A stretch of DNA of 64,000 nucleotides from Kushneria sinocarnis (GTDB lineage Bacteria > Pseudomonadota > Gammaproteobacteria > Pseudomonadales > Halomonadaceae). The stretch is from assembly GCF_003633775.1 (NCBI RefSeq), contig NZ_RBIN01000006.1, positions 62,001 through 126,000 of the forward strand. Direction: 5' to 3'. A program made the translations under genes and the position numbers. The first letter of the stretch is position 1. Every line of letters starts with the position of its first letter. This document shows, in pieces, positions 1 to 64,000 of this stretch. The notes under the pieces were generated by a model. That model was given only the letters and a program-made list of their open reading frames with translations, was not told where the DNA came from and did not search any database.

Positions 1-1284
1 GGGCGCGTAACGGTCAATATCCGGCACCATCACCACGATGTCACGCGGCTTGAGGGTGGCATCGCGTTCGAAGGCATCGAGCAGCTGATCATGCAGGATC
101 TCGACTTCGCGCATCGGCGAGTGCGCCGAGGTCAGCGTGAGTGACTCGTCATCGGCCGCCAGGCTACGCCGCCCCGCCTGCTCGGTGCGCTCGGCGGGAT
201 GTTCGAGATCGAGGATATCCTGCTGCAGCTGATGGAGCAGCGGTGCGTGCTCTCCCTGCTCGACCCGGTCACGAAATACATCGTGCTCCAGATCGAAGGC
301 ATTATCCGCCTCGAACTCGTAGAGCGCCTCGATGAAATCACGACCGTGCGCGCCCCAGCTGGCCAGCAGCGGATTGGCACGCAGATGCAGGGTCTGCTCA
401 TCAAGGCCGGTCAGCCGGGGATGCTCGGCGTGACGCTGGCGATGGGTTTCGGCGCGCATCCGGGCCCGCAGTACTTCCCGGTCGGCCACGATGTCACCCC
501 AGTAATACCGGCAGGGGTTGGCGATCATCAGCACCACATCCATCACCCCGGAAAGGGCATGCAAGGCTTCCAGCAGCTGATGCGGCAGTGCCGAGACCCC
601 AAACACCACCAGCCGCGGTGGCAGCAGCGACGGCCGCTCGGTCAGTTCCCGGCTGGCCTGCAGAAAGCGGTCATGCAGTGCCGCACGATGACAAGAGCGC
701 TCCGCCGGCGCGGCATCCTCGAGCAGCGCCTGCCACAGTCGCGGCTGCCAGGCCTCCTCCTCCGGCAGATCGGCCGGGGCCGTTTCTCCCCGCCCCCAGG
801 CGGTGATCCAGTCGGGCCGATAGACCAGATACTGGTCGAACAGATCGGCCAGTCGTCCCGCAAGCTGATAGCACTTGCGATCACCACAGGCAACACCATC
901 CGCCTGCGCAGGCGTCGTGTCGCGCGGCAGCTCATCGGCCAGGTAGTGCGCCAGTGGCGCAAACTCGGGCTCATCGAGCAGCTGCGGCAGCAGGCGCATC
1001 AGACGCCAGGTCAGCGGTCGCTTGTCGAAGGGGGACTGCTCGGGAATCTCGCTGCCGAGCACGGCACGATAGGCCCGCCACACGAAACTCGAGGGCAGCG
1101 GAAAATCGTTGGCGGCCGCGACGCCCAGCTGCTCGGCCAGCGAGAGCTGCAGCCACTGGGCCATGCCGTTGGATTGCACCAGGAAGGTTTCATTATCCAG
1201 CGCTGCCAGTGGCTGCCGGGTCGACAGCGACACCGCCAGATCACGCAGATCCTCGAGATGGTTGGCATGCAGAACGGTAAACAA
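1..1284 (-). CDS. recC: Exodeoxyribonuclease V subunit gamma (RecC), N-terminal part
   Basis: RecC is the Chi-recognising subunit of the RecBCD helicase-nuclease, which processes double-strand DNA ends for RecA-dependent repair. The 428 visible residues follow E. coli RecC closely: an opening LFTVLHANHLEDL, then LVQSNGMAQWLQLSLAEQ, a DFPLPSSFVW segment, and VVMVPDIDRYAP at the window edge. The gene continues beyond base 1, so the C-terminus is missing. The start is read as TTG at 1284: an in-frame TGA lies seven codons upstream, no ATG or GTG lies between, GGAG sits about four bases before it, and the family's first residues begin here. recB and recD would be expected further out. The sequence resemblance is strong; the TTG start is inferred but has no competitor. 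Confidence 0.93.
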   Translation of the reverse strand, partial: MFTVLHANHLEDLRDLAVSLSTRQPLAALDNETFLVQSNGMAQWLQLSLAEQLGVAAANDFPLPSSFVWRAYRAVLGSEIPEQSPFDKRPLTWRLMRLLPQLLDEPEFAPLAHYLADELPRDTTPAQADGVACGDRKCYQLAGRLADLFDQYLVYRPDWITAWGRGETAPADLPEEEAWQPRLWQALLEDAAPAERSCHRAALHDRFLQASRELTERPSLLPPRLVVFGVSALPHQLLEALHALSGVMDVVLMIANPCRYYWGDIVADREVLRARMRAETHRQRHAEHPRLTGLDEQTLHLRANPLLASWGAHGRDFIEALYEFEADNAFDLEHDVFRDRVEQGEHAPLLHQLQQDILDLEHPAERTEQAGRRSLAADDESLTLTSAHSPMREVEILHDQLLDAFERDATLKPRDIVVMVPDIDRYAP

Positions 1285-1385
1285 TCGCTTCTCCGGCGCG
1301 CTTCAGGGACAGATGACAGCTCTCCCGGAGCAGCGGGGCGAGCAGCACGCCCGCCCCGGGTCCGGCCCGTGGCAGGAGCCGCGAT

Positions 1386-1406
1386 TGTCCGGGGCTGCCC
1401 CGGACA
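1386..1406 (-). terminator. Stem-loop downstream of the SDR gene
   Basis: A perfect 9-bp stem (TGTCCGGGG against CCCCGGACA) with a 3-base loop lies between the end of the SDR gene and the start of recC, both on the minus strand. No T-run follows, so it is either a weak intrinsic terminator or an RNA-stabilising hairpin. Confidence 0.4.
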
Positions 1407-1437
1407 CTGCAAGTACCGGTAAGCGCCGGCAGTCGAC

Positions 1438-2244
1438 TCAGGTGATCTCGTCGTGCCCCGGACGCTCGTCATAGCGCAGGGTGTTGTGCATGTAGCCACC
1501 ATCGACATAGAGCGTGGTGCCGGTGATATAGCGCGCCTGATCGGAGCAGGCAAACACCACCGTACCCGCCACATCCGCGGTATCGCCGACAAAGCCCAGC
1601 GGAATCCAGCTGTTCATGCGGTCGCGACCCAGCGATTCGATGTCATCATGGTTGATATCGGTTTCGATCGCGCCCGGCGCGATGCCGACCACCCGAATGC
1701 CGTATTCCGCCCACTCCAGCGCCGCACTGCGGGTCAGCATCTTCAGGCCGGACTTGGCCACGCCATAGTGCGCCACACCCTTGCGTACGACCTCATCATG
1801 AATGGACTGGATGTTGATGATGGTGCCACCACGGTGCTCACCGGCCTGCATGCGCCTGAAGGCACGCTGACTGCACAAAAAGGGAGCTTCGAGATTGACC
1901 TGCATCACGCCGCGCCAGACCTCGAGCGGCATCTCTTCCAGCGCGTGCGAATTCTCGAAGCCGGCATTGTTGACCAGAATATCGAGCCGATCGAAATGGG
2001 CATCGAACTGGGAGAAGATCGAGTCGATCGTCTGCTCGTCACTCAGATCGCCCACGATCACCCGGGTCCTGACCCCGTGGCGCTCGGCCAGCGATTCGGC
2101 CAGGATATTGACCTCATCGCGCGCCTTGCGCGAATGCAGCGCCACATCCGCGCCCGCCTCGGCCAGGCTTTCGGCGACTGCAGCCCCGATGCCGCGATTG
2201 GCGCCGGTAACCAGCGCCACCCTGTTGGCCAGTGAAATCTCCAT
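1438..2244 (-). CDS. SDR family NAD(P)-dependent oxidoreductase
   Basis: Classical short-chain dehydrogenase/reductase of 268 residues, soluble, probably acting on a sugar, polyol or 3-oxo substrate that the sequence does not identify. The Rossmann motif TGxxxGIG is at residues 13-20 and NNAG at 92-95. The catalytic triad is Ser147, Tyr160 and Lys164 (YGVAK), and the C-terminal VDGGY lies near residue 247. The start is the ATG at 2244, preceded by AAAGGAG; an ATG 18 bases further upstream has no such site. The gene lies about 125 bases downstream of an MHS-type transporter on the same strand, so the two may form a small uptake-and-oxidation unit. Family assignment is certain; substrate is unknown. 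Confidence 0.9.
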   Translation of the reverse strand: MEISLANRVALVTGANRGIGAAVAESLAEAGADVALHSRKARDEVNILAESLAERHGVRTRVIVGDLSDEQTIDSIFSQFDAHFDRLDILVNNAGFENSHALEEMPLEVWRGVMQVNLEAPFLCSQRAFRRMQAGEHRGGTIINIQSIHDEVVRKGVAHYGVAKSGLKMLTRSAALEWAEYGIRVVGIAPGAIETDINHDDIESLGRDRMNSWIPLGFVGDTADVAGTVVFACSDQARYITGTTLYVDGGYMHNTLRYDERPGHDEIT

Positions 2245-2369
2245 GACATCTCCTTTGGACATCCCTGTATGTCATCAGAGCCTGGCTGTTTCACGCGCAC
2301 ACGGCCAGCACCGGGCCATGCCACACCCCGCCTGACGGCGCAGCCGGCCGGCAATGCCGGTACGGATGT

Positions 2370-3698
2370 TCAGCCGGCGGAGGCCGCGACCCGGCGATAG
2401 CGATGATGGACACGCATCAGTCCCAGCCCGATCAGCGCACCGATCGTGCAGACGATCGCCACGTAGAGCGCCGGTGACATCGGCATCACCTTGATCGACA
2501 GCGTGACCACCATGGGCGTCAAGCCGCCGAAGATGGCGTAGGCCACGTTGTAGGAGAACGACAGCCCGGTGAAGCGGATCGCCGCCGGAAAGGCCTTGAC
2601 GGCAATCGCCGGCACCAGCCCGGTCAGGCCGACAAAGAAGCCGACCACGGCGTACAGGGGAAAAAGCCCGACCGTGCTGATCTGCATGCGGCCGAAAAAG
2701 ACCCAGAAGCTCACTCCCAGCCCGACGCTCCAGATCAGCAGCATCAGGCCGTCACCGAATCGATCGGCCAGCCGACCGGCGACCAGACAGCCGATCATCA
2801 CGCAGACGATCGCCACGATATTGGCCTCCAGCGTCAGGCCGCGATCGATACCGGCGAAGTTCTGCAACAGGGTCGGGGTCATCAGGATGGTCACCACCAC
2901 GGCGGCCGTCAGCAGCCAGGTGACTCCCATGGCCAGCATCACCCCGCGCAGGTGATCACGCAGGATCAGCTTGACCGGCAGCTCGGTGGAGAGCGACTGG
3001 CGCTGCTGCATCTCGGTAAAGACCGGCGTTTCGTGCAGCCAGCGACGCAGATAGAGCGTCACGAAACCGAGCACGCCCCCGAGCAGGAACGGCAGACGCC
3101 ACGCCCAGGCCGTGATCGTGGCATCGTCAAAGAGCGCGTTGATGGCCGTGGCCACCAGCGAGCCGAGCAGAATGCCGCCCACCAGCCCGGCGGACAGGGT
3201 GCTGGTGGCAAAGGCCGTATGGCGCGCCGGCACGTGTTCGGTGACGAACACCCAGGCCCCCGGCGCCTCGCCCCCGATGGCAGCCCCCTGCAGCACGCGC
3301 ATCAGCAGCAGCAGGATGGGGGCCATCACGCCAATGGTGTCGTAGGTGGGCAGCGAGCCCATGACCAGGGTAGGCACCGCCATCAGGAAGATACTCAGCA
3401 TGAACATCTTCTTGCGACCCAGCAGATCGCCGAAATGCGCCATGATGATGCCACCCAGCGGGCGCGCCAGGTAACCGGCCGCAAAGATGCCGAAGGTCTG
3501 TACCAGACGCAGCCAGTCGGGCATCTCGACGGGGAAGAAGAGCTGCCCGACCACGGTGGCGAAATAGACAAAGATGACAAAATCGTAGAATTCCAGCGCC
3601 CCGCCCAGAGCGGAAAGGCCCAGAATCCGGATATCACGGCCGTTCAGGGGACGCGAGGCTCCCTGCGTCCCGTGATCGGCGCCGTCGAGTGTTTCCAT
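2370..3698 (-). CDS. MFS transporter, metabolite:H+ symporter (MHS) type
   Basis: Twelve-segment inner-membrane carrier, about 442 residues from the ATG at 3698. The first membrane helix carries GGALEFYDFVIFVYFA, as in the ProP/KgtP/ShiA group of metabolite:proton symporters. The loop between helices 2 and 3 contains ARPLGGIIMAHFGDLLGRKK, which is the MFS signature. The RVLQGAAIGGEAPGAW segment is typical of MHS helix 4. An upstream ATG at 3755 would add 19 poorly hydrophobic residues; neither start has a clear ribosome site. The SDR gene follows on the same strand, hinting that the imported metabolite is a substrate for it. The substrate cannot be read from sequence; organic acids, osmolytes and aromatic acids are all known in this family. 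Confidence 0.88.
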   Translation of the reverse strand: METLDGADHGTQGASRPLNGRDIRILGLSALGGALEFYDFVIFVYFATVVGQLFFPVEMPDWLRLVQTFGIFAAGYLARPLGGIIMAHFGDLLGRKKMFMLSIFLMAVPTLVMGSLPTYDTIGVMAPILLLLMRVLQGAAIGGEAPGAWVFVTEHVPARHTAFATSTLSAGLVGGILLGSLVATAINALFDDATITAWAWRLPFLLGGVLGFVTLYLRRWLHETPVFTEMQQRQSLSTELPVKLILRDHLRGVMLAMGVTWLLTAAVVVTILMTPTLLQNFAGIDRGLTLEANIVAIVCVMIGCLVAGRLADRFGDGLMLLIWSVGLGVSFWVFFGRMQISTVGLFPLYAVVGFFVGLTGLVPAIAVKAFPAAIRFTGLSFSYNVAYAIFGGLTPMVVTLSIKVMPMSPALYVAIVCTIGALIGLGLMRVHHRYRRVAASAG

Positions 3699-4025
3699 GT
3701 GGCTATCGATCGCAGTAAGCACGCCTTGTCCGGGACAGACGGCGCAATGATTCATTCGGGATGAGATAAGCTCGCAGGTCGCGGATCACGCGATCGGCCG
3801 GAGGACGGGGCATGGATCACATGCAAAAGGGGTCTCCCGGGCGAACCGCCATACTGACAGAAAACGACCCGACGGGGAACTCGCCGCTGCGTGCTGGACC
3901 GCCGGGTGGGCAGCGGGTCGATGAAGCTGCTACAACGAACAGGGGAACAGGCCAACAACATCAAACCGCTCCCGCTTGCAGAAAGCACAACAACCTGCAG
4001 AACCTGCAACAAGGAATCTGCCGTC

Positions 4026-5435
4026 ATGTCCGATACTTCCTCGCAGCGCTGGTATGAACGGGTCCCGCATCCGGCCGTACTGATCGTGATGATGCTGATC
4101 CTGGTCTGGGGGCTGACCTGGCTGGTGCCCTCCGGCGAGTATGAACGTCACGCAGTGGCCGGACGCGAAGCGGTCATCCCCGGCACCTTCACCCTGACCG
4201 ACACCACACCCCCTTCCCCGCTGGCCATCTTCCATGCCGTGCCGCTGGGCATGGTGGCAGCCTCGAGCATCATCTTTGCCGTTTTCATCGGCGGTGGGCT
4301 CTTCCGGGTGCTGGAGGCTACCGGCGCGCTGGAGCGTCTGATCGGCACCCTGGTGGATCGGCTGGGCAGCGACCGCCCGGCCCTGCTGATCTGGCTGATG
4401 ACATTCGTTTTCGGTGCCCTGGGCGTGGCGGTCGGTTACGAAAACAATATTGCGCTGGTGCCGATTGCGGTGCTGCTGGGAACCGCTCTTGGAGGCGACC
4501 GGCTGACGGGGGCCGGTATCGCCATCTGCGGCGTCGGTATCGGATTCGCCACTTCGCCGATCAATGTCTATACGGTGGGTGTGGCCGACCGGATCGCCCA
4601 GCTGCCGCTCTTTTCCGGAGCCCTGCTGCGCAGCGTACTCTGCCTCGGGGCCCTGGCGATCGCCGCCCATCACATCACGCGTTATCTTGCCCGCATTCGC
4701 CATGCCCCCGAACGCAGCCTGATGCCGCCGGCAGACGAGCTGACGGATGAAGGCGGCGAATCCGCCCCGCCCCGGGGTCATCGTCTCGTCAAGCGGGACT
4801 GGGCGGTACTGGGTGTGTTCGTGCTCGGACTGGCCATCATGCTCTACGGCGTCTTCGCCCTGGGCTGGTACATCAACGAGATCGCCGCCACCTTCCTGGC
4901 CATCGCGATCGTGGCCGGACTGACCGGCGGCATGCGCCCCGGTACGCTCAACGCCCGCTTCTTCGAAGGCGCGGCCTCCGTGACCACCGGCGCACTGCTG
5001 GTCGGCCTGGCACGGGGGATCGAGGTACTGCTCGATCAGGGCCATATCGCCGATACCATCGTGCACGCACTCTCCGCCCCGCTTTCCGCCCTGCCGGTAC
5101 TGGGTTCGGCGCTGGCCATGACAGTGGTACATGCCCTCATCAACTTCTTCATCCCCTCGGGCAGCGGCCAGGCCATTGTCACCATGCCGATCATGATTCC
5201 GCTCTCCGATCTGCTGGGCATGACCCGCCAGACAGCGATTCTGGCCTTTCAGGTCGGCGACGGCCTGACCAACCTGATCGTGCCGACTTCGGGCGGGACC
5301 CTGGCCATGCTGGCCATCGCCGGCGTGCCCTTCGACCGCTGGGTCCGCTTCTTCTTTCCCCTGCTGATGAAACTGTTTCTGCTGAGCTGGCTCGCCCTCT
5401 CCGTGGCGGTCGCCATTCAGTGGGGGCCGGCATGA
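4026..5435 (+). CDS. YfcC family basic amino acid/dicarboxylate-like carrier
   Basis: Predicted inner-membrane transporter of 469 residues with about twelve hydrophobic segments, starting at residue 15 (HPAVLIVMMLILVWGLTWLV). The overall pattern, LVPSGEYER after helix 1 and the PSGSGQAIVTMPIMIPL motif near residue 377, places it in the YfcC/DcuC-like ion transporter superfamily. The ATG at 4026 is chosen because AAGGAAT precedes it; the frame stays open upstream to 3891 but that part is polar and unlike the family. The downstream deacylase gene overlaps or begins within about 50 bases on the same strand, so the carrier may import the acylated substrate that the enzyme hydrolyses. The substrate is unknown. 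Confidence 0.85.
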   Translation: MSDTSSQRWYERVPHPAVLIVMMLILVWGLTWLVPSGEYERHAVAGREAVIPGTFTLTDTTPPSPLAIFHAVPLGMVAASSIIFAVFIGGGLFRVLEATGALERLIGTLVDRLGSDRPALLIWLMTFVFGALGVAVGYENNIALVPIAVLLGTALGGDRLTGAGIAICGVGIGFATSPINVYTVGVADRIAQLPLFSGALLRSVLCLGALAIAAHHITRYLARIRHAPERSLMPPADELTDEGGESAPPRGHRLVKRDWAVLGVFVLGLAIMLYGVFALGWYINEIAATFLAIAIVAGLTGGMRPGTLNARFFEGAASVTTGALLVGLARGIEVLLDQGHIADTIVHALSAPLSALPVLGSALAMTVVHALINFFIPSGSGQAIVTMPIMIPLSDLLGMTRQTAILAFQVGDGLTNLIVPTSGGTLAMLAIAGVPFDRWVRFFFPLLMKLFLLSWLALSVAVAIQWGPA

Positions 5436-5485
5436 ATCCGGCAGGACACTTATCTCATTCACCTCCCGAGACAGGCGAGATCTGC

Positions 5486-6640
5486 ATGAAAGCACATGAC
5501 ATCCTGAGTGAACTGGTCGGCTTCGACACCATTTCCAGCGCCTCCAACCTGGCACTGATCGAATGGGTCGAAGCATTTCTGCACCGTCATGATGTCCCCA
5601 CCGAGAGGATTGCCAGTGACGATGGCCGCAAGAGCAATCTGCTGGCCCGGATCGGTCCCGAAACGGCCGGCGGTGTGGTGCTGTCCGGTCATACCGATGT
5701 GGTACCGGTCGAGGGTCAGCCCTGGCAGACCGATCCCTTTGTCCTGAGCGAGCACGACGATCGTCTCTACGGCCGCGGCAGCTGCGACATGAAGGGGTTT
5801 CTGGCCTGTGCGCTGGCCCAAGTGCCGCAGTGGCAGCAGCTTGAGCTCGAGCGGCCGATCTGGCTGGCCCTCTCCTATGACGAGGAGGTCGGCTGCCTGG
5901 GGGCACCGCGCATGATCGAACACCTGATGCAGCACCACCCTCGCCCGGAGAGCGTGATCATCGGTGAACCGACCCTGATGGCGCCGGTCATCCAGCAGAA
6001 GGGCATCACCAGCCTGCGTACTACGGTGCATGGCATCGAAGCGCACTCCAGCCAGATCCCCCAGGGCATTTCAGCCATCCATGCCGCCGCCCGCCTGATT
6101 GAACGCATCGAAACGATCATGGGCGATCTGGCCGCCGAGAACCGGCTCAATCAGGCCTTCAACGTCCCCTACTCCAGCCTTCATGTCGGCCGGGTACAGG
6201 GCGGCACCGCCATCAACATCATGGCCCGTCAGTGCCGTTTCGACTGGGAGATTCGCCATCTGCCCGGCGATGGTTTCGATGAAGTATTCGAACGCTTTCG
6301 GGTCGCCAGCGCCGAACTGGAAGAGGCGCTGAAAAACCGCAACCCCGCCTTTGCCATCGAGACCGAGCGTCTGACACCCACGGTACCGGCGCTTGCCGAC
6401 CGGGATAACGACCAGGCCCTGGCCCTCTGCGATACCCTGCTTGGCGCCCGGGAGCGGGAAGCGGTCGCCTTTGCCACCGAAGGCGGGCGGTTCCAGAACG
6501 CCGGCCTGCAGGTGGTGATCTGCGGGCCGGGCAGCATCAGTCAGGCCCATCAGCCCGATGAGTACATCGAACGCGAACAGCTTGAGCAGTGCACGAATTT
6601 CATGACCCGGCTCGGCCGGCATCTGGCGTGCGCCGATTGA
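5486..6640 (+). CDS. argE: ArgE/DapE family M20 deacylase, acetylornithine deacetylase-like
   Basis: M20 metallo-amidohydrolase of 384 residues, close to the length of E. coli ArgE (383). Metal and catalytic residues are visible: His69 and Asp71 in SGHTDVVP, Asp101 in GRGSCDMKG, Glu133-Glu134 in YDEEVGC, Glu161 in GEPT and His355 near the C-terminus. The start at 5486 matches the family's N-terminus; an upstream in-frame GTG at 5420 would add an unlikely leader. The same window encodes ArgJ, which recycles the acetyl group and makes a biosynthetic ArgE dispensable. Its position after a YfcC carrier therefore suggests use of an imported N-acyl amino acid. The symbol reflects closest resemblance, not proven substrate. 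Confidence 0.82.
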   Translation: MKAHDILSELVGFDTISSASNLALIEWVEAFLHRHDVPTERIASDDGRKSNLLARIGPETAGGVVLSGHTDVVPVEGQPWQTDPFVLSEHDDRLYGRGSCDMKGFLACALAQVPQWQQLELERPIWLALSYDEEVGCLGAPRMIEHLMQHHPRPESVIIGEPTLMAPVIQQKGITSLRTTVHGIEAHSSQIPQGISAIHAAARLIERIETIMGDLAAENRLNQAFNVPYSSLHVGRVQGGTAINIMARQCRFDWEIRHLPGDGFDEVFERFRVASAELEEALKNRNPAFAIETERLTPTVPALADRDNDQALALCDTLLGAREREAVAFATEGGRFQNAGLQVVICGPGSISQAHQPDEYIEREQLEQCTNFMTRLGRHLACAD

Positions 6641-6751
6641 TCCACTTCGGCACAGCGAAGAGCGGGAATATCTTCCAAGCTGTGACAAAGTGTAAAGCCG
6701 CCCGGCAGACCGTTACCGGGCGGTGACATCCGAATCACAGGGAGGTAGCTC

Positions 6752-6964
6752 ATGAACCCATTCAGGCGTCGTTCGCGTCAGCCCCGGGCAGGGGTCGAAA
6801 CGGAATCGATCCTTCCCGGCGAGCATTTCGAGGATGTGCCCAACCTGATCACCCTGAACGATCTCAAGCGCCGCCAGCAGCGCATCGAATGGCGCATGCG
6901 TCAGGAACACTTCAAGCGCTACGGCGTGGCACCCGGGCCTACCATCATCCGTAATCTGAACTGA
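6752..6964 (+). CDS. Small conserved-looking hypothetical protein, 70 residues
   Basis: I do not recognise this gene. It is supported by a strong ribosome site (GGGAGGT seven bases before the ATG) and by ordinary GC-rich codon use. The product is basic and hydrophilic: an Arg-rich N-terminus, an acidic patch LPGEHFEDVPNL, then a probable helix rich in Arg, Gln and Glu, ending PGPTIIRNLN. No membrane segment, signal peptide or cysteine is present. It stands alone between the ArgE-like gene and a DUF1415 gene of opposite strand. It could be a small nucleic-acid- or ribosome-associated protein, but nothing proves that. Confidence 0.6.
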   Translation: MNPFRRRSRQPRAGVETESILPGEHFEDVPNLITLNDLKRRQQRIEWRMRQEHFKRYGVAPGPTIIRNLN

Positions 6965-6992
6965 TGGCTTTCGCCGGACGGTGGCTGGCGGC

Positions 6993-7568
6993 CTATGCCC
7001 TGTCCGGCGGGATGTCGCAACACGTCTGCATGATGTTACGCCACCATTCGTGTCCCCGATCACGCAGCAGGCTGATATTGCGTTCGGGGATACGCTCGGG
7101 ATTGGCGAAGCGCTGAAGCGCCGCCTCCACCTGGGCTTCACGCAGCAGATGCAGCACCGGGAAGGGGGAACAGTTGGTGAGATTGGCCGGGTCGTCCGCC
7201 GGCGCATCGCCGAAGCGGTAGTCGGGATGAAAGCTTGCCAGCTGATAGACGCCTTCATAGCCTTCCAGCTGCATCAGGCGTTCGGCCAGTGCCAGAGCGT
7301 CAAGATAGTCCTCGAAGACCTCCAGCCCCGGCGTCACGATCAGCAGCGTGGTCGCCGTATGCGCGTCGGCATCCAGGTGTCGACACTCCTCGATCAGCCG
7401 CTGGAGCAGCGCTTCGGTATCGTGTCCGCTCACCCGACAATAACGTACCCGATCGGCGTCGAACTCGCGGCGAGCGAAGGGACAGATGTCGTGAGCAATG
7501 ACAAAATTGTATAACCAGCGGCGAGTAGCGGTCTCGGGATCGGGTTGCACATCGTGGTGGGAAGTCAT
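6993..7568 (-). CDS. DUF1415 family protein
   Basis: Protein of 191 residues matching the DUF1415 family, whose biochemical role is unknown. Family traits visible are WLYNFVIAHDICPFARREF near the N-terminus, LLIVTPGLEVFEDYLD in the middle, and LASFHPDYRFGDAPADDPAN, followed by NCSPFPVLHLLREAQV. The conserved His, Cys and Asp residues in these stretches could form a metal or catalytic site; that is inference. The ATG at 7568 gives the family's N-terminus although no clear ribosome site precedes it. It lies downstream of osmC on the same strand, separated by a strong hairpin terminator. Confidence 0.85.
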   Translation of the reverse strand: MTSHHDVQPDPETATRRWLYNFVIAHDICPFARREFDADRVRYCRVSGHDTEALLQRLIEECRHLDADAHTATTLLIVTPGLEVFEDYLDALALAERLMQLEGYEGVYQLASFHPDYRFGDAPADDPANLTNCSPFPVLHLLREAQVEAALQRFANPERIPERNISLLRDRGHEWWRNIMQTCCDIPPDRA

Positions 7569-7617
7569 CAGGCATGCAGGACCGGTGGGAAAACGGAGTA
7601 TGGCGTGCTGGCAAACA

Positions 7618-7648
7618 GGCAACCCCCCTGCGCCGCAGGGGGGTTGCC
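7618..7648 (-). terminator. Hairpin terminator after osmC
   Basis: Perfect 14-bp stem (7618-7631 with 7635-7648) and a 3-base GCC loop directly after osmC. On the minus strand it is followed by TGTTTG, a poor T-tract, so termination may be partial and DUF1415 may be read through. Confidence 0.75.
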
Positions 7649-7672
7649 CGATCTCATGCCCTCGTTTGAAGC

Positions 7673-8104
7673 TCAGCCTTCCAGCCGGGCATCGAGGGTA
7701 ATCTCGGCATTGAGCAGCTTGGAGATCGGGCAGCCTGCCTTGGCATCATTGGCCGCCTTTTCGAAATCGCCCTGATTGGCGCCGGGGACCCGGGCCACCG
7801 TTTCCAAGTGTACGGCGGTCACGGTAAACCCGCTGTCATCCTGTTCCAGGGTGACGGTCGCCTCGGTTCTGATGCTTTCGGGTTCCATGCCACCCGCGCC
7901 CAGCATCATCGACAGCGCCATCGAGTAGCAGCTGGCATGGGCGGCACCGACAAGCTCCTCCGGGTTGGTCCCCGACTGCCCTTCGAAGCGGGTCTTGAAA
8001 CCATAGGGATTCTGCTTGAGCGCCCCGCTTTCGGTGGAGACGGTGCCCGTCCCCTCCTTCAGGCTGCCCTGCCACTCAGCGGAGCCTTTCTTTTTGATCG
8101 CCAT
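7673..8104 (-). CDS. osmC: Organic hydroperoxide reductase OsmC
   Basis: Cytoplasmic thiol peroxidase that reduces organic hydroperoxides. The 143 residues equal the E. coli OsmC length and align throughout (KKGSAEWQG, GTVSTESGAL, PYGFKTRFEG, TNPEELVGAAHASCYSMALS). The two active cysteines are Cys59 (AAHASC) and Cys125 (KAGCP). The start at 8104 is preceded by AAGGAGG. tpx lies upstream on the same strand, so the pair forms a peroxide-defence group. A sigma-S-like -10 element and a nested inverted repeat lie in the tpx-osmC gap, agreeing with known stationary-phase and osmotic control of osmC in E. coli. Confidence 0.96.
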   Translation of the reverse strand: MAIKKKGSAEWQGSLKEGTGTVSTESGALKQNPYGFKTRFEGQSGTNPEELVGAAHASCYSMALSMMLGAGGMEPESIRTEATVTLEQDDSGFTVTAVHLETVARVPGANQGDFEKAANDAKAGCPISKLLNAEITLDARLEG

Positions 8105-8125
8105 GCTTCCTCCTTTTCCGGGTTC

Positions 8126-8166
8126 ACGTGGCGGTGCCCCCTGGCACCCGACACGTTCAGCATAGA
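8126..8166 (-). promoter_or_regulatory. Candidate sigma-S promoter element and inverted repeat upstream of osmC
   Basis: On the minus strand the sequence TCTATGCTGAA (8166-8156) matches the extended sigma-S -10 consensus KCTAYRCTTAA at ten of eleven positions. No convincing -35 box is present, as is common for sigma-S promoters. Just downstream is a nested inverted repeat, ACGTG/CACGT outside (8126-8130, 8152-8156) and GGTGCC/GGCACC inside (8133-8138, 8143-8148). It could serve as an operator or as a terminator for tpx. Confidence 0.45.
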
Positions 8167-8187
8167 TGATTCATGCCGACTTGCCGA

Positions 8188-8688
8188 TCAGAGTACCGCC
8201 AGTGCGGCATCATAATCGGGCTCATCGCGAATCTGCTCCACCAGCTGGGAGTGCAGCACCCGATCGTTTTCGTCAAGCACGATCACGGCGCGTGCGCACA
8301 GTCCGCGGATCGGTCCGCTGGTCACGCCCACCCCGTAACCGTTGGTGAACTCGTCATGATGGCGAAAGGTGGAGAGCATCCGGACCCCTTCAAGCCCTTC
8401 CGCACCACAGAAACGGGCAGCCGCGAAGGGCAGATCAGCGGAAATGACCAGTACTACGGTATTGTCGAGCGCCGTCGCACGCTCATTGAACTTGCGCGTC
8501 GACATGGCGCAGGTCCCGGTATCCACGCTGGGGATGATGGAGAGCACCTTGCGCTGCCCGGAGAAATCGCCAAGCTGCACCTCTTCCAGATCCTGACCGG
8601 TCAGGGTGAAGGGCTTGGCCGTATCGCCCGGCTGGGGAAAGGTCCCCTTCACATCCACCTGGGTATCCCCGAATTTCACCTGATTCAT
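8188..8688 (-). CDS. tpx: Thiol peroxidase Tpx
   Basis: Atypical two-cysteine peroxiredoxin reducing alkyl hydroperoxides with thioredoxin. It has 166 residues. The peroxidatic Cys60 is in VDTGTCAMSTRKFN and the resolving Cys94 is in DLPFAAARFCGAEG, both as in E. coli Tpx. The start at 8688 (MNQVKFG) has AGGGAGG eight bases upstream; the frame stays open a little further but lacks a site. It precedes osmC by 83 bases on the same strand. Confidence 0.96.
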   Translation of the reverse strand: MNQVKFGDTQVDVKGTFPQPGDTAKPFTLTGQDLEEVQLGDFSGQRKVLSIIPSVDTGTCAMSTRKFNERATALDNTVVLVISADLPFAAARFCGAEGLEGVRMLSTFRHHDEFTNGYGVGVTSGPIRGLCARAVIVLDENDRVLHSQLVEQIRDEPDYDAALAVL

Positions 8689-8818
8689 CGTATGGCCTCC
8701 CTTGCCATGATGGATGCCGGTACAAGTCACCGGACATCGCTGGATTCATCACTCAAATATCGAGGTCATGGCCGCGGAATGCAATGTGACGAGCGCAGTC
8801 GGTGAAGTCCGCCAGGGC

Positions 8819-9409
8819 TCATACTACCGCCCGGGGACAGGGCAGTTCGCCGAGCAGCGCCGCTGTCAGCGGCTCGAGGCGCCAGCGGGCGCTTTCCTCA
8901 TCCGGCGGTCGGCAGAGGATCGGCTCGACGTTGCCGACCCGCGGGCCGAGGGGGCTGCCCTGGGTCAGCGCCCGGATCACCCGGAAGACGCCCGAGTGCG
9001 CCACCACCAGCGGACATTCGAACTCGTTCAGCACGCAGGTGAGCGCCCCGCCGACCCGATCACGGAAAGCCTCCCAGGATTCGCCCGACCGGGGATGCTC
9101 GAAATAGGGCATCGGCTCGCGAATCGGCTGATTCTCCCAGCAGCCCCAGTGGCGCTCGCGCAGATCGGCATAACAGTAAAGGGGGCCTGTCGAGACGGCC
9201 AGCCGAGCCGTCTTGCGGGCACGAAACATCGGACTGACGGCCACGCACGACCACGTCACGCGATCCAGCAGGGGGCGGGCGGCACGCGCCTGCTCCTCGC
9301 CGCGCGGGGTAAGCGGCACATCAAGGCAGCCGGCAATCAGCCGCACGCGATTGTGAAAGGTCTCGCCGTGGCGAAGAAAGACAAAGGGTCTGGGAGGCAG
9401 TCCGTCCAT
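8819..9409 (-). CDS. Histidine phosphatase family protein
   Basis: Phosphoglycerate-mutase-like phosphatase of 196 residues. The phospho-accepting His14 lies in FLRHGETFHN, the second active-site His138 in VVAHSGVF, and an acidic partner in the LRERHWG segment near residue 85. The LTPRGEEQARAARPLL stretch is typical of the cobC/GpmB-like branch. The substrate is not evident: small phosphometabolites, nucleotides or sugars are all known in the family. The gene stands alone, about 130 bases upstream of tpx. Confidence 0.85.
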   Translation of the reverse strand: MDGLPPRPFVFLRHGETFHNRVRLIAGCLDVPLTPRGEEQARAARPLLDRVTWSCVAVSPMFRARKTARLAVSTGPLYCYADLRERHWGCWENQPIREPMPYFEHPRSGESWEAFRDRVGGALTCVLNEFECPLVVAHSGVFRVIRALTQGSPLGPRVGNVEPILCRPPDEESARWRLEPLTAALLGELPCPRAVV

Positions 9410-9496
9410 GGGATGTCCGGGATTTCGGGTTTCGATTGAAGTTTAGCGTTCCGGGGAACACGGCATCATGGGCTCTATCGGCCATCCGGCCCGTGA

Positions 9497-9776
9497 CTGA
9501 ATGAATGGCCGCAATCTGACACCGCCCGGGCACTCGAGGCACTGGCCCTGTTTGATTCCGGGGGCATCGTGACTGCCCCGGGCTTCGATCTGTTCGAGGG
9601 CGATCGGCAGGCGGGGATCAATGTCTCATCGCAGGGCTTTCATCGCCTGGGTCAGCGCCTGGCGGCCATCGATCGCCCCGCCCTGATCGTGCAGGAGGGT
9701 AACCATGCCATCGAGCGGGCTGGAAGAGCTTGCCGAGCGCTTCTTCAGCGGTTTCATCGCCGCTCGTGGCGGCTGA
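9497..9776 (+). pseudogene. Remnant of a histone-deacetylase-like (acetylpolyamine) amidohydrolase
   Basis: The frame from 9497 encodes residues that follow the C-terminal third of class II HDAC-like and acetylpolyamine amidohydrolases: RALEALALFDSGG, then APGFDLFEGDRQAGIN (family: GFDTFEGDPLAGF), FHRLGQRLAAIDRPALIVQE and GNHAIE. The frame is then lost. From about 9702 a second frame continues with LEELAERFFSGFIAARGG and a TGA at 9774-9776, which is the expected family ending. So one frameshift separates the two parts, and roughly 250 N-terminal residues with most metal ligands are absent. It is a decayed gene end stranded between the phosphatase gene and opgD. The family match is from memory of conserved motifs. 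Confidence 0.7.
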
Positions 9777-9840
9777 ACGAAACGACGGATTCCCGGGTTC
9801 CCGCTCCGGAGACCGGAAACCCGCCGATCATGCCGGCACG

Positions 9841-11502
9841 CTAGCGATCGTTGCGTTCCCAGTTGCGATCCGACGGCTGCGGCGGCACCCACTGATAAAG
9901 CCAGGTCTCGCTCAGCGTCTGCTCCTGCTGATGCAGATAGAGTCTCAGGGTCACCGGTTCGGTCGACTCGCTGTCGGGATACCAGTCGAACTGGACTCGC
10001 CACTGATCCAGCGGCCCCAGCTTGCCGATCGAAACCACTTCGGTGCGACCGTGCGAGGCCAAGATCTCGGCCTTGACCGTGGCATCGGGCGGCATCGAGG
10101 CCAGCGGCTCGCCGCGAAAATCGACCGCAAAGCGCCTGGCCCAGGTCTCCGGCGGATGCTCGCCCGGAATCCAGCCGGGTTTGGATCCGCCGATGCCACT
10201 GAAGGTCTTGTCGACCTGACTCAGCGAAGGCTGATACGGCGGCCGCGGGCTCCAGTAGAGCCGATAGGCGTAGTGCAGGTCATCACCCGCCTGCACCGGT
10301 TGCTGCGGCTGCCAGAAGGCCACGATATTGTCCACGGTTTCGCCCATGGTCGGCAGCTCGACCAGCACGATACTGCCATCGCCCCAGTCACTGGTGGGTT
10401 CGCACCACAGGCTCGGACGGTTGCTGTACCAGTTGACGGTGTCACGGTAATGCTCGAACTCGTGATCATCCTGCACCAGCCCGAATCCGCGCGGGCTACC
10501 GGCACTGAAGGCGTTGTACTGCAGATGTTTGGGGTTATAGAGCGGCCGACAGATCCACTCGCCGTCATCGAGCCACATCGACAGCCGATCGGAGTCATGT
10601 ACCTGCTCAACCACGGTATTGCGAGAGGACTGCTGGCTGGGTCCGGTCAGGAACATGCTGGTCATCGGCGAGATACCCAGTCGTCTGATCGGCTTGCGCG
10701 GATAGACATGGGCATCCACCGACATCACTACACGCTCTGCCTGGCAGTCGATGTCGAAACGGTAGGCGCCAGTGGTGCTTGGCGAGTCGAGCAGCGCATA
10801 CACGGTCAGCTGCGCCCGGTTGGGATCGGGATGTTCGAACCAGAAGTGGGTAAAGGCGGGGAACTCTTCCGAACCTTCATCCGGCGGCATGGCCGTATCG
10901 ATGGCCAGCCCCCGGGCCGAGAGGCCGAACTGATCGTTCTTGTCGATCGCCCGGAAATAGCTGGCCCCCAGAAAGGCCACCACGTTGGCCAGGGCAGAAA
11001 AGTCGGGGCTGCGCGACACCCTGAACCCGGCAAAGCCGAGATCCTGCCCTTCAAGCTGGCCGGTATCCACCCCGCTGCCGTTGTACTTGAATAGTTCGGG
11101 GTTGAAATGGATCTCGCGGGCCCTGCCGTCATTGACGCTGTACATGCGCACCGGCTGGTTGAAATGCATGCCGACATGGAAGAATTGCACCTGCACATCG
11201 GCATCGGCATCATCCGACCAGAGCGCATGATTGCGATCGTAGCTGATGTTGGAATAGTGATGCGGATCAAGACTGGCCAGCGTCTCGGGCAGTTTTTCGG
11301 TGCGATCCTGATAGGCCGAACGGGCCATTTCGCGGGCGTGCTGTTTCAGCCAGTCATGACTGAACGACTGCGCCTGATCATCGAGAGCGATGTCCACGCC
11401 CTCGCCCGGCGCCTGTGAATCGGCTCGCGCCGTGAAGGCCGCCGGTGTCATACCCAGCGCCGAAAGAGCCATCGACGCCTTCAACAGAGTTCTTCGATCC
11501 AT
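9841..11502 (-). CDS. opgD: Periplasmic glucan biosynthesis protein OpgD (MdoD)
   Basis: OpgD controls the backbone structure of osmoregulated periplasmic glucans. The product has 553 residues, near the E. coli length, and begins MDRRTLLKASMALSALG, a twin-arginine signal with cleavage likely after the AFTARA region. The mature part is of the MdoG type, with YDRNHALWSDDADADVQVQFFHVG near residue 90, PRGFGLVQDD near 335 and FWQPQQPVQAGDDLHYAYRLYW near 420. AAGGATT precedes the start. The usual partners opgG and opgH are not adjacent, so this is an orphan copy here. opgD and opgG are paralogues; the twin-arginine signal favours opgD. Confidence 0.93.
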   Translation of the reverse strand: MDRRTLLKASMALSALGMTPAAFTARADSQAPGEGVDIALDDQAQSFSHDWLKQHAREMARSAYQDRTEKLPETLASLDPHHYSNISYDRNHALWSDDADADVQVQFFHVGMHFNQPVRMYSVNDGRAREIHFNPELFKYNGSGVDTGQLEGQDLGFAGFRVSRSPDFSALANVVAFLGASYFRAIDKNDQFGLSARGLAIDTAMPPDEGSEEFPAFTHFWFEHPDPNRAQLTVYALLDSPSTTGAYRFDIDCQAERVVMSVDAHVYPRKPIRRLGISPMTSMFLTGPSQQSSRNTVVEQVHDSDRLSMWLDDGEWICRPLYNPKHLQYNAFSAGSPRGFGLVQDDHEFEHYRDTVNWYSNRPSLWCEPTSDWGDGSIVLVELPTMGETVDNIVAFWQPQQPVQAGDDLHYAYRLYWSPRPPYQPSLSQVDKTFSGIGGSKPGWIPGEHPPETWARRFAVDFRGEPLASMPPDATVKAEILASHGRTEVVSIGKLGPLDQWRVQFDWYPDSESTEPVTLRLYLHQQEQTLSETWLYQWVPPQPSDRNWERNDR

Positions 11503-11785
11503 GGGTGGGCCAATCCTTCTGATTGCAGACCATTACCCGGGCGGACATGGCCACGGGCCGTTGGTGAAGTCACCGATCGCATCGGACGCCAGCGTCACGA
11601 TACGCCACTTTCGTCGAATCAAGCCGATCATCGCAGCCCTCGGCAACAGCGGCAGTTACACTTCGTGGTCTTTTTGTCATCCATGCCATGATAGCCAACA
11701 CTGGCGTATCGGCGATGACCGACTGCCGATGCCGGTATCGATTCATCCCTGTACCATAGCGCTCCGGCCCCCTGACTGACCCGAA

Positions 11786-13054
11786 ATGAAACTGATTCAT
11801 ACCGCCGACTGGCATCTCGGCCAGCAGTTGCACAATCAGTCCCGCGAGTACGAACATCGTCGTTTCCTCGACTGGCTGCTCGAGACGCTGAGCGAACGCC
11901 GCCCCGATGCCCTGCTGATTGCGGGCGATATCTTTGATGTGGTCAACCCGTCGCTGACTGCCCAGTCACTGTTGTACGACTTCCTCGTGCGCGCGCACGA
12001 GGCCCTGCCGCGCCTGACCATCGTGATGATCGCCGGCAACCACGACAGCGGCGCCCGCATCGAACTGCCGGCACCGCTGCTGACACGACTGCGCACCCAT
12101 GCCATCGGCCGCCTGCACTGGTTCGATGACAATACGCCGGACAGTGACCGGTTGCTGATCCCGCTGGAAGACGCCGAGGGGCACACGGCGGCCCACTGTC
12201 TGGCCATTCCCTTCCTGCGCCCTTCGGAAATCAGCGCCCGCGCGCCGGTCACCGACGACAGCGCAGTGACCGAGTCGGGACACGCCTATATCGACGGCAT
12301 CAGCCGCATTCACCGCGAACTGATCGCCACGGCCGAAAACGAGCTTCAGCCGAACCAGGCGCTGGTGGTCATGAGCCATGCCCACATGCACGGCGCCACC
12401 GTCTCGGAGCACTCCGAGCGACCGATCGTAATCGGCGGCGAGGAGTCACTGCCGATCAGCCTGTTCGGGGAGACGCCGAGCTACGTCGCCCTGGGCCATC
12501 TGCATCGCCCTCAGCAGATCGGCGGTGAGCACATTCGTTATGCCGGCTCACCGATCCCGCTCGATTTCAGTGAACGGCACTATCCGCATCAGGTGGTCGA
12601 AATCACCCTGAGCGGTCCTCGGCTGGTCGAACGCCGGAGTCTGCCGATCCCTCACTTCGTCGAGCTCAGACGCGTCGGCCCGGCACCGCTGGAAGAAGTA
12701 CTGACGGCGCTTGAGGCCATGGAACCCGCAGCCGAGCATGCCGCACACCGTGAACAGTGGCCCTGGCTGGAGGTGCGGGTGCGCCTCGAGGCCCCCTGCG
12801 TCGATCTGCGTGCCCGCATCGAACGGGCCCTGAGCACTCGTGCAGCGCGACTGATGTGCATCCATATCGAACGGACGGCGGCCGATCAGCCGGACACCCG
12901 CTACCTGGCACACGGTGCGCCCGATCCGCGCACCCTGTTTTGCGAGACCTGGCAGCAGCAGCACGACGCGCCCCCGGATGAGCGTACGCTGGCGGATTTC
13001 GATGCGCTGTATCAGGCCGTGCTCGACCATCCCGAAGGCAGCGAGTCGCCATGA
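11786..13054 (+). CDS. sbcD: Exonuclease SbcCD, nuclease subunit D
   Basis: Mn-dependent nuclease subunit (Mre11 family) of the SbcCD complex, which cleaves hairpins and blocked DNA ends. The 422 residues show the phosphoesterase motifs in order: Asp8 and His10 in TADWHLG, Asp48 in GDIFD, Asn85-His86-Asp87 in GNHD, MSHAHMHG near residue 195 and LGHLHRP near 238. The C-terminal region is the SbcD capping domain. The stop overlaps the start of sbcC by four bases (ATGA), so the two subunits are translationally coupled. The upstream 283 bases to opgD hold no recognisable gene. Confidence 0.97.
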   Translation: MKLIHTADWHLGQQLHNQSREYEHRRFLDWLLETLSERRPDALLIAGDIFDVVNPSLTAQSLLYDFLVRAHEALPRLTIVMIAGNHDSGARIELPAPLLTRLRTHAIGRLHWFDDNTPDSDRLLIPLEDAEGHTAAHCLAIPFLRPSEISARAPVTDDSAVTESGHAYIDGISRIHRELIATAENELQPNQALVVMSHAHMHGATVSEHSERPIVIGGEESLPISLFGETPSYVALGHLHRPQQIGGEHIRYAGSPIPLDFSERHYPHQVVEITLSGPRLVERRSLPIPHFVELRRVGPAPLEEVLTALEAMEPAAEHAAHREQWPWLEVRVRLEAPCVDLRARIERALSTRAARLMCIHIERTAADQPDTRYLAHGAPDPRTLFCETWQQQHDAPPDERTLADFDALYQAVLDHPEGSESP

Positions 13055-16000
13055 GAATCCTGACCATTCGGCTCGAGAACATTGCCTCCCTGCAGGGGCA
13101 CCACTGTGTTGAACTGACCGAGGGAGCACTGGCCGGCCACAACCTGTTTGCCATCACCGGGCCGACCGGCGCCGGCAAGAGCACCCTGCTCGATGCGCTC
13201 TGCCTGGCACTCTACGGCAATACCCCCAGACTGCGTCAGGCCCCTTCGAAGGCCTCCACCACGCCGGATGTCGGCAGTGATCAGCTCACCACGGCTGATC
13301 CACGCACCCTGCTGCGCCGCGGTGAGAGCAGCGGCTTTGCCGAAGTCGATTTCGAGGGCTGCGATGGTGAGCACTACCGTGCCCGCTGGTCGGTGCGTCG
13401 TGCCCGTCAGCGCGCGGATGGCCGGCTGCAGTCCGCCGACCAGCAGCTCAGCCGGATCGCCGATGGCAGGGTGCTGGCAGACAACAAGCGCGAATTCGAA
13501 CAACAGATCAGCGAGCGTCTGGGACTGAGCTTTACCCAGTTCACCCGCGCCGTACTGCTGGCCCAGAGCGAGTTCAGCGCCTTTCTCAAGGCGGATGACA
13601 ATACCCGCAGCGAACTGCTCGAGCGTCTCACCGATACCGCCCTCTACTCCCGACTCTCGATCGCCGCCCACCAGCGCACCGCAACGGCGCGCGGTGAAGT
13701 CGAGCGTCTGGAAGCCCGGCTCGACAGCGCGCCACCGGCCGATGCCGAGCAGCGCCGGGCGCTCGAGGCGGCCGTCGAGCGCAGCAGCGCGCTGCTCGAC
13801 GAACATCAGCAACAGCTCGAGAGCCGGCAACAGCGCCGCCAGTGGCTCGTCGAGGACAAGCGTCTCGAGCAGCGCTGGCAGGAGGCCCAGCGCCATTACG
13901 ACGACGCCGACCAGCGCTGGCAGGCCATGACCGAAACCCGTCAGCGGGTTGCCCAGTGGCAACTGCTGAGCCAGGTCCGCCATGACTTCGAGAGCATTGC
14001 CCGGCAGTCACGCCAGCTCGACGAACTCGAGCATCAGCACGGTGACAGTCGCGAACGGCTGAGCCGGGCACTCGAGCATCAGCAACAGACGGAATCGGCC
14101 CTGCAGCAGCAGGAGCAGGCCCTTCAGGCAGCCCGGGAAGCGCGACAGAGCGCGCAACCGGCACTGGACCGGCTGTTCGAGCAGGAGCAGCGGCTCGATC
14201 ATCTGCAGGACACGATCCGGCACGAGCAGCAGCAGCACACCACCCTCGAAGAGCGCATTGGCACACTGGATCATGAGCTCGAAGAGCTGTCTCAGCAGCG
14301 CACCACGCAACAGCAACAGCTTGATGCCCTGCGCCAGCGCCTGCCCGGCACGCTCGATGACGGCGAGCATCGCCGGCAGCTGCAGGGGGCAGCCCATGAG
14401 GCCCGGGAGCGGGTGCTGTCGCTGGAACAGCTGGAACGACAGTGGCAGCAGTGGGCGGACTGCCATGCCCGTCATCAGCGTACCCGGGAGGCGATTGGCG
14501 AGGCCGAGACCCGTCTTGAGCGGTTGCAGGCGCAGACCCGGGAGGCACGCCAGCAGCGCGAGCAGCAGGCAGAACGCTATCGCATGCTCGAGACCAGCAT
14601 TACCCGGCTGCGCGATGCACGCTCGGCGGTGGTCGAGCGGCTGCGTGATCAGCTGACCCCCGAGACGCCCTGCCCGGTATGCGGCAGCTACCAGCACCCC
14701 TGGCGTGATCAGCCACCCGCCCACTCTGCCGAGGCACAGCTCGAACGCACCCGGGCGGAGGAAGACCGTCAGCTCGAGGAAGCGGCGCGCGCCCTGACAG
14801 AGGCCGAAACCGGCGAGCGCGACTGCAGCGAGGCCGCTCATGCCCTGGCCTCACGACTGACGGGCATGCAGGAAACACTGGACGCCGTGGAGCGGGAAAA
14901 CGAAGCCTGCCGGGCGCCGCTGGCATCGCGACAGGATGGTGCCCGCCTGCTCGAACAGGACACCGAACAGGCGCAACACCAGCTCATCCGGTGGCTGGAG
15001 AAGGCCCGTGCGCAGGAGCAGGCACATCAGCAGACGCTGGAGGCGTTTGAACGGGATCGCCGTGAACGCCTGCCGCTTGAGCAGTCGGTGACCCGGCTGG
15101 GCGTGGAGATCGAACGACGTGAGAGCGCACTTGCTCAGCTTCGCGAACAGCGCGACGAGCTGAGCAGGCAACTCGCCCCCCGCCAGCAGGAAGCCGATCA
15201 GCTGCGCGCAAGTCTGGTCGAGGCACTTGCCCAGGATGCCAGCGCGGCGGCCCGCCGTCAGCGCCTGGACGAGGCCCTGACCCGCCAGCAGCAGGCCGTT
15301 GAAACGGCGCGCGACCAGCGGGATCGTCACCGCCGGACGGTCACCGAACTGGAGCAGCAGCTCGATCGCCTGAACACCCGCATCGAGGCACTGCAGCAGT
15401 CGCTGGCCTTGCACCGTCAGCACGTCGCGGACTGGCGCGAACACCATCCGGACATCGACGAGCCGCTACTCGAGGAACTGCTGCAGCTGCCGGCTGCCAC
15501 CGTGGCGCACTGGCAGGAGCAGCTATCCACCATCGAGCAGCAGCGCAATGACAGTGATGTTCTGCGCCGTGAACGCTTCGGGATCCTGGCCCACCATCGA
15601 CGCGATCCCATCGGCCGGGAACTGGTGGATGATCCGGACCATCCGGACCCCACCGCCTGGCGCGGCATGCTCGATGGCGAAAGACAGCGGCTGGATGAGC
15701 TCATCGACGCGCTGCAGACCCGGCTGACAGCGCTCCAGCAGCAGCGTGACGGCGATCTGCAGGCACTGGGGGAGGATGATCGGCGTCGCCGGGAAGCCGC
15801 CGCCCTCGCCGCCGAACTTCATGAAGCACGTGCACGCTACCAGCGCCATGGACGCATCTCGGCGCTGATCGGCTCCGCCGACGGCAGGGCCTTCCGCCGG
15901 ATCGCCCAGGGATGGAATCTCGAGCGCCTGCTGGAACACGCCAATCGGCATCTGGCGAGCCTAGCGCGCCGCTACCGGCTGCGACGGGGAGGCAGTCTGC

Positions 16001-16344
16001 TGGGACTGCTGGTGATCGATACTGACATGGGTGACGAACAGCGCTCGGTGCACTCGCTCTCGGGCGGCGAGACCTTTCTGGTGTCGCTGGCGCTGGCGCT
16101 TGGGCTGGCCTCGATGGCCTCGGACCGCCTGGCCATCGGCACCCTGTTCATCGATGAAGGATTCGGCAGTCTTGATGCCGCGTCACTGGCACAGGCCATG
16201 GATACGCTGGATGGACTCCAGGCCCAGGGGCGCCAGGTCGGCGTCATCTCTCATGTCCACGAGATGCATGAGCGCATTCCGGTCCAGGTGCGCGTGACGC
16301 CACGCGGCAATGGCACCAGCACGGTCACCTGCGGCCGCTTCTGA
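13051..16344 (+). CDS. sbcC: Exonuclease SbcCD, ATPase subunit C
   Basis: SMC/Rad50-like ATPase of 1097 residues that opens and positions DNA ends for SbcD. Walker A GPTGAGKS is at residues 37-44. Two very long coiled coils, rich in Gln, Glu, Arg and Leu, flank a zinc hook CPVCGS at about residues 541-546. The ABC signature LSGGETFLVS is near residue 1003 and Walker B LFIDEGFGSLD near 1032. The length is near the family norm (E. coli about 1048). After the stop a 7-bp GC-rich stem (16346-16352 with 16366-16372) may act as a weak terminator. Repeated CAG/CTC codons in the coiled coils make the region low in complexity but the frame is intact. Confidence 0.97.
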   Translation: MRILTIRLENIASLQGHHCVELTEGALAGHNLFAITGPTGAGKSTLLDALCLALYGNTPRLRQAPSKASTTPDVGSDQLTTADPRTLLRRGESSGFAEVDFEGCDGEHYRARWSVRRARQRADGRLQSADQQLSRIADGRVLADNKREFEQQISERLGLSFTQFTRAVLLAQSEFSAFLKADDNTRSELLERLTDTALYSRLSIAAHQRTATARGEVERLEARLDSAPPADAEQRRALEAAVERSSALLDEHQQQLESRQQRRQWLVEDKRLEQRWQEAQRHYDDADQRWQAMTETRQRVAQWQLLSQVRHDFESIARQSRQLDELEHQHGDSRERLSRALEHQQQTESALQQQEQALQAAREARQSAQPALDRLFEQEQRLDHLQDTIRHEQQQHTTLEERIGTLDHELEELSQQRTTQQQQLDALRQRLPGTLDDGEHRRQLQGAAHEARERVLSLEQLERQWQQWADCHARHQRTREAIGEAETRLERLQAQTREARQQREQQAERYRMLETSITRLRDARSAVVERLRDQLTPETPCPVCGSYQHPWRDQPPAHSAEAQLERTRAEEDRQLEEAARALTEAETGERDCSEAAHALASRLTGMQETLDAVERENEACRAPLASRQDGARLLEQDTEQAQHQLIRWLEKARAQEQAHQQTLEAFERDRRERLPLEQSVTRLGVEIERRESALAQLREQRDELSRQLAPRQQEADQLRASLVEALAQDASAAARRQRLDEALTRQQQAVETARDQRDRHRRTVTELEQQLDRLNTRIEALQQSLALHRQHVADWREHHPDIDEPLLEELLQLPAATVAHWQEQLSTIEQQRNDSDVLRRERFGILAHHRRDPIGRELVDDPDHPDPTAWRGMLDGERQRLDELIDALQTRLTALQQQRDGDLQALGEDDRRRREAAALAAELHEARARYQRHGRISALIGSADGRAFRRIAQGWNLERLLEHANRHLASLARRYRLRRGGSLLGLLVIDTDMGDEQRSVHSLSGGETFLVSLALALGLASMASDRLAIGTLFIDEGFGSLDAASLAQAMDTLDGLQAQGRQVGVISHVHEMHERIPVQVRVTPRGNGTSTVTCGRF

Positions 16345-16355
16345 GCGGGGCGTCG

Positions 16356-16625
16356 CTAGACGGGGCGCCCCGGGGAAACAGTTTCGTGCGCGATCGGCGT
16401 CAGCACGGCTGGATCGATCACGGGCATGCGGGCATGAACGGCATTACCGGCACCACAGCGTCGGCAGCAGACGTAGTGCCCGTCATCCGGCAGGCGAGCA
16501 ACAGTGAAACTGAAAAAATGGTGCCAGTTGAAGTAACGCTCGCTGCGCACCGGCTGACATCGGGTACAGCAGAGTTCGATCAGGCCATCCTCGCGGATCG
16601 AGGCCTCGATGGGGGATATGCTCAT
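16356..16625 (-). CDS. Small zinc-ribbon-like hypothetical protein
   Basis: Unrecognised protein of 89 residues. It has two cysteine knuckles, CCTRC near residue 19 and CCRRCG near residue 53, separated by a HH-containing aromatic segment (YFNWHHFFSF), as in zinc ribbons. AGGAGAT precedes the ATG at the right distance, supporting expression. The C-terminus contains VLTPIAHETV. It is convergent with sbcC and divergent from dppA. A metal-binding, nucleic-acid- or protein-binding role is plausible but not shown. Confidence 0.6.
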   Translation of the reverse strand: MSISPIEASIREDGLIELCCTRCQPVRSERYFNWHHFFSFTVARLPDDGHYVCCRRCGAGNAVHARMPVIDPAVLTPIAHETVSPGRPV

Positions 16626-16870
16626 GACAGGAATCTCCTGAACGGCCTTGACCGGTTATTGTCTTTTTCCATCGTTCATCACGAGTCTAGAGCGCCGCCG
16701 TCGCCCTTACAATACTTGTACAGCACGATCCCGGCGGGCAGCATTTATTAGACATTGTTTGCATTCCGGGCGGTAAAACCCTCTGAAACGCAGTTATCCG
16801 AAGGTGTGGCAGTGATACACCGGGCTGATCGCCCGGCCCTTTTGTGACACTACTTTCGTACAGCTCCCCG

Positions 16871-16920
16871 TGGCTTGTCCGGCGTCGACATTGACAAGCC
16901 AGCAACCGACACCATAGCTT
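16871..16920 (+). promoter_or_regulatory. Candidate dpp operon promoter with overlapping inverted repeat
   Basis: The 378-base gap before dppA (16626-17003) contains no gene. It holds a perfect 9-bp inverted repeat, TGGCTTGTC (16871-16879) and GACAAGCCA (16893-16901). The right arm overlaps a consensus TTGACA -35 box (16891-16896), with a weak TAGCTT -10 at 16915-16920, 18 bases away. A regulator binding the repeat would cover the -35. A smaller hairpin CCGGGC/GCCCGG followed by CCCTTTT lies at 16820-16843. Confidence 0.5.
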
Positions 16921-17003
16921 TGACCGACCGCTGCACTGCACAGGCCTGATCCCTGAGCGGCCAGTACATAATGACAACACCCGACAACAACAGGGTATCG
17001 TTA

Positions 17004-18599
17004 ATGACCAATACAGGATTTTCCCGCCTGGCGCTGGCCGGCGCCGTGATGCTGGCCACTGCCGGCACTGCCCAGGCCAAGATGCTGACCTACTGCTCGG
17101 AAGGCAGCCCGGAAGGCTTCAATCCGCAGCACTACACCACCGGCACCACCTTCGACGCCTCCTCCCAGACCATCTACAACCGACTGGTCGACTTCAAGCC
17201 CGGCACCACCGAACTGCAGCCCAGCCTGGCCGAATCCTGGGAGGTCTCCAACGACGGCAGGACGGTCACCTTTCATCTGCGTCACGGCGTGAAGTTCCAG
17301 AGTACCGACTACTTCACGCCATCGCGCGAGTTCAATGCCGATGACGTGCTCTACTCCTTCAATCGACAGCTCGATGCGGATCACCCCTGGCATGATATCA
17401 ACGGCAGTTACGAGTACTTCGCCGGCATGGGGCTCCCCGACCTGATCGACCACATCGAAAAGGTCGATGACTACACGGTGAAGTTTCACCTGACCCGCTC
17501 TTCGGCACCGTTTCTGGCCGACATGGCGATGGATTTCGCCTCGATCCTGTCGAAGGAGTACGCCGATCAGCTGATGGAAGCCGGCAATCCCGAGCAGATG
17601 AATCAGCAGCCGATCGGTACCGGCCCGTTCGAATTCGCCGGCTATCAGCAGGATGCCTATATCCGTTATCGCGCCAACCCCGATTACTGGCGCGGCAAGG
17701 CGCCTCTGGACCGGCTGGTATTCTCGATCACTCCGGACGCTTCGGTGCGACTGCAGAAGCTCAAGGCCAATGAGTGTCAGATCATGGCCTATCCCAATCC
17801 GGCCGATCTCGGTGAGCTGAAGAACAATCAGGACATCACCATGAAGTCCGCGCCGGGGCTCAACACCGGCTACCTGTTCTTCAACACTACCGAGGCTCCG
17901 TTCGACAAGCCGGAAGTTCGCCAGGCGCTCTCCATGGCGGTCAATCGCCAGGCGATCATCGACTCCATCTACAAGGGGGCCGGTACGGTCGCCAACAATC
18001 CGATCCCCCCAACCATCTGGAGCTATGACGAGTCGACCCAGCCGATCCCTTATGACCCGGAAAAGGCAAGGGCGCTGCTCGAGGAGGCCGGGGTCAGCGA
18101 CCTGAGCACCGATATCTGGGCCATGCCGGTGCAGCGCCCCTACAATCCCAACGCCCGCCGCATGGCAGAAATGATCCAGGCCGACTGGCAGAAGATCGGG
18201 GTGGACGCGAAGATCGTCTCCTACGAGTGGGGTGAATACCTGCGCCGACTCAAGGAGGGCGAGGCGCAGACCGGCCTCATGGGCTGGACCGGGGATAACG
18301 GCGATCCCGATAACTTCCTCGCCACCCTGCTCTCCTGTGACGCGGCCAAGGACGGCTCCAACTACGCCAAATGGTGCTACGAGCCCTACGACAAGGTGGT
18401 CACCGAGGCACAGAGCATCAATGATCGCGATCAGCGCATCCAGCTGTACGAGAAGGCCCAGTCGATCTTCCGCGACCAACTGCCCTGGATGCCCATCGCG
18501 CACTCGGTGGTCTACATGCCCATGAGCAGCAGTGTCACGGGCTATACCATCCAGCCCACGGGCAGCCATGATTTCTATGGCGTCGACCTGAAGGACTGA
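17004..18599 (+). CDS. dppA: Dipeptide ABC transporter, periplasmic binding protein
   Basis: Solute-binding protein of the DppA/OppA family (SBP_bac_5), 531 residues. A type I signal peptide ends at AGTAQA around residue 25, and the mature protein starts KMLTYCSEGSPEGFNP, very close to E. coli DppA. Family features include EFNADDVLYSFNR near 100, the GTGPFEFAGYQQ segment near 208 and NPNARRMAEMIQADWQ near 385. The ATG at 17004 is used because it begins the signal peptide and has AGGG upstream. It heads an operon with ldcA and dppBCDF. Ligands are likely di- and tripeptides, possibly murein peptides given the carboxypeptidase gene next to it. Confidence 0.95.
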   Translation: MTNTGFSRLALAGAVMLATAGTAQAKMLTYCSEGSPEGFNPQHYTTGTTFDASSQTIYNRLVDFKPGTTELQPSLAESWEVSNDGRTVTFHLRHGVKFQSTDYFTPSREFNADDVLYSFNRQLDADHPWHDINGSYEYFAGMGLPDLIDHIEKVDDYTVKFHLTRSSAPFLADMAMDFASILSKEYADQLMEAGNPEQMNQQPIGTGPFEFAGYQQDAYIRYRANPDYWRGKAPLDRLVFSITPDASVRLQKLKANECQIMAYPNPADLGELKNNQDITMKSAPGLNTGYLFFNTTEAPFDKPEVRQALSMAVNRQAIIDSIYKGAGTVANNPIPPTIWSYDESTQPIPYDPEKARALLEEAGVSDLSTDIWAMPVQRPYNPNARRMAEMIQADWQKIGVDAKIVSYEWGEYLRRLKEGEAQTGLMGWTGDNGDPDNFLATLLSCDAAKDGSNYAKWCYEPYDKVVTEAQSINDRDQRIQLYEKAQSIFRDQLPWMPIAHSVVYMPMSSSVTGYTIQPTGSHDFYGVDLKD

Positions 18600-18612
18600 T
18601 ACGCGTCGATCC

Positions 18613-18641
18613 CGTCATGCCGGCCACAAGCCGGCATGACG
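18613..18641 (+). repeat. Strong intercistronic stem-loop between dppA and ldcA
   Basis: Perfect 12-bp stem CGTCATGCCGGC (18613-18624) with GCCGGCATGACG (18630-18641) and a 5-base CACAA loop, 13 bases after the dppA stop. There is no T-run. Such REP-like hairpins often stabilise the binding-protein mRNA, giving more binding protein than permease. An ATG at 18636 lies in its right arm and is therefore an unlikely start for ldcA. Confidence 0.7.
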
Positions 18642-18668
18642 AACGGGCGTCACACCGGACAGCCCATC

Positions 18669-19616
18669 ATGAGCACCCGAATGACCCAGCTTTTCATTAC
18701 CGCCCTGACCAGTCTGCCCGACGGCACCCTGTCACTGCTCGCCCCGGCAGGCGCCGTGGATACGGACAGGGCACAGGCCACCGTAGAGGCCCTGCACCAG
18801 GCCGGCCTCTCCTGTGAACTGATGCCACGGGCACTGGCGCGTCACCGCTATCTGGCCGGTACCGCCAGCGCTCGACTCGAGGATCTGCATGCCGCCTGGC
18901 AACATCCCGGAGTGCAGGCCGTATGGTGTCTGCGGGGCGGTTATGGCAGTGCCCAGCTGCTCCGGGGCATCGACTGGTCGCGCATTGGCCAGGCCCCGCT
19001 GATCGGCTATTCGGACATCACCGTGCTGCTGGAAGCCTTTCGCCGACATGGCCGACCCGCCATCCACGCTCCGGTGGCTACCGAAGCGGTACTCGACTGC
19101 AACAGCCCCGATGCCAACCGGCAGCGTGCACGCTCGCTCGCTTCGCTGGCACCGGTACTGGCCGGCGAGCCCGGCGGCTGGGCGCTGCGACATGTAGCCG
19201 GGCCGAAGACCCCGCTCGAAGGGATGCTGGTCGGCGGCAACCTGACCACCCTGGCCAGCATTGCCGGTACGCCGGCGGCGCTGACACTCGAGCGGCCGGG
19301 CATCCTGCTGCTGGAGGATGTCGGTGAGGCGGAATACCGCCTCGAGCGCAGCTTCTACCAGTTGCTGAACAGTCTCGATACCGAGCAGCTGCAGGCGGTC
19401 TGTCTGGGCAGCTTCGAGCGCTGCCAGCTGGCTAACGGGCCATCATCGCTCGAGGCCATCTTCCGCGAGTGGCTGGAGCCACTGGGAATCGCCCTGTATG
19501 CCGATGCCCCCATCGGTCATGGCGCCGACAATCACGCCTGGCCCTATGGCCGCCCGGCCACGCTCTCGGCCGAGGGTCTGTGCTGGTCGGCCGACAATGG
19601 GACTGCTCATGAGTGA
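18669..19616 (+). CDS. ldcA: Muramoyltetrapeptide LD-carboxypeptidase (peptidase S66)
   Basis: Cytoplasmic serine peptidase that removes the terminal D-Ala from murein tetrapeptides during cell-wall recycling. From the ATG at 18669 the protein has 315 residues. The triad fits the family: nucleophile Ser115 in LIGYSD, Glu216 in LLLEDVGEAEYR and His284 in PIGHGADNH. GGYGSAQLL near residue 90 and EGMLVGGNLTTL near 184 are further signatures. No good ribosome site marks the start; ATGs at 18669 and 18681 are both possible. Its place inside the dpp operon suggests that imported murein peptides are trimmed as they enter. MccF immunity proteins share this fold but act elsewhere. Confidence 0.9.
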   Translation: MSTRMTQLFITALTSLPDGTLSLLAPAGAVDTDRAQATVEALHQAGLSCELMPRALARHRYLAGTASARLEDLHAAWQHPGVQAVWCLRGGYGSAQLLRGIDWSRIGQAPLIGYSDITVLLEAFRRHGRPAIHAPVATEAVLDCNSPDANRQRARSLASLAPVLAGEPGGWALRHVAGPKTPLEGMLVGGNLTTLASIAGTPAALTLERPGILLLEDVGEAEYRLERSFYQLLNSLDTEQLQAVCLGSFERCQLANGPSSLEAIFREWLEPLGIALYADAPIGHGADNHAWPYGRPATLSAEGLCWSADNGTAHE

Positions 19617-19676
19617 TGCCCACCCGGCCCGAGGCCATCGGCCTTTCCTGTTCATTTTCATGCGGCGGATTCCGGC

Positions 19677-20690
19677 ATGCTGAATTTCCTGTTTCGCAAA
19701 CTGCTGATGATCGTGCCGACCTTTCTCGGGGTCACGATCATCACCTTCGCCCTGGTCCACATGATTCCCGGCGATCCGGTCGCCATCATGGCCGGTGAAC
19801 GGGGGCTCTCTCCCGAACGTCATGCCCAGATGATGGCCCAGCTGGGGCTGGACCGACCGCTCTGGCAGCAGTACCTGGATTTCCTGTGGCGCCTGATGCA
19901 CGGCGACCTGGGCCAGTCACTGGTCACCCACAACGCCATTCTGAGCGAATTCATGTCACGCTTTCCGGCCACCCTGGAGCTGTCGGTCTGCGCCCTGATC
20001 TTCGCCATCGGGCTGGGGATTCCACTGGGCGTCATCGCCGGCATCAAGCGTGGTTCGATCATCGACCACGGGGTGATGGGCACGGCCCTGACCGGCTATT
20101 CGATGCCGATCTTCTGGTGGGGGCTGCTGCTGATCATCCTGTTCTCCGGCATCCTCGGCTGGACACCGGTTTCAGGGCGTCTTTCCTCCTCGTTCTGGAT
20201 CGACACCCCGACCCATTTCATGCTGATCGATACTCTGCTCTCCGATGCGCCGGGTGCCTTCATGGATGCTGTTCGACACCTGATCCTGCCGGCGGTCTGT
20301 CTGGGCACCATCCCGCTGGCGGTGATTGCCCGCATGACCCGCTCCTCGATTCTCGAAGTGCTGGGCGAGGATTACATCCGCACCGCCCGGGCCAAGGGGC
20401 TGGCCCCCTGGCGCATCATTGCCGTTCACGCCCTGCGCAATGCCATGATTCCGGTGACCACGGTCATCGGTCTGCAGATCGGGCTGCTGTTTGCCGGGGC
20501 CATCCTCACCGAAACCATCTTCTCCTGGCCGGGCATCGGCAAGTGGCTGATCGACTCCGTCAGCCGCCGGGATTATCCGGCCCTGCAGGGCGGCATTCTG
20601 CTGATCGCCACCATGGTGATGATCGTCAATCTCGTCGTTGATCTGCTCTATGGCCTGATCAACCCTCGTATCCGTCATCAGGCCGAGTGA
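19677..20690 (+). CDS. dppB: Dipeptide ABC transporter permease DppB
   Basis: Inner-membrane permease of 337 residues with six predicted helices. The N-terminus (FRKLLMIVPTFLGVTIITFALVHMIPGDPV) is the family signature. The EAA loop that contacts the ATPases lies around residues 230-260 (DYIRTARAKGLAPWRIIAVHALRNA). It pairs with DppC to form the channel. The order dppB-dppC-dppD-dppF with short gaps or overlaps marks a single transcript. Confidence 0.95.
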   Translation: MLNFLFRKLLMIVPTFLGVTIITFALVHMIPGDPVAIMAGERGLSPERHAQMMAQLGLDRPLWQQYLDFLWRLMHGDLGQSLVTHNAILSEFMSRFPATLELSVCALIFAIGLGIPLGVIAGIKRGSIIDHGVMGTALTGYSMPIFWWGLLLIILFSGILGWTPVSGRLSSSFWIDTPTHFMLIDTLLSDAPGAFMDAVRHLILPAVCLGTIPLAVIARMTRSSILEVLGEDYIRTARAKGLAPWRIIAVHALRNAMIPVTTVIGLQIGLLFAGAILTETIFSWPGIGKWLIDSVSRRDYPALQGGILLIATMVMIVNLVVDLLYGLINPRIRHQAE

Positions 20691-20700
20691 GGCAACTCCC

Positions 20701-21621
20701 ATGACCCAGGCAAATGCACAGACCTCGCCGGATAACCCGACCACCTCGGAGATCCCGCCCGCGCCGCACCCGCTGCGCGAGGTGTGGAACGATTTCTGCG
20801 AAAACCGGGCCGCGCTGGCGGGCCTGATCATCATCGCACTCATCATTGTGCTGGCGCTGCTGGCCGGGGTCATCGCCCCTCATACACCGGTCGAGCAGTT
20901 CCGCGAGCATGTCCTGCAGCCTCCCTTCTGGCAGGCAGGCGGCTCGCTGAGCTTTCCGCTGGGCACCGATGATGTCGGCCGTGACGTGCTGTCCCGCATC
21001 CTGTATGGCGCCCGGCTCTCCATGATGATCGGCGTCATCGTGGTCACCCTGTCGCTGGTCATCGGCGTGCTGCTGGGGCTGATTGCCGGCTATGTCCGCG
21101 GCTGGGTGGATACCACCATCATGCGCCTGATGGACATCATGCTGTCGATTCCCAGTCTGCTGCTGGCCGTGGTGGTCGTGGCCGTGCTGGGGCCGGGGCT
21201 GTTCAATGCGATGCTGGCCATCGCCATTGTCTACCTGCCGCACTATGTGCGCCTGACCCGCGGGTCGGTCATTACCGAACGCAATCGCGACTACGTGGTT
21301 GCTTCCCGGCTGGCAGGCGCCGGGCCGCTGCGGCTGATGTTCGTGGTCATCCTGCCCAACTGTCTGGCTCCCCTGATCGTGCAGGCCACCCTGAGTTTCT
21401 CCAACGCCGTGCTCGATGCCGCGGCGCTGGGCTTTCTGGGTCTGGGCGCGCAGCCCCCCACGCCCGAATGGGGCAGCATGCTGGCCAACGCCCGGCAGTA
21501 TGTCCTCGATGCCTGGTGGGTCGTGACCTTCCCGGGGCTTGCCATCCTGATCACGGTGCTGGCTTTCAACATCATGGGCGACGGGCTGCGTGATGCCCTC
21601 GATCCCCGACTCAAGCGGTGA
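20701..21621 (+). CDS. dppC: Dipeptide ABC transporter permease DppC
   Basis: Second permease subunit, 306 residues. A polar N-terminus is followed by [23 protein letters not shown] (helix 1), the periplasmic [22 protein letters not shown] segment, and an EAA loop near residues 200-225 ([20 protein letters not shown]). GAGG lies about ten bases before the ATG. Its stop overlaps the start of dppD. Together with DppB it forms the transmembrane pore. Confidence 0.95.
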
Positions 21622-22718
21622 ACCCGATGACGTCTACCATTACCACCTCGACAGCCGGCACCGATCCGCTTCGGAGCAGCCGGGCACTGCTGGATATCCG
21701 CCGTCTGAGCGTCTCCTTTCAGACCCGCAACGGCATCTTTCCGGCGGTCAGTGATATCGACATGACGCTCAACGAGGGCGAGGTACTCGGCGTGGTCGGT
21801 GAATCGGGCTCGGGCAAGAGTGTCACCATGCTGGCGATGATGGGGCTGCTGCCCTTCAATGCCACCATCGAGGCGGAGCGTTTCGCCTTTGCCGACCACG
21901 ACATGCTGACCCTTCCCGATCGGGCGCGACGCAGGCTGACCGGCAACGATATCGCCATGATCTTTCAGGAGCCGGCCACCAGCCTCAACCCGAGCTTTAC
22001 CATCGGCTATCAGATCGATGAAACCCTGAAGGTGCACGAAGGGGGACGTCGGCGACAGCGGCGCGAGCGCGCCGTCGAGCTGCTCGACCGGGTGGGTATC
22101 CCCGCACCGCGAAAACGGCTGGGCGATTATCCCCACCAGCTCTCGGGCGGCATGAACCAGCGCGTCATGATCGCCATCGCGATCGCCTGCAACCCCCGGC
22201 TGCTGATTGCCGACGAACCCACCACGGCGCTGGATGTCACCATCCAGGCGCAGATTCTCGAGCTGCTGCTGCAGCTGCAGCAGGAACGGGGCATGGCCAT
22301 GATCCTGATCACCCATGACATGGGGGTGGTCGCCGAAGCCGCCGAGCGGATCTCGGTGATGTACGCCGGCCAGCTGGTCGAGACCGGTCGTGCCGGCGAG
22401 GTCTTTCACCGCCCACGCCACCCCTATACCGGCGCCCTGCTCGATGCCCTGCCCGAGCGCCATCCCGGTCAGGCGCGCCTGCCTACCATCCCCGGTGTGG
22501 TGCCCGGCATCGGGGACCGCCCGACCGGCTGCCTGTTCAACCCGCGCTGCCGCTTCGCCCGGGAGGACTGCCGCCAGCAGCGTCCCGAACTCTTGACCAT
22601 GGGAGAGGCCGACGACCCTCGGGCAACTACCGGCCATGCCGATCAGCATCAGGCACGCTGCTTTCATCCACTGGAGACTGATGTGTCTGCCGACCGTGAC
22701 ACGGGAGCCCGCTCATGA
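21618..22718 (+). CDS. dppD: Dipeptide ABC transporter ATP-binding protein DppD
   Basis: ATPase subunit of 366 residues. Walker A GESGSGKS is at 61-68, the signature LSGGMNQRV near 175 and Walker [13 protein letters not shown] near 195. The C-terminal oligopeptide/dipeptide domain ends with the cysteine cluster [16 protein letters not shown], which in relatives binds an iron-sulfur cluster or zinc. A GTG at 21618 overlaps the dppC stop (GTGA); an ATG at 21627 is the alternative. It is translationally coupled to both neighbours. Confidence 0.95.
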
Positions 22719-23707
22719 GTGTTGAACAACTGATGCAGGCCGAGCAGCTGGTACAGACCTACACGGTACGCCAGGGTCCGTTTCATACCGCCCATCTGCG
22801 TGCCGTGCAGGGTGTCAGCTTCACGCTGGAGGCCGGACAGACGCTGGCGGTGGTCGGCGAATCGGGCTGTGGCAAGTCGACCCTGGCACGCATGCTGACC
22901 CTGATCGAACAGCCCGCCAGCGGTCGTCTGACCCTGTGCGGGCGCGATGCCACTCACCCCGACCGGACTCAGCTGCGCGCGCTGCGCCGCGAGGTGCAGA
23001 TGGTCTTTCAGAACCCCTATGGCTCGCTCAATCCCCGCAAGACCATCAGTACCATCCTGGAAGAACCGCTGGTCATCAATACCGATCTTTCCCGTGCGGA
23101 GCGCCGCCGTCAGGCCCGCGACATGATGGAACGGGTCGGGCTGCGTCCGGATGCCGCCGACCGCTATCCGCACATGTTCTCCGGCGGCCAGCGACAGCGT
23201 ATTGCCGTGGCGCGCGCGCTGATGCTGCAACCGCGCGTAATGGTGCTGGATGAGCCCGTCTCGGCACTGGATGTGTCGGTCCAGGCCCAGGTGCTCAATC
23301 TGCTCAATGATCTGCAGGACGAGTTCGGCCTCGCCTATCTGTTCATCTCGCACGATCTGAGCGTGGTCCGCCATGTGGCCGACCGCATCATGGTGATGTA
23401 CCTCGGTCGACCGGTCGAGATCGGCAGCCGCGACGCGGTCTTCGAGGCACCGCGCCATCCCTACACCCGGGCCCTGCTCTCCGCCACGCCTTCGGTCGAT
23501 CCGGATGCCCGGCACCAGCGGGTCGCGCTGAGTGGTGAACTGCCTTCGCCACTGGATCCGCCGCCGGGCTGCGCCTTCCACCGCCGCTGTCCGTGGGCGA
23601 CCGAACAGTGCCGCCAGCAGGAGCCGCCGCTGCGTGATGTCGAAGGCGTTGATGTTGCCTGCCATCACGCCGAGCGGATCATGAGCACTGCTGCAACGCC
23701 GGCCTGA
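22715..23707 (+). CDS. dppF: Dipeptide ABC transporter ATP-binding protein DppF
   Basis: Second ATPase, 330 residues, forming a heterodimer with DppD. Walker A GESGCGKS is at 48-55, the signature FSGGQRQRI near 155 and Walker [13 protein letters not shown] near 175. The C-terminal cysteine region is [16 protein letters not shown], then ACHH. It starts at an ATGA overlap with dppD, with GGGAG nine bases upstream, and is the last gene of the operon. Confidence 0.95.
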
Positions 23708-23724
23708 CCACCGCCGATGCGGTA

Positions 23725-23748
23725 GAAAACACTGTTTTCCCCTAGAAT
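23725..23748 (+). promoter_or_regulatory. Candidate promoter with operator upstream of the FUSC gene
   Basis: A palindrome GAAAAC-ACT-GTTTTC (23725-23739) lies immediately before a good -10 hexamer TAGAAT (23743-23748). No clear -35 box stands 17 bases upstream. An operator placed between the -35 and -10 positions is typical of repressed or MerR-like promoters. It would give the FUSC gene a transcript separate from dpp. Confidence 0.45.
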
Positions 23749-23808
23749 GGTGACGTCGCCCGATGGCGGGGCGGCGTCATCATTCACCGGGAGAATCGGC
23801 ACCCGTTC

Positions 23809-24978
23809 ATGGCAAGGTTTCGTCTGCGTGATCCGTTTTTCAACTACCGCTATCGGCACTATCTGCACACCCTGCGGGCCACCCTGGCGCTGGCGGTCAC
23901 CTTCGCCATCGTCCTGAGCTGCGATATTCCCCACAGTACCTGGGCGCCGGTCAGTACCCTCATGGTGATGGGCAACCTGCCCCATGTCGGGGGGGTTATC
24001 GACAAGGGCAGCCAGCGGCTGCTGGGTACGCTGCTCGGTGGCCTCTGGGGCATCATGATCCTGCTGATTCCGGCGCCGCCACCGGGAGCCGTGCTCACCC
24101 TGACGCTGGCCGGCATCGCCGTCGCGCTGCACACCACCTTTACCGGCCGGTTCGGTTATAGCGCACTGATGTTCGGCATTACCCTGCTGATGGTGGTAGG
24201 CAACGGCAACCATGATCTCGCGGTGGCGCTGTGGCGCGCCTTCAATGTGCTGATCGGGACCGTGGTGGGGATTCTGGCGACCATGATCATCCTGCCGCAG
24301 AAGGCCACCGATCTGTTCCGGTTCCTGCTGGCGGACAATCTCGACAAGCTGGCCCGTCTCTATCATGCCCACACCAGTGCCCCCGGACTGGAAGCCGGCG
24401 ATCAGGGCGAGCTGATGAAGACCGTGACCAGCCAGCTGGTGCAGCAGCGCAACCTGATTGACGCGGTCCATCGTGAAGGGCGGCTGCGACGCGGGGAACT
24501 CGGCAGCCTGATTTCACTGGAGAGGCGGATGATCTCGACCGTCGAGCTGCTGCTGGAAACCCACTGGGCGACCCGGGACGGGCACGACATCATCGAATCC
24601 CTGACGGGCCTGCGCGAGGCCCAGCACCAGCTTGCCCACGACTTGGGTACACTGGCCTATCAGGTGCGCACCGGCCAGACCATTGAAGTCGGGATTGCCC
24701 AGTTCGATCTGGATGCACACGCACAGGCGGCCTTCAACGCCCGCAGCCAACAGGGGCGCGCCCTGTTCAGTCCCGGCGGCTATCTCTGGCTCAATCGCGA
24801 GCTGGCCCGCCAGGCCAGCGCGCTGGTCGGCTACCTCGCCAATCTGCAGCGCCTCCCCAGCCAGCGCCTGCGCAAACGGGCCAGACGGCATCATCTGGTC
24901 AGCGACGCCCGCCGGCTGGCGGTCCGGGGCGATCCCCATGCACGCCGGGAGCGCAGGGATACCTCATCCCCGGAGTGA
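23809..24978 (+). CDS. FUSC family membrane protein (aromatic acid exporter-like)
   Basis: Protein of 389 residues of the fusaric-acid-resistance/AaeB/YccS superfamily. The N-terminal half holds about six hydrophobic segments (LALAVTFAIVLSC, LLGTLLGGLWGIMILLI, AVLTLTLAGIAVAL, ALMFGITLLMVVG, LIGTVVGILATMIIL). The C-terminal half is a soluble helical domain rich in Gln, Glu and Arg. Only one membrane bundle is seen, so it is shorter than the double-bundle YccS and AaeB proteins and probably works as a dimer or with a partner. Efflux of aromatic or organic acids is the known role of relatives. It is tail-to-tail with ygfX. Confidence 0.82.
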   Translation: MARFRLRDPFFNYRYRHYLHTLRATLALAVTFAIVLSCDIPHSTWAPVSTLMVMGNLPHVGGVIDKGSQRLLGTLLGGLWGIMILLIPAPPPGAVLTLTLAGIAVALHTTFTGRFGYSALMFGITLLMVVGNGNHDLAVALWRAFNVLIGTVVGILATMIILPQKATDLFRFLLADNLDKLARLYHAHTSAPGLEAGDQGELMKTVTSQLVQQRNLIDAVHREGRLRRGELGSLISLERRMISTVELLLETHWATRDGHDIIESLTGLREAQHQLAHDLGTLAYQVRTGQTIEVGIAQFDLDAHAQAAFNARSQQGRALFSPGGYLWLNRELARQASALVGYLANLQRLPSQRLRKRARRHHLVSDARRLAVRGDPHARRERRDTSSPE

Positions 24979-24979
24979 A

Positions 24980-25471
24980 TCAGGCGTTGTGACGGCGCTG
25001 CCACTGCTGCATCAGTCGGCGCCACCAGGGGGTGGGCGTCGGCGCGTGATGTCCCGACTGGCGCAACAGCAGCCGTCGCAGTCGACGGCGGGTTTCAGCA
25101 TCGGTGCTATCCGGCCAGAGCGCATGCACCCGGCCGTTGATGGCCAGCTCGATGATACCCACGCCCAGGCGCTGCACGCTCAGCGTGACCGGTTGCCATG
25201 CCCCGCTGCCATCGTCGGGCTGGCGCGCCTCCCACTGCTCGCCATCCACGCAGCGCAGTTCCGGCGGGGGGCAGAAACGGTAAAGCCAGACTGCCATCAA
25301 CAGAGGCGGCAGCGCCATGAGACTCCATGGGAGCCCCCATCGGTACAGCAGCAGGGCGCCGAACCCCAGGCCAAATCCCGCCCGCACCCCCAGTGCCAGC
25401 CGTGAGGGCTCAAGCGGCACGTGAAGCGCCGCCTGCGCCAGCGGCACGGCCGCTTCAGACGAAGTCGCCAC
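24980..25471 (-). CDS. ygfX: YgfX (CptA)-like membrane protein
   Basis: Protein of 163 residues with two central hydrophobic segments (LGVRAGFGLGFGALLLYR and SLMALPPLLMAVWLYRF) followed by a soluble domain with HALWPDSTDAETRRRLRRLLL. The assignment rests on this topology and on position: it directly follows sdhE, as ygfX follows ygfY/sdhE in E. coli. E. coli YgfX has been described as a membrane toxin acting on MreB/FtsZ and as a partner of SdhE. It begins with GTG two bases after the sdhE stop, so the genes are coupled. Sequence similarity to E. coli YgfX is weak by eye. Confidence 0.65.
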   Translation of the reverse strand: MATSSEAAVPLAQAALHVPLEPSRLALGVRAGFGLGFGALLLYRWGLPWSLMALPPLLMAVWLYRFCPPPELRCVDGEQWEARQPDDGSGAWQPVTLSVQRLGVGIIELAINGRVHALWPDSTDAETRRRLRRLLLRQSGHHAPTPTPWWRRLMQQWQRRHNA

Positions 25472-25473
25472 CT

Positions 25474-25749
25474 CTATACCGGACGCACTTCAGCGGTCCG
25501 GGTCCGCTCGGCGTACGCGATGATCTCGTCCACCATGGCAGCCAGCGCATCATCCATGGGCCGTCCCCGGCGCATCAGCCAGCTGAAGAGATCCTGGTCC
25601 TGCTCTGCCAGCAGGTCGGCATACGCCTGCTGGCGGGCGTCATCAAGCTGCGCGAAGCAGTTCTCGAAAAACGGCAGCAGCATGAGATCCAGCTCCCACA
25701 TCCCCCGCCGGGAGTGCCAGTAGAGCCGCTTTCTTGCAGTGTCATCCAT
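25474..25749 (-). CDS. sdhE: FAD assembly factor SdhE
   Basis: Small protein (91 residues) that promotes covalent attachment of FAD to succinate dehydrogenase and fumarate reductase. The hallmark RGMxE motif is present at residues 15-19 (RGMWE), followed by LDLMLLPFFENCF and the DQDLFSWLMRRGRP helix. GAGGT precedes the ATG at 25749, so this start is preferred over a GTG nine bases upstream. It forms a two-gene unit with ygfX. Confidence 0.93.
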   Translation of the reverse strand: MDDTARKRLYWHSRRGMWELDLMLLPFFENCFAQLDDARQQAYADLLAEQDQDLFSWLMRRGRPMDDALAAMVDEIIAYAERTRTAEVRPV

Positions 25750-25817
25750 TGCAGCCACCTCTGTCTGAATTCATCGATCCGATCATGACAACGATCCCAT
25801 CATTGTAATGTAGAGCG

Positions 25818-25874
25818 TTGTTTTTCCGATACTTGATCGCTATGCTGGAATCAAATAACAATCCCGATCGGGAT
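25818..25874 (+). promoter_or_regulatory. Candidate ihfB promoter and perfect palindrome
   Basis: TTGTTT (25818-25823), a 17-base spacer and TATGCT (25841-25846) form a plausible sigma-70 promoter for ihfB. Downstream, in the presumed leader, is a perfect 14-base palindrome ATCCCGATCGGGAT (25861-25874), a possible operator. A local promoter is needed because ihfB is not behind rpsA here. Confidence 0.45.
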
Positions 25875-25900
25875 GCCCGCAGCAGCATGGAGAAAACCCG

Positions 25901-26197
25901 ATGACCAAATCCGAACTGATCGAACAGATCACCATGTCACAATCCTCGCACTCCCTCAGGGAGGTCGAGGCCGCCGTCAAGCTGATCCTCGATGATATCA
26001 CCGACGCGCTCGCCGCCGGCGGTCGGGTTGAAATTCGCGGTTTCGGCAGCTTCTCGCTGCACTACCGGGCTCCCCGGGTAGGCCGCAACCCCAAGACCGG
26101 CGATCCGGTATCACTCGACGGCAAGCATGTGCCGCATTTCAAACCCGGCAAGGAGCTGCGCGAGCAGGTCAATGCCAGCCGCGCGCTCGGCTATTGA
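25901..26197 (+). CDS. ihfB: Integration host factor subunit beta
   Basis: DNA-bending nucleoid protein; heterodimer with IhfA. The 98 residues follow E. coli Ihf[11 protein letters not shown], the [17 protein letters not shown] core, and the DNA-intercalating arm [10 protein letters not shown], then [12 protein letters not shown]. In most gammaproteobacteria it directly follows rpsA. Here rpsA lies about 6.6 kb away on the opposite strand, suggesting an inversion. lapA and lapB follow as usual. Confidence 0.97.
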
Positions 26198-26264
26198 ACA
26201 TCGCGCCCGGCGCCGGGCGAATGATACACTGCCGCTCCTGCCATGAACCAACAAGGAACCTGCC

Positions 26265-26570
26265 ATGCGCTGGCTCAAGGGCATTGTACTGGCCGTGGTC
26301 ACCCTGATTCTGCTGATCATGGGAATGCTGTTTGCCGTACGCAACCAGCAGACGGTCCCGCTCGACGTCGTCTGGGCCCAGCTGCCCCCTGCATCGCTGG
26401 CCCTCTGGTTGCTGCTGGCCCTGGTCGCCGGTGTACTGCTCGGCATGCTGGCCATGTCCGGCCTCTATCTGCGACTTCGCACCGCACTGATGCGCGCACG
26501 CCGTGATCATCAGCAGCAACAGCGTGAGCTCGATAGCCTGCGTGTTCAGGAGATTCGGGAAGTGCCCTGA
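26265..26570 (+). CDS. lapA: Lipopolysaccharide assembly protein A
   Basis: Inner-membrane protein of 101 residues (DUF1049) with two helices, LKGIVLAVVTLILLIMGMLF and LALWLLLALVAGVLLGML, joined by the short periplasmic NQQTVPLDVVW. A cytoplasmic Arg/Gln-rich tail follows. LapA and LapB coordinate LPS synthesis and control LpxC degradation with FtsH. AAGGAAC precedes the ATG. It abuts lapB without a gap; lpxC itself is also in this window. Confidence 0.92.
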   Translation: MRWLKGIVLAVVTLILLIMGMLFAVRNQQTVPLDVVWAQLPPASLALWLLLALVAGVLLGMLAMSGLYLRLRTALMRARRDHQQQQRELDSLRVQEIREVP

Positions 26571-27758
26571 ATGTTCGATCCCCTGCTGCTGGCGCTGCTG
26601 ACGGCGGCCATCGCCATCGGCTGGCTGCTCGGCCGTCGCGAGCGCCGCCGTCATCGCCACGATCACGCCCGGGGCACTCGCACCCTGTCACGTGACTATT
26701 TCGTCGGCCTCAACTTCCTGCTCAACGAGCAGCCCGACCAGGCGATCGAGACCTTTACCCAGGCCCTCGAGGTCAACAGCGAAACCATTGATACCCATAT
26801 TGCCCTGGGTAATCTGTTTCGTCTGCGCGGCGAGGCCGATCGTGCCGTGCGCATCCATCAGAACCTGCTGGCCCGCCCCGCCCTCTCCACCCTGCAGAGT
26901 GATCAGGTACAGCTCGAGCTGGCCCGCGATTTCTTTCATCTCGGCGTGCTTGACCGCGCCGAACGTCTGGCCCGGGCGGTCGTCGACGGTACCGGTGATC
27001 AGGAAATGCGTCTGGCGGCGCGCCACCTGCTGGTCGATCTGTTCGAACGCGAGCAGGAGTGGCAGCAGGCGCTCGATATCGCTCAACCACAGCTGATCCG
27101 GCAGGACGAACGGGTCCAGCATGCAGCCGCGCACTGGCTCTGTGAGCTGGCCATCATCGATATCAACCAGGGCAGCCCGGGCCCTGCCCGGCGACGCCTC
27201 AAGCAGGCGCTGTCGATCGATGAGCAGTGTGTGCGCGCTACCTGGCTGATGGCAGATATCGAACACCGCGCCGGACGCTATCGGGATGAGATCCGCACCC
27301 TCAAGCGCATTCGCGATCAGGACAGCGCTTTCACGCCCCTGATCTTCGAACCCATCCGTCAGGCTTTCGAGCTGCTCGATGATCAGCCCGGACTGAAGAG
27401 CTTTCTGGAAGAACAGGTCGAACGCACGCCCTTCGTTACGGCCATGATCATGCTGGCCGAACAGCTGCGTCACCAGCAGGGGGTCGAGGCAGCCGCGGCA
27501 CTGGTTGGCAAGCAGCTCGAACAGCACTCCAGCCTGCGCGGCATCGACTACCTGACATCGCTCTATACCGATCAGGCAGAGGACGACAGCCGGGATCATC
27601 TGACCCTGCTCAAGCGGCATACCGGGCAGCTGCTCGAACAGCGCCCGCGATTCCGCTGTCATCACTGCGGACTGGCAGGCGATACGCTCTACTGGCAGTG
27701 TCCGCGCTGTCGCCACTGGAGCACACTCAAACCGATTACCGGGCTCGAGGGCGAATAG
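26571..27758 (+). CDS. lapB: Lipopolysaccharide assembly protein B (YciM)
   Basis: Membrane-anchored tetratricopeptide protein of 395 residues that promotes FtsH-dependent LpxC turnover. An N-terminal anchor (LLLALLTAAIAIGWLLG) is followed by RDYFVGLNFLLNEQPDQAIE and successive TPR units. A C-terminal rubredoxin-like metal site has Cys363-x2-Cys366 and Cys377-x2-Cys380. The start codon follows the lapA stop directly. Length and domains match the E. coli protein (389). Confidence 0.96.
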   Translation: MFDPLLLALLTAAIAIGWLLGRRERRRHRHDHARGTRTLSRDYFVGLNFLLNEQPDQAIETFTQALEVNSETIDTHIALGNLFRLRGEADRAVRIHQNLLARPALSTLQSDQVQLELARDFFHLGVLDRAERLARAVVDGTGDQEMRLAARHLLVDLFEREQEWQQALDIAQPQLIRQDERVQHAAAHWLCELAIIDINQGSPGPARRRLKQALSIDEQCVRATWLMADIEHRAGRYRDEIRTLKRIRDQDSAFTPLIFEPIRQAFELLDDQPGLKSFLEEQVERTPFVTAMIMLAEQLRHQQGVEAAAALVGKQLEQHSSLRGIDYLTSLYTDQAEDDSRDHLTLLKRHTGQLLEQRPRFRCHHCGLAGDTLYWQCPRCRHWSTLKPITGLEGE

Positions 27759-27776
27759 TCAGACGCGGCAATCGAC

Positions 27777-28496
27777 TCACCCTTCGCCGGGCCCTGTCCG
27801 TTCCACTTCGGCCAGTTCCGTCTCGATCGCGCTCAGTGCTGCCATGGGATCATTGGCGCGGGTAACCGGCCGGCCGATCACTAGGTGCGTACTGCCCGCC
27901 CGAATGGCCTCTGCAGGCGTCATTACCCGCCGCTGGTCATCCGTTTGGGCGAAGGCCGGACGGATACCGGGCGTGACCTTCAGGAAATCGCTGCCAAAGC
28001 GTTCGCGCAGTGCTGCAGCCTCGCGCGCCGAACACACCACCCCGGCCAGGCCGGCATCCTGTGTCAGCTGTGCCAGACGCATTACCTGATCGGCGGCCGG
28101 GGTATCGACGCCCACCTCCACCAGCCCGGCATCATCCATGCTGGTCAGCACCGTGACGGCAATCAGACGTGTCAGCAGCCCGTGGCGTTTGAGCACCTCC
28201 CGGGCGGCACTCATCATCGCCCTGCCTCCGCCGGCATGGACATTGACCATCCATACGCCCTGATCGGCAGCTGCATGTACGGCAGCGGCCACGGTATTGG
28301 GGATGTCGTGGAACTTGAGATCCAGAAATACCTCGAAGCCCCGCGCATGCAGGCTCTTCAGTACAGCCGGCCCTTCGCGGGTGAACAGCTCCTTGCCCAC
28401 CTTGAGTCGACAGCGACGTGGGTCGAGTGCGTCCACCAGGGGCAGCACGGTTTCGAGACGGGCGTGATCCAGGGCAACGATCAGCGGGGAAGACAT
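27777..28496 (-). CDS. pyrF: Orotidine 5'-phosphate decarboxylase
   Basis: Final enzyme of UMP biosynthesis, 239 residues. The catalytic motif DLKFHDIP lies at residues 59-66 with Lys61 in the active site. ALDHARLE at the start, [11 protein letters not shown]-type segment ([14 protein letters not shown]) near 90 and TPGIRP near 180 complete the barrel signatures. The ATG at 28496 has CCGGAGTG upstream. The gene is convergent with lapB, 18 bases apart. Confidence 0.97.
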
Positions 28497-28655
28497 AGGC
28501 ACTCCGGTAGCAAGACGGCGGCATTATACGCTCGGAAGGGCGCCGGCATTAATGCAACCATGCTTATTCAGAAATATTTAAACCATTGGATCGATTGGCC
28601 GATACATTCATCGACGATGCTTGGTCGTCCTTCCCAACCTTACAAGGAAACCGGT

Positions 28656-28943
28656 ATGAAAAAGCTTGCAGCGACCCTGATGACTCTCATGGCTCTGGCT
28701 TTGATCCCTGCAATGCCCGCCGCAGCCGATGACACCGCTGAGTCCGCCCCGACAGCGATCAACATCAATACCGCCAGTGCCGAAGAACTTTCGGCCCTGC
28801 CCGGTATCGGCGAAAAGAAGGCGGCCGATATCATCGAGGAACGCAAGGCGCATGGTAATTATGACAGCGTGGACAGCCTGACCCGGGTCAAGGGGATCGG
28901 CGAGTCTACCGTCGATGGCCTGCGCGACAGGGCCGCCATCTGA
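28656..28943 (+). CDS. comEA: ComEA family helix-hairpin-helix protein
   Basis: Secreted DNA-binding protein of 95 residues. A signal peptide (KKLAATLMTLMALALIPAMPAAA) precedes a double helix-hairpin-helix domain, with ININTASAEELSALPGIGEK and VKGIGESTVDGL as the two turns. AAGGAAACCGGT before the ATG fixes the start. ComEA proteins bind incoming DNA during transformation. Since the window also encodes a type IV pilus, a role in natural transformation is possible, though many non-competent bacteria have such genes. Confidence 0.88.
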   Translation: MKKLAATLMTLMALALIPAMPAAADDTAESAPTAININTASAEELSALPGIGEKKAADIIEERKAHGNYDSVDSLTRVKGIGESTVDGLRDRAAI

Positions 28944-29080
28944 TCCTGCTCGGCCCGCGAACGGCGGGCCGAACCCTCCCTCTGCGATCGGATTCCGCCC
29001 ATGCCGGCATGGTGGTGAACCACGACAATCGGTACCATGATGAGGCAATGACCATCGCTCGGAGTGGAGTCCCGACTCTC

Positions 29081-29596
29081 ATGCCTTTTCTACTGCTGCT
29101 GCTGATATTCCTGCTGTTCGATTTCAGTACCCTGTTCATGCTCGGACACTGGATCGGCGGCCTGTACGCCTTTCTGATCATGATCGCCACTGCTGTCATC
29201 GGAGTACAGCTGATCCGTCATCAGGGCCTGACTACCCTGCGCCAGGCACAGGCCCGCTTTCTGGCCGGCGAGAACTCCTCGGACGAGGTCATGCGCGGCG
29301 TGTCGATGATCTTTGCCGGCATGCTGCTGATGCTGCCCGGCACCCTGACCGACCTGCTTGCCATGGGCTGTCTGCTACCGGTGACCAACCGGCTGCTGAC
29401 TCGGCGCATGCTGGGTCGCACCGCGCGCAGCGGTATCTTCAGCGGGCGCTTTCAGGATATCGGCGCAGGCCCCGGTGAACCCCGTGACAGGGGCTTTGAT
29501 GAAGGAAAGAGCCATCATGAGCAGGCCTCTCGGGATCCTCACGGACAGCCGCTTGAAGGTGACTACATAGAGCATGAACGTCACCGCGATCAGTGA
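29081..29596 (+). CDS. fxsA: FxsA family membrane protein
   Basis: Small cytoplasmic-membrane protein of 171 residues. Helices are PFLLLLLIFLLFDFSTLFML, IGGLYAFLIMIATAVIGVQL and MIFAGMLLMLPGTLTDLLAM, the last with the LPGxxTD signature. A long hydrophilic C-terminal tail follows. In E. coli FxsA affects exclusion of phage T7 by F plasmid and lies next to groESL, as here. The ATG at 29081 matches the family's N-terminus; an upstream GTG at 29009 would add an unlikely 24 residues. Confidence 0.9.
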   Translation: MPFLLLLLIFLLFDFSTLFMLGHWIGGLYAFLIMIATAVIGVQLIRHQGLTTLRQAQARFLAGENSSDEVMRGVSMIFAGMLLMLPGTLTDLLAMGCLLPVTNRLLTRRMLGRTARSGIFSGRFQDIGAGPGEPRDRGFDEGKSHHEQASRDPHGQPLEGDYIEHERHRDQ

Positions 29597-29615
29597 AAAA
29601 ATTTGCGCCTGCCCC

Positions 29616-29643
29616 CTTGAAACAGAAGCACTTGCCCGCATTA
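29616..29643 (+). promoter_or_regulatory. Heat-shock (sigma-32) promoter for groESL
   Basis: CTTGAAA (29616-29622), a 12-base spacer and CCCGCATTA (29635-29643) closely match the sigma-32 consensus CTTGAAA-N(12-15)-CCCCATNT. It begins 20 bases after fxsA and about 110 bases before groES, the usual layout of groE operons. Confidence 0.75.
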
Positions 29644-29755
29644 AGTTTCGCACGCTGAACTTGTGCCTTTCAGTACTTGAGGCCTGAGGGCACGGCTTCT
29701 CAGCACTGGTGAGCGAGGCTCACAGGTTTCATGGACCATCAGGAGAACGTGAGTG

Positions 29756-30049
29756 ATGAAAATCCGTCCTTTGCACGATCGCGTTGTCGTTCGTCGCGTC
29801 GAAGAAGAGCAAAAAACCGCAGGCGGAATCGTGCTGCCGGGTAACGCCCAGGAGAAGCCGACCCGTGGCGAGGTCATTGCCATTGGCAAGGGTCGAATTC
29901 TGGAAAACGGCGATGTCCGCCCGCTGGACGTTCAGGTCGGCGACAAGGTGATTTTCAAGGAAGGCTTCGGCGTCGAAAAGCAGAAGATCGATGGCGAAGA
30001 AGTCCTGATCATGAGCGAAACCGACATTCTCGGCGTACTGGAAGGCTGA
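29756..30049 (+). CDS. groES: Co-chaperonin GroES
   Basis: Lid of the GroEL folding chamber, 97 residues. The sequence begins [18 protein letters not shown] and contains the mobile-loop region [16 protein letters not shown] near residue 20. AGGAG lies about ten bases before the ATG; the GTG codon directly preceding is an alternative start. It is followed by groEL after 74 bases in one heat-inducible operon. Confidence 0.98.
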
Positions 30050-30093
30050 ACGACCGTTTCACTCTGCAAACGGTGCTTCAGCCATCGGGTTAA

Positions 30094-31767
<1,674 letters not shown>

Positions 31768-31813
31768 GCCGACCCGTCTGCCCGCCTGACCCATTCGTCA
31801 GGTATGCTGAAAG

Positions 31814-31837
31814 GCCCCGCTCCGGCGGGGCTTTTTT
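31814..31837 (+). terminator. Intrinsic terminator of groESL
   Basis: Stem GCCCCGC/GCGGGGC (31814-31820 with 31825-31831), a TCCG loop and six T residues, 47 bases after the groEL stop. Confidence 0.9.
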
Positions 31838-31923
31838 ATTGATCAGTGACAGCGTCGGTCAGCGGCATCCGCACTGCTTGCGCTGAGATCGTTTCGTCAA
31901 CCGAGCCCGTAACGAGTAAAACC

Positions 31924-32703
31924 ATGCTCGAGAATATACGCATCGTTCTGATCCAGACCTTTCATCCCGGCAACATCGGCTCGGTCGCCCGCGCCATGAA
32001 GACCATGGGCCTGAGCGAACTGATTCTGATCAATCCGCGTGCCTTTCCGGATGACGAGGCCACGCGCCTGGCCGCCGGTGCCACCGACATCCTGGACTCT
32101 GCCAGGGTAGTGAACGACATCGGCGATGCCGTAGGTGACTGCGTTCAGGTGATCGGCGCCAGCGCGCGGGTGCGTGGCCTGCCCCTGACGCACTTCGATG
32201 AGGCGGATGTCATGGCCCGCGAGCTGGTCGAAACCGCGCACCAGGGGCCTGTGGCACTGGTCTTCGGTCGTGAGCGCTTCGGCCTGACCAACGACGAGCT
32301 GCGCCATTGCACGCATCAGCTCACGCTGCCGGCCAATCCCGACTATCCGGTACTCAACCTCTCACAGGCGGTGCAGGTCTGTACACATGAGCTGTTTACA
32401 GCCTGGCGACGGCAGCCCGACAGCGGCTTTCGGCGGGCACGCCCGCGCCACGCCACGCTGCCCACCCAACAGCAGATGCAGTACTTTCAGGAGCACCTGG
32501 AATTAGCCCTGACCCGCGCCGGCTTCTTCAATCAGCCGCACGCACAAACCCGTGATCGTCTGCGGGCCTTCTTTCAGCGTGCCCGTCCCAGCCGCAAGGA
32601 GCTCTCACTGCTTCGTGGGGTGATCAATGCCCTGAACGGCAGCTCGGGCAAGCGCCCGACCGGCCAACAGGAGTCGAGCGGCGAGTCGCGGGAAGAGACA
32701 TGA
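31924..32703 (+). CDS. trmJ: tRNA (cytidine/uridine-2'-O-)-methyltransferase TrmJ
   Basis: SPOUT-class methyltransferase that 2'-O-methylates position 32 of tRNAs. It has 259 residues. The knot motifs are visible: IRIVLIQTFHPGNIGSVARA at the N-terminus, ALVFGRERFGLTNDEL near 115 and YPVLNLSQAVQV near 143. The C-terminal extension is helical and basic. The ATG at 31924 begins the family's core; the frame is open 26 codons further without similarity. trmJ more often sits beside suhB or iscR, so this position fits the rearrangement proposed here. Confidence 0.93.
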   Translation: MLENIRIVLIQTFHPGNIGSVARAMKTMGLSELILINPRAFPDDEATRLAAGATDILDSARVVNDIGDAVGDCVQVIGASARVRGLPLTHFDEADVMARELVETAHQGPVALVFGRERFGLTNDELRHCTHQLTLPANPDYPVLNLSQAVQVCTHELFTAWRRQPDSGFRRARPRHATLPTQQQMQYFQEHLELALTRAGFFNQPHAQTRDRLRAFFQRARPSRKELSLLRGVINALNGSSGKRPTGQQESSGESREET

Positions 32704-32704
32704 A

Positions 32705-32735
32705 AAAGGCCGCTGCCCTCCGGGCAGCGGCCTTT
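32705..32735. terminator. Bidirectional terminator between trmJ and rpsA
   Basis: Perfect 14-bp stem AAAGGCCGCTGCCC (32705-32718) with its complement (32722-32735) and a TCC loop. It is flanked by A's on one side and T's on the other, so it can end both convergent transcripts. It lies at one proposed inversion breakpoint. Confidence 0.85.
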
Positions 32736-32764
32736 CATGCCATCAGCTCGATGCAGAAGGGGAT

Positions 32765-34441
32765 TTATTCCTGACCGAGCTTCTGCTTGATCAGATCGCC
32801 CACGGTCGTCGGACCGGAGGTATCGCTCTCCTCTTCGCGCATGTTGCGCATGGTCTGGCGAGTCTCGTTCTGATCCTTGGCCTTGATGGACAGGTTGATC
32901 ACGCGGTTCTTGCGATCAACGCCCACGATGCGGGCTTCAACACTGTCGCCTTCGTTCAGCACATCACGCGCGTCCTCGACCCGATCAGCACTGATTTCGG
33001 AAGCCTTCAGTACCGCGATCACCTCGGTGGCCAGTTCGACGTAGGCTTCACGAGCGTCCACTTCGGTCACCCGACCGGTCACTACCGAACCCTTGTCGTT
33101 GACCGCCAGGAACTCGGAAACCGGGTCGCTTTCGAGCTGCTTGATGCCCAGCGAAATGCGCTCGCGCTCGGGATCGATCGACAGGATGATGGCTTCGGCC
33201 TCTTCACCCTTGCGGTAGCGGCGCACGGCTTCCTCGCCACTTTCCGACCAGGAGATGTCGGACAGGTGCACCAGCCCGTCGATACCGCCTTCCAGACCGA
33301 TGAAGATTCCGAAGTCGGTAATCGACTTGATGGTACCGGCAACGCGATCGCCCTTGTTATAGCGCGCGCTGAACTCTTCCCACGGATTGGGCGTGCACTG
33401 CTTGATGCCCAGCGAAATACGACGACGCTCCTCGTCGATATCGAGCACCATGACCTGCACGTCATCACCGACCTGCACCACCTTGGAGGGGTGGATGTTC
33501 TTGTTGGTCCAGTCCATTTCGGAGACGTGGACCAGACCCTCGACACCCTCTTCCAGCTCGGCGAAGCAGCCGTAGTCGGTCAGGTTGGTGACGCGGGCAT
33601 CGACCTTCATGCCTTCCGGATAGCGATCCTTGATGTTGATCCACGGATCCTCGCCCAGCTGCTTGAGCCCCAGCGAAACGCGATTGCGCTCGCGGTCGAA
33701 CTTGAGCACCTTGACGTTGATCTCGTCACCCACGGACACGATTTCGCTGGGGTGCTTGATGCGCTTCCAGGCCATGTCGGTAATGTGAAGCAGGCCGTCA
33801 ACGCCACCGAGATCGACGAATGCGCCGTAATCGGTCAGGTTCTTGACGATACCCTTGATCTGCTGGCCTTCCTGCAGCGTCGCCAGCAGCGCTTCACGCT
33901 CGGCGCTGTTTTCGGCTTCAAGCACCGCCCGGCGCGAAACAACCACGTTGTTGCGCTTGGGATCGAGCTTGATGACCTTGAAATCGAGTTCCTTGTTCTC
34001 GAGATGGGTCGTGTCGCGTACGGGGCGCACGTCCACCAGCGAACCCGGCAGGAACGCCCGGATGGAATTGACATCGACGGTAAAGCCACCCTTGACCTTG
34101 CCGTTGATCACGCCCTTGACGATTTCGTCTTCCTCGAAGGCCGCTTCCAGCTCCTTCCAGGCTTCGGCGCGCTTAGCCTTTTCGCGCGACAGCCGGGTTT
34201 CGCCAAAGCCGTCTTCGACGGCTTCGAGGGCCACCTTGACCTCATCACCTACGCCAAGGGTAAGCTCACCGTTCTCGTCCTTGAACTGGGACGCCGGAAT
34301 CTGCCCTTCCGACTTCAGCCCAGCATTGACGGTAATCCAGTCACCTTCAATATCGACCACGGTCGCCATGACAATGGCACCGGGTTCCATATTGATGTCC
34401 TGGAGGGACTGCTCGAACAGTTCTGCAAAGCTTTCGCTCAT
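32765..34441 (-). CDS. rpsA: 30S ribosomal protein S1
   Basis: RNA-binding ribosomal protein needed for initiation on structured mRNAs. The 558 residues match the E. coli length (557). Six S1 domains follow in order; domains 3-6 show the repeated [20 protein letters not shown]-like and [20 protein letters not shown]-like segments. TAGGAA lies before the ATG. cmk is upstream as usual. ihfB, normally next downstream, is absent from that place. A 10-bp hairpin in the leader may be part of S1 autoregulation. Confidence 0.98.
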
Positions 34442-34549
34442 GAGATTCCTATCGTGATCAACAGTAGACGGCCGGATGACCGCACTCTCCGTACCACCAG
34501 CAAGTACGGGCCAATGTCAGATCCCCGGGGACGTTAACGCTGGTTAGAC

Positions 34550-34581
34550 GTATCAGGATTTGCCGTTTGTCATCCTGATAC
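34550..34581 (-). promoter_or_regulatory. Hairpin in the cmk-rpsA gap (rpsA leader)
   Basis: Perfect 10-bp stem GTATCAGGAT/ATCCTGATAC (34550-34559 with 34572-34581) and a 12-base loop, about 110 bases before rpsA. The stem carries an AGGA on the minus strand. In E. coli the rpsA leader folds into hairpins bound by S1 itself; a similar role here is inference. It could also be a weak terminator after cmk. Confidence 0.45.
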
Positions 34582-34625
34582 CCCATGACGCCTTGCCAGG
34601 GCCTCCGGAGCAGTGATGTCGAATA

Positions 34626-35306
34626 TCAGGGCTTCAGGCCACGCTCGGCCAGAAGCGCTCCGATGCGAGCAACAACGTCCGGTATGCTCAGCTCGGTGGT
34701 ATCCAGGGTAATGGCATCCCGAGCTGCAACCAGAGGCGCGACGGAGCGCTGCATGTCGCGTTCGTCACGCGCCTGTATTTCCTTCAGAAGGTCTGGCAGG
34801 CTAGCATGACTGCCAGTCGATTGCAATTGTGCCTGCCGGCGGCGCGCGCGCTCCTCGGCGCTGGCGGTCAGGAATATCTTCAGTGAAGCCTGCGGAAAGA
34901 CCACGGTCCCCATGTCCCGGCCATCGGCCACCAGCCCGGGCAGCTGCGCGAAGTCCTGCTGACGTGCGAGCAGTGCATCGCGTACCGCAGGCATCGAGGC
35001 CACTTCCGAGGCTCGTCCGCCGATGTGCTCCTGACGGATCTCGCGGGAGACATCATCCTCGCCGAGCAGCACCCGAGCCCCCTGCTCGTCCGGCAGAAAG
35101 GCAATGTCCAGCTGACGAGCCACCTGCACCAGAGCCGGCTCATCGTCGAAATCCACTCCCTGACGCTCGGCCGCCAGCGCAGTCAGTCGATAGAGCGCAC
35201 CGGAATCGAGCAGGTGCCAGCCCAGCTCATCGGCAAGCAGTCGGCTGATGGTGCCCTTGCCGGCGCCACCGGGGCCATCGAGCGTCAGTACCGGTATATC
35301 GCTCAT
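34626..35306 (-). CDS. cmk: Cytidylate kinase
   Basis: Phosphorylates CMP and dCMP. It has 226 residues. The P-loop GPGGAGKGT is at residues 11-19; further features are [19 protein letters not shown] near 90, [13 protein letters not shown] near 128 and [10 protein letters not shown] near 153. The ATG overlaps the stop of the tyrA-aroA gene (ATGA), preceded by a G-rich ribosome site. It belongs to the serC-pheA-tyrA/aroA-cmk-rpsA transcription unit. Confidence 0.97.
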
Positions 35307-37543
35307 GCGTCCCCCGTCTGCTCGGTCACCGTCATGCCGATGCGGTTGACCAGCGGCAGGAAGTCCGGGAACGAGGTGGCCACATTGGCGCAGTCCTCGA
35401 TCAGGATATCCTCCCCGGCCCGCAGCGCCGCCACGGTGAAGGCCATGGCGATGCGATGATCGCCGAGACTGTCAACCCATCCGCCGCCATAGGCGCCACC
35501 GGTAATATCGATACCGTCCTCATACAGGGTACAGTCGACCCCCAGCACCGCCAGGCCATCCGCCATGGCCTGCAGGCGATCGGACTCCTTGACCCGCAGT
35601 TCGGCAGCCTCACGCAGGCGAGTGACACCTTCGGCATTGGCGGCGGCAATGAACAGTACCGGCAGTTCGTCGATCGCCAGCGGCACCTGATCGACCGGTA
35701 TGTCGATGCCCTTCAGACTGGAGTAACGGACCCGGATATCGGCCACCGGCTCTCCCCCGACCTCGCGCTGATCGAGCAGCTCCAGTTCGGCTCCCATCTG
35801 CTGAAGGATATTGATCACCCCGATCCGGGTGGGATTGATACCGACATGTTCGAGCACCAGATCGGCACCCGGGGTGATCGCCGCCGCCACCAGGAAGAAG
35901 GCCGCCGAGGAGATATCCGCCGGCACGTCGATCGGCCCCGCGGTCAGTCGGCCGCCCCCCTCGATGATGGCCTGATTGCCCTCGCGGCGTACCGGATAGC
36001 CGAAGCCGGTCAGCATGCGCTCGGTATGATCCCGGGTGGTGGCCGGCTCACGTACCCGGGTCGAGCCCTCGGCGTACATGCCGGCCAGCAGCAAACAGGA
36101 TTTCACCTGGGCACTGGCCATCGGCATGTCATAGTCGATGCCCTGCAGCGCCTGCCCACCCTGGATGGTCAGCGGCGGGCGGCCCCCTTCGGCCGTATCC
36201 ACCCTCGCGCCCATCAGTCGCAGCGGCTGGGCCACCCGATCCATCGGCCTGCGGGTCAGGGAGGCATCACCGGTCAGGGTCGTGGTGAAGGACTGTCCCG
36301 CCAGCAAGCCGGTGAACAGCCGCATGGCCGTGCCGGAATTGCCGAGATAGAGCGCCCCGGCCGGTTGCTGAAGACCGTGCAGGCCGACGCCGTGAATGAT
36401 TACCCGCCCCTGATGCGGCCCCTCGATGGCCACCCCCATCTCGCGGAAGGCCTGCAGGGTCGCCAGACTGTCCTCACCCTCCAGAAAGCCCTCGACTTCG
36501 GTCACGCCTTCAGCCAGCGCGCCCAGCATGATCGCGCGGTGCGACATCGACTTGTCGCCGGGCACTCGGATACGCCCCTGGATGCTGCCCCCGTGGACCG
36601 CCTGATAGCGAATGTTGCGTTGTTCCATGGCCTGATAGCTCTTCTGATTCAGTAGCGTGTCGAAATAGTGTCGCGCGTGGCTGGCACGCGACAGGACTGC
36701 CAGCATGGTGTCGCCATCACCCGACTCGACGGCCCGGCGCAACCGCGCCACACCCGTTTCGAATTCATCCAGCGCAGCAAGTACGGCTTCACGATTGGCA
36801 AGATAGATGTCCCGCCACATGACAGGGTCACTGCCGGCAATCCGGGTAAAGTCACGAAATCCTCCGGCGGCATAGCGGAAGATATCGAGGCGCTCGTCAC
36901 GGCGCGCCAGCCCATCGACCAGCGAGAAGGCCAGCAGATGCGGCAGGTGGCTGGTACGCGCCAGCACCGCGTCATGCCGTTCGACCGTCAGGCACTCCAC
37001 CTCGGCACCACAGGCCCGCCACAGCTGCTCGATACGCCGCACGGCATCGGTTGCGGTCTGCGCGACCGGCGTCAGGATCACCCGGTGACGGCGGTAGAGG
37101 CCGGCATTGGCAGCGGTGACCCCGCTGCGCTCCGAGCCGGCGATGGGGTGCCCCGGCACCAGCCAGGCGGGCATCCGGCCCAGCCTGCGGGTTACTGCCT
37201 CGCACAGGGCAGCCTTGGTACTGCCGACATCCGTGACCACCTGATCCGCGGCGATGGCCGGCGCCAGCCGGGCCACCAGCTCGGGCAGGACCATGACCGG
37301 CACGGCCAGCACGATCAGTGACGCTTCCGGCAGCAGTCCCTGTGGCTCGGTACTGCCGGCATCGATCAACTGCATGTCGAGTGCCGTCGCCACACTGGCA
37401 CTGTCCTGATCGCAACCGAGCAGCCGGCCCCGGTAGCCACCCTCCCGCAGCGCGGCCAGCAGCGAAGCTCCGATCAGCCCCAGGCCGACGACCAGAACTC
37501 CCCGTTCACCGGCCGGCTCTCCCGTCATGTCAGCGCTGTTCAA
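35303..37543 (-). CDS. tyrA-aroA: Bifunctional prephenate dehydrogenase / EPSP synthase
   Basis: Fusion of 746 residues joining two aromatic-pathway enzymes. Residues 1 to about 300 form TyrA, with the NAD motif GLGLIGAS at 20-27 and [12 protein letters not shown] near 131. From about residue 310 AroA (3-phosphoshikimate 1-carboxyvinyltransferase) begins with [19 protein letters not shown], then [33 protein letters not shown] and [16 protein letters not shown]. The AroA half resembles the Bacillus/CP4-like class II form ([16 protein letters not shown]), but keeps Gly in the GNSGT loop. Such fusions are known in Pseudomonas and Halomonas relatives. The start is TTG at 37543, overlapping the pheA stop; ATG at 37528 is the alternative. 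Confidence 0.95.
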
Positions 37544-38652
37544 AGCACCCCCACCGGATAGGAGCCCAGCACCCGTATTTCAGCGGCCCGCAGACGCACT
37601 TCCTCGAGAGCGGCCCGCACCAGCGGGTCGTCCTGATGGCCCTTGAAATCGATGAAGAAGACGTAGTTCCACACCCCGTGCCGGGAGGGACGACTCTCCA
37701 GACGGGTCATGTCGATGCGGTGACGGTGGAACGGTTCCAGCAGGTCATGCAGCGCCCCGGGCTGATTGCGCATCGCCGCCACCAGCGAGGTCTTGTCCTC
37801 GCCGCTCGGCGGGACATCATGATTGCCGATGATCAGAAAGCGGGTCGAATTGTCCGGCAGATCCTCGATCTTTTCGGCCAGATGCTCGAGCTCATAGCGG
37901 CGCGCGGCCATGTCGCCGGCAATGGCGGCACTGTGCCACTCGCTGCGCACCAGCCGCGCCGCTTCGGCATTCGAGGAAACCGCCACGCGCTCGGCGTGTG
38001 GATAGTGGGCATCCAGCCACTTGCGGCACTGGGCCAGCGACTGGGCATGCGAGTAGATACGCGAAACCCGGTCACGACGGGTATTCTCACCCACCAGCAG
38101 ATGGTGATGAATGCGCAGCACCACTTCACCACAGATGCGCAGCGACGTATCCATGAAGGAGTCGAGGGTGTTGTTGACCACCCCCTCGGTGGAGTTCTCG
38201 ACCGGCACTACGCCGTAGTGGGCGGAGCCGGCCTCGACCTCGCGGAAGACCTCGTCAATGGCCGGCAGCGGCACGTCCACCGCACTGTCCCCGAAGTGCT
38301 TGAGCGCCGCCTGCTGGGTAAAGGTGCCCTCGGGGCCGAGGTAGGCCACCCGGATCGGCTGTTCCAGAGCCAGGCAGGCCGACATCATCTCCCGGAAAAG
38401 GCGTGCCAGCTCCTCGCCCGGTAGCGGACCGGGATTGAGGGCCATGACACGCTTGAGTACCTGCGCTTCACGTTCCGGGCGGTAGAACAGCGCCTGAGGA
38501 TCTTCTGCCAGCTTGACCCGGGCCACCACCTGAGCGCACTGGGCACGCTCGCTGATCAGCCGGATCAGCTCGCTGTCGATGTGGTCGATGCGCTGGCGCA
38601 GCTGCTCCAGGTCCGACTCGTCATGCTGCTCATCGCGGGAATGATCGTTCAT
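37540..38652 (-). CDS. pheA: Bifunctional chorismate mutase / prephenate dehydratase
   Basis: P-protein of phenylalanine synthesis, 370 residues. An AroQ chorismate mutase (residues 1-95: LEQLRQRIDHIDSELIRLIS) precedes the dehydratase domain (VAYLGPEGTFTQQAALKHFG near 105; NSTEGVVNNTLDSF near 161; NSTRFLIIG near 261). A C-terminal ACT domain carries LESRPSRHGVWNYVFFIDF, the phenylalanine-feedback motif. GGAGG precedes the ATG. It is 16 bases downstream of serC and overlaps tyrA-aroA. Confidence 0.97.
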   Translation of the reverse strand: MNDHSRDEQHDESDLEQLRQRIDHIDSELIRLISERAQCAQVVARVKLAEDPQALFYRPEREAQVLKRVMALNPGPLPGEELARLFREMMSACLALEQPIRVAYLGPEGTFTQQAALKHFGDSAVDVPLPAIDEVFREVEAGSAHYGVVPVENSTEGVVNNTLDSFMDTSLRICGEVVLRIHHHLLVGENTRRDRVSRIYSHAQSLAQCRKWLDAHYPHAERVAVSSNAEAARLVRSEWHSAAIAGDMAARRYELEHLAEKIEDLPDNSTRFLIIGNHDVPPSGEDKTSLVAAMRNQPGALHDLLEPFHRHRIDMTRLESRPSRHGVWNYVFFIDFKGHQDDPLVRAALEEVRLRAAEIRVLGSYPVGVL

Positions 38653-38668
38653 GGTCGGCCTCCGCCGT

Positions 38669-39748
38669 CTAACCGTGACGCTGCTCGAAATCGCGCATGA
38701 ACTCGATCAGCCGATCGACTCCGGCTTCCGGCATGGCGTTATAGATACTGGCCCGCATGCCGCCCACGCTGCGGTGCCCCTTGAGGTTGAGCAGGCCGGC
38801 CTCTTCCGCCTCGTTCAGGAAGACCGGATTGAGTGCTTCATCGGCCAGCATGAACGGAATGTTCATCTGCGAACGATTGGCGGGGGCGATCGGATTGCCA
38901 TAGAAACCGCTGGCATCAATGGCCTCGTAGAGCTTCGCCGCCTTGCGCGCATTGATCCGGGCCATGGCCTCGACCCCGCCCTGACCCTTCAGCCAGTCAA
39001 AGACCAGTCCGGAGAGATACCAGGCATAGGTCGCCGGCGTATTGAGCATCGAGCCATTGTCAGCGAAGGCCTTCCACTTGAGCAGCGTCGGCGTCTCCCG
39101 GCGCGCCCGCTCGAGCAGGTCGTTGCGCACGATGACAATCACGATCCCGGCCGGCCCGATATTTTTCTGTGCACCGGCATAGATCACACCATAGCGCGTG
39201 ATATCGATCGGCTTCGACAGGATCGAGGAGGACATGTCACAGACCAGCGGCACCCCGGTATCGGGTACGTAATCCATCTGTAGCCCGCCGATGGTTTCGT
39301 TCTCGCAGTAGTGCAGATAGGCCGCATCATCGGAGAGCGACAGGTCGGCGGGCGCCGGCGCTGCGGTATAGCGATTGTCGCTCGCGGAGGCGACGACATG
39401 GGCGCTGTCGAGATGCTCGGCCTCGCGGATGGCCTTCTGTGACCAGATGCCGGTATCCAGGTAGTTGCCGGTACCGCCGTTACCCAGCAGGTTGAGCGGC
39501 ACCCCGGCGAACTGCATCGTCGCACCCCCCTGCATGAACAGCACGCTGTAGTTGTCGGGCACGGCCAGCAGCTCGCGCAGGTCGGCTTCAGCGCGTTCGG
39601 CAATGGCCATGAAGTCACTGCTGCGGTGACTCATCTCCATGACCGACAGCCCCTTGCCCTGATAGTCGAGCATTTCCTGCTGTGCGCGTTCGAGAACAGC
39701 CGTGGGCAGCATCGCCGGGCCGGAGCAGAAGTTGAAATGGCGTGTCAT
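38669..39748 (-). CDS. serC: Phosphoserine aminotransferase
   Basis: PLP enzyme making phosphoserine and the pyridoxine precursor 4-phosphohydroxythreonine. The protein has about 359 residues, beginning MTRHFNFCSGPAMLPTAVLE. The PLP lysine is in YAGAQKNIGPAG near residue 198; MQGGATMQFAGVPLNLL lies near 72 and GGMRASIYNAMP near the C-terminus. The ATG at 39748 begins the family's conserved N-terminus; a GTG 15 bases upstream is possible. First gene after gyrA, separated by terminator-like hairpins. Confidence 0.97.
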   Translation of the reverse strand: MTRHFNFCSGPAMLPTAVLERAQQEMLDYQGKGLSVMEMSHRSSDFMAIAERAEADLRELLAVPDNYSVLFMQGGATMQFAGVPLNLLGNGGTGNYLDTGIWSQKAIREAEHLDSAHVVASASDNRYTAAPAPADLSLSDDAAYLHYCENETIGGLQMDYVPDTGVPLVCDMSSSILSKPIDITRYGVIYAGAQKNIGPAGIVIVIVRNDLLERARRETPTLLKWKAFADNGSMLNTPATYAWYLSGLVFDWLKGQGGVEAMARINARKAAKLYEAIDASGFYGNPIAPANRSQMNIPFMLADEALNPVFLNEAEEAGLLNLKGHRSVGGMRASIYNAMPEAGVDRLIEFMRDFEQRHG

Positions 39749-39767
39749 GTGCGCTCGATCCACGAAA

Positions 39768-39839
39768 AAAACACTCGCCCGCTCGGCGCGAGCAGGCCCG
39801 TCACAGGCAACACGGCCGGGAGGCGGGTCCCGGCCGTGT
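39768..39839 (-). terminator. Tandem hairpins between gyrA and serC
   Basis: A perfect 12-bp stem ACACGGCCGGGA/TCCCGGCCGTGT (39810-39821 with 39828-39839) begins right after the gyrA stop. It is followed by a second, imperfect GC-rich hairpin (about 39778-39799) and a run of seven T's on the minus strand (39768-39775 region). Together they should terminate gyrA transcription. Confidence 0.75.
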
Positions 39840-39841
39840 CA

Positions 39842-42538
39842 TTACTCCTCGGTGCCACCGGCGCCGGCGGCATCGCTCTCCCCGGCCTGCAGCGGCTCTT
39901 CGCCGACCGCAGCCTCTTCCGGTTCGCTCACTTCTTCCTCGGTCGGTTCATCCAGCCGTACCGTCGATACCAGCCGCTCGGCATCACCCATGCGAATCAG
40001 GGTGACCCCCTGGGTGTTGCGTGAACTGCGCGACACTTCGCCCACCCGGGTGCGCACCAGGGTGCCCCGATCACTGATCAGCATCATATCGTCGTGTTCG
40101 CCGACCTGGATGGCCGCCACCAGCTCACCGTTGCGCGGCGTGGTCTGCATGGCAATCACGCCCTGGCCGCCACGACCGCGCAGCGGAAACTCCTCGAGCC
40201 GGGTACGCTTGCCGTAGCCGTGCTCGGAGGCAGTAAGGATATAGCACTCCCCTTCCTGATGGCCGTTGCCGACGGCTTCGCTGTCATCATCGGCGGCTTC
40301 ATCAATGATGGTGGTCCGCGGAATGATCAGGCTGATGATCCGGGCACCGTCACTCAGGCGCATGCCACGCACCCCGCGGGCGGTACGGCCCATGGCGCGC
40401 ACATCGTTTTCGCTGAAGCGGATCGCCTTGCCATTGGAAGAGAGCAGCATGGCGTGATCGGAACCGCTGGTCACGGCCGCCCCCACCAGGCGATCCCCCT
40501 CTTCCAGATCGAGGGCGATCAGTCCGGCACTGCGCGGACGCGAGAACTGATCCAGCGAGGTCCGCTTGACGGTACCGTGGGCCGTGGCGAAGAAGATGAA
40601 GCTGTCGGCACGATAGTCGCGTACCGGCAGCACCGCGGTAATCCACTCGCCCTCATCGAGCGACAGCAGATTGACCAGCGGCCGGCCACGCGAGCCACGA
40701 CTGGCCTGGGGCATCTCGTAGACCTTGAGCCAGTACACCTTGCCGCGATCGGAGAACAGCAGCACGGTATCGTGGGTCGAGGCCACCAGCAGATGCTCGA
40801 TGACGTCCTCATCCTTCATGCTGGTAGCGGACTTGCCGCGTCCGCCGCGCTTCTGCGCCTGGTAGTCCGACAGCGGCTGGCTCTTGGCATAGCCCGAGCG
40901 CGAGATCGTGACCACCATGTCCTCTTCGTTGATCAGATCCTCGATGGTCAGATCACGCCGGCTGGCCTGAATCTCGGTGAGGCGCTCGTCGCCGAACTGG
41001 TTGCGGATCGCCTCCAGCTCCTCGCGAATCACCTCCATCAGCCGATCGGCGGAGGCCAGGATATGCGTCAGCTCGGCAATGGTATCGAGAATGCCCTTGT
41101 ACTCGTCGAGCAGCTTCTCGGTTTCCAGCCCGGTCAGCCGGTGCAGGCGGAGGTCCAGGATCGCCTGTGCCTGAGCAGGCGAAAGCTGATAGCGCGCACG
41201 ATCCTCGGAGAGTCCGTACTGCGCCTCGAGATCCTCGGGACGGCAGGATTCGGCCCCGGCCCGATCGAGCATCTCGGTCACCTGACCCGGCGCCCACTGA
41301 CGGTCAATCAGCTGCTCTCGGGCCTCGGCCGCGCTGGGCGAGGCCTTGATCAGCTCGATGACCTCATCGATGCTGGAGAGCGCCACGGTCAGGCCTTCGA
41401 GGATATGGCCACGTTCACGCGCCTTCTTGAGTTCGTAGAGCGTACGCCGGGTAACCACCTCGCGCCGGTGGCGGATGAAGGCCTCCAGCAGCCCCTTGAG
41501 GTTGTGGGTGCGGGGCTGACCGCCCTCCAGCGCCACGATGTTGATGCCGAACACGGTTTCCAGCTGGGTCTGCGCGAACAGGTTGTTGACCACCACATCG
41601 CCGGATTCACCGCGGCGGGTTTCGATCACCACCCGCAGCCCTTCCTTGTCGGATTCGTCACGCAGCTCGGCGATGCCGTCGATGCGCTTGTCCTTGACCA
41701 GCTCGGCGATCTTCTCGATCAGCCGGGCCTTGTTGACCTGATAGGGCAGCTCGGTAATCACGATATGATCGCGACCGGTACGATCATCGTGCTCGATGGA
41801 GTGACGTGCCCGCACGTAGACCCGGCCACGACCGGTACGGTAGGCATCGAGGATGCCGGCGCGGCCATTGATGATGCCGCCGGTCGGAAAGTCCGGCCCC
41901 GGAATGTACTCCATCAGGTCATCGATGGAGAGGGTATGATCGTCGATCAGCGCAAGGCAGGCATCGATGGTCTCGCGCATGTTGTGCGGCGGCACATTGG
42001 TTGCCATACCCACTGCGATCCCGGAAGCGCCGTTGACCAGCAGATTGGGAACGCGGGTCGGCAGCACCTCGGGGATGCGTTCGGTACCGTCGTAGTTGTC
42101 GACCCAGTCGACGGTATCCTTTTCCAGATCGGACAGCAGCTCGTGCGACAGCCGCGCCATGCGCACCTCGGTGTAACGCATGGCTGCAGCGCTGTCGCCA
42201 TCGATCGAGCCGAAGTTGCCCTGCCCGTCCACCAGCACGTAGCGCATCGAGAAATCCTGCGCCATGCGCACGATGGTGTCGTAAACCGCGCTGTCGCCAT
42301 GGGGATGGTACTTACCGATGACATCGCCGACGACACGGGCCGACTTCTTGTAGGCCTTGTTCCAGTCGTTGCCGAGCTCGTGCATGGCATAGAGTACGCG
42401 CCGATGCACCGGCTTGAGCCCATCACGGACATCAGGCAGTGCCCGCCCGATGATGACGCTCATGGCGTAATCGAGATACGACTGCTTGAGCTCGTCCTCG
42501 ATATTGACTGGCAGAATCTCTCTGGCGATCTCACCCAT
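39842..42538 (-). CDS. gyrA: DNA gyrase subunit A
   Basis: Type II topoisomerase subunit that cuts and rejoins DNA; 898 residues. The catalytic Tyr is in [10 protein letters not shown] at about residue 122. The quinolone-resistance region reads GDSAVYDT, with Ser83 and Asp87 intact, so no common resistance substitution is seen. The C-terminal beta-pinwheel has the GyrA box QKRGGRGK near 563. The tail after about residue 865 is very acidic ([16 protein letters not shown]). Transcription likely starts in the 309-base gap shared with rdgC. Confidence 0.98.
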
Positions 42539-42847
42539 GGGTCGTCAAATCCTGGTTCGGTGATCCAAGTAATCCGGCTGCCTGAAGCACAGAGTGCGCG
42601 GGCGGCGGATGCCGTCCGAAGGCGCTGACGGCGCGCGATAGCCTGCCGGCGTTGCGGGCAGGAAGCGTCGCTTACAGCATGGCGATGGTAACACACAACA
42701 CCCCCTGATCGGGCAGGCTCATGGACAACGACATGGACCATCGGTGCAGCTCACGAGGCTCGCCCCGAAGCGATGTGTTGTGTATCGTCACGCTGGCCCC
42801 GACCACCCCCGTTGGCTCATAATGGGCGCTCTCGATGGAAGGACACC
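42539..42847. other. Divergent promoter region gyrA/rdgC
   Basis: No gene is seen in these 309 bases. A CATAAT hexamer (about 42821-42826) could be the -10 box of rdgC; its -35 is poor. For gyrA no convincing promoter hexamers were found. The segment next to gyrA is GC-rich with short inverted repeats such as CTGCC/GGCAG around 42645-42663. Confidence 0.4.
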
Positions 42848-43777
42848 ATGTGGTTCAAGCATTTACATCTCTACCGCCTGCATGAAGACAGCACGTGGTC
42901 ATTCGATGCCCTGCAGGACGCACTGGCCGCTCACGCCTTTGCGCCGGTCACGTCGCATCAGGCGCGCGCCCACGGCTGGACGACTCCGGCCGGACGCCAA
43001 AGTGAACAGCTGCTGCATGAGGTCAGCGGGCATCGCCTGCTGACGCTGATGCGTCAGGAGCGTCTGCTGCCTCCGGCCGTGATTCGCGAGACACTCGAAG
43101 AGCGAGTGGCCGAACAGGAAGCCGCCCAGGGCTATCCCCCGGGACGGCGGGAAAAGCAGGCGCTCAAGGAGCGCATCATCGAGGAGCTGCTGCCGCAGGC
43201 GTTCACCCGCAGCAGCCGGACCGACCTCTGGTGGGATACCCGACGCGGCCTGATCGGCATCAATGCCTCCAGCGCCAGGCGTGCCGAACAGACGCTGGAT
43301 GCCCTGCGTCAGTCGCTGGGCAGCCTGAAGGTGGCACCGCTGGCCGTGGCCACGCCCCCCGGGCGCACCATGACCGGCTGGCTGTCGGACCCTGCTGCCC
43401 GCCCGGAAGGGCTGCTGCTCGGCGATCAGATCGAACTACGGTCGCGTGCCGATGATGACGGGGTGCTGCGGGCACGCAGCATCGACCCCGATGGCGAGGA
43501 GATTCGCACCGCACTCGAGGTCGGTCGTCAGGTCAGTCGTCTGTCACTTGCGCTGGAGGGCCAGCTGAGCCTGACCCTGCAGGAAGATCTCGCCCTGAAA
43601 TCCCTGCGTTTCGATGATGCCGTCATCGACGAAGCCAACGACAGCAGCGACAGTGATAATCCGGTCATGAGCATGGAAACCGAGTTCGTGCTCATGGCTC
43701 AGGTACTTTCCAATGCCGTCGAGCAGCTGATCCGATGGCTGGGCGGCGAAGCCGAGGCGGTGCCCGCGACACCATGA
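42848..43777 (+). CDS. rdgC: Recombination-associated protein RdgC
   Basis: Ring-shaped DNA-binding protein that restrains RecA. The 309 residues follow the family: MWFKHLHLYRL at the start, LLTLMRQERLLPPAVIRETL near 67, DLWWDTRRGLIGINASSARR near 128, and AEQTLDALRQSLGSLKVAPL near 147. The C-terminus includes METEFVLMAQVLSNAVEQL. AAGGA precedes the ATG at 42848. Its stop overlaps the start of an acyltransferase gene by four bases. Confidence 0.95.
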   Translation: MWFKHLHLYRLHEDSTWSFDALQDALAAHAFAPVTSHQARAHGWTTPAGRQSEQLLHEVSGHRLLTLMRQERLLPPAVIRETLEERVAEQEAAQGYPPGRREKQALKERIIEELLPQAFTRSSRTDLWWDTRRGLIGINASSARRAEQTLDALRQSLGSLKVAPLAVATPPGRTMTGWLSDPAARPEGLLLGDQIELRSRADDDGVLRARSIDPDGEEIRTALEVGRQVSRLSLALEGQLSLTLQEDLALKSLRFDDAVIDEANDSSDSDNPVMSMETEFVLMAQVLSNAVEQLIRWLGGEAEAVPATP

Positions 43778-44949
43778 CCGATCAGTTCGACCTCGAGGCC
43801 GACGCGGCCGGGAATTTCGACGCCATTCGTCCCTTCTACGACGATGAAGTGCCGGCCGTGCTGGCACGACTGACGCGCAACGACGAATTCGTGGACACCG
43901 TCGCCCGCTACCGGCTGCCCCGGCTGTTCCGGCGCTTTCGCCCACTGGCGCGTTTCCTGGCACGCCAGGGGCTGCGGCGTGCCATACGCGGCGTCGACTC
44001 CATCCGGGATTTCCAGCATCACATTGCGGTCTACATGAATCGCATGATCGAACAGACCACCGCCACCTTCGAGGTGGCGGGGCTGGAGCAGCTGTCGGAC
44101 GATACGGCCTATCTCTTCATCGGCAATCATCGCGACATCGCGCTTGATCCCGCGTTCGTCAACTACGCGCTCTACCAGGCCGGGCGCGATACGGTGCGTA
44201 TCGCCATCGGCGACAACCTGTTGCAGAAGCCCTTCGTGACGGACCTGATGCGACTCAACAAGAGTTTCATCGTGCCACGCTCGTCGCGGGGCAAGCGCGC
44301 CATGATTGCCGCCTATCAGCAGCTCTCCTGCTATATCCGGCATTCGCTGATCGCGGAAAACCATTCGGTCTGGATGGCCCAGCGCGAGGGTCGGGCCAAG
44401 AACGGCGTTGACCGGACCGATGCCGCCATCATCAAGATGCTGGGCATGGCCCGGCGCCAGCGCAATCGCGAAGCCCTGATCGGGGAATCGATCCGTGAAC
44501 TGCGGGTCGTGCCCGTCTCGATCAGCTACGAGTATGATCCCTGCGATCTGCAGAAGGCACGTGAACTCAAGGCGATCAGCGAGGGGGGACGTTACGAAAA
44601 GACCGCCTACGAGGATATTCTCGCGATTGCCGCCGGCATCACCGGCAACAAGGGCCGGGTCCGGCTGGTCTTCGGCACTCCGGTGGGCAGCACCGAAGAC
44701 AGTCTGGAGTCACTGACGACGGAAATCGACCGTCAGGTGCTGGCCGGCTATACCCTCTTCCCCAGCCATTATCTGGCACTGGAGGCAACCGGACATGCAC
44801 CCGAGCTGGTCGAGCATCAGGCCATCACCGAGGCCGACCGGCAGCGCTTCCGGCAACGGCTGGCCGAAATCCCCGAGGAACTGCGCGATTACTGGCTGTG
44901 CCAGTACGCCAACCCGGTTCTCAACCGCGCCGGCTATACGCCACTCTGA
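43774..44949 (+). CDS. PlsC-like 1-acylglycerol-3-phosphate acyltransferase family protein
   Basis: Protein of 391 residues with a glycerolipid acyltransferase domain in the middle. The block-I motif reads NHRDIALD (118-125), giving His-x5-Asp instead of the usual His-x4-Asp. A second conserved block follows: LNKSFIVPRSSRGKRAM near 178 and WMAQREGRAKNGVDRTD near 213, equivalent to the EGTRS/phosphate-binding region. VVPVSISYEYDPCDLQKA near 260 is the fourth block. No clear membrane helix is seen. It starts at an ATGA overlap with rdgC, so the two are translationally coupled, a pairing whose meaning is unclear. Acyl acceptor unknown. Confidence 0.8.
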   Translation: MTDQFDLEADAAGNFDAIRPFYDDEVPAVLARLTRNDEFVDTVARYRLPRLFRRFRPLARFLARQGLRRAIRGVDSIRDFQHHIAVYMNRMIEQTTATFEVAGLEQLSDDTAYLFIGNHRDIALDPAFVNYALYQAGRDTVRIAIGDNLLQKPFVTDLMRLNKSFIVPRSSRGKRAMIAAYQQLSCYIRHSLIAENHSVWMAQREGRAKNGVDRTDAAIIKMLGMARRQRNREALIGESIRELRVVPVSISYEYDPCDLQKARELKAISEGGRYEKTAYEDILAIAAGITGNKGRVRLVFGTPVGSTEDSLESLTTEIDRQVLAGYTLFPSHYLALEATGHAPELVEHQAITEADRQRFRQRLAEIPEELRDYWLCQYANPVLNRAGYTPL

Positions 44950-45026
44950 TCACGCGGGGCGCGCCCGCTGCCAGGCCATCTCCTGACGGCGGGATCGCCC
45001 GCAGCTGCGCCGGTCGGCCCCGGCCG

Positions 45027-46502
45027 TTACTTGCGCCAGAAGGTCGGGGTCAGCAGTACCAGCACGGTCAGGATCTCCAGACGCCCCATCAGCATGCCCA
45101 CACAGAGCATCCACTTGGCCGCATCCGGCAGCGAGGAGAAGTTGCCGGCGGGGCCGATGGTACTGCCCAGTCCGGGTCCCACATTGGCCACCGAGGTCGC
45201 AGCTCCCGACAGCGCCGTCACCAGATCCAGCCCCATCAGTGCCAGCCCCAGCGTCAGTGTGCCCACGGTAAAGAAGAAGAAGAACGAGAAGGCAATGACC
45301 GCCCGTACCACTTCATCGGTCAGCATGCGGCCATTGTAGCGCTGCGCAAAGACCCCGCTGGCATGCACCAGATGACGCAGCTGATTGATCAGCATGATCA
45401 GCCCGATCTGAAAGCGGAAGACCTTCATGCCACCACTGGTCGATCCCGAACAGCCGCCGATGAAGGTCAGATAGAAGAAGACGGCGACCGCAAACGGCCC
45501 CCACAGGGTGTAGTCATCGGAGGCGTAGCCGGTGGTGGTCACGATGGAGACCACGTTGAAGGCGACCGACGTCACGGCTTCGAAGGGAGGCACGCCCCGC
45601 AGCATGCGATAAAGACTCAGCAGCACGATGGAGACGGCCAGCAGCAGCAGCAATCCGCGCACCTGCTGATCCTGCCAGATCGCCAGTGAACGCTGACGCA
45701 GCATCTGGATATAGAGCACGAATGGCAGTGCGCCGCACAGCATGAACAGGATGCCGAGCCACAGGATCAGGGGCTGATCGGCGTAGCGGCCGAAGGACAC
45801 ATCGTAGTTGGCGAAGCCGCCGGTGGCGACCGAGCTCATGGCATGCACGACGGCATCCAGCGGTAACATCCCGGCCAGCAGATAACTGATGACCGCCACC
45901 AGCGAAAAGCCCAGATAGACCAGTCCGATCGCCTTGGCCACGGTATTGGCACGCGGCAGGATCTTGTCCGACCAGTCCGAGGACTCGGTCTGGAACAGGC
46001 GCATCCCCCCGACCTGCAGAAACGGCAGGATGGCAATCGCCATCACGATGATGCCGATCCCGCCCAGCCACTGCATGAGGCCGCGCCAGAGCTTGATACC
46101 ATCGGAGAGATGATCGATCCCCACCAGTACCGTACTGCCGGTCGTGGTAATGGCCGACACGGTCTCGAAGACGGCATCCGTGGGCGACAGATGCGTCGCC
46201 CCCAGCATCAGCGGCAGGCTGGCAAAGGCAGACAGCACCACCCAGCTGGAGGTGGTCAGAATGAACATCTGCCGCGGACGCAGCTCGACCGGAACATGCC
46301 GGGTCATGAACAGCAGCAACCCGGCAGCGCCGACCGTAATGCCGAAGGCCACCACAAAGGCCATGACATCGGCGCTGTGCTCCAGAATCAGCAATACCAG
46401 CGGCAGCAGCATGATCGCTGCCAGCACCAGCAACAGCACGGCCAGAATGCGCAATACCGGCCCGATGCCGGTGGGGCGGCGCAGCGAAAGCAGGCGCGAC
46501 AT
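45027..46502 (-). CDS. trkH: Trk/TrkI-type potassium uptake protein, TrkH family
   Basis: Potassium channel-like subunit of 491 residues with four M1-P-M2 repeats. Filter-like segments are visible: SAITTTGSTV near 120, SSVATGGFANYD near 222, VSIVTTTGYASDD near 313 and AATSVANVGPGLG near 435. GGCSGSTSGGMKVFR near 340 is typical of TrkH. The C-terminus GRLEILTVLVLLTPTFWRK is also conserved. The ATG at 46502 has GGGG upstream; the frame is open 15 codons more. TrkH/TrkI proteins are main K+ uptake routes in halophiles and bind cytoplasmic TrkA, which is not in the window. Confidence 0.95.
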   Translation of the reverse strand: MSRLLSLRRPTGIGPVLRILAVLLLVLAAIMLLPLVLLILEHSADVMAFVVAFGITVGAAGLLLFMTRHVPVELRPRQMFILTTSSWVVLSAFASLPLMLGATHLSPTDAVFETVSAITTTGSTVLVGIDHLSDGIKLWRGLMQWLGGIGIIVMAIAILPFLQVGGMRLFQTESSDWSDKILPRANTVAKAIGLVYLGFSLVAVISYLLAGMLPLDAVVHAMSSVATGGFANYDVSFGRYADQPLILWLGILFMLCGALPFVLYIQMLRQRSLAIWQDQQVRGLLLLLAVSIVLLSLYRMLRGVPPFEAVTSVAFNVVSIVTTTGYASDDYTLWGPFAVAVFFYLTFIGGCSGSTSGGMKVFRFQIGLIMLINQLRHLVHASGVFAQRYNGRMLTDEVVRAVIAFSFFFFFTVGTLTLGLALMGLDLVTALSGAATSVANVGPGLGSTIGPAGNFSSLPDAAKWMLCVGMLMGRLEILTVLVLLTPTFWRK

Positions 46503-46654
46503 GATTTTCCCCTGACAGTCGGTATCGTGCCCCATCGGCCGCGCCACGGCGATCGGGCCGAGTCACTATACGCCCTCGCACCGCCCGACGCAGCCCCGAG
46601 TGATGACACACGTGTCGGTAATCCCGGGGCGTGCAACCGGGGCTGCCCGCTCAT

Positions 46655-48052
46655 TCAGGATGATGGCTCTTCCGGCAGTACCAGGTTGAGTATCATGGCG
46701 GTCAAACCCCCGGTGGCCACCCCTGAAGAGAACACATTGGCCACGACATCCGGCAGGTGCTGAAGAAACTGGGGCACCTGTGCGACGCCCAGCCCCATCG
46801 CCAGCGAAATGGCCAGAATCAGCAGTGCCCGGCGATCCAGCCGCACCCCGGCAAGAATATTGATTCCGGCCGCCGCCACCGAACCGAACATCACGATGGT
46901 GGCCCCGCCCAGCACCGGTTCGGGCATCTGACGGATCACCCCGGAGACGGGAGGCAGCAGCCCCAGAATCACCAGCATGACCGCCACCATCATGCCGACA
47001 TAACGGCTCGCCACCCCGGTCAGCTGGATGACCCCGTTGTTCTGGGCAAAGGTCGAACTGGGAAAGCTGTTGAGCGCACCGGCCACCAGCGAGCCGAACC
47101 CGTTGGCCAGCACCCCGCCGCGAATGCGTCGCATCCAGCGCTCTCCCTCGACCGGCTCGCGGGAGATCGAACTGGTGGCGGTAATATCCCCGATGGCTTC
47201 CAGCGAAGTCACCACATAGATCACCAGCAGCGGGATGAACAGGCTCCACGAGAAATCCAGTCCATAGTGCAGCGGCAGCGGCCACTGAAACAGTGGCTGA
47301 TCCGTCAGCTCCCCGAACGACAGCCGACCCTGCCAGGCCGCCAGCGCATAGCCGACCAGCAGTGCGATAATGATCGCGCCGGTTCGCACCCAGGCCGATC
47401 GCGAGCGATTGAGCAGCACGATCACCGCCAGCACGCTCCCCGATAGCAGCAGGTTGTCCGCGGTGGCGAAGGTATCGCTGTTCAACGCGGCCTGCCCCCC
47501 GCCCATGCTGACCAGCCCTACCCGAATCAGGGTCAGCCCGATCAGCAGTACCACGATGCCGGTCACCAGCGGCGTGATGACCCGCCTCAGCAGCGGCAGG
47601 ATGCGCGACAGCCCCATCTCCACGAAGGAGCCCACCATCAGGGTGCCGAAGATCGCCCCCAGCACACCCGGCACCGAAGCGCCGCCCTGCAGCATTGCCG
47701 TACCGGTTCCGATGATCGGCCCCAGAAAATTGAAACTGGTGCCCTGAATGGTCAGCAGCCCCGAACCCAGCGGCCCGGGCCGCCAGCACTGCACGAAGGT
47801 CGCCAGCCCCGAGACCAGCAGCGACATCGAGATGATCATGCCGGTATCGCGTGCCGGCACCTGCAGGGCCTGACAGATCAGCAGGGCCGGGGTAATGATC
47901 GGTACGATGATCGCCATCAGATGCTGGGCCGCCACCAGCAGCAGCGGCAGTGGGCGGGGCCGATCCTCGAGACCATACAGCAGCGGTGTCGGCTGCGGCG
48001 ATTCATCGGGAGTAGCGTGCGAGGCAGGCTGGGGATCACTGTCGCGGGGCAT
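46655..48052 (-). CDS. NCS2 nucleobase:cation symporter (xanthine/uracil permease)
   Basis: Inner-membrane symporter of 465 residues with about 14 helices. The characteristic segments are LLYGLEDRPRPLPLLLVAAQH at the N-terminus, TIQGTSFNFLGPIIGTG near 120, TSLEAIGDITATSSIS near 280 and TFAQNNGVIQLTGVASR near 330. The last matches the XanQ/XanP/UacT branch, so xanthine or urate are likely substrates. AAGG precedes the ATG. No purine-catabolic genes are adjacent in the window. Confidence 0.9.
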   Translation of the reverse strand: MPRDSDPQPASHATPDESPQPTPLLYGLEDRPRPLPLLLVAAQHLMAIIVPIITPALLICQALQVPARDTGMIISMSLLVSGLATFVQCWRPGPLGSGLLTIQGTSFNFLGPIIGTGTAMLQGGASVPGVLGAIFGTLMVGSFVEMGLSRILPLLRRVITPLVTGIVVLLIGLTLIRVGLVSMGGGQAALNSDTFATADNLLLSGSVLAVIVLLNRSRSAWVRTGAIIIALLVGYALAAWQGRLSFGELTDQPLFQWPLPLHYGLDFSWSLFIPLLVIYVVTSLEAIGDITATSSISREPVEGERWMRRIRGGVLANGFGSLVAGALNSFPSSTFAQNNGVIQLTGVASRYVGMMVAVMLVILGLLPPVSGVIRQMPEPVLGGATIVMFGSVAAAGINILAGVRLDRRALLILAISLAMGLGVAQVPQFLQHLPDVVANVFSSGVATGGLTAMILNLVLPEEPSS

Positions 48053-48322
48053 GGGACCTTCAATCCATTGGCTGTCGATAACGGGCAGGCAGCGCCCGTT
48101 GCAAGCGCGGCATTCTAGCGTTACATCACGACCAGCTGAATGGTGAAGGCATTATCGGATGGTCAGCCGGGGGTCAGAGCGGCATATTTCGCCCACTGCC
48201 GGCAACCGGTTTTCATGCCGGATGATGCGCCATACCAGGCAAGGGCCACCGGGGCTCCTGCTTGCCATCGGCGCTGTGCTATCGTCGGCATCATCATCCC
48301 GAACAAACAGAGGAGCCCGGAC

Positions 48323-48592
48323 ATGAGCAGCGAGATCCAGCTCAACCGCGAGATTCAGGAGCTGCGCGGCTTCATCAAGAAATTGCTGCAGGACCTCGAC
48401 ATTCTCAACCGCTCGATGGAAGTGGCGCGCGCCCACTTTGGCGAACGCGACGCCGATGCCAGAATCGCCGATGAAATCTCCCGGGCCACCAGCGTCAAGA
48501 TTCCCCAGGATGCCAGGGAGCATACACCGGCGGACAAGCTCTTCCTGGAAGTACTCAAGGAAGTGGTGGAAGAGGAAAAGGCGCTGTATTGA
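48323..48592 (+). CDS. Small coiled-coil hypothetical protein
   Basis: Unrecognised protein of 89 residues, well supported by AGGAG ten bases before the ATG and by typical codon use. It is charged and helical: IQLNREIQELRGFIKKLLQD suggests a short coiled coil, followed by RAHFGERDADARIADEISRA and an acidic C-terminal helix ending EEEKALY. No cysteines or membrane segments. It is followed by a bidirectional terminator shared with the pilin gene. Function unknown. Confidence 0.65.
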   Translation: MSSEIQLNREIQELRGFIKKLLQDLDILNRSMEVARAHFGERDADARIADEISRATSVKIPQDAREHTPADKLFLEVLKEVVEEEKALY

Positions 48593-48603
48593 GAGATAAT
48601 GAA

Positions 48604-48625
48604 AAAGCCGGCACCAGCCGGCTTT
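48604..48625. terminator. Bidirectional terminator
   Basis: Perfect 9-bp stem AAAGCCGGC (48604-48612) with GCCGGCTTT (48617-48625) and an ACCA loop, between the convergent 89-residue gene and the pilin gene. Confidence 0.8.
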
Positions 48626-48630
48626 CGAAT

Positions 48631-49089
48631 TCAGCTATCGGGCTGCTCGTCCCCACCATCTGGCCCGTTACAGCCTTTGGGAATGAAGGAGGCCTGGACA
48701 TCCGTCGAACACGTCCATACTCCGTTGTCTGAGCGTTCCAGCGAGATGCTGTTGCCATTCACCTGAGCACTGGCATTATCAAAGGCCAGCGAAATGGTAC
48801 CTGTTCCTGTTTCTTTATCTGAAGATGCCGTGAGTGTCCCCAGATTCACCTCTTCACTTGTCAGGCCGATGAATCCAGCATCATTTTCAGTAATACTGAT
48901 TTCCTGACCATTCAGAATTCTTTCTTCCGCTGCCGTTTGAGTCCCACGTATAGTGGCAAGACCGGAAGCCACTTCCGATCTCGCCACATAATCCTGATAG
49001 CGCGGAATCGCGATCGCCGCGAGCACGCCGATGATCGCTACCACGATCATCAGTTCGATCAGCGTAAAACCACCCTGACTGCGTTTCAT
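48631..49089 (-). CDS. pilA: Type IV major pilin (PilA/PilE family)
   Basis: Prepilin of 152 residues. The leader MKRSQGG is cut before Phe8 by PilD, and the mature protein begins [20 protein letters not shown] with Glu5 in place. Cys127 and Cys140 can form the C-terminal disulfide loop (D-region). AAGGG precedes the ATG at 49089. The gene is divergent from pilB-pilC-pilD, the usual Pseudomonas-like arrangement. The N-terminal third has normal base composition, but bases 48720-48960 fall to about 48% GC, unlike the neighbours, suggesting an exchanged or fast-evolving C-terminal part. Confidence 0.93.
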
Positions 49090-49291
49090 CAATCCCTTCC
49101 CCTGTGCTCGGCATATCACCGCCACTCAACAATGAGTGACAGCAGGATAACGGTATAATACCGAGGGCAATATGCTGCGCTGCCACCGGCGTCCATCCTC
49201 AGGTAACGGCCATGCGGGCCCGAGCTTTAGCGATACCGGCAGCCGGCCGATAACCATGGGGAACCATTCGCCGAACCGGTCGGATATCCCC

Positions 49292-51019
49292 ATGCCCGAG
49301 ACTTTCGTTACCTCGCCATCATCGCTGCGCGGACTGGCGCGCCGCCTCGTCGAGGATGGTCTGCTGGATGAAGCCGCTGCCCGCGAAGCGCAGGAGGCAG
49401 CCGATGCCGAGGAGTGCCCGCTGCTGCATTACGTCACCCGTGAGGCGCTGGTCTCGGCGCGTGATGCCACCCTGGCCACGGCGTGGGAGTACGGCCTGGC
49501 CTGTGTCGATCTGGAAGCGATTCCGGTCACCCATCTGCCGGACATGACCGGCATGAGCGAAGGTCTGCTGCGCCGTCTCGGCGCCCTGCCGCTGGCCCGC
49601 CATCCGCATCGGCTGGTCATGGCCGTGGACGCCCCCTCCGCGCTGCCCGGGCTGGATGAGCTGCAGTTCAGCACCGGGCTCTCGGTGGAAGCCGTGCTGG
49701 CCCCGGTGGATCAGCTCGCCCGCGCGCTGGAGCAGTACCTGGAACTGCACGACGATGGTGCCATGGCGCTGCTGGGCAACGGTGATTCGCTGGATGAGCT
49801 GAACCTGGAAGAGGACCAGGAGAGCGTAAGCGTGGATGCCGCCATCAGCGACAACGACGATGCGCCGGTGGTGCGCTTCGTCAAGCAGCTGATGCTCGAT
49901 GCCATCCGACGCGGCGCCTCGGATATTCATTTCGAACCCTATGAGACCAGCTTCCGGGTCCGCTTTCGCATCGATGGGCTGCTGATCGAAGCGGCCCGCC
50001 CGCCCACGGGCCTGCGCAGCCGGATTACCGCTCGCCTCAAGGTGCTGGCACGCCTCGATATCTCCGAGCGGCGCCTGCCCCAGGACGGCAATATCCGGAT
50101 GCGCCTTTCGACAAGACGCAGCGTCGATTTTCGTGTCAACACGCTGCCCACGCTTGCAGGAGAGAAGGTCGTGCTACGCCTGCTCGATGCTGCCGAAGCC
50201 CGGCTGGGCATCGAGGCACTGGGCTTTCACCCCGAGCAGCAGACCTGTTACGAGACCGCGCTCGCCCGCCCGCAGGGAATGATTCTGGTAACCGGTCCGA
50301 CCGGCAGCGGCAAGACGGTCACGCTCTACACCGGCCTCAATATTCTCAATACCGAAGAGCGCAACATTGCCACGGCCGAGGACCCGGTCGAGCTGCGTCT
50401 TGAAGGCATCAATCAGGTCAATGTCCAGCCACGCATCGGCCTCGACTTCGCCAGTGCCCTGCGCGCCTTTCTGCGTCAGGATCCGGATGTCGTCATGGTG
50501 GGGGAGATCCGCGATCTGGAAACCGCCGAGATCGCGGTCAAGGCGGCCCAGACCGGTCACCTGGTGCTCTCCACGCTGCATACCAACTCCGCCGCCGAAA
50601 CCCTGACGCGGTTGCGCAACATGGGGGTGGCCGCCTTCAACATCGCCAGCTCGGTCTCCCTGATCATCGCCCAGCGTCTTGCCCGCCGACTGTGCGAGCA
50701 CTGCCGCGAACCGATCACCGTGCCCGACCAGGTATTGCGCGAGGCCGGCGCCAGCGACGCAGAGATCGAACAGGCCACCCTCTACCGGGCGCAGGGCTGT
50801 GACCGCTGTACCAATGGCTATCATGGCCGTCTGGGTATCTATGAGGTCATGCCGGTGTCCACGGTCATGAGCCGGCTGATCATGCAGGAAGTCAGTGCCC
50901 TGGAGCTGTCCGACCAGGCCCGTCGGGAGGGCCATGACAGTCTGCGTCGCAGCGGGTTGCGCAGGGTCATGGCGGGTGAAACAACGCTTGAAGAGATCAA
51001 CCGGGTCACCAGCCACTAA
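49292..51019 (+). CDS. pilB: Type IV pilus assembly ATPase PilB
   Basis: Hexameric motor that extends the pilus, 575 residues. An N-terminal GspE/MshEN-like domain (1-165) precedes the ATPase. Walker A GPTGSGKT is at 335-342, the Asp box near 362 (TAEDPVELRL), Walker B DPDVVMVGEIRD near 398 and the His box LSTLHTNSA near 427. A four-cysteine zinc site follows (CEHC near 469, CDRC near 504). ATG at 49292 is chosen because the MshEN homology begins just after; the frame is open upstream to 49172. A TATAAT hexamer stands at 49154-49159. Confidence 0.96.
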   Translation: MPETFVTSPSSLRGLARRLVEDGLLDEAAAREAQEAADAEECPLLHYVTREALVSARDATLATAWEYGLACVDLEAIPVTHLPDMTGMSEGLLRRLGALPLARHPHRLVMAVDAPSALPGLDELQFSTGLSVEAVLAPVDQLARALEQYLELHDDGAMALLGNGDSLDELNLEEDQESVSVDAAISDNDDAPVVRFVKQLMLDAIRRGASDIHFEPYETSFRVRFRIDGLLIEAARPPTGLRSRITARLKVLARLDISERRLPQDGNIRMRLSTRRSVDFRVNTLPTLAGEKVVLRLLDAAEARLGIEALGFHPEQQTCYETALARPQGMILVTGPTGSGKTVTLYTGLNILNTEERNIATAEDPVELRLEGINQVNVQPRIGLDFASALRAFLRQDPDVVMVGEIRDLETAEIAVKAAQTGHLVLSTLHTNSAAETLTRLRNMGVAAFNIASSVSLIIAQRLARRLCEHCREPITVPDQVLREAGASDAEIEQATLYRAQGCDRCTNGYHGRLGIYEVMPVSTVMSRLIMQEVSALELSDQARREGHDSLRRSGLRRVMAGETTLEEINRVTSH

Positions 51020-51033
51020 AGGAAAACAGTGCC

Positions 51034-52278
51034 ATGACATCGCGTACGGGGTTCGCCCGCACACGAGCGAAGGAACACCCCCGCATTACGGTCTGGAAAT
51101 GGCAGGGACGCAATGCCCGTGGCAAACGCCTCCAGGGCGAGATGGTCGCGAGCGACCAGAGCGAGGTCCGGCGCCATCTCGCCCAGCAGGGCATCAGCGT
51201 ACGCAGGTTGAGCCGCAGGCGTTCACTCCCCGTTTTCGGCAATCGCATTCGCAGCCGTGACATCACCCTCTTTGCCCGCCAGATGGCCACCATGATCCAT
51301 GCCGGTATTCCCCTGCTGCAGGCCTTTACGGCGGTCGCCAACAGCACCACCCAGCCGGCACTGCGCCATCTCATCGAAACCCTGTATCAGGATGTTTCCG
51401 GTGGCATGAGCTTCTCCGGCGCTCTGGCCAGGCACCCCGGACACGTCGATGAGCTGTTCGTCCACCTGGTAGCCGCGGGTGAGCAGGCTGGTGCCCTGGA
51501 CCGGATGCTGGAGCGGATCGCCCTCTACAAGGAACGGCTGGAAGTACTGCGCGCGCGAGTCCTGAAGGCGATGTACTACCCCGTTTCGGTGATCGGCGTG
51601 GGGATCGGTATTACCGTTCTGTTGCTGGTCGAGGTGGTGCCTCAGTTCGAGACCATGTTCTCGGGCTTCGGTGCCGAGCTGCCCATGCCCACCCAACTCA
51701 CCATTCGGCTCTCGGAAACGGTACAGGCGTGGTGGTTCCAGAGTCTTGTTGTCCTGCTGGGGGCGGGTGTGCTGCTGCGCTTCATCCTGCGGCGTTCACC
51801 CGTGCTGAACCTGCAGCTGAGTCGCCTCTCTCTCAGGCTGCCGGTCATTGGCGGCATTCTGGAAAAATCGGCCATCGCCCGTTTTACCCGTACCCTTTCC
51901 ACCAGTTTCGCTGCCGGCGTACCATTGCTGGAGGCGCTCGAGACTGCTTCCGGAGCCTGCGGCAATCAGGTCTTTGCCCGGGCTGTCAATGACATCCGAG
52001 CCGACGTCAATAACGGGCAGCAGCTGCACATCGCCATGCGCAACACCAGCCTTTTTTCATCGATGTCGCTTCAAATGGTGGCCATCGGTGAAGAGGCGGG
52101 CTCGCTGGATGATATGCTCGACCGGGTCGCCGAATTCCACGAAACCGAAGTGGAAAATCGCGTGGACACCCTCACCTCCCTGCTGGAGCCCTTCATCATC
52201 GTGGTGCTGGGCCTGCTGGTAGGCGGTCTGGTGTTGTCGATGTATCTGCCGGTATTCGAACTGGGCAGCGCCATCTGA
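51034..52278 (+). CDS. pilC: Type IV pilus inner-membrane platform protein PilC
   Basis: Platform protein of 414 residues with two GspF domains. The first (about 75-200) contains FARQMATMIHAGIPLLQAF and HLVAAGEQAGALDRMLERIA; the second (about 280-400) repeats the pattern with FTRTLSTSFAAGVPLLEALE and MVAIGEEAGSLDDMLDRVAE. Three membrane segments are seen, the last being FIIVVLGLLVGGLVLSMYLP. AAGGA precedes the ATG, 15 bases after pilB. Confidence 0.96.
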   Translation: MTSRTGFARTRAKEHPRITVWKWQGRNARGKRLQGEMVASDQSEVRRHLAQQGISVRRLSRRRSLPVFGNRIRSRDITLFARQMATMIHAGIPLLQAFTAVANSTTQPALRHLIETLYQDVSGGMSFSGALARHPGHVDELFVHLVAAGEQAGALDRMLERIALYKERLEVLRARVLKAMYYPVSVIGVGIGITVLLLVEVVPQFETMFSGFGAELPMPTQLTIRLSETVQAWWFQSLVVLLGAGVLLRFILRRSPVLNLQLSRLSLRLPVIGGILEKSAIARFTRTLSTSFAAGVPLLEALETASGACGNQVFARAVNDIRADVNNGQQLHIAMRNTSLFSSMSLQMVAIGEEAGSLDDMLDRVAEFHETEVENRVDTLTSLLEPFIIVVLGLLVGGLVLSMYLPVFELGSAI

Positions 52279-52349
52279 GCGATGCCCTGTCATGACAACG
52301 CCACTCGGACAGCGTCCGAGTCATTTGCCTTCGCTGCGGAGATTGTTTC

Positions 52350-53210
52350 TTGACATCCCTGACGATGCTGCCGCCCTGGCCGGTACTGACGGTACTGCTG
52401 CTGGTGGCGCTGGCCCTGGGCAGCTTTCTCAATGTGGTCATCACGCGACTGCCGGTGATCCTGATGCGCGGCTGGCGCGCCGAGGCGCGTGACGCGCTGG
52501 AACTGCCCGGCGAATCACTGCCCCGCTTCAATCTGCTGACCCCGGGCTCGCTCTGTCCGCACTGCGAGCATCCCATCGCCTGGCACGACAACCTCCCGCT
52601 TCTGGGCTACCTCAAGCGGCGTGGCCGCTGTGCCCACTGTCAGGGCAGGATCAGTCCCCAGTATCCCCTGGTCGAACTGACCACCCTGCTGCTCACCCTG
52701 GCGGTCATCTGGCAACAGGGCCTGGGCCTCGACAGTCTCGCCCTTCTGGCCGCCTGCCTGGTCCTGCTGGTACTGGCCGTGATCGATCTGCGCACCCAGC
52801 TGCTGCCGGACATCCTGACTCAGCCACTGCTCTGGGGCGGCCTGCTTTATCATCTGGTCTTCGCACCTTCCGGGCTTGCAGACTCGGTCATTGGCGCGCT
52901 GGCCGGCTATCTGGTGCTATGGTCCCTTTACTGGCTGTTCCGGCTGCTCACCGGGCGCGAAGGGATGGGCCAGGGCGACTTCAAGCTGCTGGCCGCGCTG
53001 GGCGCCTGGTGCGGCTGGCCCTCGCTGCCACCGCTACTGGTCATTGCCACGCTGCTGGGGTCAATCTATGGCATCGGACTGCAGCTGCGGCGTCCCGGCA
53101 CCCGCGGACAGCCGCTGGCCTTCGGCCCCTTTCTGGTCATTGCCGGCTGGCTGATGCTGCTGCACGGCCCGATGCTGACAGCGGCTTACATGAGTGTACT
53201 GGGGTTGTAG
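52350..53210 (+). CDS. pilD: Prepilin peptidase / N-methyltransferase PilD
   Basis: Inner-membrane aspartic peptidase of 286 residues that cuts and methylates prepilins. The N-terminal methylase zinc site has Cys69-x2-Cys72 and Cys94-x2-Cys97. The catalytic aspartates are Asp146 (VIDLRT) and Asp210 in the GxGD motif GMGQGDFK. About eight helices are present. The start is taken as TTG at 52350, which has GGAG ten bases upstream; an ATG five codons later is possible. It follows pilC and precedes coaE, as in Pseudomonas. Confidence 0.95.
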   Translation: MTSLTMLPPWPVLTVLLLVALALGSFLNVVITRLPVILMRGWRAEARDALELPGESLPRFNLLTPGSLCPHCEHPIAWHDNLPLLGYLKRRGRCAHCQGRISPQYPLVELTTLLLTLAVIWQQGLGLDSLALLAACLVLLVLAVIDLRTQLLPDILTQPLLWGGLLYHLVFAPSGLADSVIGALAGYLVLWSLYWLFRLLTGREGMGQGDFKLLAALGAWCGWPSLPPLLVIATLLGSIYGIGLQLRRPGTRGQPLAFGPFLVIAGWLMLLHGPMLTAAYMSVLGL

Positions 53211-53255
53211 ACTGCCCAGCGCCAATACCTGTCATCATGTCAAAGGAGAGCGCCA

Positions 53256-53876
53256 GTGCTGATCGTGGGTCTGACCGGTGGCATTGCCTCGGGCAAGAGT
53301 ACCGTGGCGCGCGCCTTCGCCGAACTCGGGGCCGCCTGGGTGGATGCCGATGACGTCGCCCGTGACATCGTGGCCCCCGGAGAGCCCGCGCTGGAGAGGA
53401 TCCGGCAGCAGTTCGGCGAGGAGATGATCACCTCCGAGGGCCAGCTCGATCGCGTCCGGCTGCGACAGTGCATCTTCAGCGAGGAGGTGCAGCGGCGGAA
53501 ACTGGAAGAGATCACCCATCCACTCATACGCGAGCGCATCGTGACCCGGCTGGAAGGGTTTCGCCAGGGCGGAACGGAATATGCCCTGCTGGTTTCCCCC
53601 CTGCTGCTGGAAACCGATCAGTATCGGCTGGTGGACCGGATACTGGTGGTCGATGTCGACGAGGAGACCCAGCTGGCACGCACCCGACAGCGTGATGGCA
53701 TTGATAGCGAACAGGCCCGGGCCATCATTGCCGCCCAGCTTCCCCGCGCGCAGCGTCTTGCCGCTGCGCATGATGTCCTCGACAACAGCGGCACCACACA
53801 GGAAATGCAAGCCCGGATCGAGCGACTCGATGGCCGGTATCGACAGCTCGCTCGCGAAATGCAGCCGGGGGTGTGA
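53256..53876 (+). CDS. coaE: Dephospho-CoA kinase
   Basis: Last enzyme of coenzyme A synthesis, 206 residues. The P-loop GGIASGKS is at 8-15, and [13 protein letters not shown] near 30 binds substrate. The helical CoA domain and lid follow, with HPLIRERI near 89 and [20 protein letters not shown] near 145. The start codon is GTG at 53256, with AAAGGAG seven bases upstream. It is in the pilD-coaE-yacG cluster common in gammaproteobacteria. Confidence 0.96.
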
Positions 53877-53934
53877 CCACAAGTGCGACACGCCCACCCT
53901 GCGCGTTCCGAGGACCAACACCGGAGAGTATGCC

Positions 53935-54171
53935 ATGAGCCGTAAAACTGCCGAGGGCAAGCCGATCGTTACCTGCCCGCACTGCAACCGTGAAGTCGTC
54001 TGGTCAACCGAGAGCGCGTGGCGTCCGTTCTGCTCCAAACGCTGCAAGATGATCGATCTCGGCGCCTGGGCCGATGAATCCCACCGCATCGCCGGCGAGC
54101 CGGCGATGGATGAAGCCAATCTCGACAGTCTGATCGATCAGCTCGAACGCGGCGGGGGATCGAACAAGTGA
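53935..54171 (+). CDS. yacG: DNA gyrase inhibitor YacG
   Basis: Zinc-binding protein of 78 residues that in E. coli binds GyrB and inhibits gyrase. The zinc ligands are Cys14 and Cys17 (CPHC) and Cys33 and Cys37 (CSKRC). The segment [20 protein letters not shown] is highly characteristic. GGAG lies ten bases before the ATG at 53935. An acidic C-terminus with Gly-rich end follows. A GC-rich palindrome (54174-54189) follows the stop and may help termination. Confidence 0.95.
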
Positions 54172-54283
54172 CACGGCCGGAACCGGCCGCAGTGGCAGGA
54201 ATGCCGTAAAGCATCCCGCCCGCGGGCATGCCTGCATGGCTTGAGCTTTCAGGCCGAGCGATGCAGACACGCGCTGGCCCTGC

Positions 54284-55234
54284 TCATTCGGGATACCAGT
54301 AATCCCGGATCGAGGCAATGCCCTGCGCGCCCACGGCGCGGGCACGATCGCAGTCATGCCGGGTCACGCCGCCCAGGGCATAAACCGGCATGACAGCATG
54401 CTCCACCAGCTTCTGGAAATCGTGCCAGCCCATGGTGATGGCACCCGGATGACTCGGTGTCTCACGCAGTGGCGACAGGGTAATGAAGTCACACCCTATC
54501 AGGGCAGCCTGATTCACCTGGGATTGATCATGGGTCGAAGCCGCCAGCCACTTGTCCGCGGCAATGGGGCGTCGATCGAGCCCCATCAGACGCGTACTGG
54601 TCAGATGAATGCCATCGGCATCCACCTGCTCGAGCAGCGCCGGATCACCATTGAGCATCAGCCGCGCGCCATGCCTGCGACAGAGCGCCAGCGCCTGCTC
54701 GGCACGCTGCTGCCAGCGCTCGTCTACCAGCGTCTTCGCCCGCAGCTGTACCAGCCTGATGCCATCCTCCTCGAGGGCCCGGTCGAGCTTCTGCTCGAAG
54801 CGTGCTTCATCCTCTTCCTCACCGGTAATCAGGTAATGGCGAGGCAGCATGACCGCCCGAATGATGGGATGATTGGCTTCAGGGAACGGATAGCGCTCGA
54901 GATCACCGACCTCGACCCAGCGCACTGCCTGCCCCTCCCGGCCCCAGGGCTCCCCCTCATAATCATGGGTCTCCCAGACATCAAGCAGGATATGCTTGTC
55001 AGGGTATTCGTGATGCACCCGGATCAGGGGCTGCGCCCGGCCGATGGTCACGCCCAGCTCTTCGGCAAGTTCGCGCCGCAATGCCTCCAGACCGGTTTCG
55101 AACGGCGCCAGCTTGCCACCGGGGAACTCCCACAAACCACCCTGATCGGCAATCGAGGGGCGCCTGGCAATCAGTACCTGTCCCCGCTCATTGAAAATAG
55201 CCGCTGCTGCGACATGCACCCGTCTTTTCGGCAT
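54284..55234 (-). CDS. Nudix hydrolase (MutT-like) fused to a thiamine-phosphate-synthase-like domain
   Basis: Two-domain protein of 316 residues. Residues 1-130 form a MutT-type Nudix domain (VAAAAIFNERGQVLIARRP) with the complete Nudix box from Gly38 to about residue 60 (GGKLAPFE, then REL-EELGV). It probably removes 8-oxo-dGTP. From about 140 a TenI/thiamine phosphate synthase-like barrel follows, with RLVQLRAKTLVDERW, DGIHLTSTRL and FITLSPLRETPSHPG. The second domain lacks an obvious full set of thiamine-synthase residues and its role is unknown. The same fusion is common next to argJ-secA in pseudomonads and relatives. Confidence 0.9.
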   Translation of the reverse strand: MPKRRVHVAAAAIFNERGQVLIARRPSIADQGGLWEFPGGKLAPFETGLEALRRELAEELGVTIGRAQPLIRVHHEYPDKHILLDVWETHDYEGEPWGREGQAVRWVEVGDLERYPFPEANHPIIRAVMLPRHYLITGEEEDEARFEQKLDRALEEDGIRLVQLRAKTLVDERWQQRAEQALALCRRHGARLMLNGDPALLEQVDADGIHLTSTRLMGLDRRPIAADKWLAASTHDQSQVNQAALIGCDFITLSPLRETPSHPGAITMGWHDFQKLVEHAVMPVYALGGVTRHDCDRARAVGAQGIASIRDYWYPE

Positions 55235-55275
55235 GATCCCGCTCTACCTGCCTGATTGAACTGTTGTGAAATTCG

Positions 55276-55292
55276 GGCGTGCCGGGCACGCC
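55276..55292 (-). terminator. Hairpin after argJ
   Basis: A 7-bp stem GGCGTGC/GCACGCC (55276-55282 with 55286-55292) with a 3-base loop lies between argJ and the Nudix gene on the minus strand. Only a short T-tract (TTT) follows, so termination is probably partial. Confidence 0.4.
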
Positions 55293-55311
55293 GATGACGC
55301 CGGACGACCGC

Positions 55312-56520
55312 TCAGCTGCGGTAATCGGCATTGATTGAAACGTAATCGTGCGACAGATCGGAGGTCCAGACCCGGGCGGCCTGCTCGCCCCGGCCGAGCC
55401 GAATGGTCAATACGATATCCTCCTGCGCCATCTCGGCCGCCCCTGCCGCTTCGGTATAGCTCGCAGCGCGGCCCCCGTTTTCGGCAATGGTGACGCCGTT
55501 GATATCAAGCCCCACCCGCTCGACCTCCAGCTGTTCGACCGGGGCCTTGCCGATGGCCATCAGCAGTCTGCCCCAGTTGGCATCACCGGCGTAGAGCGCA
55601 GTCTTGACCAGCGGTGAGTGCGCTACGCTGAAGGCCACTTCCAGCGCCTCGTCTTCACTGCGCGCCTGTTCGACGGCAATGGTGACGAACCTGGTGGCGC
55701 CTTCACCATCGCGCACGATGGCATGCGAAAGCTCCAGCAGCACCATGGTCAGTGCCTCCCGGAATGCCGCGATATCCCCGTCACCGTCAAGGGCCGCCCC
55801 CGCGCCGGTCGCGATCAGTGTACAGGCGTCATTGGTTGAAGTATCGGAATCGATGGTGATCCGATTGAAGGAGCGTTCCACGCCTTCCCGCAGCAGCTGC
55901 TCCAGCAGGCCCTGCTCGATATCGGCGTCGGTAGCCAAAAAGGCCAGCATGGTGGCCATGTTCGGCCGGATCATGCCGGCACCCTTGGCGATGCCGTTGA
56001 TGGTGACCGTCCCCTTTTCCAGCGCCACCTGCCTCGTTGCCCCCTTGGGGCGGGTATCGGTGGTGAGAATACCCTCGGCCGCTGCCGTCCAGCCGCTGCC
56101 ATCCAGAGTACTGAGCGCGCCGTCCAGTCCTCCGCGAATGCGCTCGATCGGCAATGGCTCACCGATCACGCCGGTCGAATAGGGCAGCACGGTCGAGGGC
56201 AGCACCTCGACCCGCTCGGCCAGCGCCGCACAGCAGTCCCGTGCAGCGGTCATGCCGGCCTCGCCATTACCGGCGTTGGCATTGCCGGTATTGATCAGCA
56301 GATAGCGAGGCGCGGCCTGCGCCAGATGCTGCTGTGCCACACAGACCGGCGCGGCACGAAAGGCGTTGCGGGTAAACGTGGCCGCGACATGAGCCCCGTC
56401 GCGGATTTCGACCACGACCAGATCCCGCTGGCCGGGCCGCTTGATTCCCGCCATCGCGGTGCCCAGCCGGACACCGGCGATTTCGGGCATTTCCGGAAAG
56501 CGGGCTTCACCTGTGGCCAT
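55312..56520 (-). CDS. argJ: Bifunctional glutamate N-acetyltransferase / amino-acid acetyltransferase ArgJ
   Basis: Transfers acetyl from N-acetylornithine to glutamate, recycling the acetyl group in arginine synthesis. The precursor has 402 residues and cleaves itself before Thr190 in the motif NMATML (preceded by KGAGMIRP). Other features are LINTGNANAGNGE near 75 and the C-terminal SLSHDYVSINADYRS-like end (DLSHDYVSINADYRS). GGGGAG lies before the ATG. It sits 33 bases downstream of secA, as in Pseudomonas. Its presence makes a separate ArgE unnecessary for biosynthesis. Confidence 0.97.
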   Translation of the reverse strand: MATGEARFPEMPEIAGVRLGTAMAGIKRPGQRDLVVVEIRDGAHVAATFTRNAFRAAPVCVAQQHLAQAAPRYLLINTGNANAGNGEAGMTAARDCCAALAERVEVLPSTVLPYSTGVIGEPLPIERIRGGLDGALSTLDGSGWTAAAEGILTTDTRPKGATRQVALEKGTVTINGIAKGAGMIRPNMATMLAFLATDADIEQGLLEQLLREGVERSFNRITIDSDTSTNDACTLIATGAGAALDGDGDIAAFREALTMVLLELSHAIVRDGEGATRFVTIAVEQARSEDEALEVAFSVAHSPLVKTALYAGDANWGRLLMAIGKAPVEQLEVERVGLDINGVTIAENGGRAASYTEAAGAAEMAQEDIVLTIRLGRGEQAARVWTSDLSHDYVSINADYRS

Positions 56521-56553
56521 CGTGTTCTCCCCGGGCCGGTCACCGAGCGCTGA

Positions 56554-59313
56554 TCAGCTCAGCTGTCCGTGACACTGCTTGTATTTCTTGCCGGAACCGC
56601 ACGGGCAGGGATCATTACGCCCTACCTTGGGGGCATCGCGACGTACCGTCTGCTGACCACCCTCGGCAGCCTCGCCGGCAGCAGCCACTGCCTCGCTGTC
56701 GAGTGGCGTTTCGGCTTCTTCCTCGATTGCGGCCAGCGCTTCATCCTCGCGACTCATGGCACTGCTGGCCTGCTCGCGTGCCAGCGACTCGCGACGCTCG
56801 CGCTCGAGCTCCTCGACCTCATTCTGCTGGCGCACCTGCACATGGGAAAGAATGCGCACCACGTCGGACTTGATGTTGTAAAGCAGGGTCTGGAAGAGGC
56901 CGAAGGCTTCACGCTTGTACTCCTGCTTGGGGTTACGCTGGGCGTAACCGCGCAGGTGAATGCCACGGCGCAGGTTGTCCATCGCCTGCAGATGCTCCTT
57001 CCAGCGGGTATCGAGCACCTGCAGCATGACCTGCTTCTCGAAGCGCCGCATCATCTGCGGGCCAACAGCCACCTCCTTCTCGGCCCAGGACTTGCGCAAC
57101 TGCTCCTGCAGCCGCTCGCGCAGGACCTCCTCATGGAAACCGTCTTCATCGGCCCATTGGGTTACCGGCGCATCGAGACCGAACTCCTGACGCAAATGCT
57201 GCTCCAGACCTTCCAGGTCCCACTGCTCCGGCAGGCTCTGGGGTGGCACGAAGTCGGAAATGGCGGAATCGAGCACTTCGACACGCAGATTCTGCACGTT
57301 TTCCGAAATATCATCGGACGCCAGGATATCGTTGCGCTGATCATAGACCACCTGGCGCTGATCATTGGCCACGTCATCGTATTCGAGCAGCTGCTTGCGG
57401 ATGTCGAAGTTGCGTCCCTCGACCTTGCGCTGGGCCCGCTCGACGGCATTGGACACCATGCGATGCTCGATGGCTTCGCCCTTTTCCAGCCCCAGCGCCC
57501 CCATCATGCGCTGCACCCGGTCGGAGCCGAACAGCCGCATCAGGTTATCCTCGAGGGAGAGGAAAAAGCGGGTCGAGCCCGGATCGCCCTGACGCCCCGA
57601 GCGGCCGCGCAGCTGGTTGTCGATGCGCCTTGACTCGTGCCGTTCCGAGCCGATCACGTGCAGGCCACCCGCTTCCAGTACGGCATCATGACGACGCTGC
57701 CAGTCGGCACGGATCGCCTCTACCTGCTCCTCGGAGGGGTTGTCGAGCTGAGCCACCTCGTTCTTCCAGCTGCCGCCCAGCATGATGTCGGTACCACGAC
57801 CTGCCATGTTGGTGGCGATGGTCACCGTCCCGGGGCGCCCCGCCTGGGCGATGATATCCGCCTCGCGCGCATGCTGCTTGGCATTGAGCACGTTGTGCGC
57901 CACCTGCTGCTTGCGCATCATTTCGGAGAGGATCTCCGAGCTTTCGATCGAGGCCGTCCCCACCAGCACGGGGCGATTTCCGGCCATCTTCTCCTTGATG
58001 TCCTCGATGATCGCTTCGTACTTCTCGGTGGTGCTCATGAAGACCAGATCATTGAGATCCTGGCGCGCCATCGGCCGATTGGTGGGAATGACCAGCACGT
58101 CCAGACCATAGATCTGCTGAAACTCGAAGGCTTCCGTATCGGCCGTACCGGTCATCCCGGACAGCTTGTCATAGAGCCGGAAATAGTTCTGGAAGGTGGT
58201 CGAGGCGAGCGTCTGACTCTCCTTCTGAACCTCGACTCCCTCCTTGGCTTCAACCGCCTGGTGCAGTCCCTCGGACCAGCGTCGACCGGGCATGGAACGA
58301 CCGGTGTGTTCGTCGACGATGATCACCTCACCCTCGTTGACCACATAGTCGACGTCACGATGGAACAGGTGACGGGCGCGCAGTGCGGCATGAACGTGAT
58401 GCAGCAGGCCGAGATTCTGGGCCGCATAGAGGGATTCGTTATCGTCAAGCAGCTGTTCGCGCTGCATCACCATTTCTACTGTCTGGTGACCACGCTCGGT
58501 CAGCTCGACCTGCTTTTGCTTCTCGTCCATGGTGAAGTCCCCGGAATCGGGGTCTTCCTCATCCTCGCAGGGGTGCAGCTCGCCCACCAGTCGATTGACG
58601 ACATTGTAGAGGTTGGTGTCCTCTTCCACCGGACCCGAGATGATCAATGGCGTACGCGCCTCGTCGATCAGGATCGAATCGACCTCATCGATGATGGCGT
58701 AATGATGCGTGCGCTGGACCTTGTCCTCGAGCGAGAACGCCATGTTGTCGCGCAGGTAATCGAAGCCGAACTCGTTGTTGGTACCGTAGGTAATGTCGGC
58801 ACCGTAGGCAGCGCGCTTTTCATCGGCATTCTGGCCGGAATAGATGACCCCGACACTCAACCCGAGAAACTCGTAAAGCGGCCGCATCCAGTCGGCATCA
58901 CGACTCGCGAGATAGTCGTTGACGGTCACCACGTGCACGCCGAGTCCGGAGAGCGCGTTGAGGTAGACGGCCAGGGTAGCCACCAGCGTCTTGCCCTCAC
59001 CGGTCTTCATCTCGGCGATACGCCCTTCATGCAGCGCGATACCGCCGATCATCTGCACGTCGAACTGACGCATGCCCATGACCCGCTGGCTGGCCTCACG
59101 CACAGTGGCAAAGGCTTCGGGCAGCAGCTTGTCGAGGCTCTCTCCTCCTGCCAGTCGATCGCGGAACTGTTGCGTGCGGGCCTGAAGGTCGGCGTCGCTC
59201 AATGCCTGAAGATCGGACTCCAGGGCACTGATGCGCTCGACGCTCTTGCGCATGCGCTTGACTTCGCGCTCGTTCTTGCTGCCGACCAGCTTGCGTACCA
59301 GTGTGTTCAACAT
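56554..59313 (-). CDS. secA: Preprotein translocase ATPase SecA
   Basis: Motor of the Sec secretion pathway, 919 residues. Walker A GEGKT is at 105-109, the DEAD-like box [19 protein letters not shown] near 208 and the second nucleotide-binding domain has [13 protein letters not shown] near 505. The extreme C-terminus is the zinc and SecB-binding tail [14 protein letters not shown]. The ribosome site AGGA is nine bases before the ATG and can pair with a segment upstream, in the manner of the E. coli secM-secA message. A possible leader gene ends 48 bases upstream on the same strand. Confidence 0.98.
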
Positions 59314-59323
59314 CGAAAAATGT

Positions 59324-59359
59324 CCTGTAATGACGTAACTCGGTTCGAAAAATGACAGG
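59324..59359 (-). promoter_or_regulatory. RNA hairpin that can hide the secA ribosome binding site
   Basis: On the minus strand CCTGT (59359-59355), three bases after the stop codon of the upstream reading frame, is complementary to ACAGG (59328-59324), whose AGG is part of the secA ribosome site AGGA. The stem is only 5 bp with a 26-base loop, so it is weak alone. A ribosome paused at the end of the upstream frame would cover or melt the first arm. Direct repeats TCGAAAAATG (59313-59322 and 59345-59354) flank the region. Confidence 0.4.
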
Positions 59360-59361
59360 CT

Positions 59362-59724
59362 TCACGAAACGAGTGGCGGCCCACGACGACACAGGCAGTC
59401 GCTGCCGGCGGTCATGGGCAGCACATGCATGGCAGCACGACGCGGCGAAATCAGGCGACAGCATGACGGTGGCTGCCGGCGCAGCGGAAAACGGCGACAG
59501 CGCTGCGCTACCCGGCGCCGCGAAACGGCGCGAATGGCCGCCGGTGTATGAAAACAGATACGAAACAGTCGGTCGGTCACCAGCTCGAATCGTGCCTGCC
59601 CCAGCCCGATCGGCAGCAGACAACCGATGAGCAATCCGGCCAGCCACCAGCGAGGCATGGGATAACGGCGCGGACGCACCATACCATCGGAGCGGGTCAT
59701 ACTGTCTTTGAAACCATCGGACAT
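59362..59724 (-). CDS. Candidate SecM-like leader (arrest) peptide upstream of secA
   Basis: Reading frame of 120 residues from ATG 59724, or 98 from ATG 59658. It is not a recognised family. After MVRPRRYPMPR comes a hydrophobic core (WWLAGLLIGCLLPIGLG) and a possible signal-peptidase site after GQA. The rest is Arg- and Cys-rich. It ends CLCRRGPPLVS, placing Arg-Gly-Pro-Pro three residues before the stop, where E. coli SecM has Arg-Ala-Gly-Pro four residues before its stop. The gene directly precedes secA, and the secA ribosome site can pair with bases just after the stop. Third-position GC is about 67%, not decisive; another frame from about 59545 is as GC-biased, and no start has a good ribosome site. 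The frame may be spurious. Confidence 0.4.
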   Translation of the reverse strand: MSDGFKDSMTRSDGMVRPRRYPMPRWWLAGLLIGCLLPIGLGQARFELVTDRLFRICFHTPAAIRAVSRRRVAQRCRRFPLRRQPPSCCRLISPRRAAMHVLPMTAGSDCLCRRGPPLVS

Positions 59725-59767
59725 GGTAGATTGAGTGGAACCTGAACCCGGTGCAGCAAGCAAGCCC

Positions 59768-60238
59768 ATGAGTATAAAGGCTAAAGCCGGACGAGCCCAG
59801 TCCGCTGCAAAACTGTTCACTCACCAGGGCACCCTCGCCCCGCTGATTCGTACGGCACAACTGCTGGCCGAGGCACAGCAACAACTCGATGCTCATCTCC
59901 CCGAAGAGCTGCACGGTCATGTGGCCGTCGGCGGCTATCGTGAGGGCCGTCTGACCCTGATCACCGATCGTGCCGTCTGGCTGACCTGGCTGCGCTTCGA
60001 GCAGCGCCGTCTGCTGACGCTGCTCAACCAGATCCGCGGACTGGAAACCCTGCAGGGACTGCAATTCAAGGTACGTCCCATCCGCCCCCTCTACCAGCCG
60101 GTGCACCAGCCCCGTCATCTGCCCGCCGAGGCCGCCGAGCAGCTGCGCATGTGCGCCAGCGATACCAGTGATCGCCATCTGCGCCGGGCGCTGGAGCGGC
60201 TCGCCAGCCACGGCGATCGCAACCCCGACAGCTCCTGA
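59768..60238 (+). CDS. dciA: DciA family (DUF721) replicative-helicase loader
   Basis: Protein of 156 residues of the DUF721/DciA family, which assists DnaB loading in bacteria lacking DnaC. The KH-like core runs from LAEAQQQLDAHLPEELHGHV (near residue 35) through GRLTLITDRAVWLTWLRFEQ (near 60) to QFKVRPIRPLY (near 100). The tail is charged. The ATG at 59768 gives the basic N-terminus MSIKAKAGRAQSAAKLF. It lies between lpxC and secA on the opposite strand, a common position in Pseudomonas and relatives. Confidence 0.85.
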   Translation: MSIKAKAGRAQSAAKLFTHQGTLAPLIRTAQLLAEAQQQLDAHLPEELHGHVAVGGYREGRLTLITDRAVWLTWLRFEQRRLLTLLNQIRGLETLQGLQFKVRPIRPLYQPVHQPRHLPAEAAEQLRMCASDTSDRHLRRALERLASHGDRNPDSS

Positions 60239-60284
60239 GCGGCAGCTCGCACAACGCAGGGGCCATCACGGGCAGCAACGAAAA

Positions 60285-60308
60285 AGGCGCCGGCTGATGC
60301 CGGCGCCT
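60285..60308. terminator. Intrinsic terminator between dciA and lpxC
   Basis: Perfect 10-bp stem AGGCGCCGGC (60285-60294) with its complement (60299-60308) and a TGAT loop. On the minus strand five T's follow, so it terminates lpxC; it may also end dciA. Confidence 0.85.
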
Positions 60309-60337
60309 GATGGCAAGCGTTCGATCCGTCGGTCGGA

Positions 60338-61249
60338 CTACAAGGCCATGGCGGGCTCGGAATAGGAAATCGGCGAGGTTTCGCGATTCTCGAAGGTCAC
60401 GATCTCCCAGGCATCCTGCTGCCTGAGCAGCGCCCTGGCCAGCTGATTGTTAAGCCCGTGGCCGGACTTGAAGCCCCGGAATTCGCCGATCAGGCTGTGC
60501 CCCAGCTGGTAGAGATCGCCGATGGCGTCCAGCACCTTGTGGCGCACGAACTCATCCTCGTAGCGCAGGCCATCCTCGTTGAGAATCCGGTACTCATCGA
60601 CCACGATGGCGTTGTCCAGACTGCCCCCGAGGGCCAGATTCTGCGAGCGCAGGAACTCCAGATCCCGCATGAAACCGAAGGTACGTGCGCGACTGACTTC
60701 CTTGACAAAGGAAGTGGTAGAGAAGTCCACGCTGGTCGACTGTTTCTGCGACTCGAACACCGGGTGGTCGAAATCGATCGTGAAGCCAACCCGGAAACCG
60801 TCATAGGGTCGGAAGCTGGCCCACTTGTCGCCATCGGTCACCGTCAGTTCGCGCCGGATGCGGATGAAGCGCTTCGGCGCTTCCTGCTCGGCAATACCGG
60901 CCGACTGGATCAGGAACACGAAGGGGCCGGCGCTGCCATCCATGATCGGCACTTCGGGCTCGCTCAGCTCGACACGAACGTTATCGATGCCGAGCCCGGC
61001 AAGCGCTGACATCAGATGCTCCACGGTCGCCACTCGGGCACCATTCACGGACAGCGCCGTACACATGGTGGTGTCCTGCACGTTGTTCGGATGAGCCGGC
61101 ACTTCGACTGCCGGGTCCAGATCAGTACGCACGAACACGATGCCGGTATTGATGGGTGCCGGTCGCAGGGTCAGATAGACCTTCTTGCCCGAGTGCAGGC
61201 CAACCCCGGTTGCCCGGATGATGTTTTGAAGAGTTCTTTGACGGATCAT
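60338..61249 (-). CDS. lpxC: UDP-3-O-acyl-N-acetylglucosamine deacetylase LpxC
   Basis: Zinc enzyme committing to lipid A synthesis, 303 residues. Zinc ligand His78 is in TVEHLMSAL; the others are His and Asp in [11 protein letters not shown] (about 235-240). The catalytic His lies in [11 protein letters not shown] near 263. The start at 61249 ([11 protein letters not shown]) fits the family exactly. LpxC turnover is controlled through LapB and FtsH, and lapAB is also in this window. It follows ftsZ in the conserved end of the division cluster. Confidence 0.98.
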
Positions 61250-61363
61250 AGGTTCGCTGCCACGCAGGAAAGCATTCAAACGAATGTTTGCATAATAACA
61301 GCTGGCTGCCACAACAACAACGAACACTGTTCGATATTCAGTGTTCATTTGTTAGTATCATGC

Positions 61364-61393
61364 AAAAACGAGCGAGACCCCGCAGGCGGAGTC
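61364..61393 (-). terminator. Terminator after ftsZ
   Basis: Eight-bp stem (61376-61383 with 61386-61393, one wobble pair on the minus strand) followed on the minus strand by five T's (61364-61368). It lies about 28 bases after the ftsZ stop. Confidence 0.6.
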
Positions 61394-61420
61394 CCGGCTC
61401 ATGAGATGGCAGACGCCGGC

Positions 61421-62593
61421 TCAGTCAGCCTGGCGTCTCAGGAAGGCAGGAATATCGAGATAGTCATCCATCTCCTGGGACTTGCGACGCTTGTCGCGGG
61501 AAGCCTGCTGTTCGCGCGCCTGCTCCTTTTCACGCTGCTGCTGACGCGCCACCGCCGGCTGCTGTGACAGCTTGCGATAATCCGCCTGTTCACCGCGCAC
61601 GCTCTGGGTTTCCCGCTGCCCGGAGCGTTCGACGCGACCGTCAAGGCCGGCAGCCACGACAGTCACCCGCAGCTCATCACTCATTTCCATGTCGATGGCG
61701 GTACCCACCACGATGGTCGCATCCTGGGAAGCGAACTCCTGTACCGTGGCACCGACATCATTGAATTCGCCGATCGACAGGTCGGGGCCGGCAGTGATGT
61801 TGACCAGAATCCCGCGTGCGCCGTTGAGGTCGATATCCTCGAGCAGCGGACTGCGGATGGCCTTTTCGGCAGCCTCGCGAGCACGATTCTCGCCGGTCGC
61901 CGAACCGGTACCCATCATCGCCATGCCCATTTCGGACATCACGGTACGAACGTCGGCAAAATCGACGTTGATGATCCCCGGCGAAGTGATGAGCTCGGCG
62001 ATGCCCTGTACGGCACCGAGCAGTACGTCGTTGGCCGCGCTGAAGGCCGTAAGCAGGCTGGCGCTCTTGCCCAGAACGGTCAGCAGCTTCTCGTTGGGAA
62101 TGGTGATCAGCGAATCCACATGCTCGGAGAGCTCCTTCATGCCCTCCTCGGCTGCACGCTGACGCTTGGGCCCCTCGAACGGGAACGGCCGGGTCACGAC
62201 CGCCACGGTCAGGATCCCCAGCTCCTTGGCTACCTGGGCCACGACCGGCGCCCCGCCGGTACCGGTGCCCCCGCCCATGCCGGCGGTAATGAAGACCATG
62301 TCCGCACCATTGAGCAGCTCGGAGATGCGTTCACGATCCTCCATGGCAGCCTGACGACCGACCTCGGGATTGGCGCCGGCGCCCAGTCCCTTGGTAATCT
62401 CGCTGCCCAGTTGCAGTACGGTCTTGGCTGCAACACGCTTGAGGGCCTGCGCATCGGTGTTCGCGCAGATGAACTCGACGCCCTCGATATTGCTCTCGAC
62501 CATATGGTTGACGGCATTACCGCCGCCGCCGCCAACGCCGATCACCTTGATAACTGCGCTGCTGGAGGGTGCGTTATCTACCAGCTCAAACAT
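61421..62593 (-). CDS. ftsZ: Cell division GTPase FtsZ
   Basis: Tubulin-like protein forming the division ring, 390 residues. The GTP signature [10 protein letters not shown] lies near residue 105, preceded by [13 protein letters not shown] near 21. The T7 loop [13 protein letters not shown] is near 205. A Gln/Arg-rich linker leads to the conserved C-terminal peptide [15 protein letters not shown] that binds FtsA and ZipA. The ATG at 62593 (MFELVDN) has GGAG eleven bases upstream; an ATG nine bases earlier overlaps that site. ftsA is directly upstream. Confidence 0.98.
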
Positions 62594-62630
62594 AATACCC
62601 ATCTCCCGGATCGCGCCTGGCGCGACCTCA

Positions 62631-63914
62631 TCAGAAATTTCCCCTGAACCAGCCCCGGATCCGCGACAGTGCCGAAGGCAGGGAATCCGTCATATGGCGC
62701 TCGGAGTGACCGCGTCGAGAATGCTCTTCCCCGCGCGATTGGGTAATTCCACGCGAGTGTGATGCGTTATTCATGCCGTAGAGTAACAAACCCACGCCCG
62801 TGGAATAAATCGGATTGCGTACCACATCCGCCAGTCCGCGTACATTCTGGGGACAGGCAATCCTGACCGGCATGTGGAAGATCTCTTCCGCCAGCTCACC
62901 AACGCCTTCCATTCTCGAGGTACCGCCGGTCAGCACGATGCCGGCCGCCACCAGATCCTCGTAGCCGCTACGACGCAGCTCCTCGCGCACCAGGGTAAAC
63001 AGTTCCTCGTAACGCGGCTCCACCACCTGGGCAAGGGCCTGCCGGGAAAGATCCCGGGCCGGACGATCCCCGACACTGGGCACCTTGATCAGCTCATCGC
63101 CGCTGGCCATCTGTGTCAGTGCACAGGCGTACTTGACCTTGATGTCCTCTGCATACTGGGTCGGCGTGCGCAGGGCCATGGCAATATCATTGGTAACCTG
63201 ATCCCCGGCAATGGGAATGACCGCCGTATGCCGGATGGCCCCCTCGGTGAACACCGCGATATCGGTCGTTCCGCCACCGATATCGACCATGCACACGCCC
63301 AGTTCACGCTCGTCCTCGGTCAGCACGGCGTGGCTCGAGGCCAGCTGTTCGAGGATGATGTCATCGACCTCGAGACCGCAGCGACGAACGCATTTCTCGA
63401 TGTTCTGAACCGCATTGAGCGCAGCCGTGACCAGATGCACCCGCGCTTCGAGGCGAACCCCGGACATGCCCAGCGGCTCGCGAATGCCCTCCTGGGCATC
63501 AATGGCATACTCCTGGGGCAGCACATGGAGAATGCGCTGCCCTTCCATGATGGCGCGCGCCCGGGCGGAATCGATGACCCGCTCGATATCGGAAGGCGTT
63601 ACCTCGCGCTCCTTGATGGCCACCACGCCATCGGAATTCATGGAACTGATATGGCTGCCGGCAATACCGACATGAACCGAGTGTATATCGCAGCCTGCCA
63701 TCAGCTCGGCCTCTTCGACCGCACGCTGAATGGATTGCACGGTAGATTCGATATTGATCACCACGCCCTTTTTCATCCCGCGGGAAGGATGTGAGCCAAT
63801 ACCTGCGATCTCCATACCGCCATCGTCGGTCGGCTGACCGACAATCGCCACGACCTTGGACGTTCCGATATCCAGCCCGACGACCATATTGGAAGCGTTG
63901 GATTGTCCTGCCAT
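62631..63914 (-). CDS. ftsA: Cell division protein FtsA
   Basis: Actin-like membrane tether of FtsZ, 427 residues. Features are [16 protein letters not shown] at residue 12, the phosphate loop [15 protein letters not shown] near 205 and [16 protein letters not shown] near 335. The C-terminal amphipathic helix [14 protein letters not shown] anchors it to the membrane. The linker before it is unusual, with repeated Ser-Arg and His ([21 protein letters not shown]). GGGAGTAGG lies upstream of the ATG. Confidence 0.98.
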
Positions 63915-63930
63915 AGGTCGGGCCTACTCC

Positions 63931-64000
63931 CTATTGATCGATCATTTCTGAAGCGTGCATCAGGCTTCCCGTTGTCATTTGCAAAGACCGCAATAGCACT
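63931..64000 (-). CDS. 3' end of an upstream gene, probably ftsQ
   Basis: The frame entering at the window edge reads 23 codons, ending SLMHASEMIDQ and a TAG at 63933-63931, 17 bases before ftsA. By synteny ftsQ is expected here. The visible tail is too short and variable to confirm, and the other frames are not excluded. Confidence 0.35.
   Translation of the reverse strand, partial: VLLRSLQMTTGSLMHASEMIDQ

Follow-up and report, generated by a model that had tools for sequence, protein, structure and literature searches.

The reading frame directly 5′ of secA in the window, the whole 64,000-nucleotide stretch of Kushneria sinocarnis DNA analyzed here, very likely encodes an arrest peptide of the RQH family, with a RAPP-like end, that monitors Sec export and sets the expression of secA. 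The original prediction of an arrest leader before secA received strong comparative support from the conservation of the frame, the RGPP motif, a natural RAPP variant, a near-constant spacer and a linkage to secA that was constant in the loci read. The gene order is lpxC, the divergent dciA, the leader and secA. secA occupies positions 56554..59313 on the minus strand (Pfam SecA_DEAD, P-loop_SecA, SecA_SW, SecA_PP_bind and SEC-C), and dciA, the divergent neighbor of the leader, occupies positions 59735..60238 on the plus strand (Pfam DciA, E 1.8e-12).

As predicted, a same-strand reading frame is present directly upstream of secA. It ends in ...DCLCRRGPPLVS (the C-terminal end also being given as ...SDCLCRRGPPLVS), and its stop codon, at 59362-59364, is separated from the secA ATG by 48 nt. 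Its start had been placed at 59724. That ATG and a GTG at 59820 both lie upstream of the likely start, an ATG at 59700, to which we moved the beginning of the gene. As this codon aligns with the starts of relatives, the leader protein comprises 112 residues. The gene for the candidate secretion-monitoring arrest peptide thus spans 59362..59700 on the minus strand (112 codons plus stop), and its translation was verified. In relatives, the leader ATG is usually preceded by AGC or AGT, mostly in a GACAGC-type sequence. Neither consensus promoters nor terminators were detected between 59300 and 59950, and no terminator-like site was found between the leader and secA. The presence of a known RNA element at the leader region was rejected, as a search of Rfam over 59200-60000 returned no matches up to E 1.

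The leader frame is a true protein-coding gene, and purifying selection acts on it. Comparison with its closest relative, found in the sister genome (locus L003), yielded a pS of 0.50, a pN of 0.105 and a dN/dS of 0.14, with 17, 10 and 47 changes at codon positions 1, 2 and 3, respectively. The remaining two frames of that strand had pN/pS values of 1.34 and 2.17, versus 0.21 in the leader frame; the reverse frames gave 1.16, 0.30 and 3.1, and the frame at 0.30 has two stops. The signal core and the arrest motif, both described below, contain no nonsynonymous changes relative to L003. The comparison of synonymous with nonsynonymous changes that had been proposed as a check of the leader therefore came out in its favor, and relatives were detected in 257 of the 275 family genomes. 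Among the 262 six-frame ORFs of 60 to 250 residues within the window, only the leader carries RGPP within the last 25 residues. Across 82 leaders, this motif is encoded by five of the six Arg codons, all four Gly codons and, at each Pro, all four Pro codons; as RGPP is kept while its synonymous codons vary freely, selection acts on the peptide. The region is rich in long frames and plus-strand ORFs overlap the place of the leader, as might be expected if the frame were open by chance in non-coding, GC-rich DNA and contained RGPP by accident. This possibility is refuted by the frame-specific synonymous pattern, the family-wide conservation of the leader and the uniqueness of its RGPP among the ORFs of the window, and we consider it extremely improbable.

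The arrest motif, DCLCRRGPP, corresponds to residues 101-109 (59374..59400, minus strand). Between RGPP itself, at 59374-59385, and the stop codon lie three residues, exactly as predicted. D101 and R106-G107-P108-P109 are invariant in an alignment of 29 leaders. All of the 82 distinct leader-to-secA stretches collected contain RGPP, in a scan whose filter required GPP. Among the loci that this filter missed, L141, L169 and L186 have RGPP and L124 has RAPP, and secA follows the leader in L186 too. The invariant terminal RGPP or RAPP that had been expected in relatives was thus present throughout the 86 distinct leaders read, with RGPP in 85 and RAPP in one. Asp was found at -5 in 79 of the 82 leaders, Val at -4 in 69 and Leu at -3 in 69. 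The residues after RGPP are unconserved, and this tail is 1 to 15 residues long. The leader with RAPP (L124 in G025) has it at the same place as RGPP in the others; it comes from genus g6, of which this was the only genome read out of six. Another leader, L130 (G274), has SRRGPP, and its stop is located 207 nt from secA, the longest gap of the panel.

A signal-like segment at the beginning of the leader was also predicted, and a hydrophobic stretch is indeed present. Hydropathy peaks at 2.19 for the best 15-residue stretch, at residues 20-34, compared with 1.89 for the upstream extension of the frame, and the best stretch exceeds 1.6 in all 82 leaders. The signal or transmembrane core, RWWLAGLLIGCLLPIGL, which includes Cys27, covers residues 17-33 (59602..59652, minus strand), and the leader is probably an exported protein, whose signal may be cleaved, anchored or lipid-modified. 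M1 is invariant in the 29-row alignment, as are W19, L20, A21, L24, C27, L28, L29 and P30 in the core. A second conserved block, RLFRICFHTPAAIRAVSRR (residues 44-62; 59515..59571, minus strand), harbors the invariant R57, A58 and S60. Signal sequences are usually far less conserved than this core, which is only slightly relaxed in wider members (WLLTG in L141, WWLTG in L169, CLFP in L124 and CLWP in L178). A lipobox accounts incompletely for the Cys that is invariant in the 29-row alignment: most of the aligned leaders have a lipobox-like L-[VI]-[GS]-C, L125 has FGC and L141 has VTC. The distance from the Pro of the CLLP-type signal to the stall Pro is 74 to 81 residues in 81 of 82 leaders. 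The sequence of this middle region is loose, with a pN/pS of 0.48 among eight genus members; a middle whose length is kept and whose sequence is not is what a force-sensing tether would be expected to look like.

Relatives of the leader were found in all 10 genomes of the genus, the window's own included, and are 82% identical to it in one genome and 46-51% identical in eight others. A leader model (A1) built from the 29 aligned leaders gave the family-wide matches, which cover 20 of 24 genera and again include the window's own genome; positions are listed for a part of the 257 matches. Two of the 18 family genomes without a match are incomplete and also lack secA. The other 16, in genera g13, g15, g19 and g22, have secA without a leader match, indicating that the device is dispensable. 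A draw of 390 genomes at the order level gave 19 matches, 18 in the family and 1 outside, and among the 372 sampled genomes of the order's other families no leader match was found beside secA. The outside match (G545) was rejected, being weak (E 6e-4) and located on contig C1 while secA of that genome is on C13. We also inspected 40 secA upstream regions from the other families, hand-picked among the matches listed; none of the 37 that could be oriented contained a uORF ending in [RQH][AG]PP. NCBI places the Halomonadaceae in the Oceanospirillales, and GTDB places them in the Pseudomonadales.

In 14 genomes of g13 and g15, a long frame resembling M23 peptidases stands at the leader's place before secA (loci L129, L131-L135, L137, L138, L142-L146 and L148). 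The M23 domain was confirmed by Pfam in L132, the single such locus scanned. An M23 motif precedes secA in 19 of the 37 orientable loci of the order's other families as well.

In a search of more than 30,000 genomes for secA, secDF and yidC uORFs, Fujiwara et al. (2024) defined a family of arrest peptides with RAPP-like ends, RQH (PMC10987492). According to the accessible part of that paper, one of them, uA_RQH_Pseudomonadales, is a secA uORF with R109GPP on which ribosomes of both E. coli and B. subtilis stall in vitro (arrested fraction above 0.9); in the RQH members that were toeprinted the third motif residue is in the P-site at the stall (PMC10987492). Among the arrest cores compared in a further report, in its accessible part, it is generally RGPP that gives the most robust arrest (PMC12992588). 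The kind of leader described here is thus already known, and its conservation is striking. The suggestion that it might be new holds only in part, as RGPP secA uORFs, including a Pseudomonadales group that stalls ribosomes, were published in 2024 (PMC10987492); the conservation map is what we add to them.

uA_RQH_Pseudomonadales is a group of the order Pseudomonadales as delimited in GTDB r202. The distribution of the leader indicates that it very probably is this Halomonadaceae leader family. Both are secA uORFs with an N-terminal localization signal, a spacer of more than 30 residues and a terminal RAPP-like motif, and the Arg position of the tested member, 109, is matched by 11 of our 82 leaders. 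RQH members are small proteins without an annotated function whose genes precede a sec or yidC gene, and they have an N-terminal signal or transmembrane segment. The leader is encoded before secA, its N-terminal segment is apparent from hydropathy, and for the four leaders searched Pfam gave no match over the cut-off (best E 0.1) and NCBIfam gave none. The main text of Fujiwara et al., in its accessible part, makes no mention of Halomonas, Halomonadaceae, Kushneria or Chromohalobacter (PMC10987492), and a search of the accessible literature found no paper on a secA arrest peptide in Halomonas or on SecM in Halomonadaceae or Oceanospirillales.

The leader resembles SecM of E. coli in its probable export, its place directly before secA, and an arrest motif near the end with an Arg-x-x-Pro core. 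In contrast with SecM, it is devoid of the FxxxxWIxxxxGI stretch and has RGPP instead of RAGP; the SecM arrest sequence FxxxxWIxxxxGIRAGP is absent from the leaders of the 29-row alignment. Pfam and NCBIfam contain SecM models. As neither the alignment nor the searches of these two databases with four leaders gave any sign of it, homology with SecM was rejected, consistent with the initial remark that the sequence is otherwise unlike it. ApdP and ApdA are RAPP arrest peptides that have the RAPP-like core in common with the leader, and with L124 RAPP itself. They belong to other lineages, Alphaproteobacteria and Actinobacteriota, and ApdP precedes secDF (PMC10987492, accessible part). uDF_RQH_Enterobacterales of Alteromonas naphthalenivorans also arrests with RGPP, according to the accessible published account; a stem-loop covers the ribosome site of the gene that follows it, and arrest induces this gene. 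Its target is secDF2, unlike that of the leader, which precedes secA.

We infer that the leader regulates secA in K. sinocarnis, and it very probably senses export and tunes secA production. By analogy with the published RQH toeprints, the ribosome would stall at the third motif residue, so that the P-site holds P108, the first of the two RGPP prolines. Once the Sec machinery engages the signal, it would pull on the chain and end the stall, so that slow export would give longer stalls. RNA models at the level of the family suggest a pairing between the secA ribosome site and codons located at the stall site or next to it, and a stalled ribosome would free the ribosome site from this pairing. 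For the window's species the models predict no such freeing, and the leader may be coupled to secA in another way. It could be argued that the leader is instead a small secreted or membrane protein of an ordinary kind and that its ends are conserved for another function, without ribosome arrest, since the highly conserved signal core and the Cys invariant in 29 rows go beyond what arrest would demand. However, C-terminal conservation is limited to the segment that would lie near the peptidyl transferase center and does not extend to the residues after RGPP, RGPP is a published arrest core (PMC12992588, accessible part), and the place of the leader before secA is constant in the loci read. An ordinary secreted protein is therefore very unlikely in our view, and we favor the arrest peptide.

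For the RNA side of such an arrest, we calculated for 74 loci, i.e., the 82 distinct loci minus near-identical ones, how much energy it takes to open the secA site when a ribosome footprint covers the stall and when it does not. The mean stall-dependent gain was 1.77 kcal/mol, compared with 0.44 for pooled synonymous codons (sd 0.17, maximum 0.93 of 40) and 0.63 for codons shuffled inside each leader (sd 0.15, maximum 0.91 of 20), in tests that count related genomes as independent and use the footprint as a crude stand-in for the ribosome. A rerun on a longer stretch gave 1.83 (null 0.34, maximum 0.58 of 10). With the footprint shifted 36 nt upstream the gain was 0.28 (null 0.07, maximum 0.25), and with a shift of 72 nt it was -0.11 (null 0.05). 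The gain reached at least 1 kcal/mol in 39 of the 74 loci, and a loss of at least 1 was found in 7; 48 loci were above their own null mean in the within-leader shuffle. In these models, pairing of the secA ribosome site with the codons of the stall site or its immediate neighbors is thus predicted family-wide, above synonymous shuffles and chiefly at the stall position.

Where the family pairs, the upstream arm is provided by codons of the arrest motif or by those immediately on either side of it. In L030 and L036, GATGTCCTG (D-V-L) pairs with CAGGACATC; in L026, GAGGTCCT (R-G-P) pairs with AGGATCTC, and L031 has a similar pairing; in others, such as L167 and L159, the codons just after RGPP contain the arm or form part of it. 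A cognate test on the D-V-L windows gave a modest result, with 23 of 5000 permutations as good, and for five other regions 343, 2984, 363, 371 and 2385 permutations were as good. As three of these five lean the same way, the cognate signal may partly reflect composition or ancestry, and the codon-shuffle tests weigh more. We consider the chances about even that the arrest-site nucleotides are doubly used, encoding D-V-L-x-x-RGPP and forming the anti-ribosome-site of secA, as GATGTCCTG would against CAGGACATC. The peptide would then halt the ribosome on top of its own regulatory helix or at the border of this helix, and the choice of synonymous codons would evolve together with the secA ribosome site.

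At the window's locus, the secA ribosome-binding site, ACAGGA (59323..59328, minus strand), begins 15 nt before the secA ATG. The original prediction paired it with CCTGT just after the leader stop (59355..59359, minus strand). These letters are present, but the predicted pair probability of CCTGT with ACAGG is only 0.002-0.005 in free RNA; placing a ribosome on RGPP brings it to 0.09-0.48. The pairing would thus barely form in free RNA and rise with the stalled ribosome, opposite to the release required. With this wrong direction in the folding model and the absence of the post-stop CCTGT in L003, it was rejected as an anti-ribosome-site. Another CCTGT, within the C-L-C codons of the motif (59391..59395, minus strand) and kept in L003, may be a weak anti-ribosome-site arm, with a predicted pairing of at most 0.009 in the window and 0.23 in L003. 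With a ribosome at the stall, the predicted gain in opening of the secA ribosome site is -1.6 kcal/mol in the window and -1.3 kcal/mol in the sister. As both are among the losing loci, the RNA switch is a family tendency and not a demonstrated property of the window's locus; the proposal that a stalled ribosome opens the secA message thus agrees with the RNA models for the family mean and disagrees with them for the window and its sister.

Arrest might also regulate secA through translational coupling or mRNA protection, without freeing a sequestered ribosome site. Such a mode would fit the secA ribosome site of the window and its sister, predicted to be about half open and not to be opened by a stalled ribosome. 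It would also fit the secA start codon, which with the footprint is predicted to be somewhat more open in the window in three of four folding contexts, though not in the sister. However, the mean stall-dependent opening over the 74 genomes exceeds the synonymous nulls, and we regard this alternative as possible but rather unlikely.

Taken as an RQH-type arrest peptide before secA, the leader represents an arrest device that almost every sampled genome of a single bacterial family possesses. Our analysis contributes a family-wide map, a conserved signal core, a near-fixed spacer and a natural RGPP/RAPP swap, together with the M23 gene where the leader is missing and a statistical case for arrest-site codons doubling as an anti-ribosome-site. 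The many natural variants make the needs of the arrest core testable, be it RGPP versus RAPP, the Asp at -5 or the near-constant spacer, and they make the codon-level RNA constraints directly testable as well. If the leader works as proposed, secA in these bacteria would follow export load.
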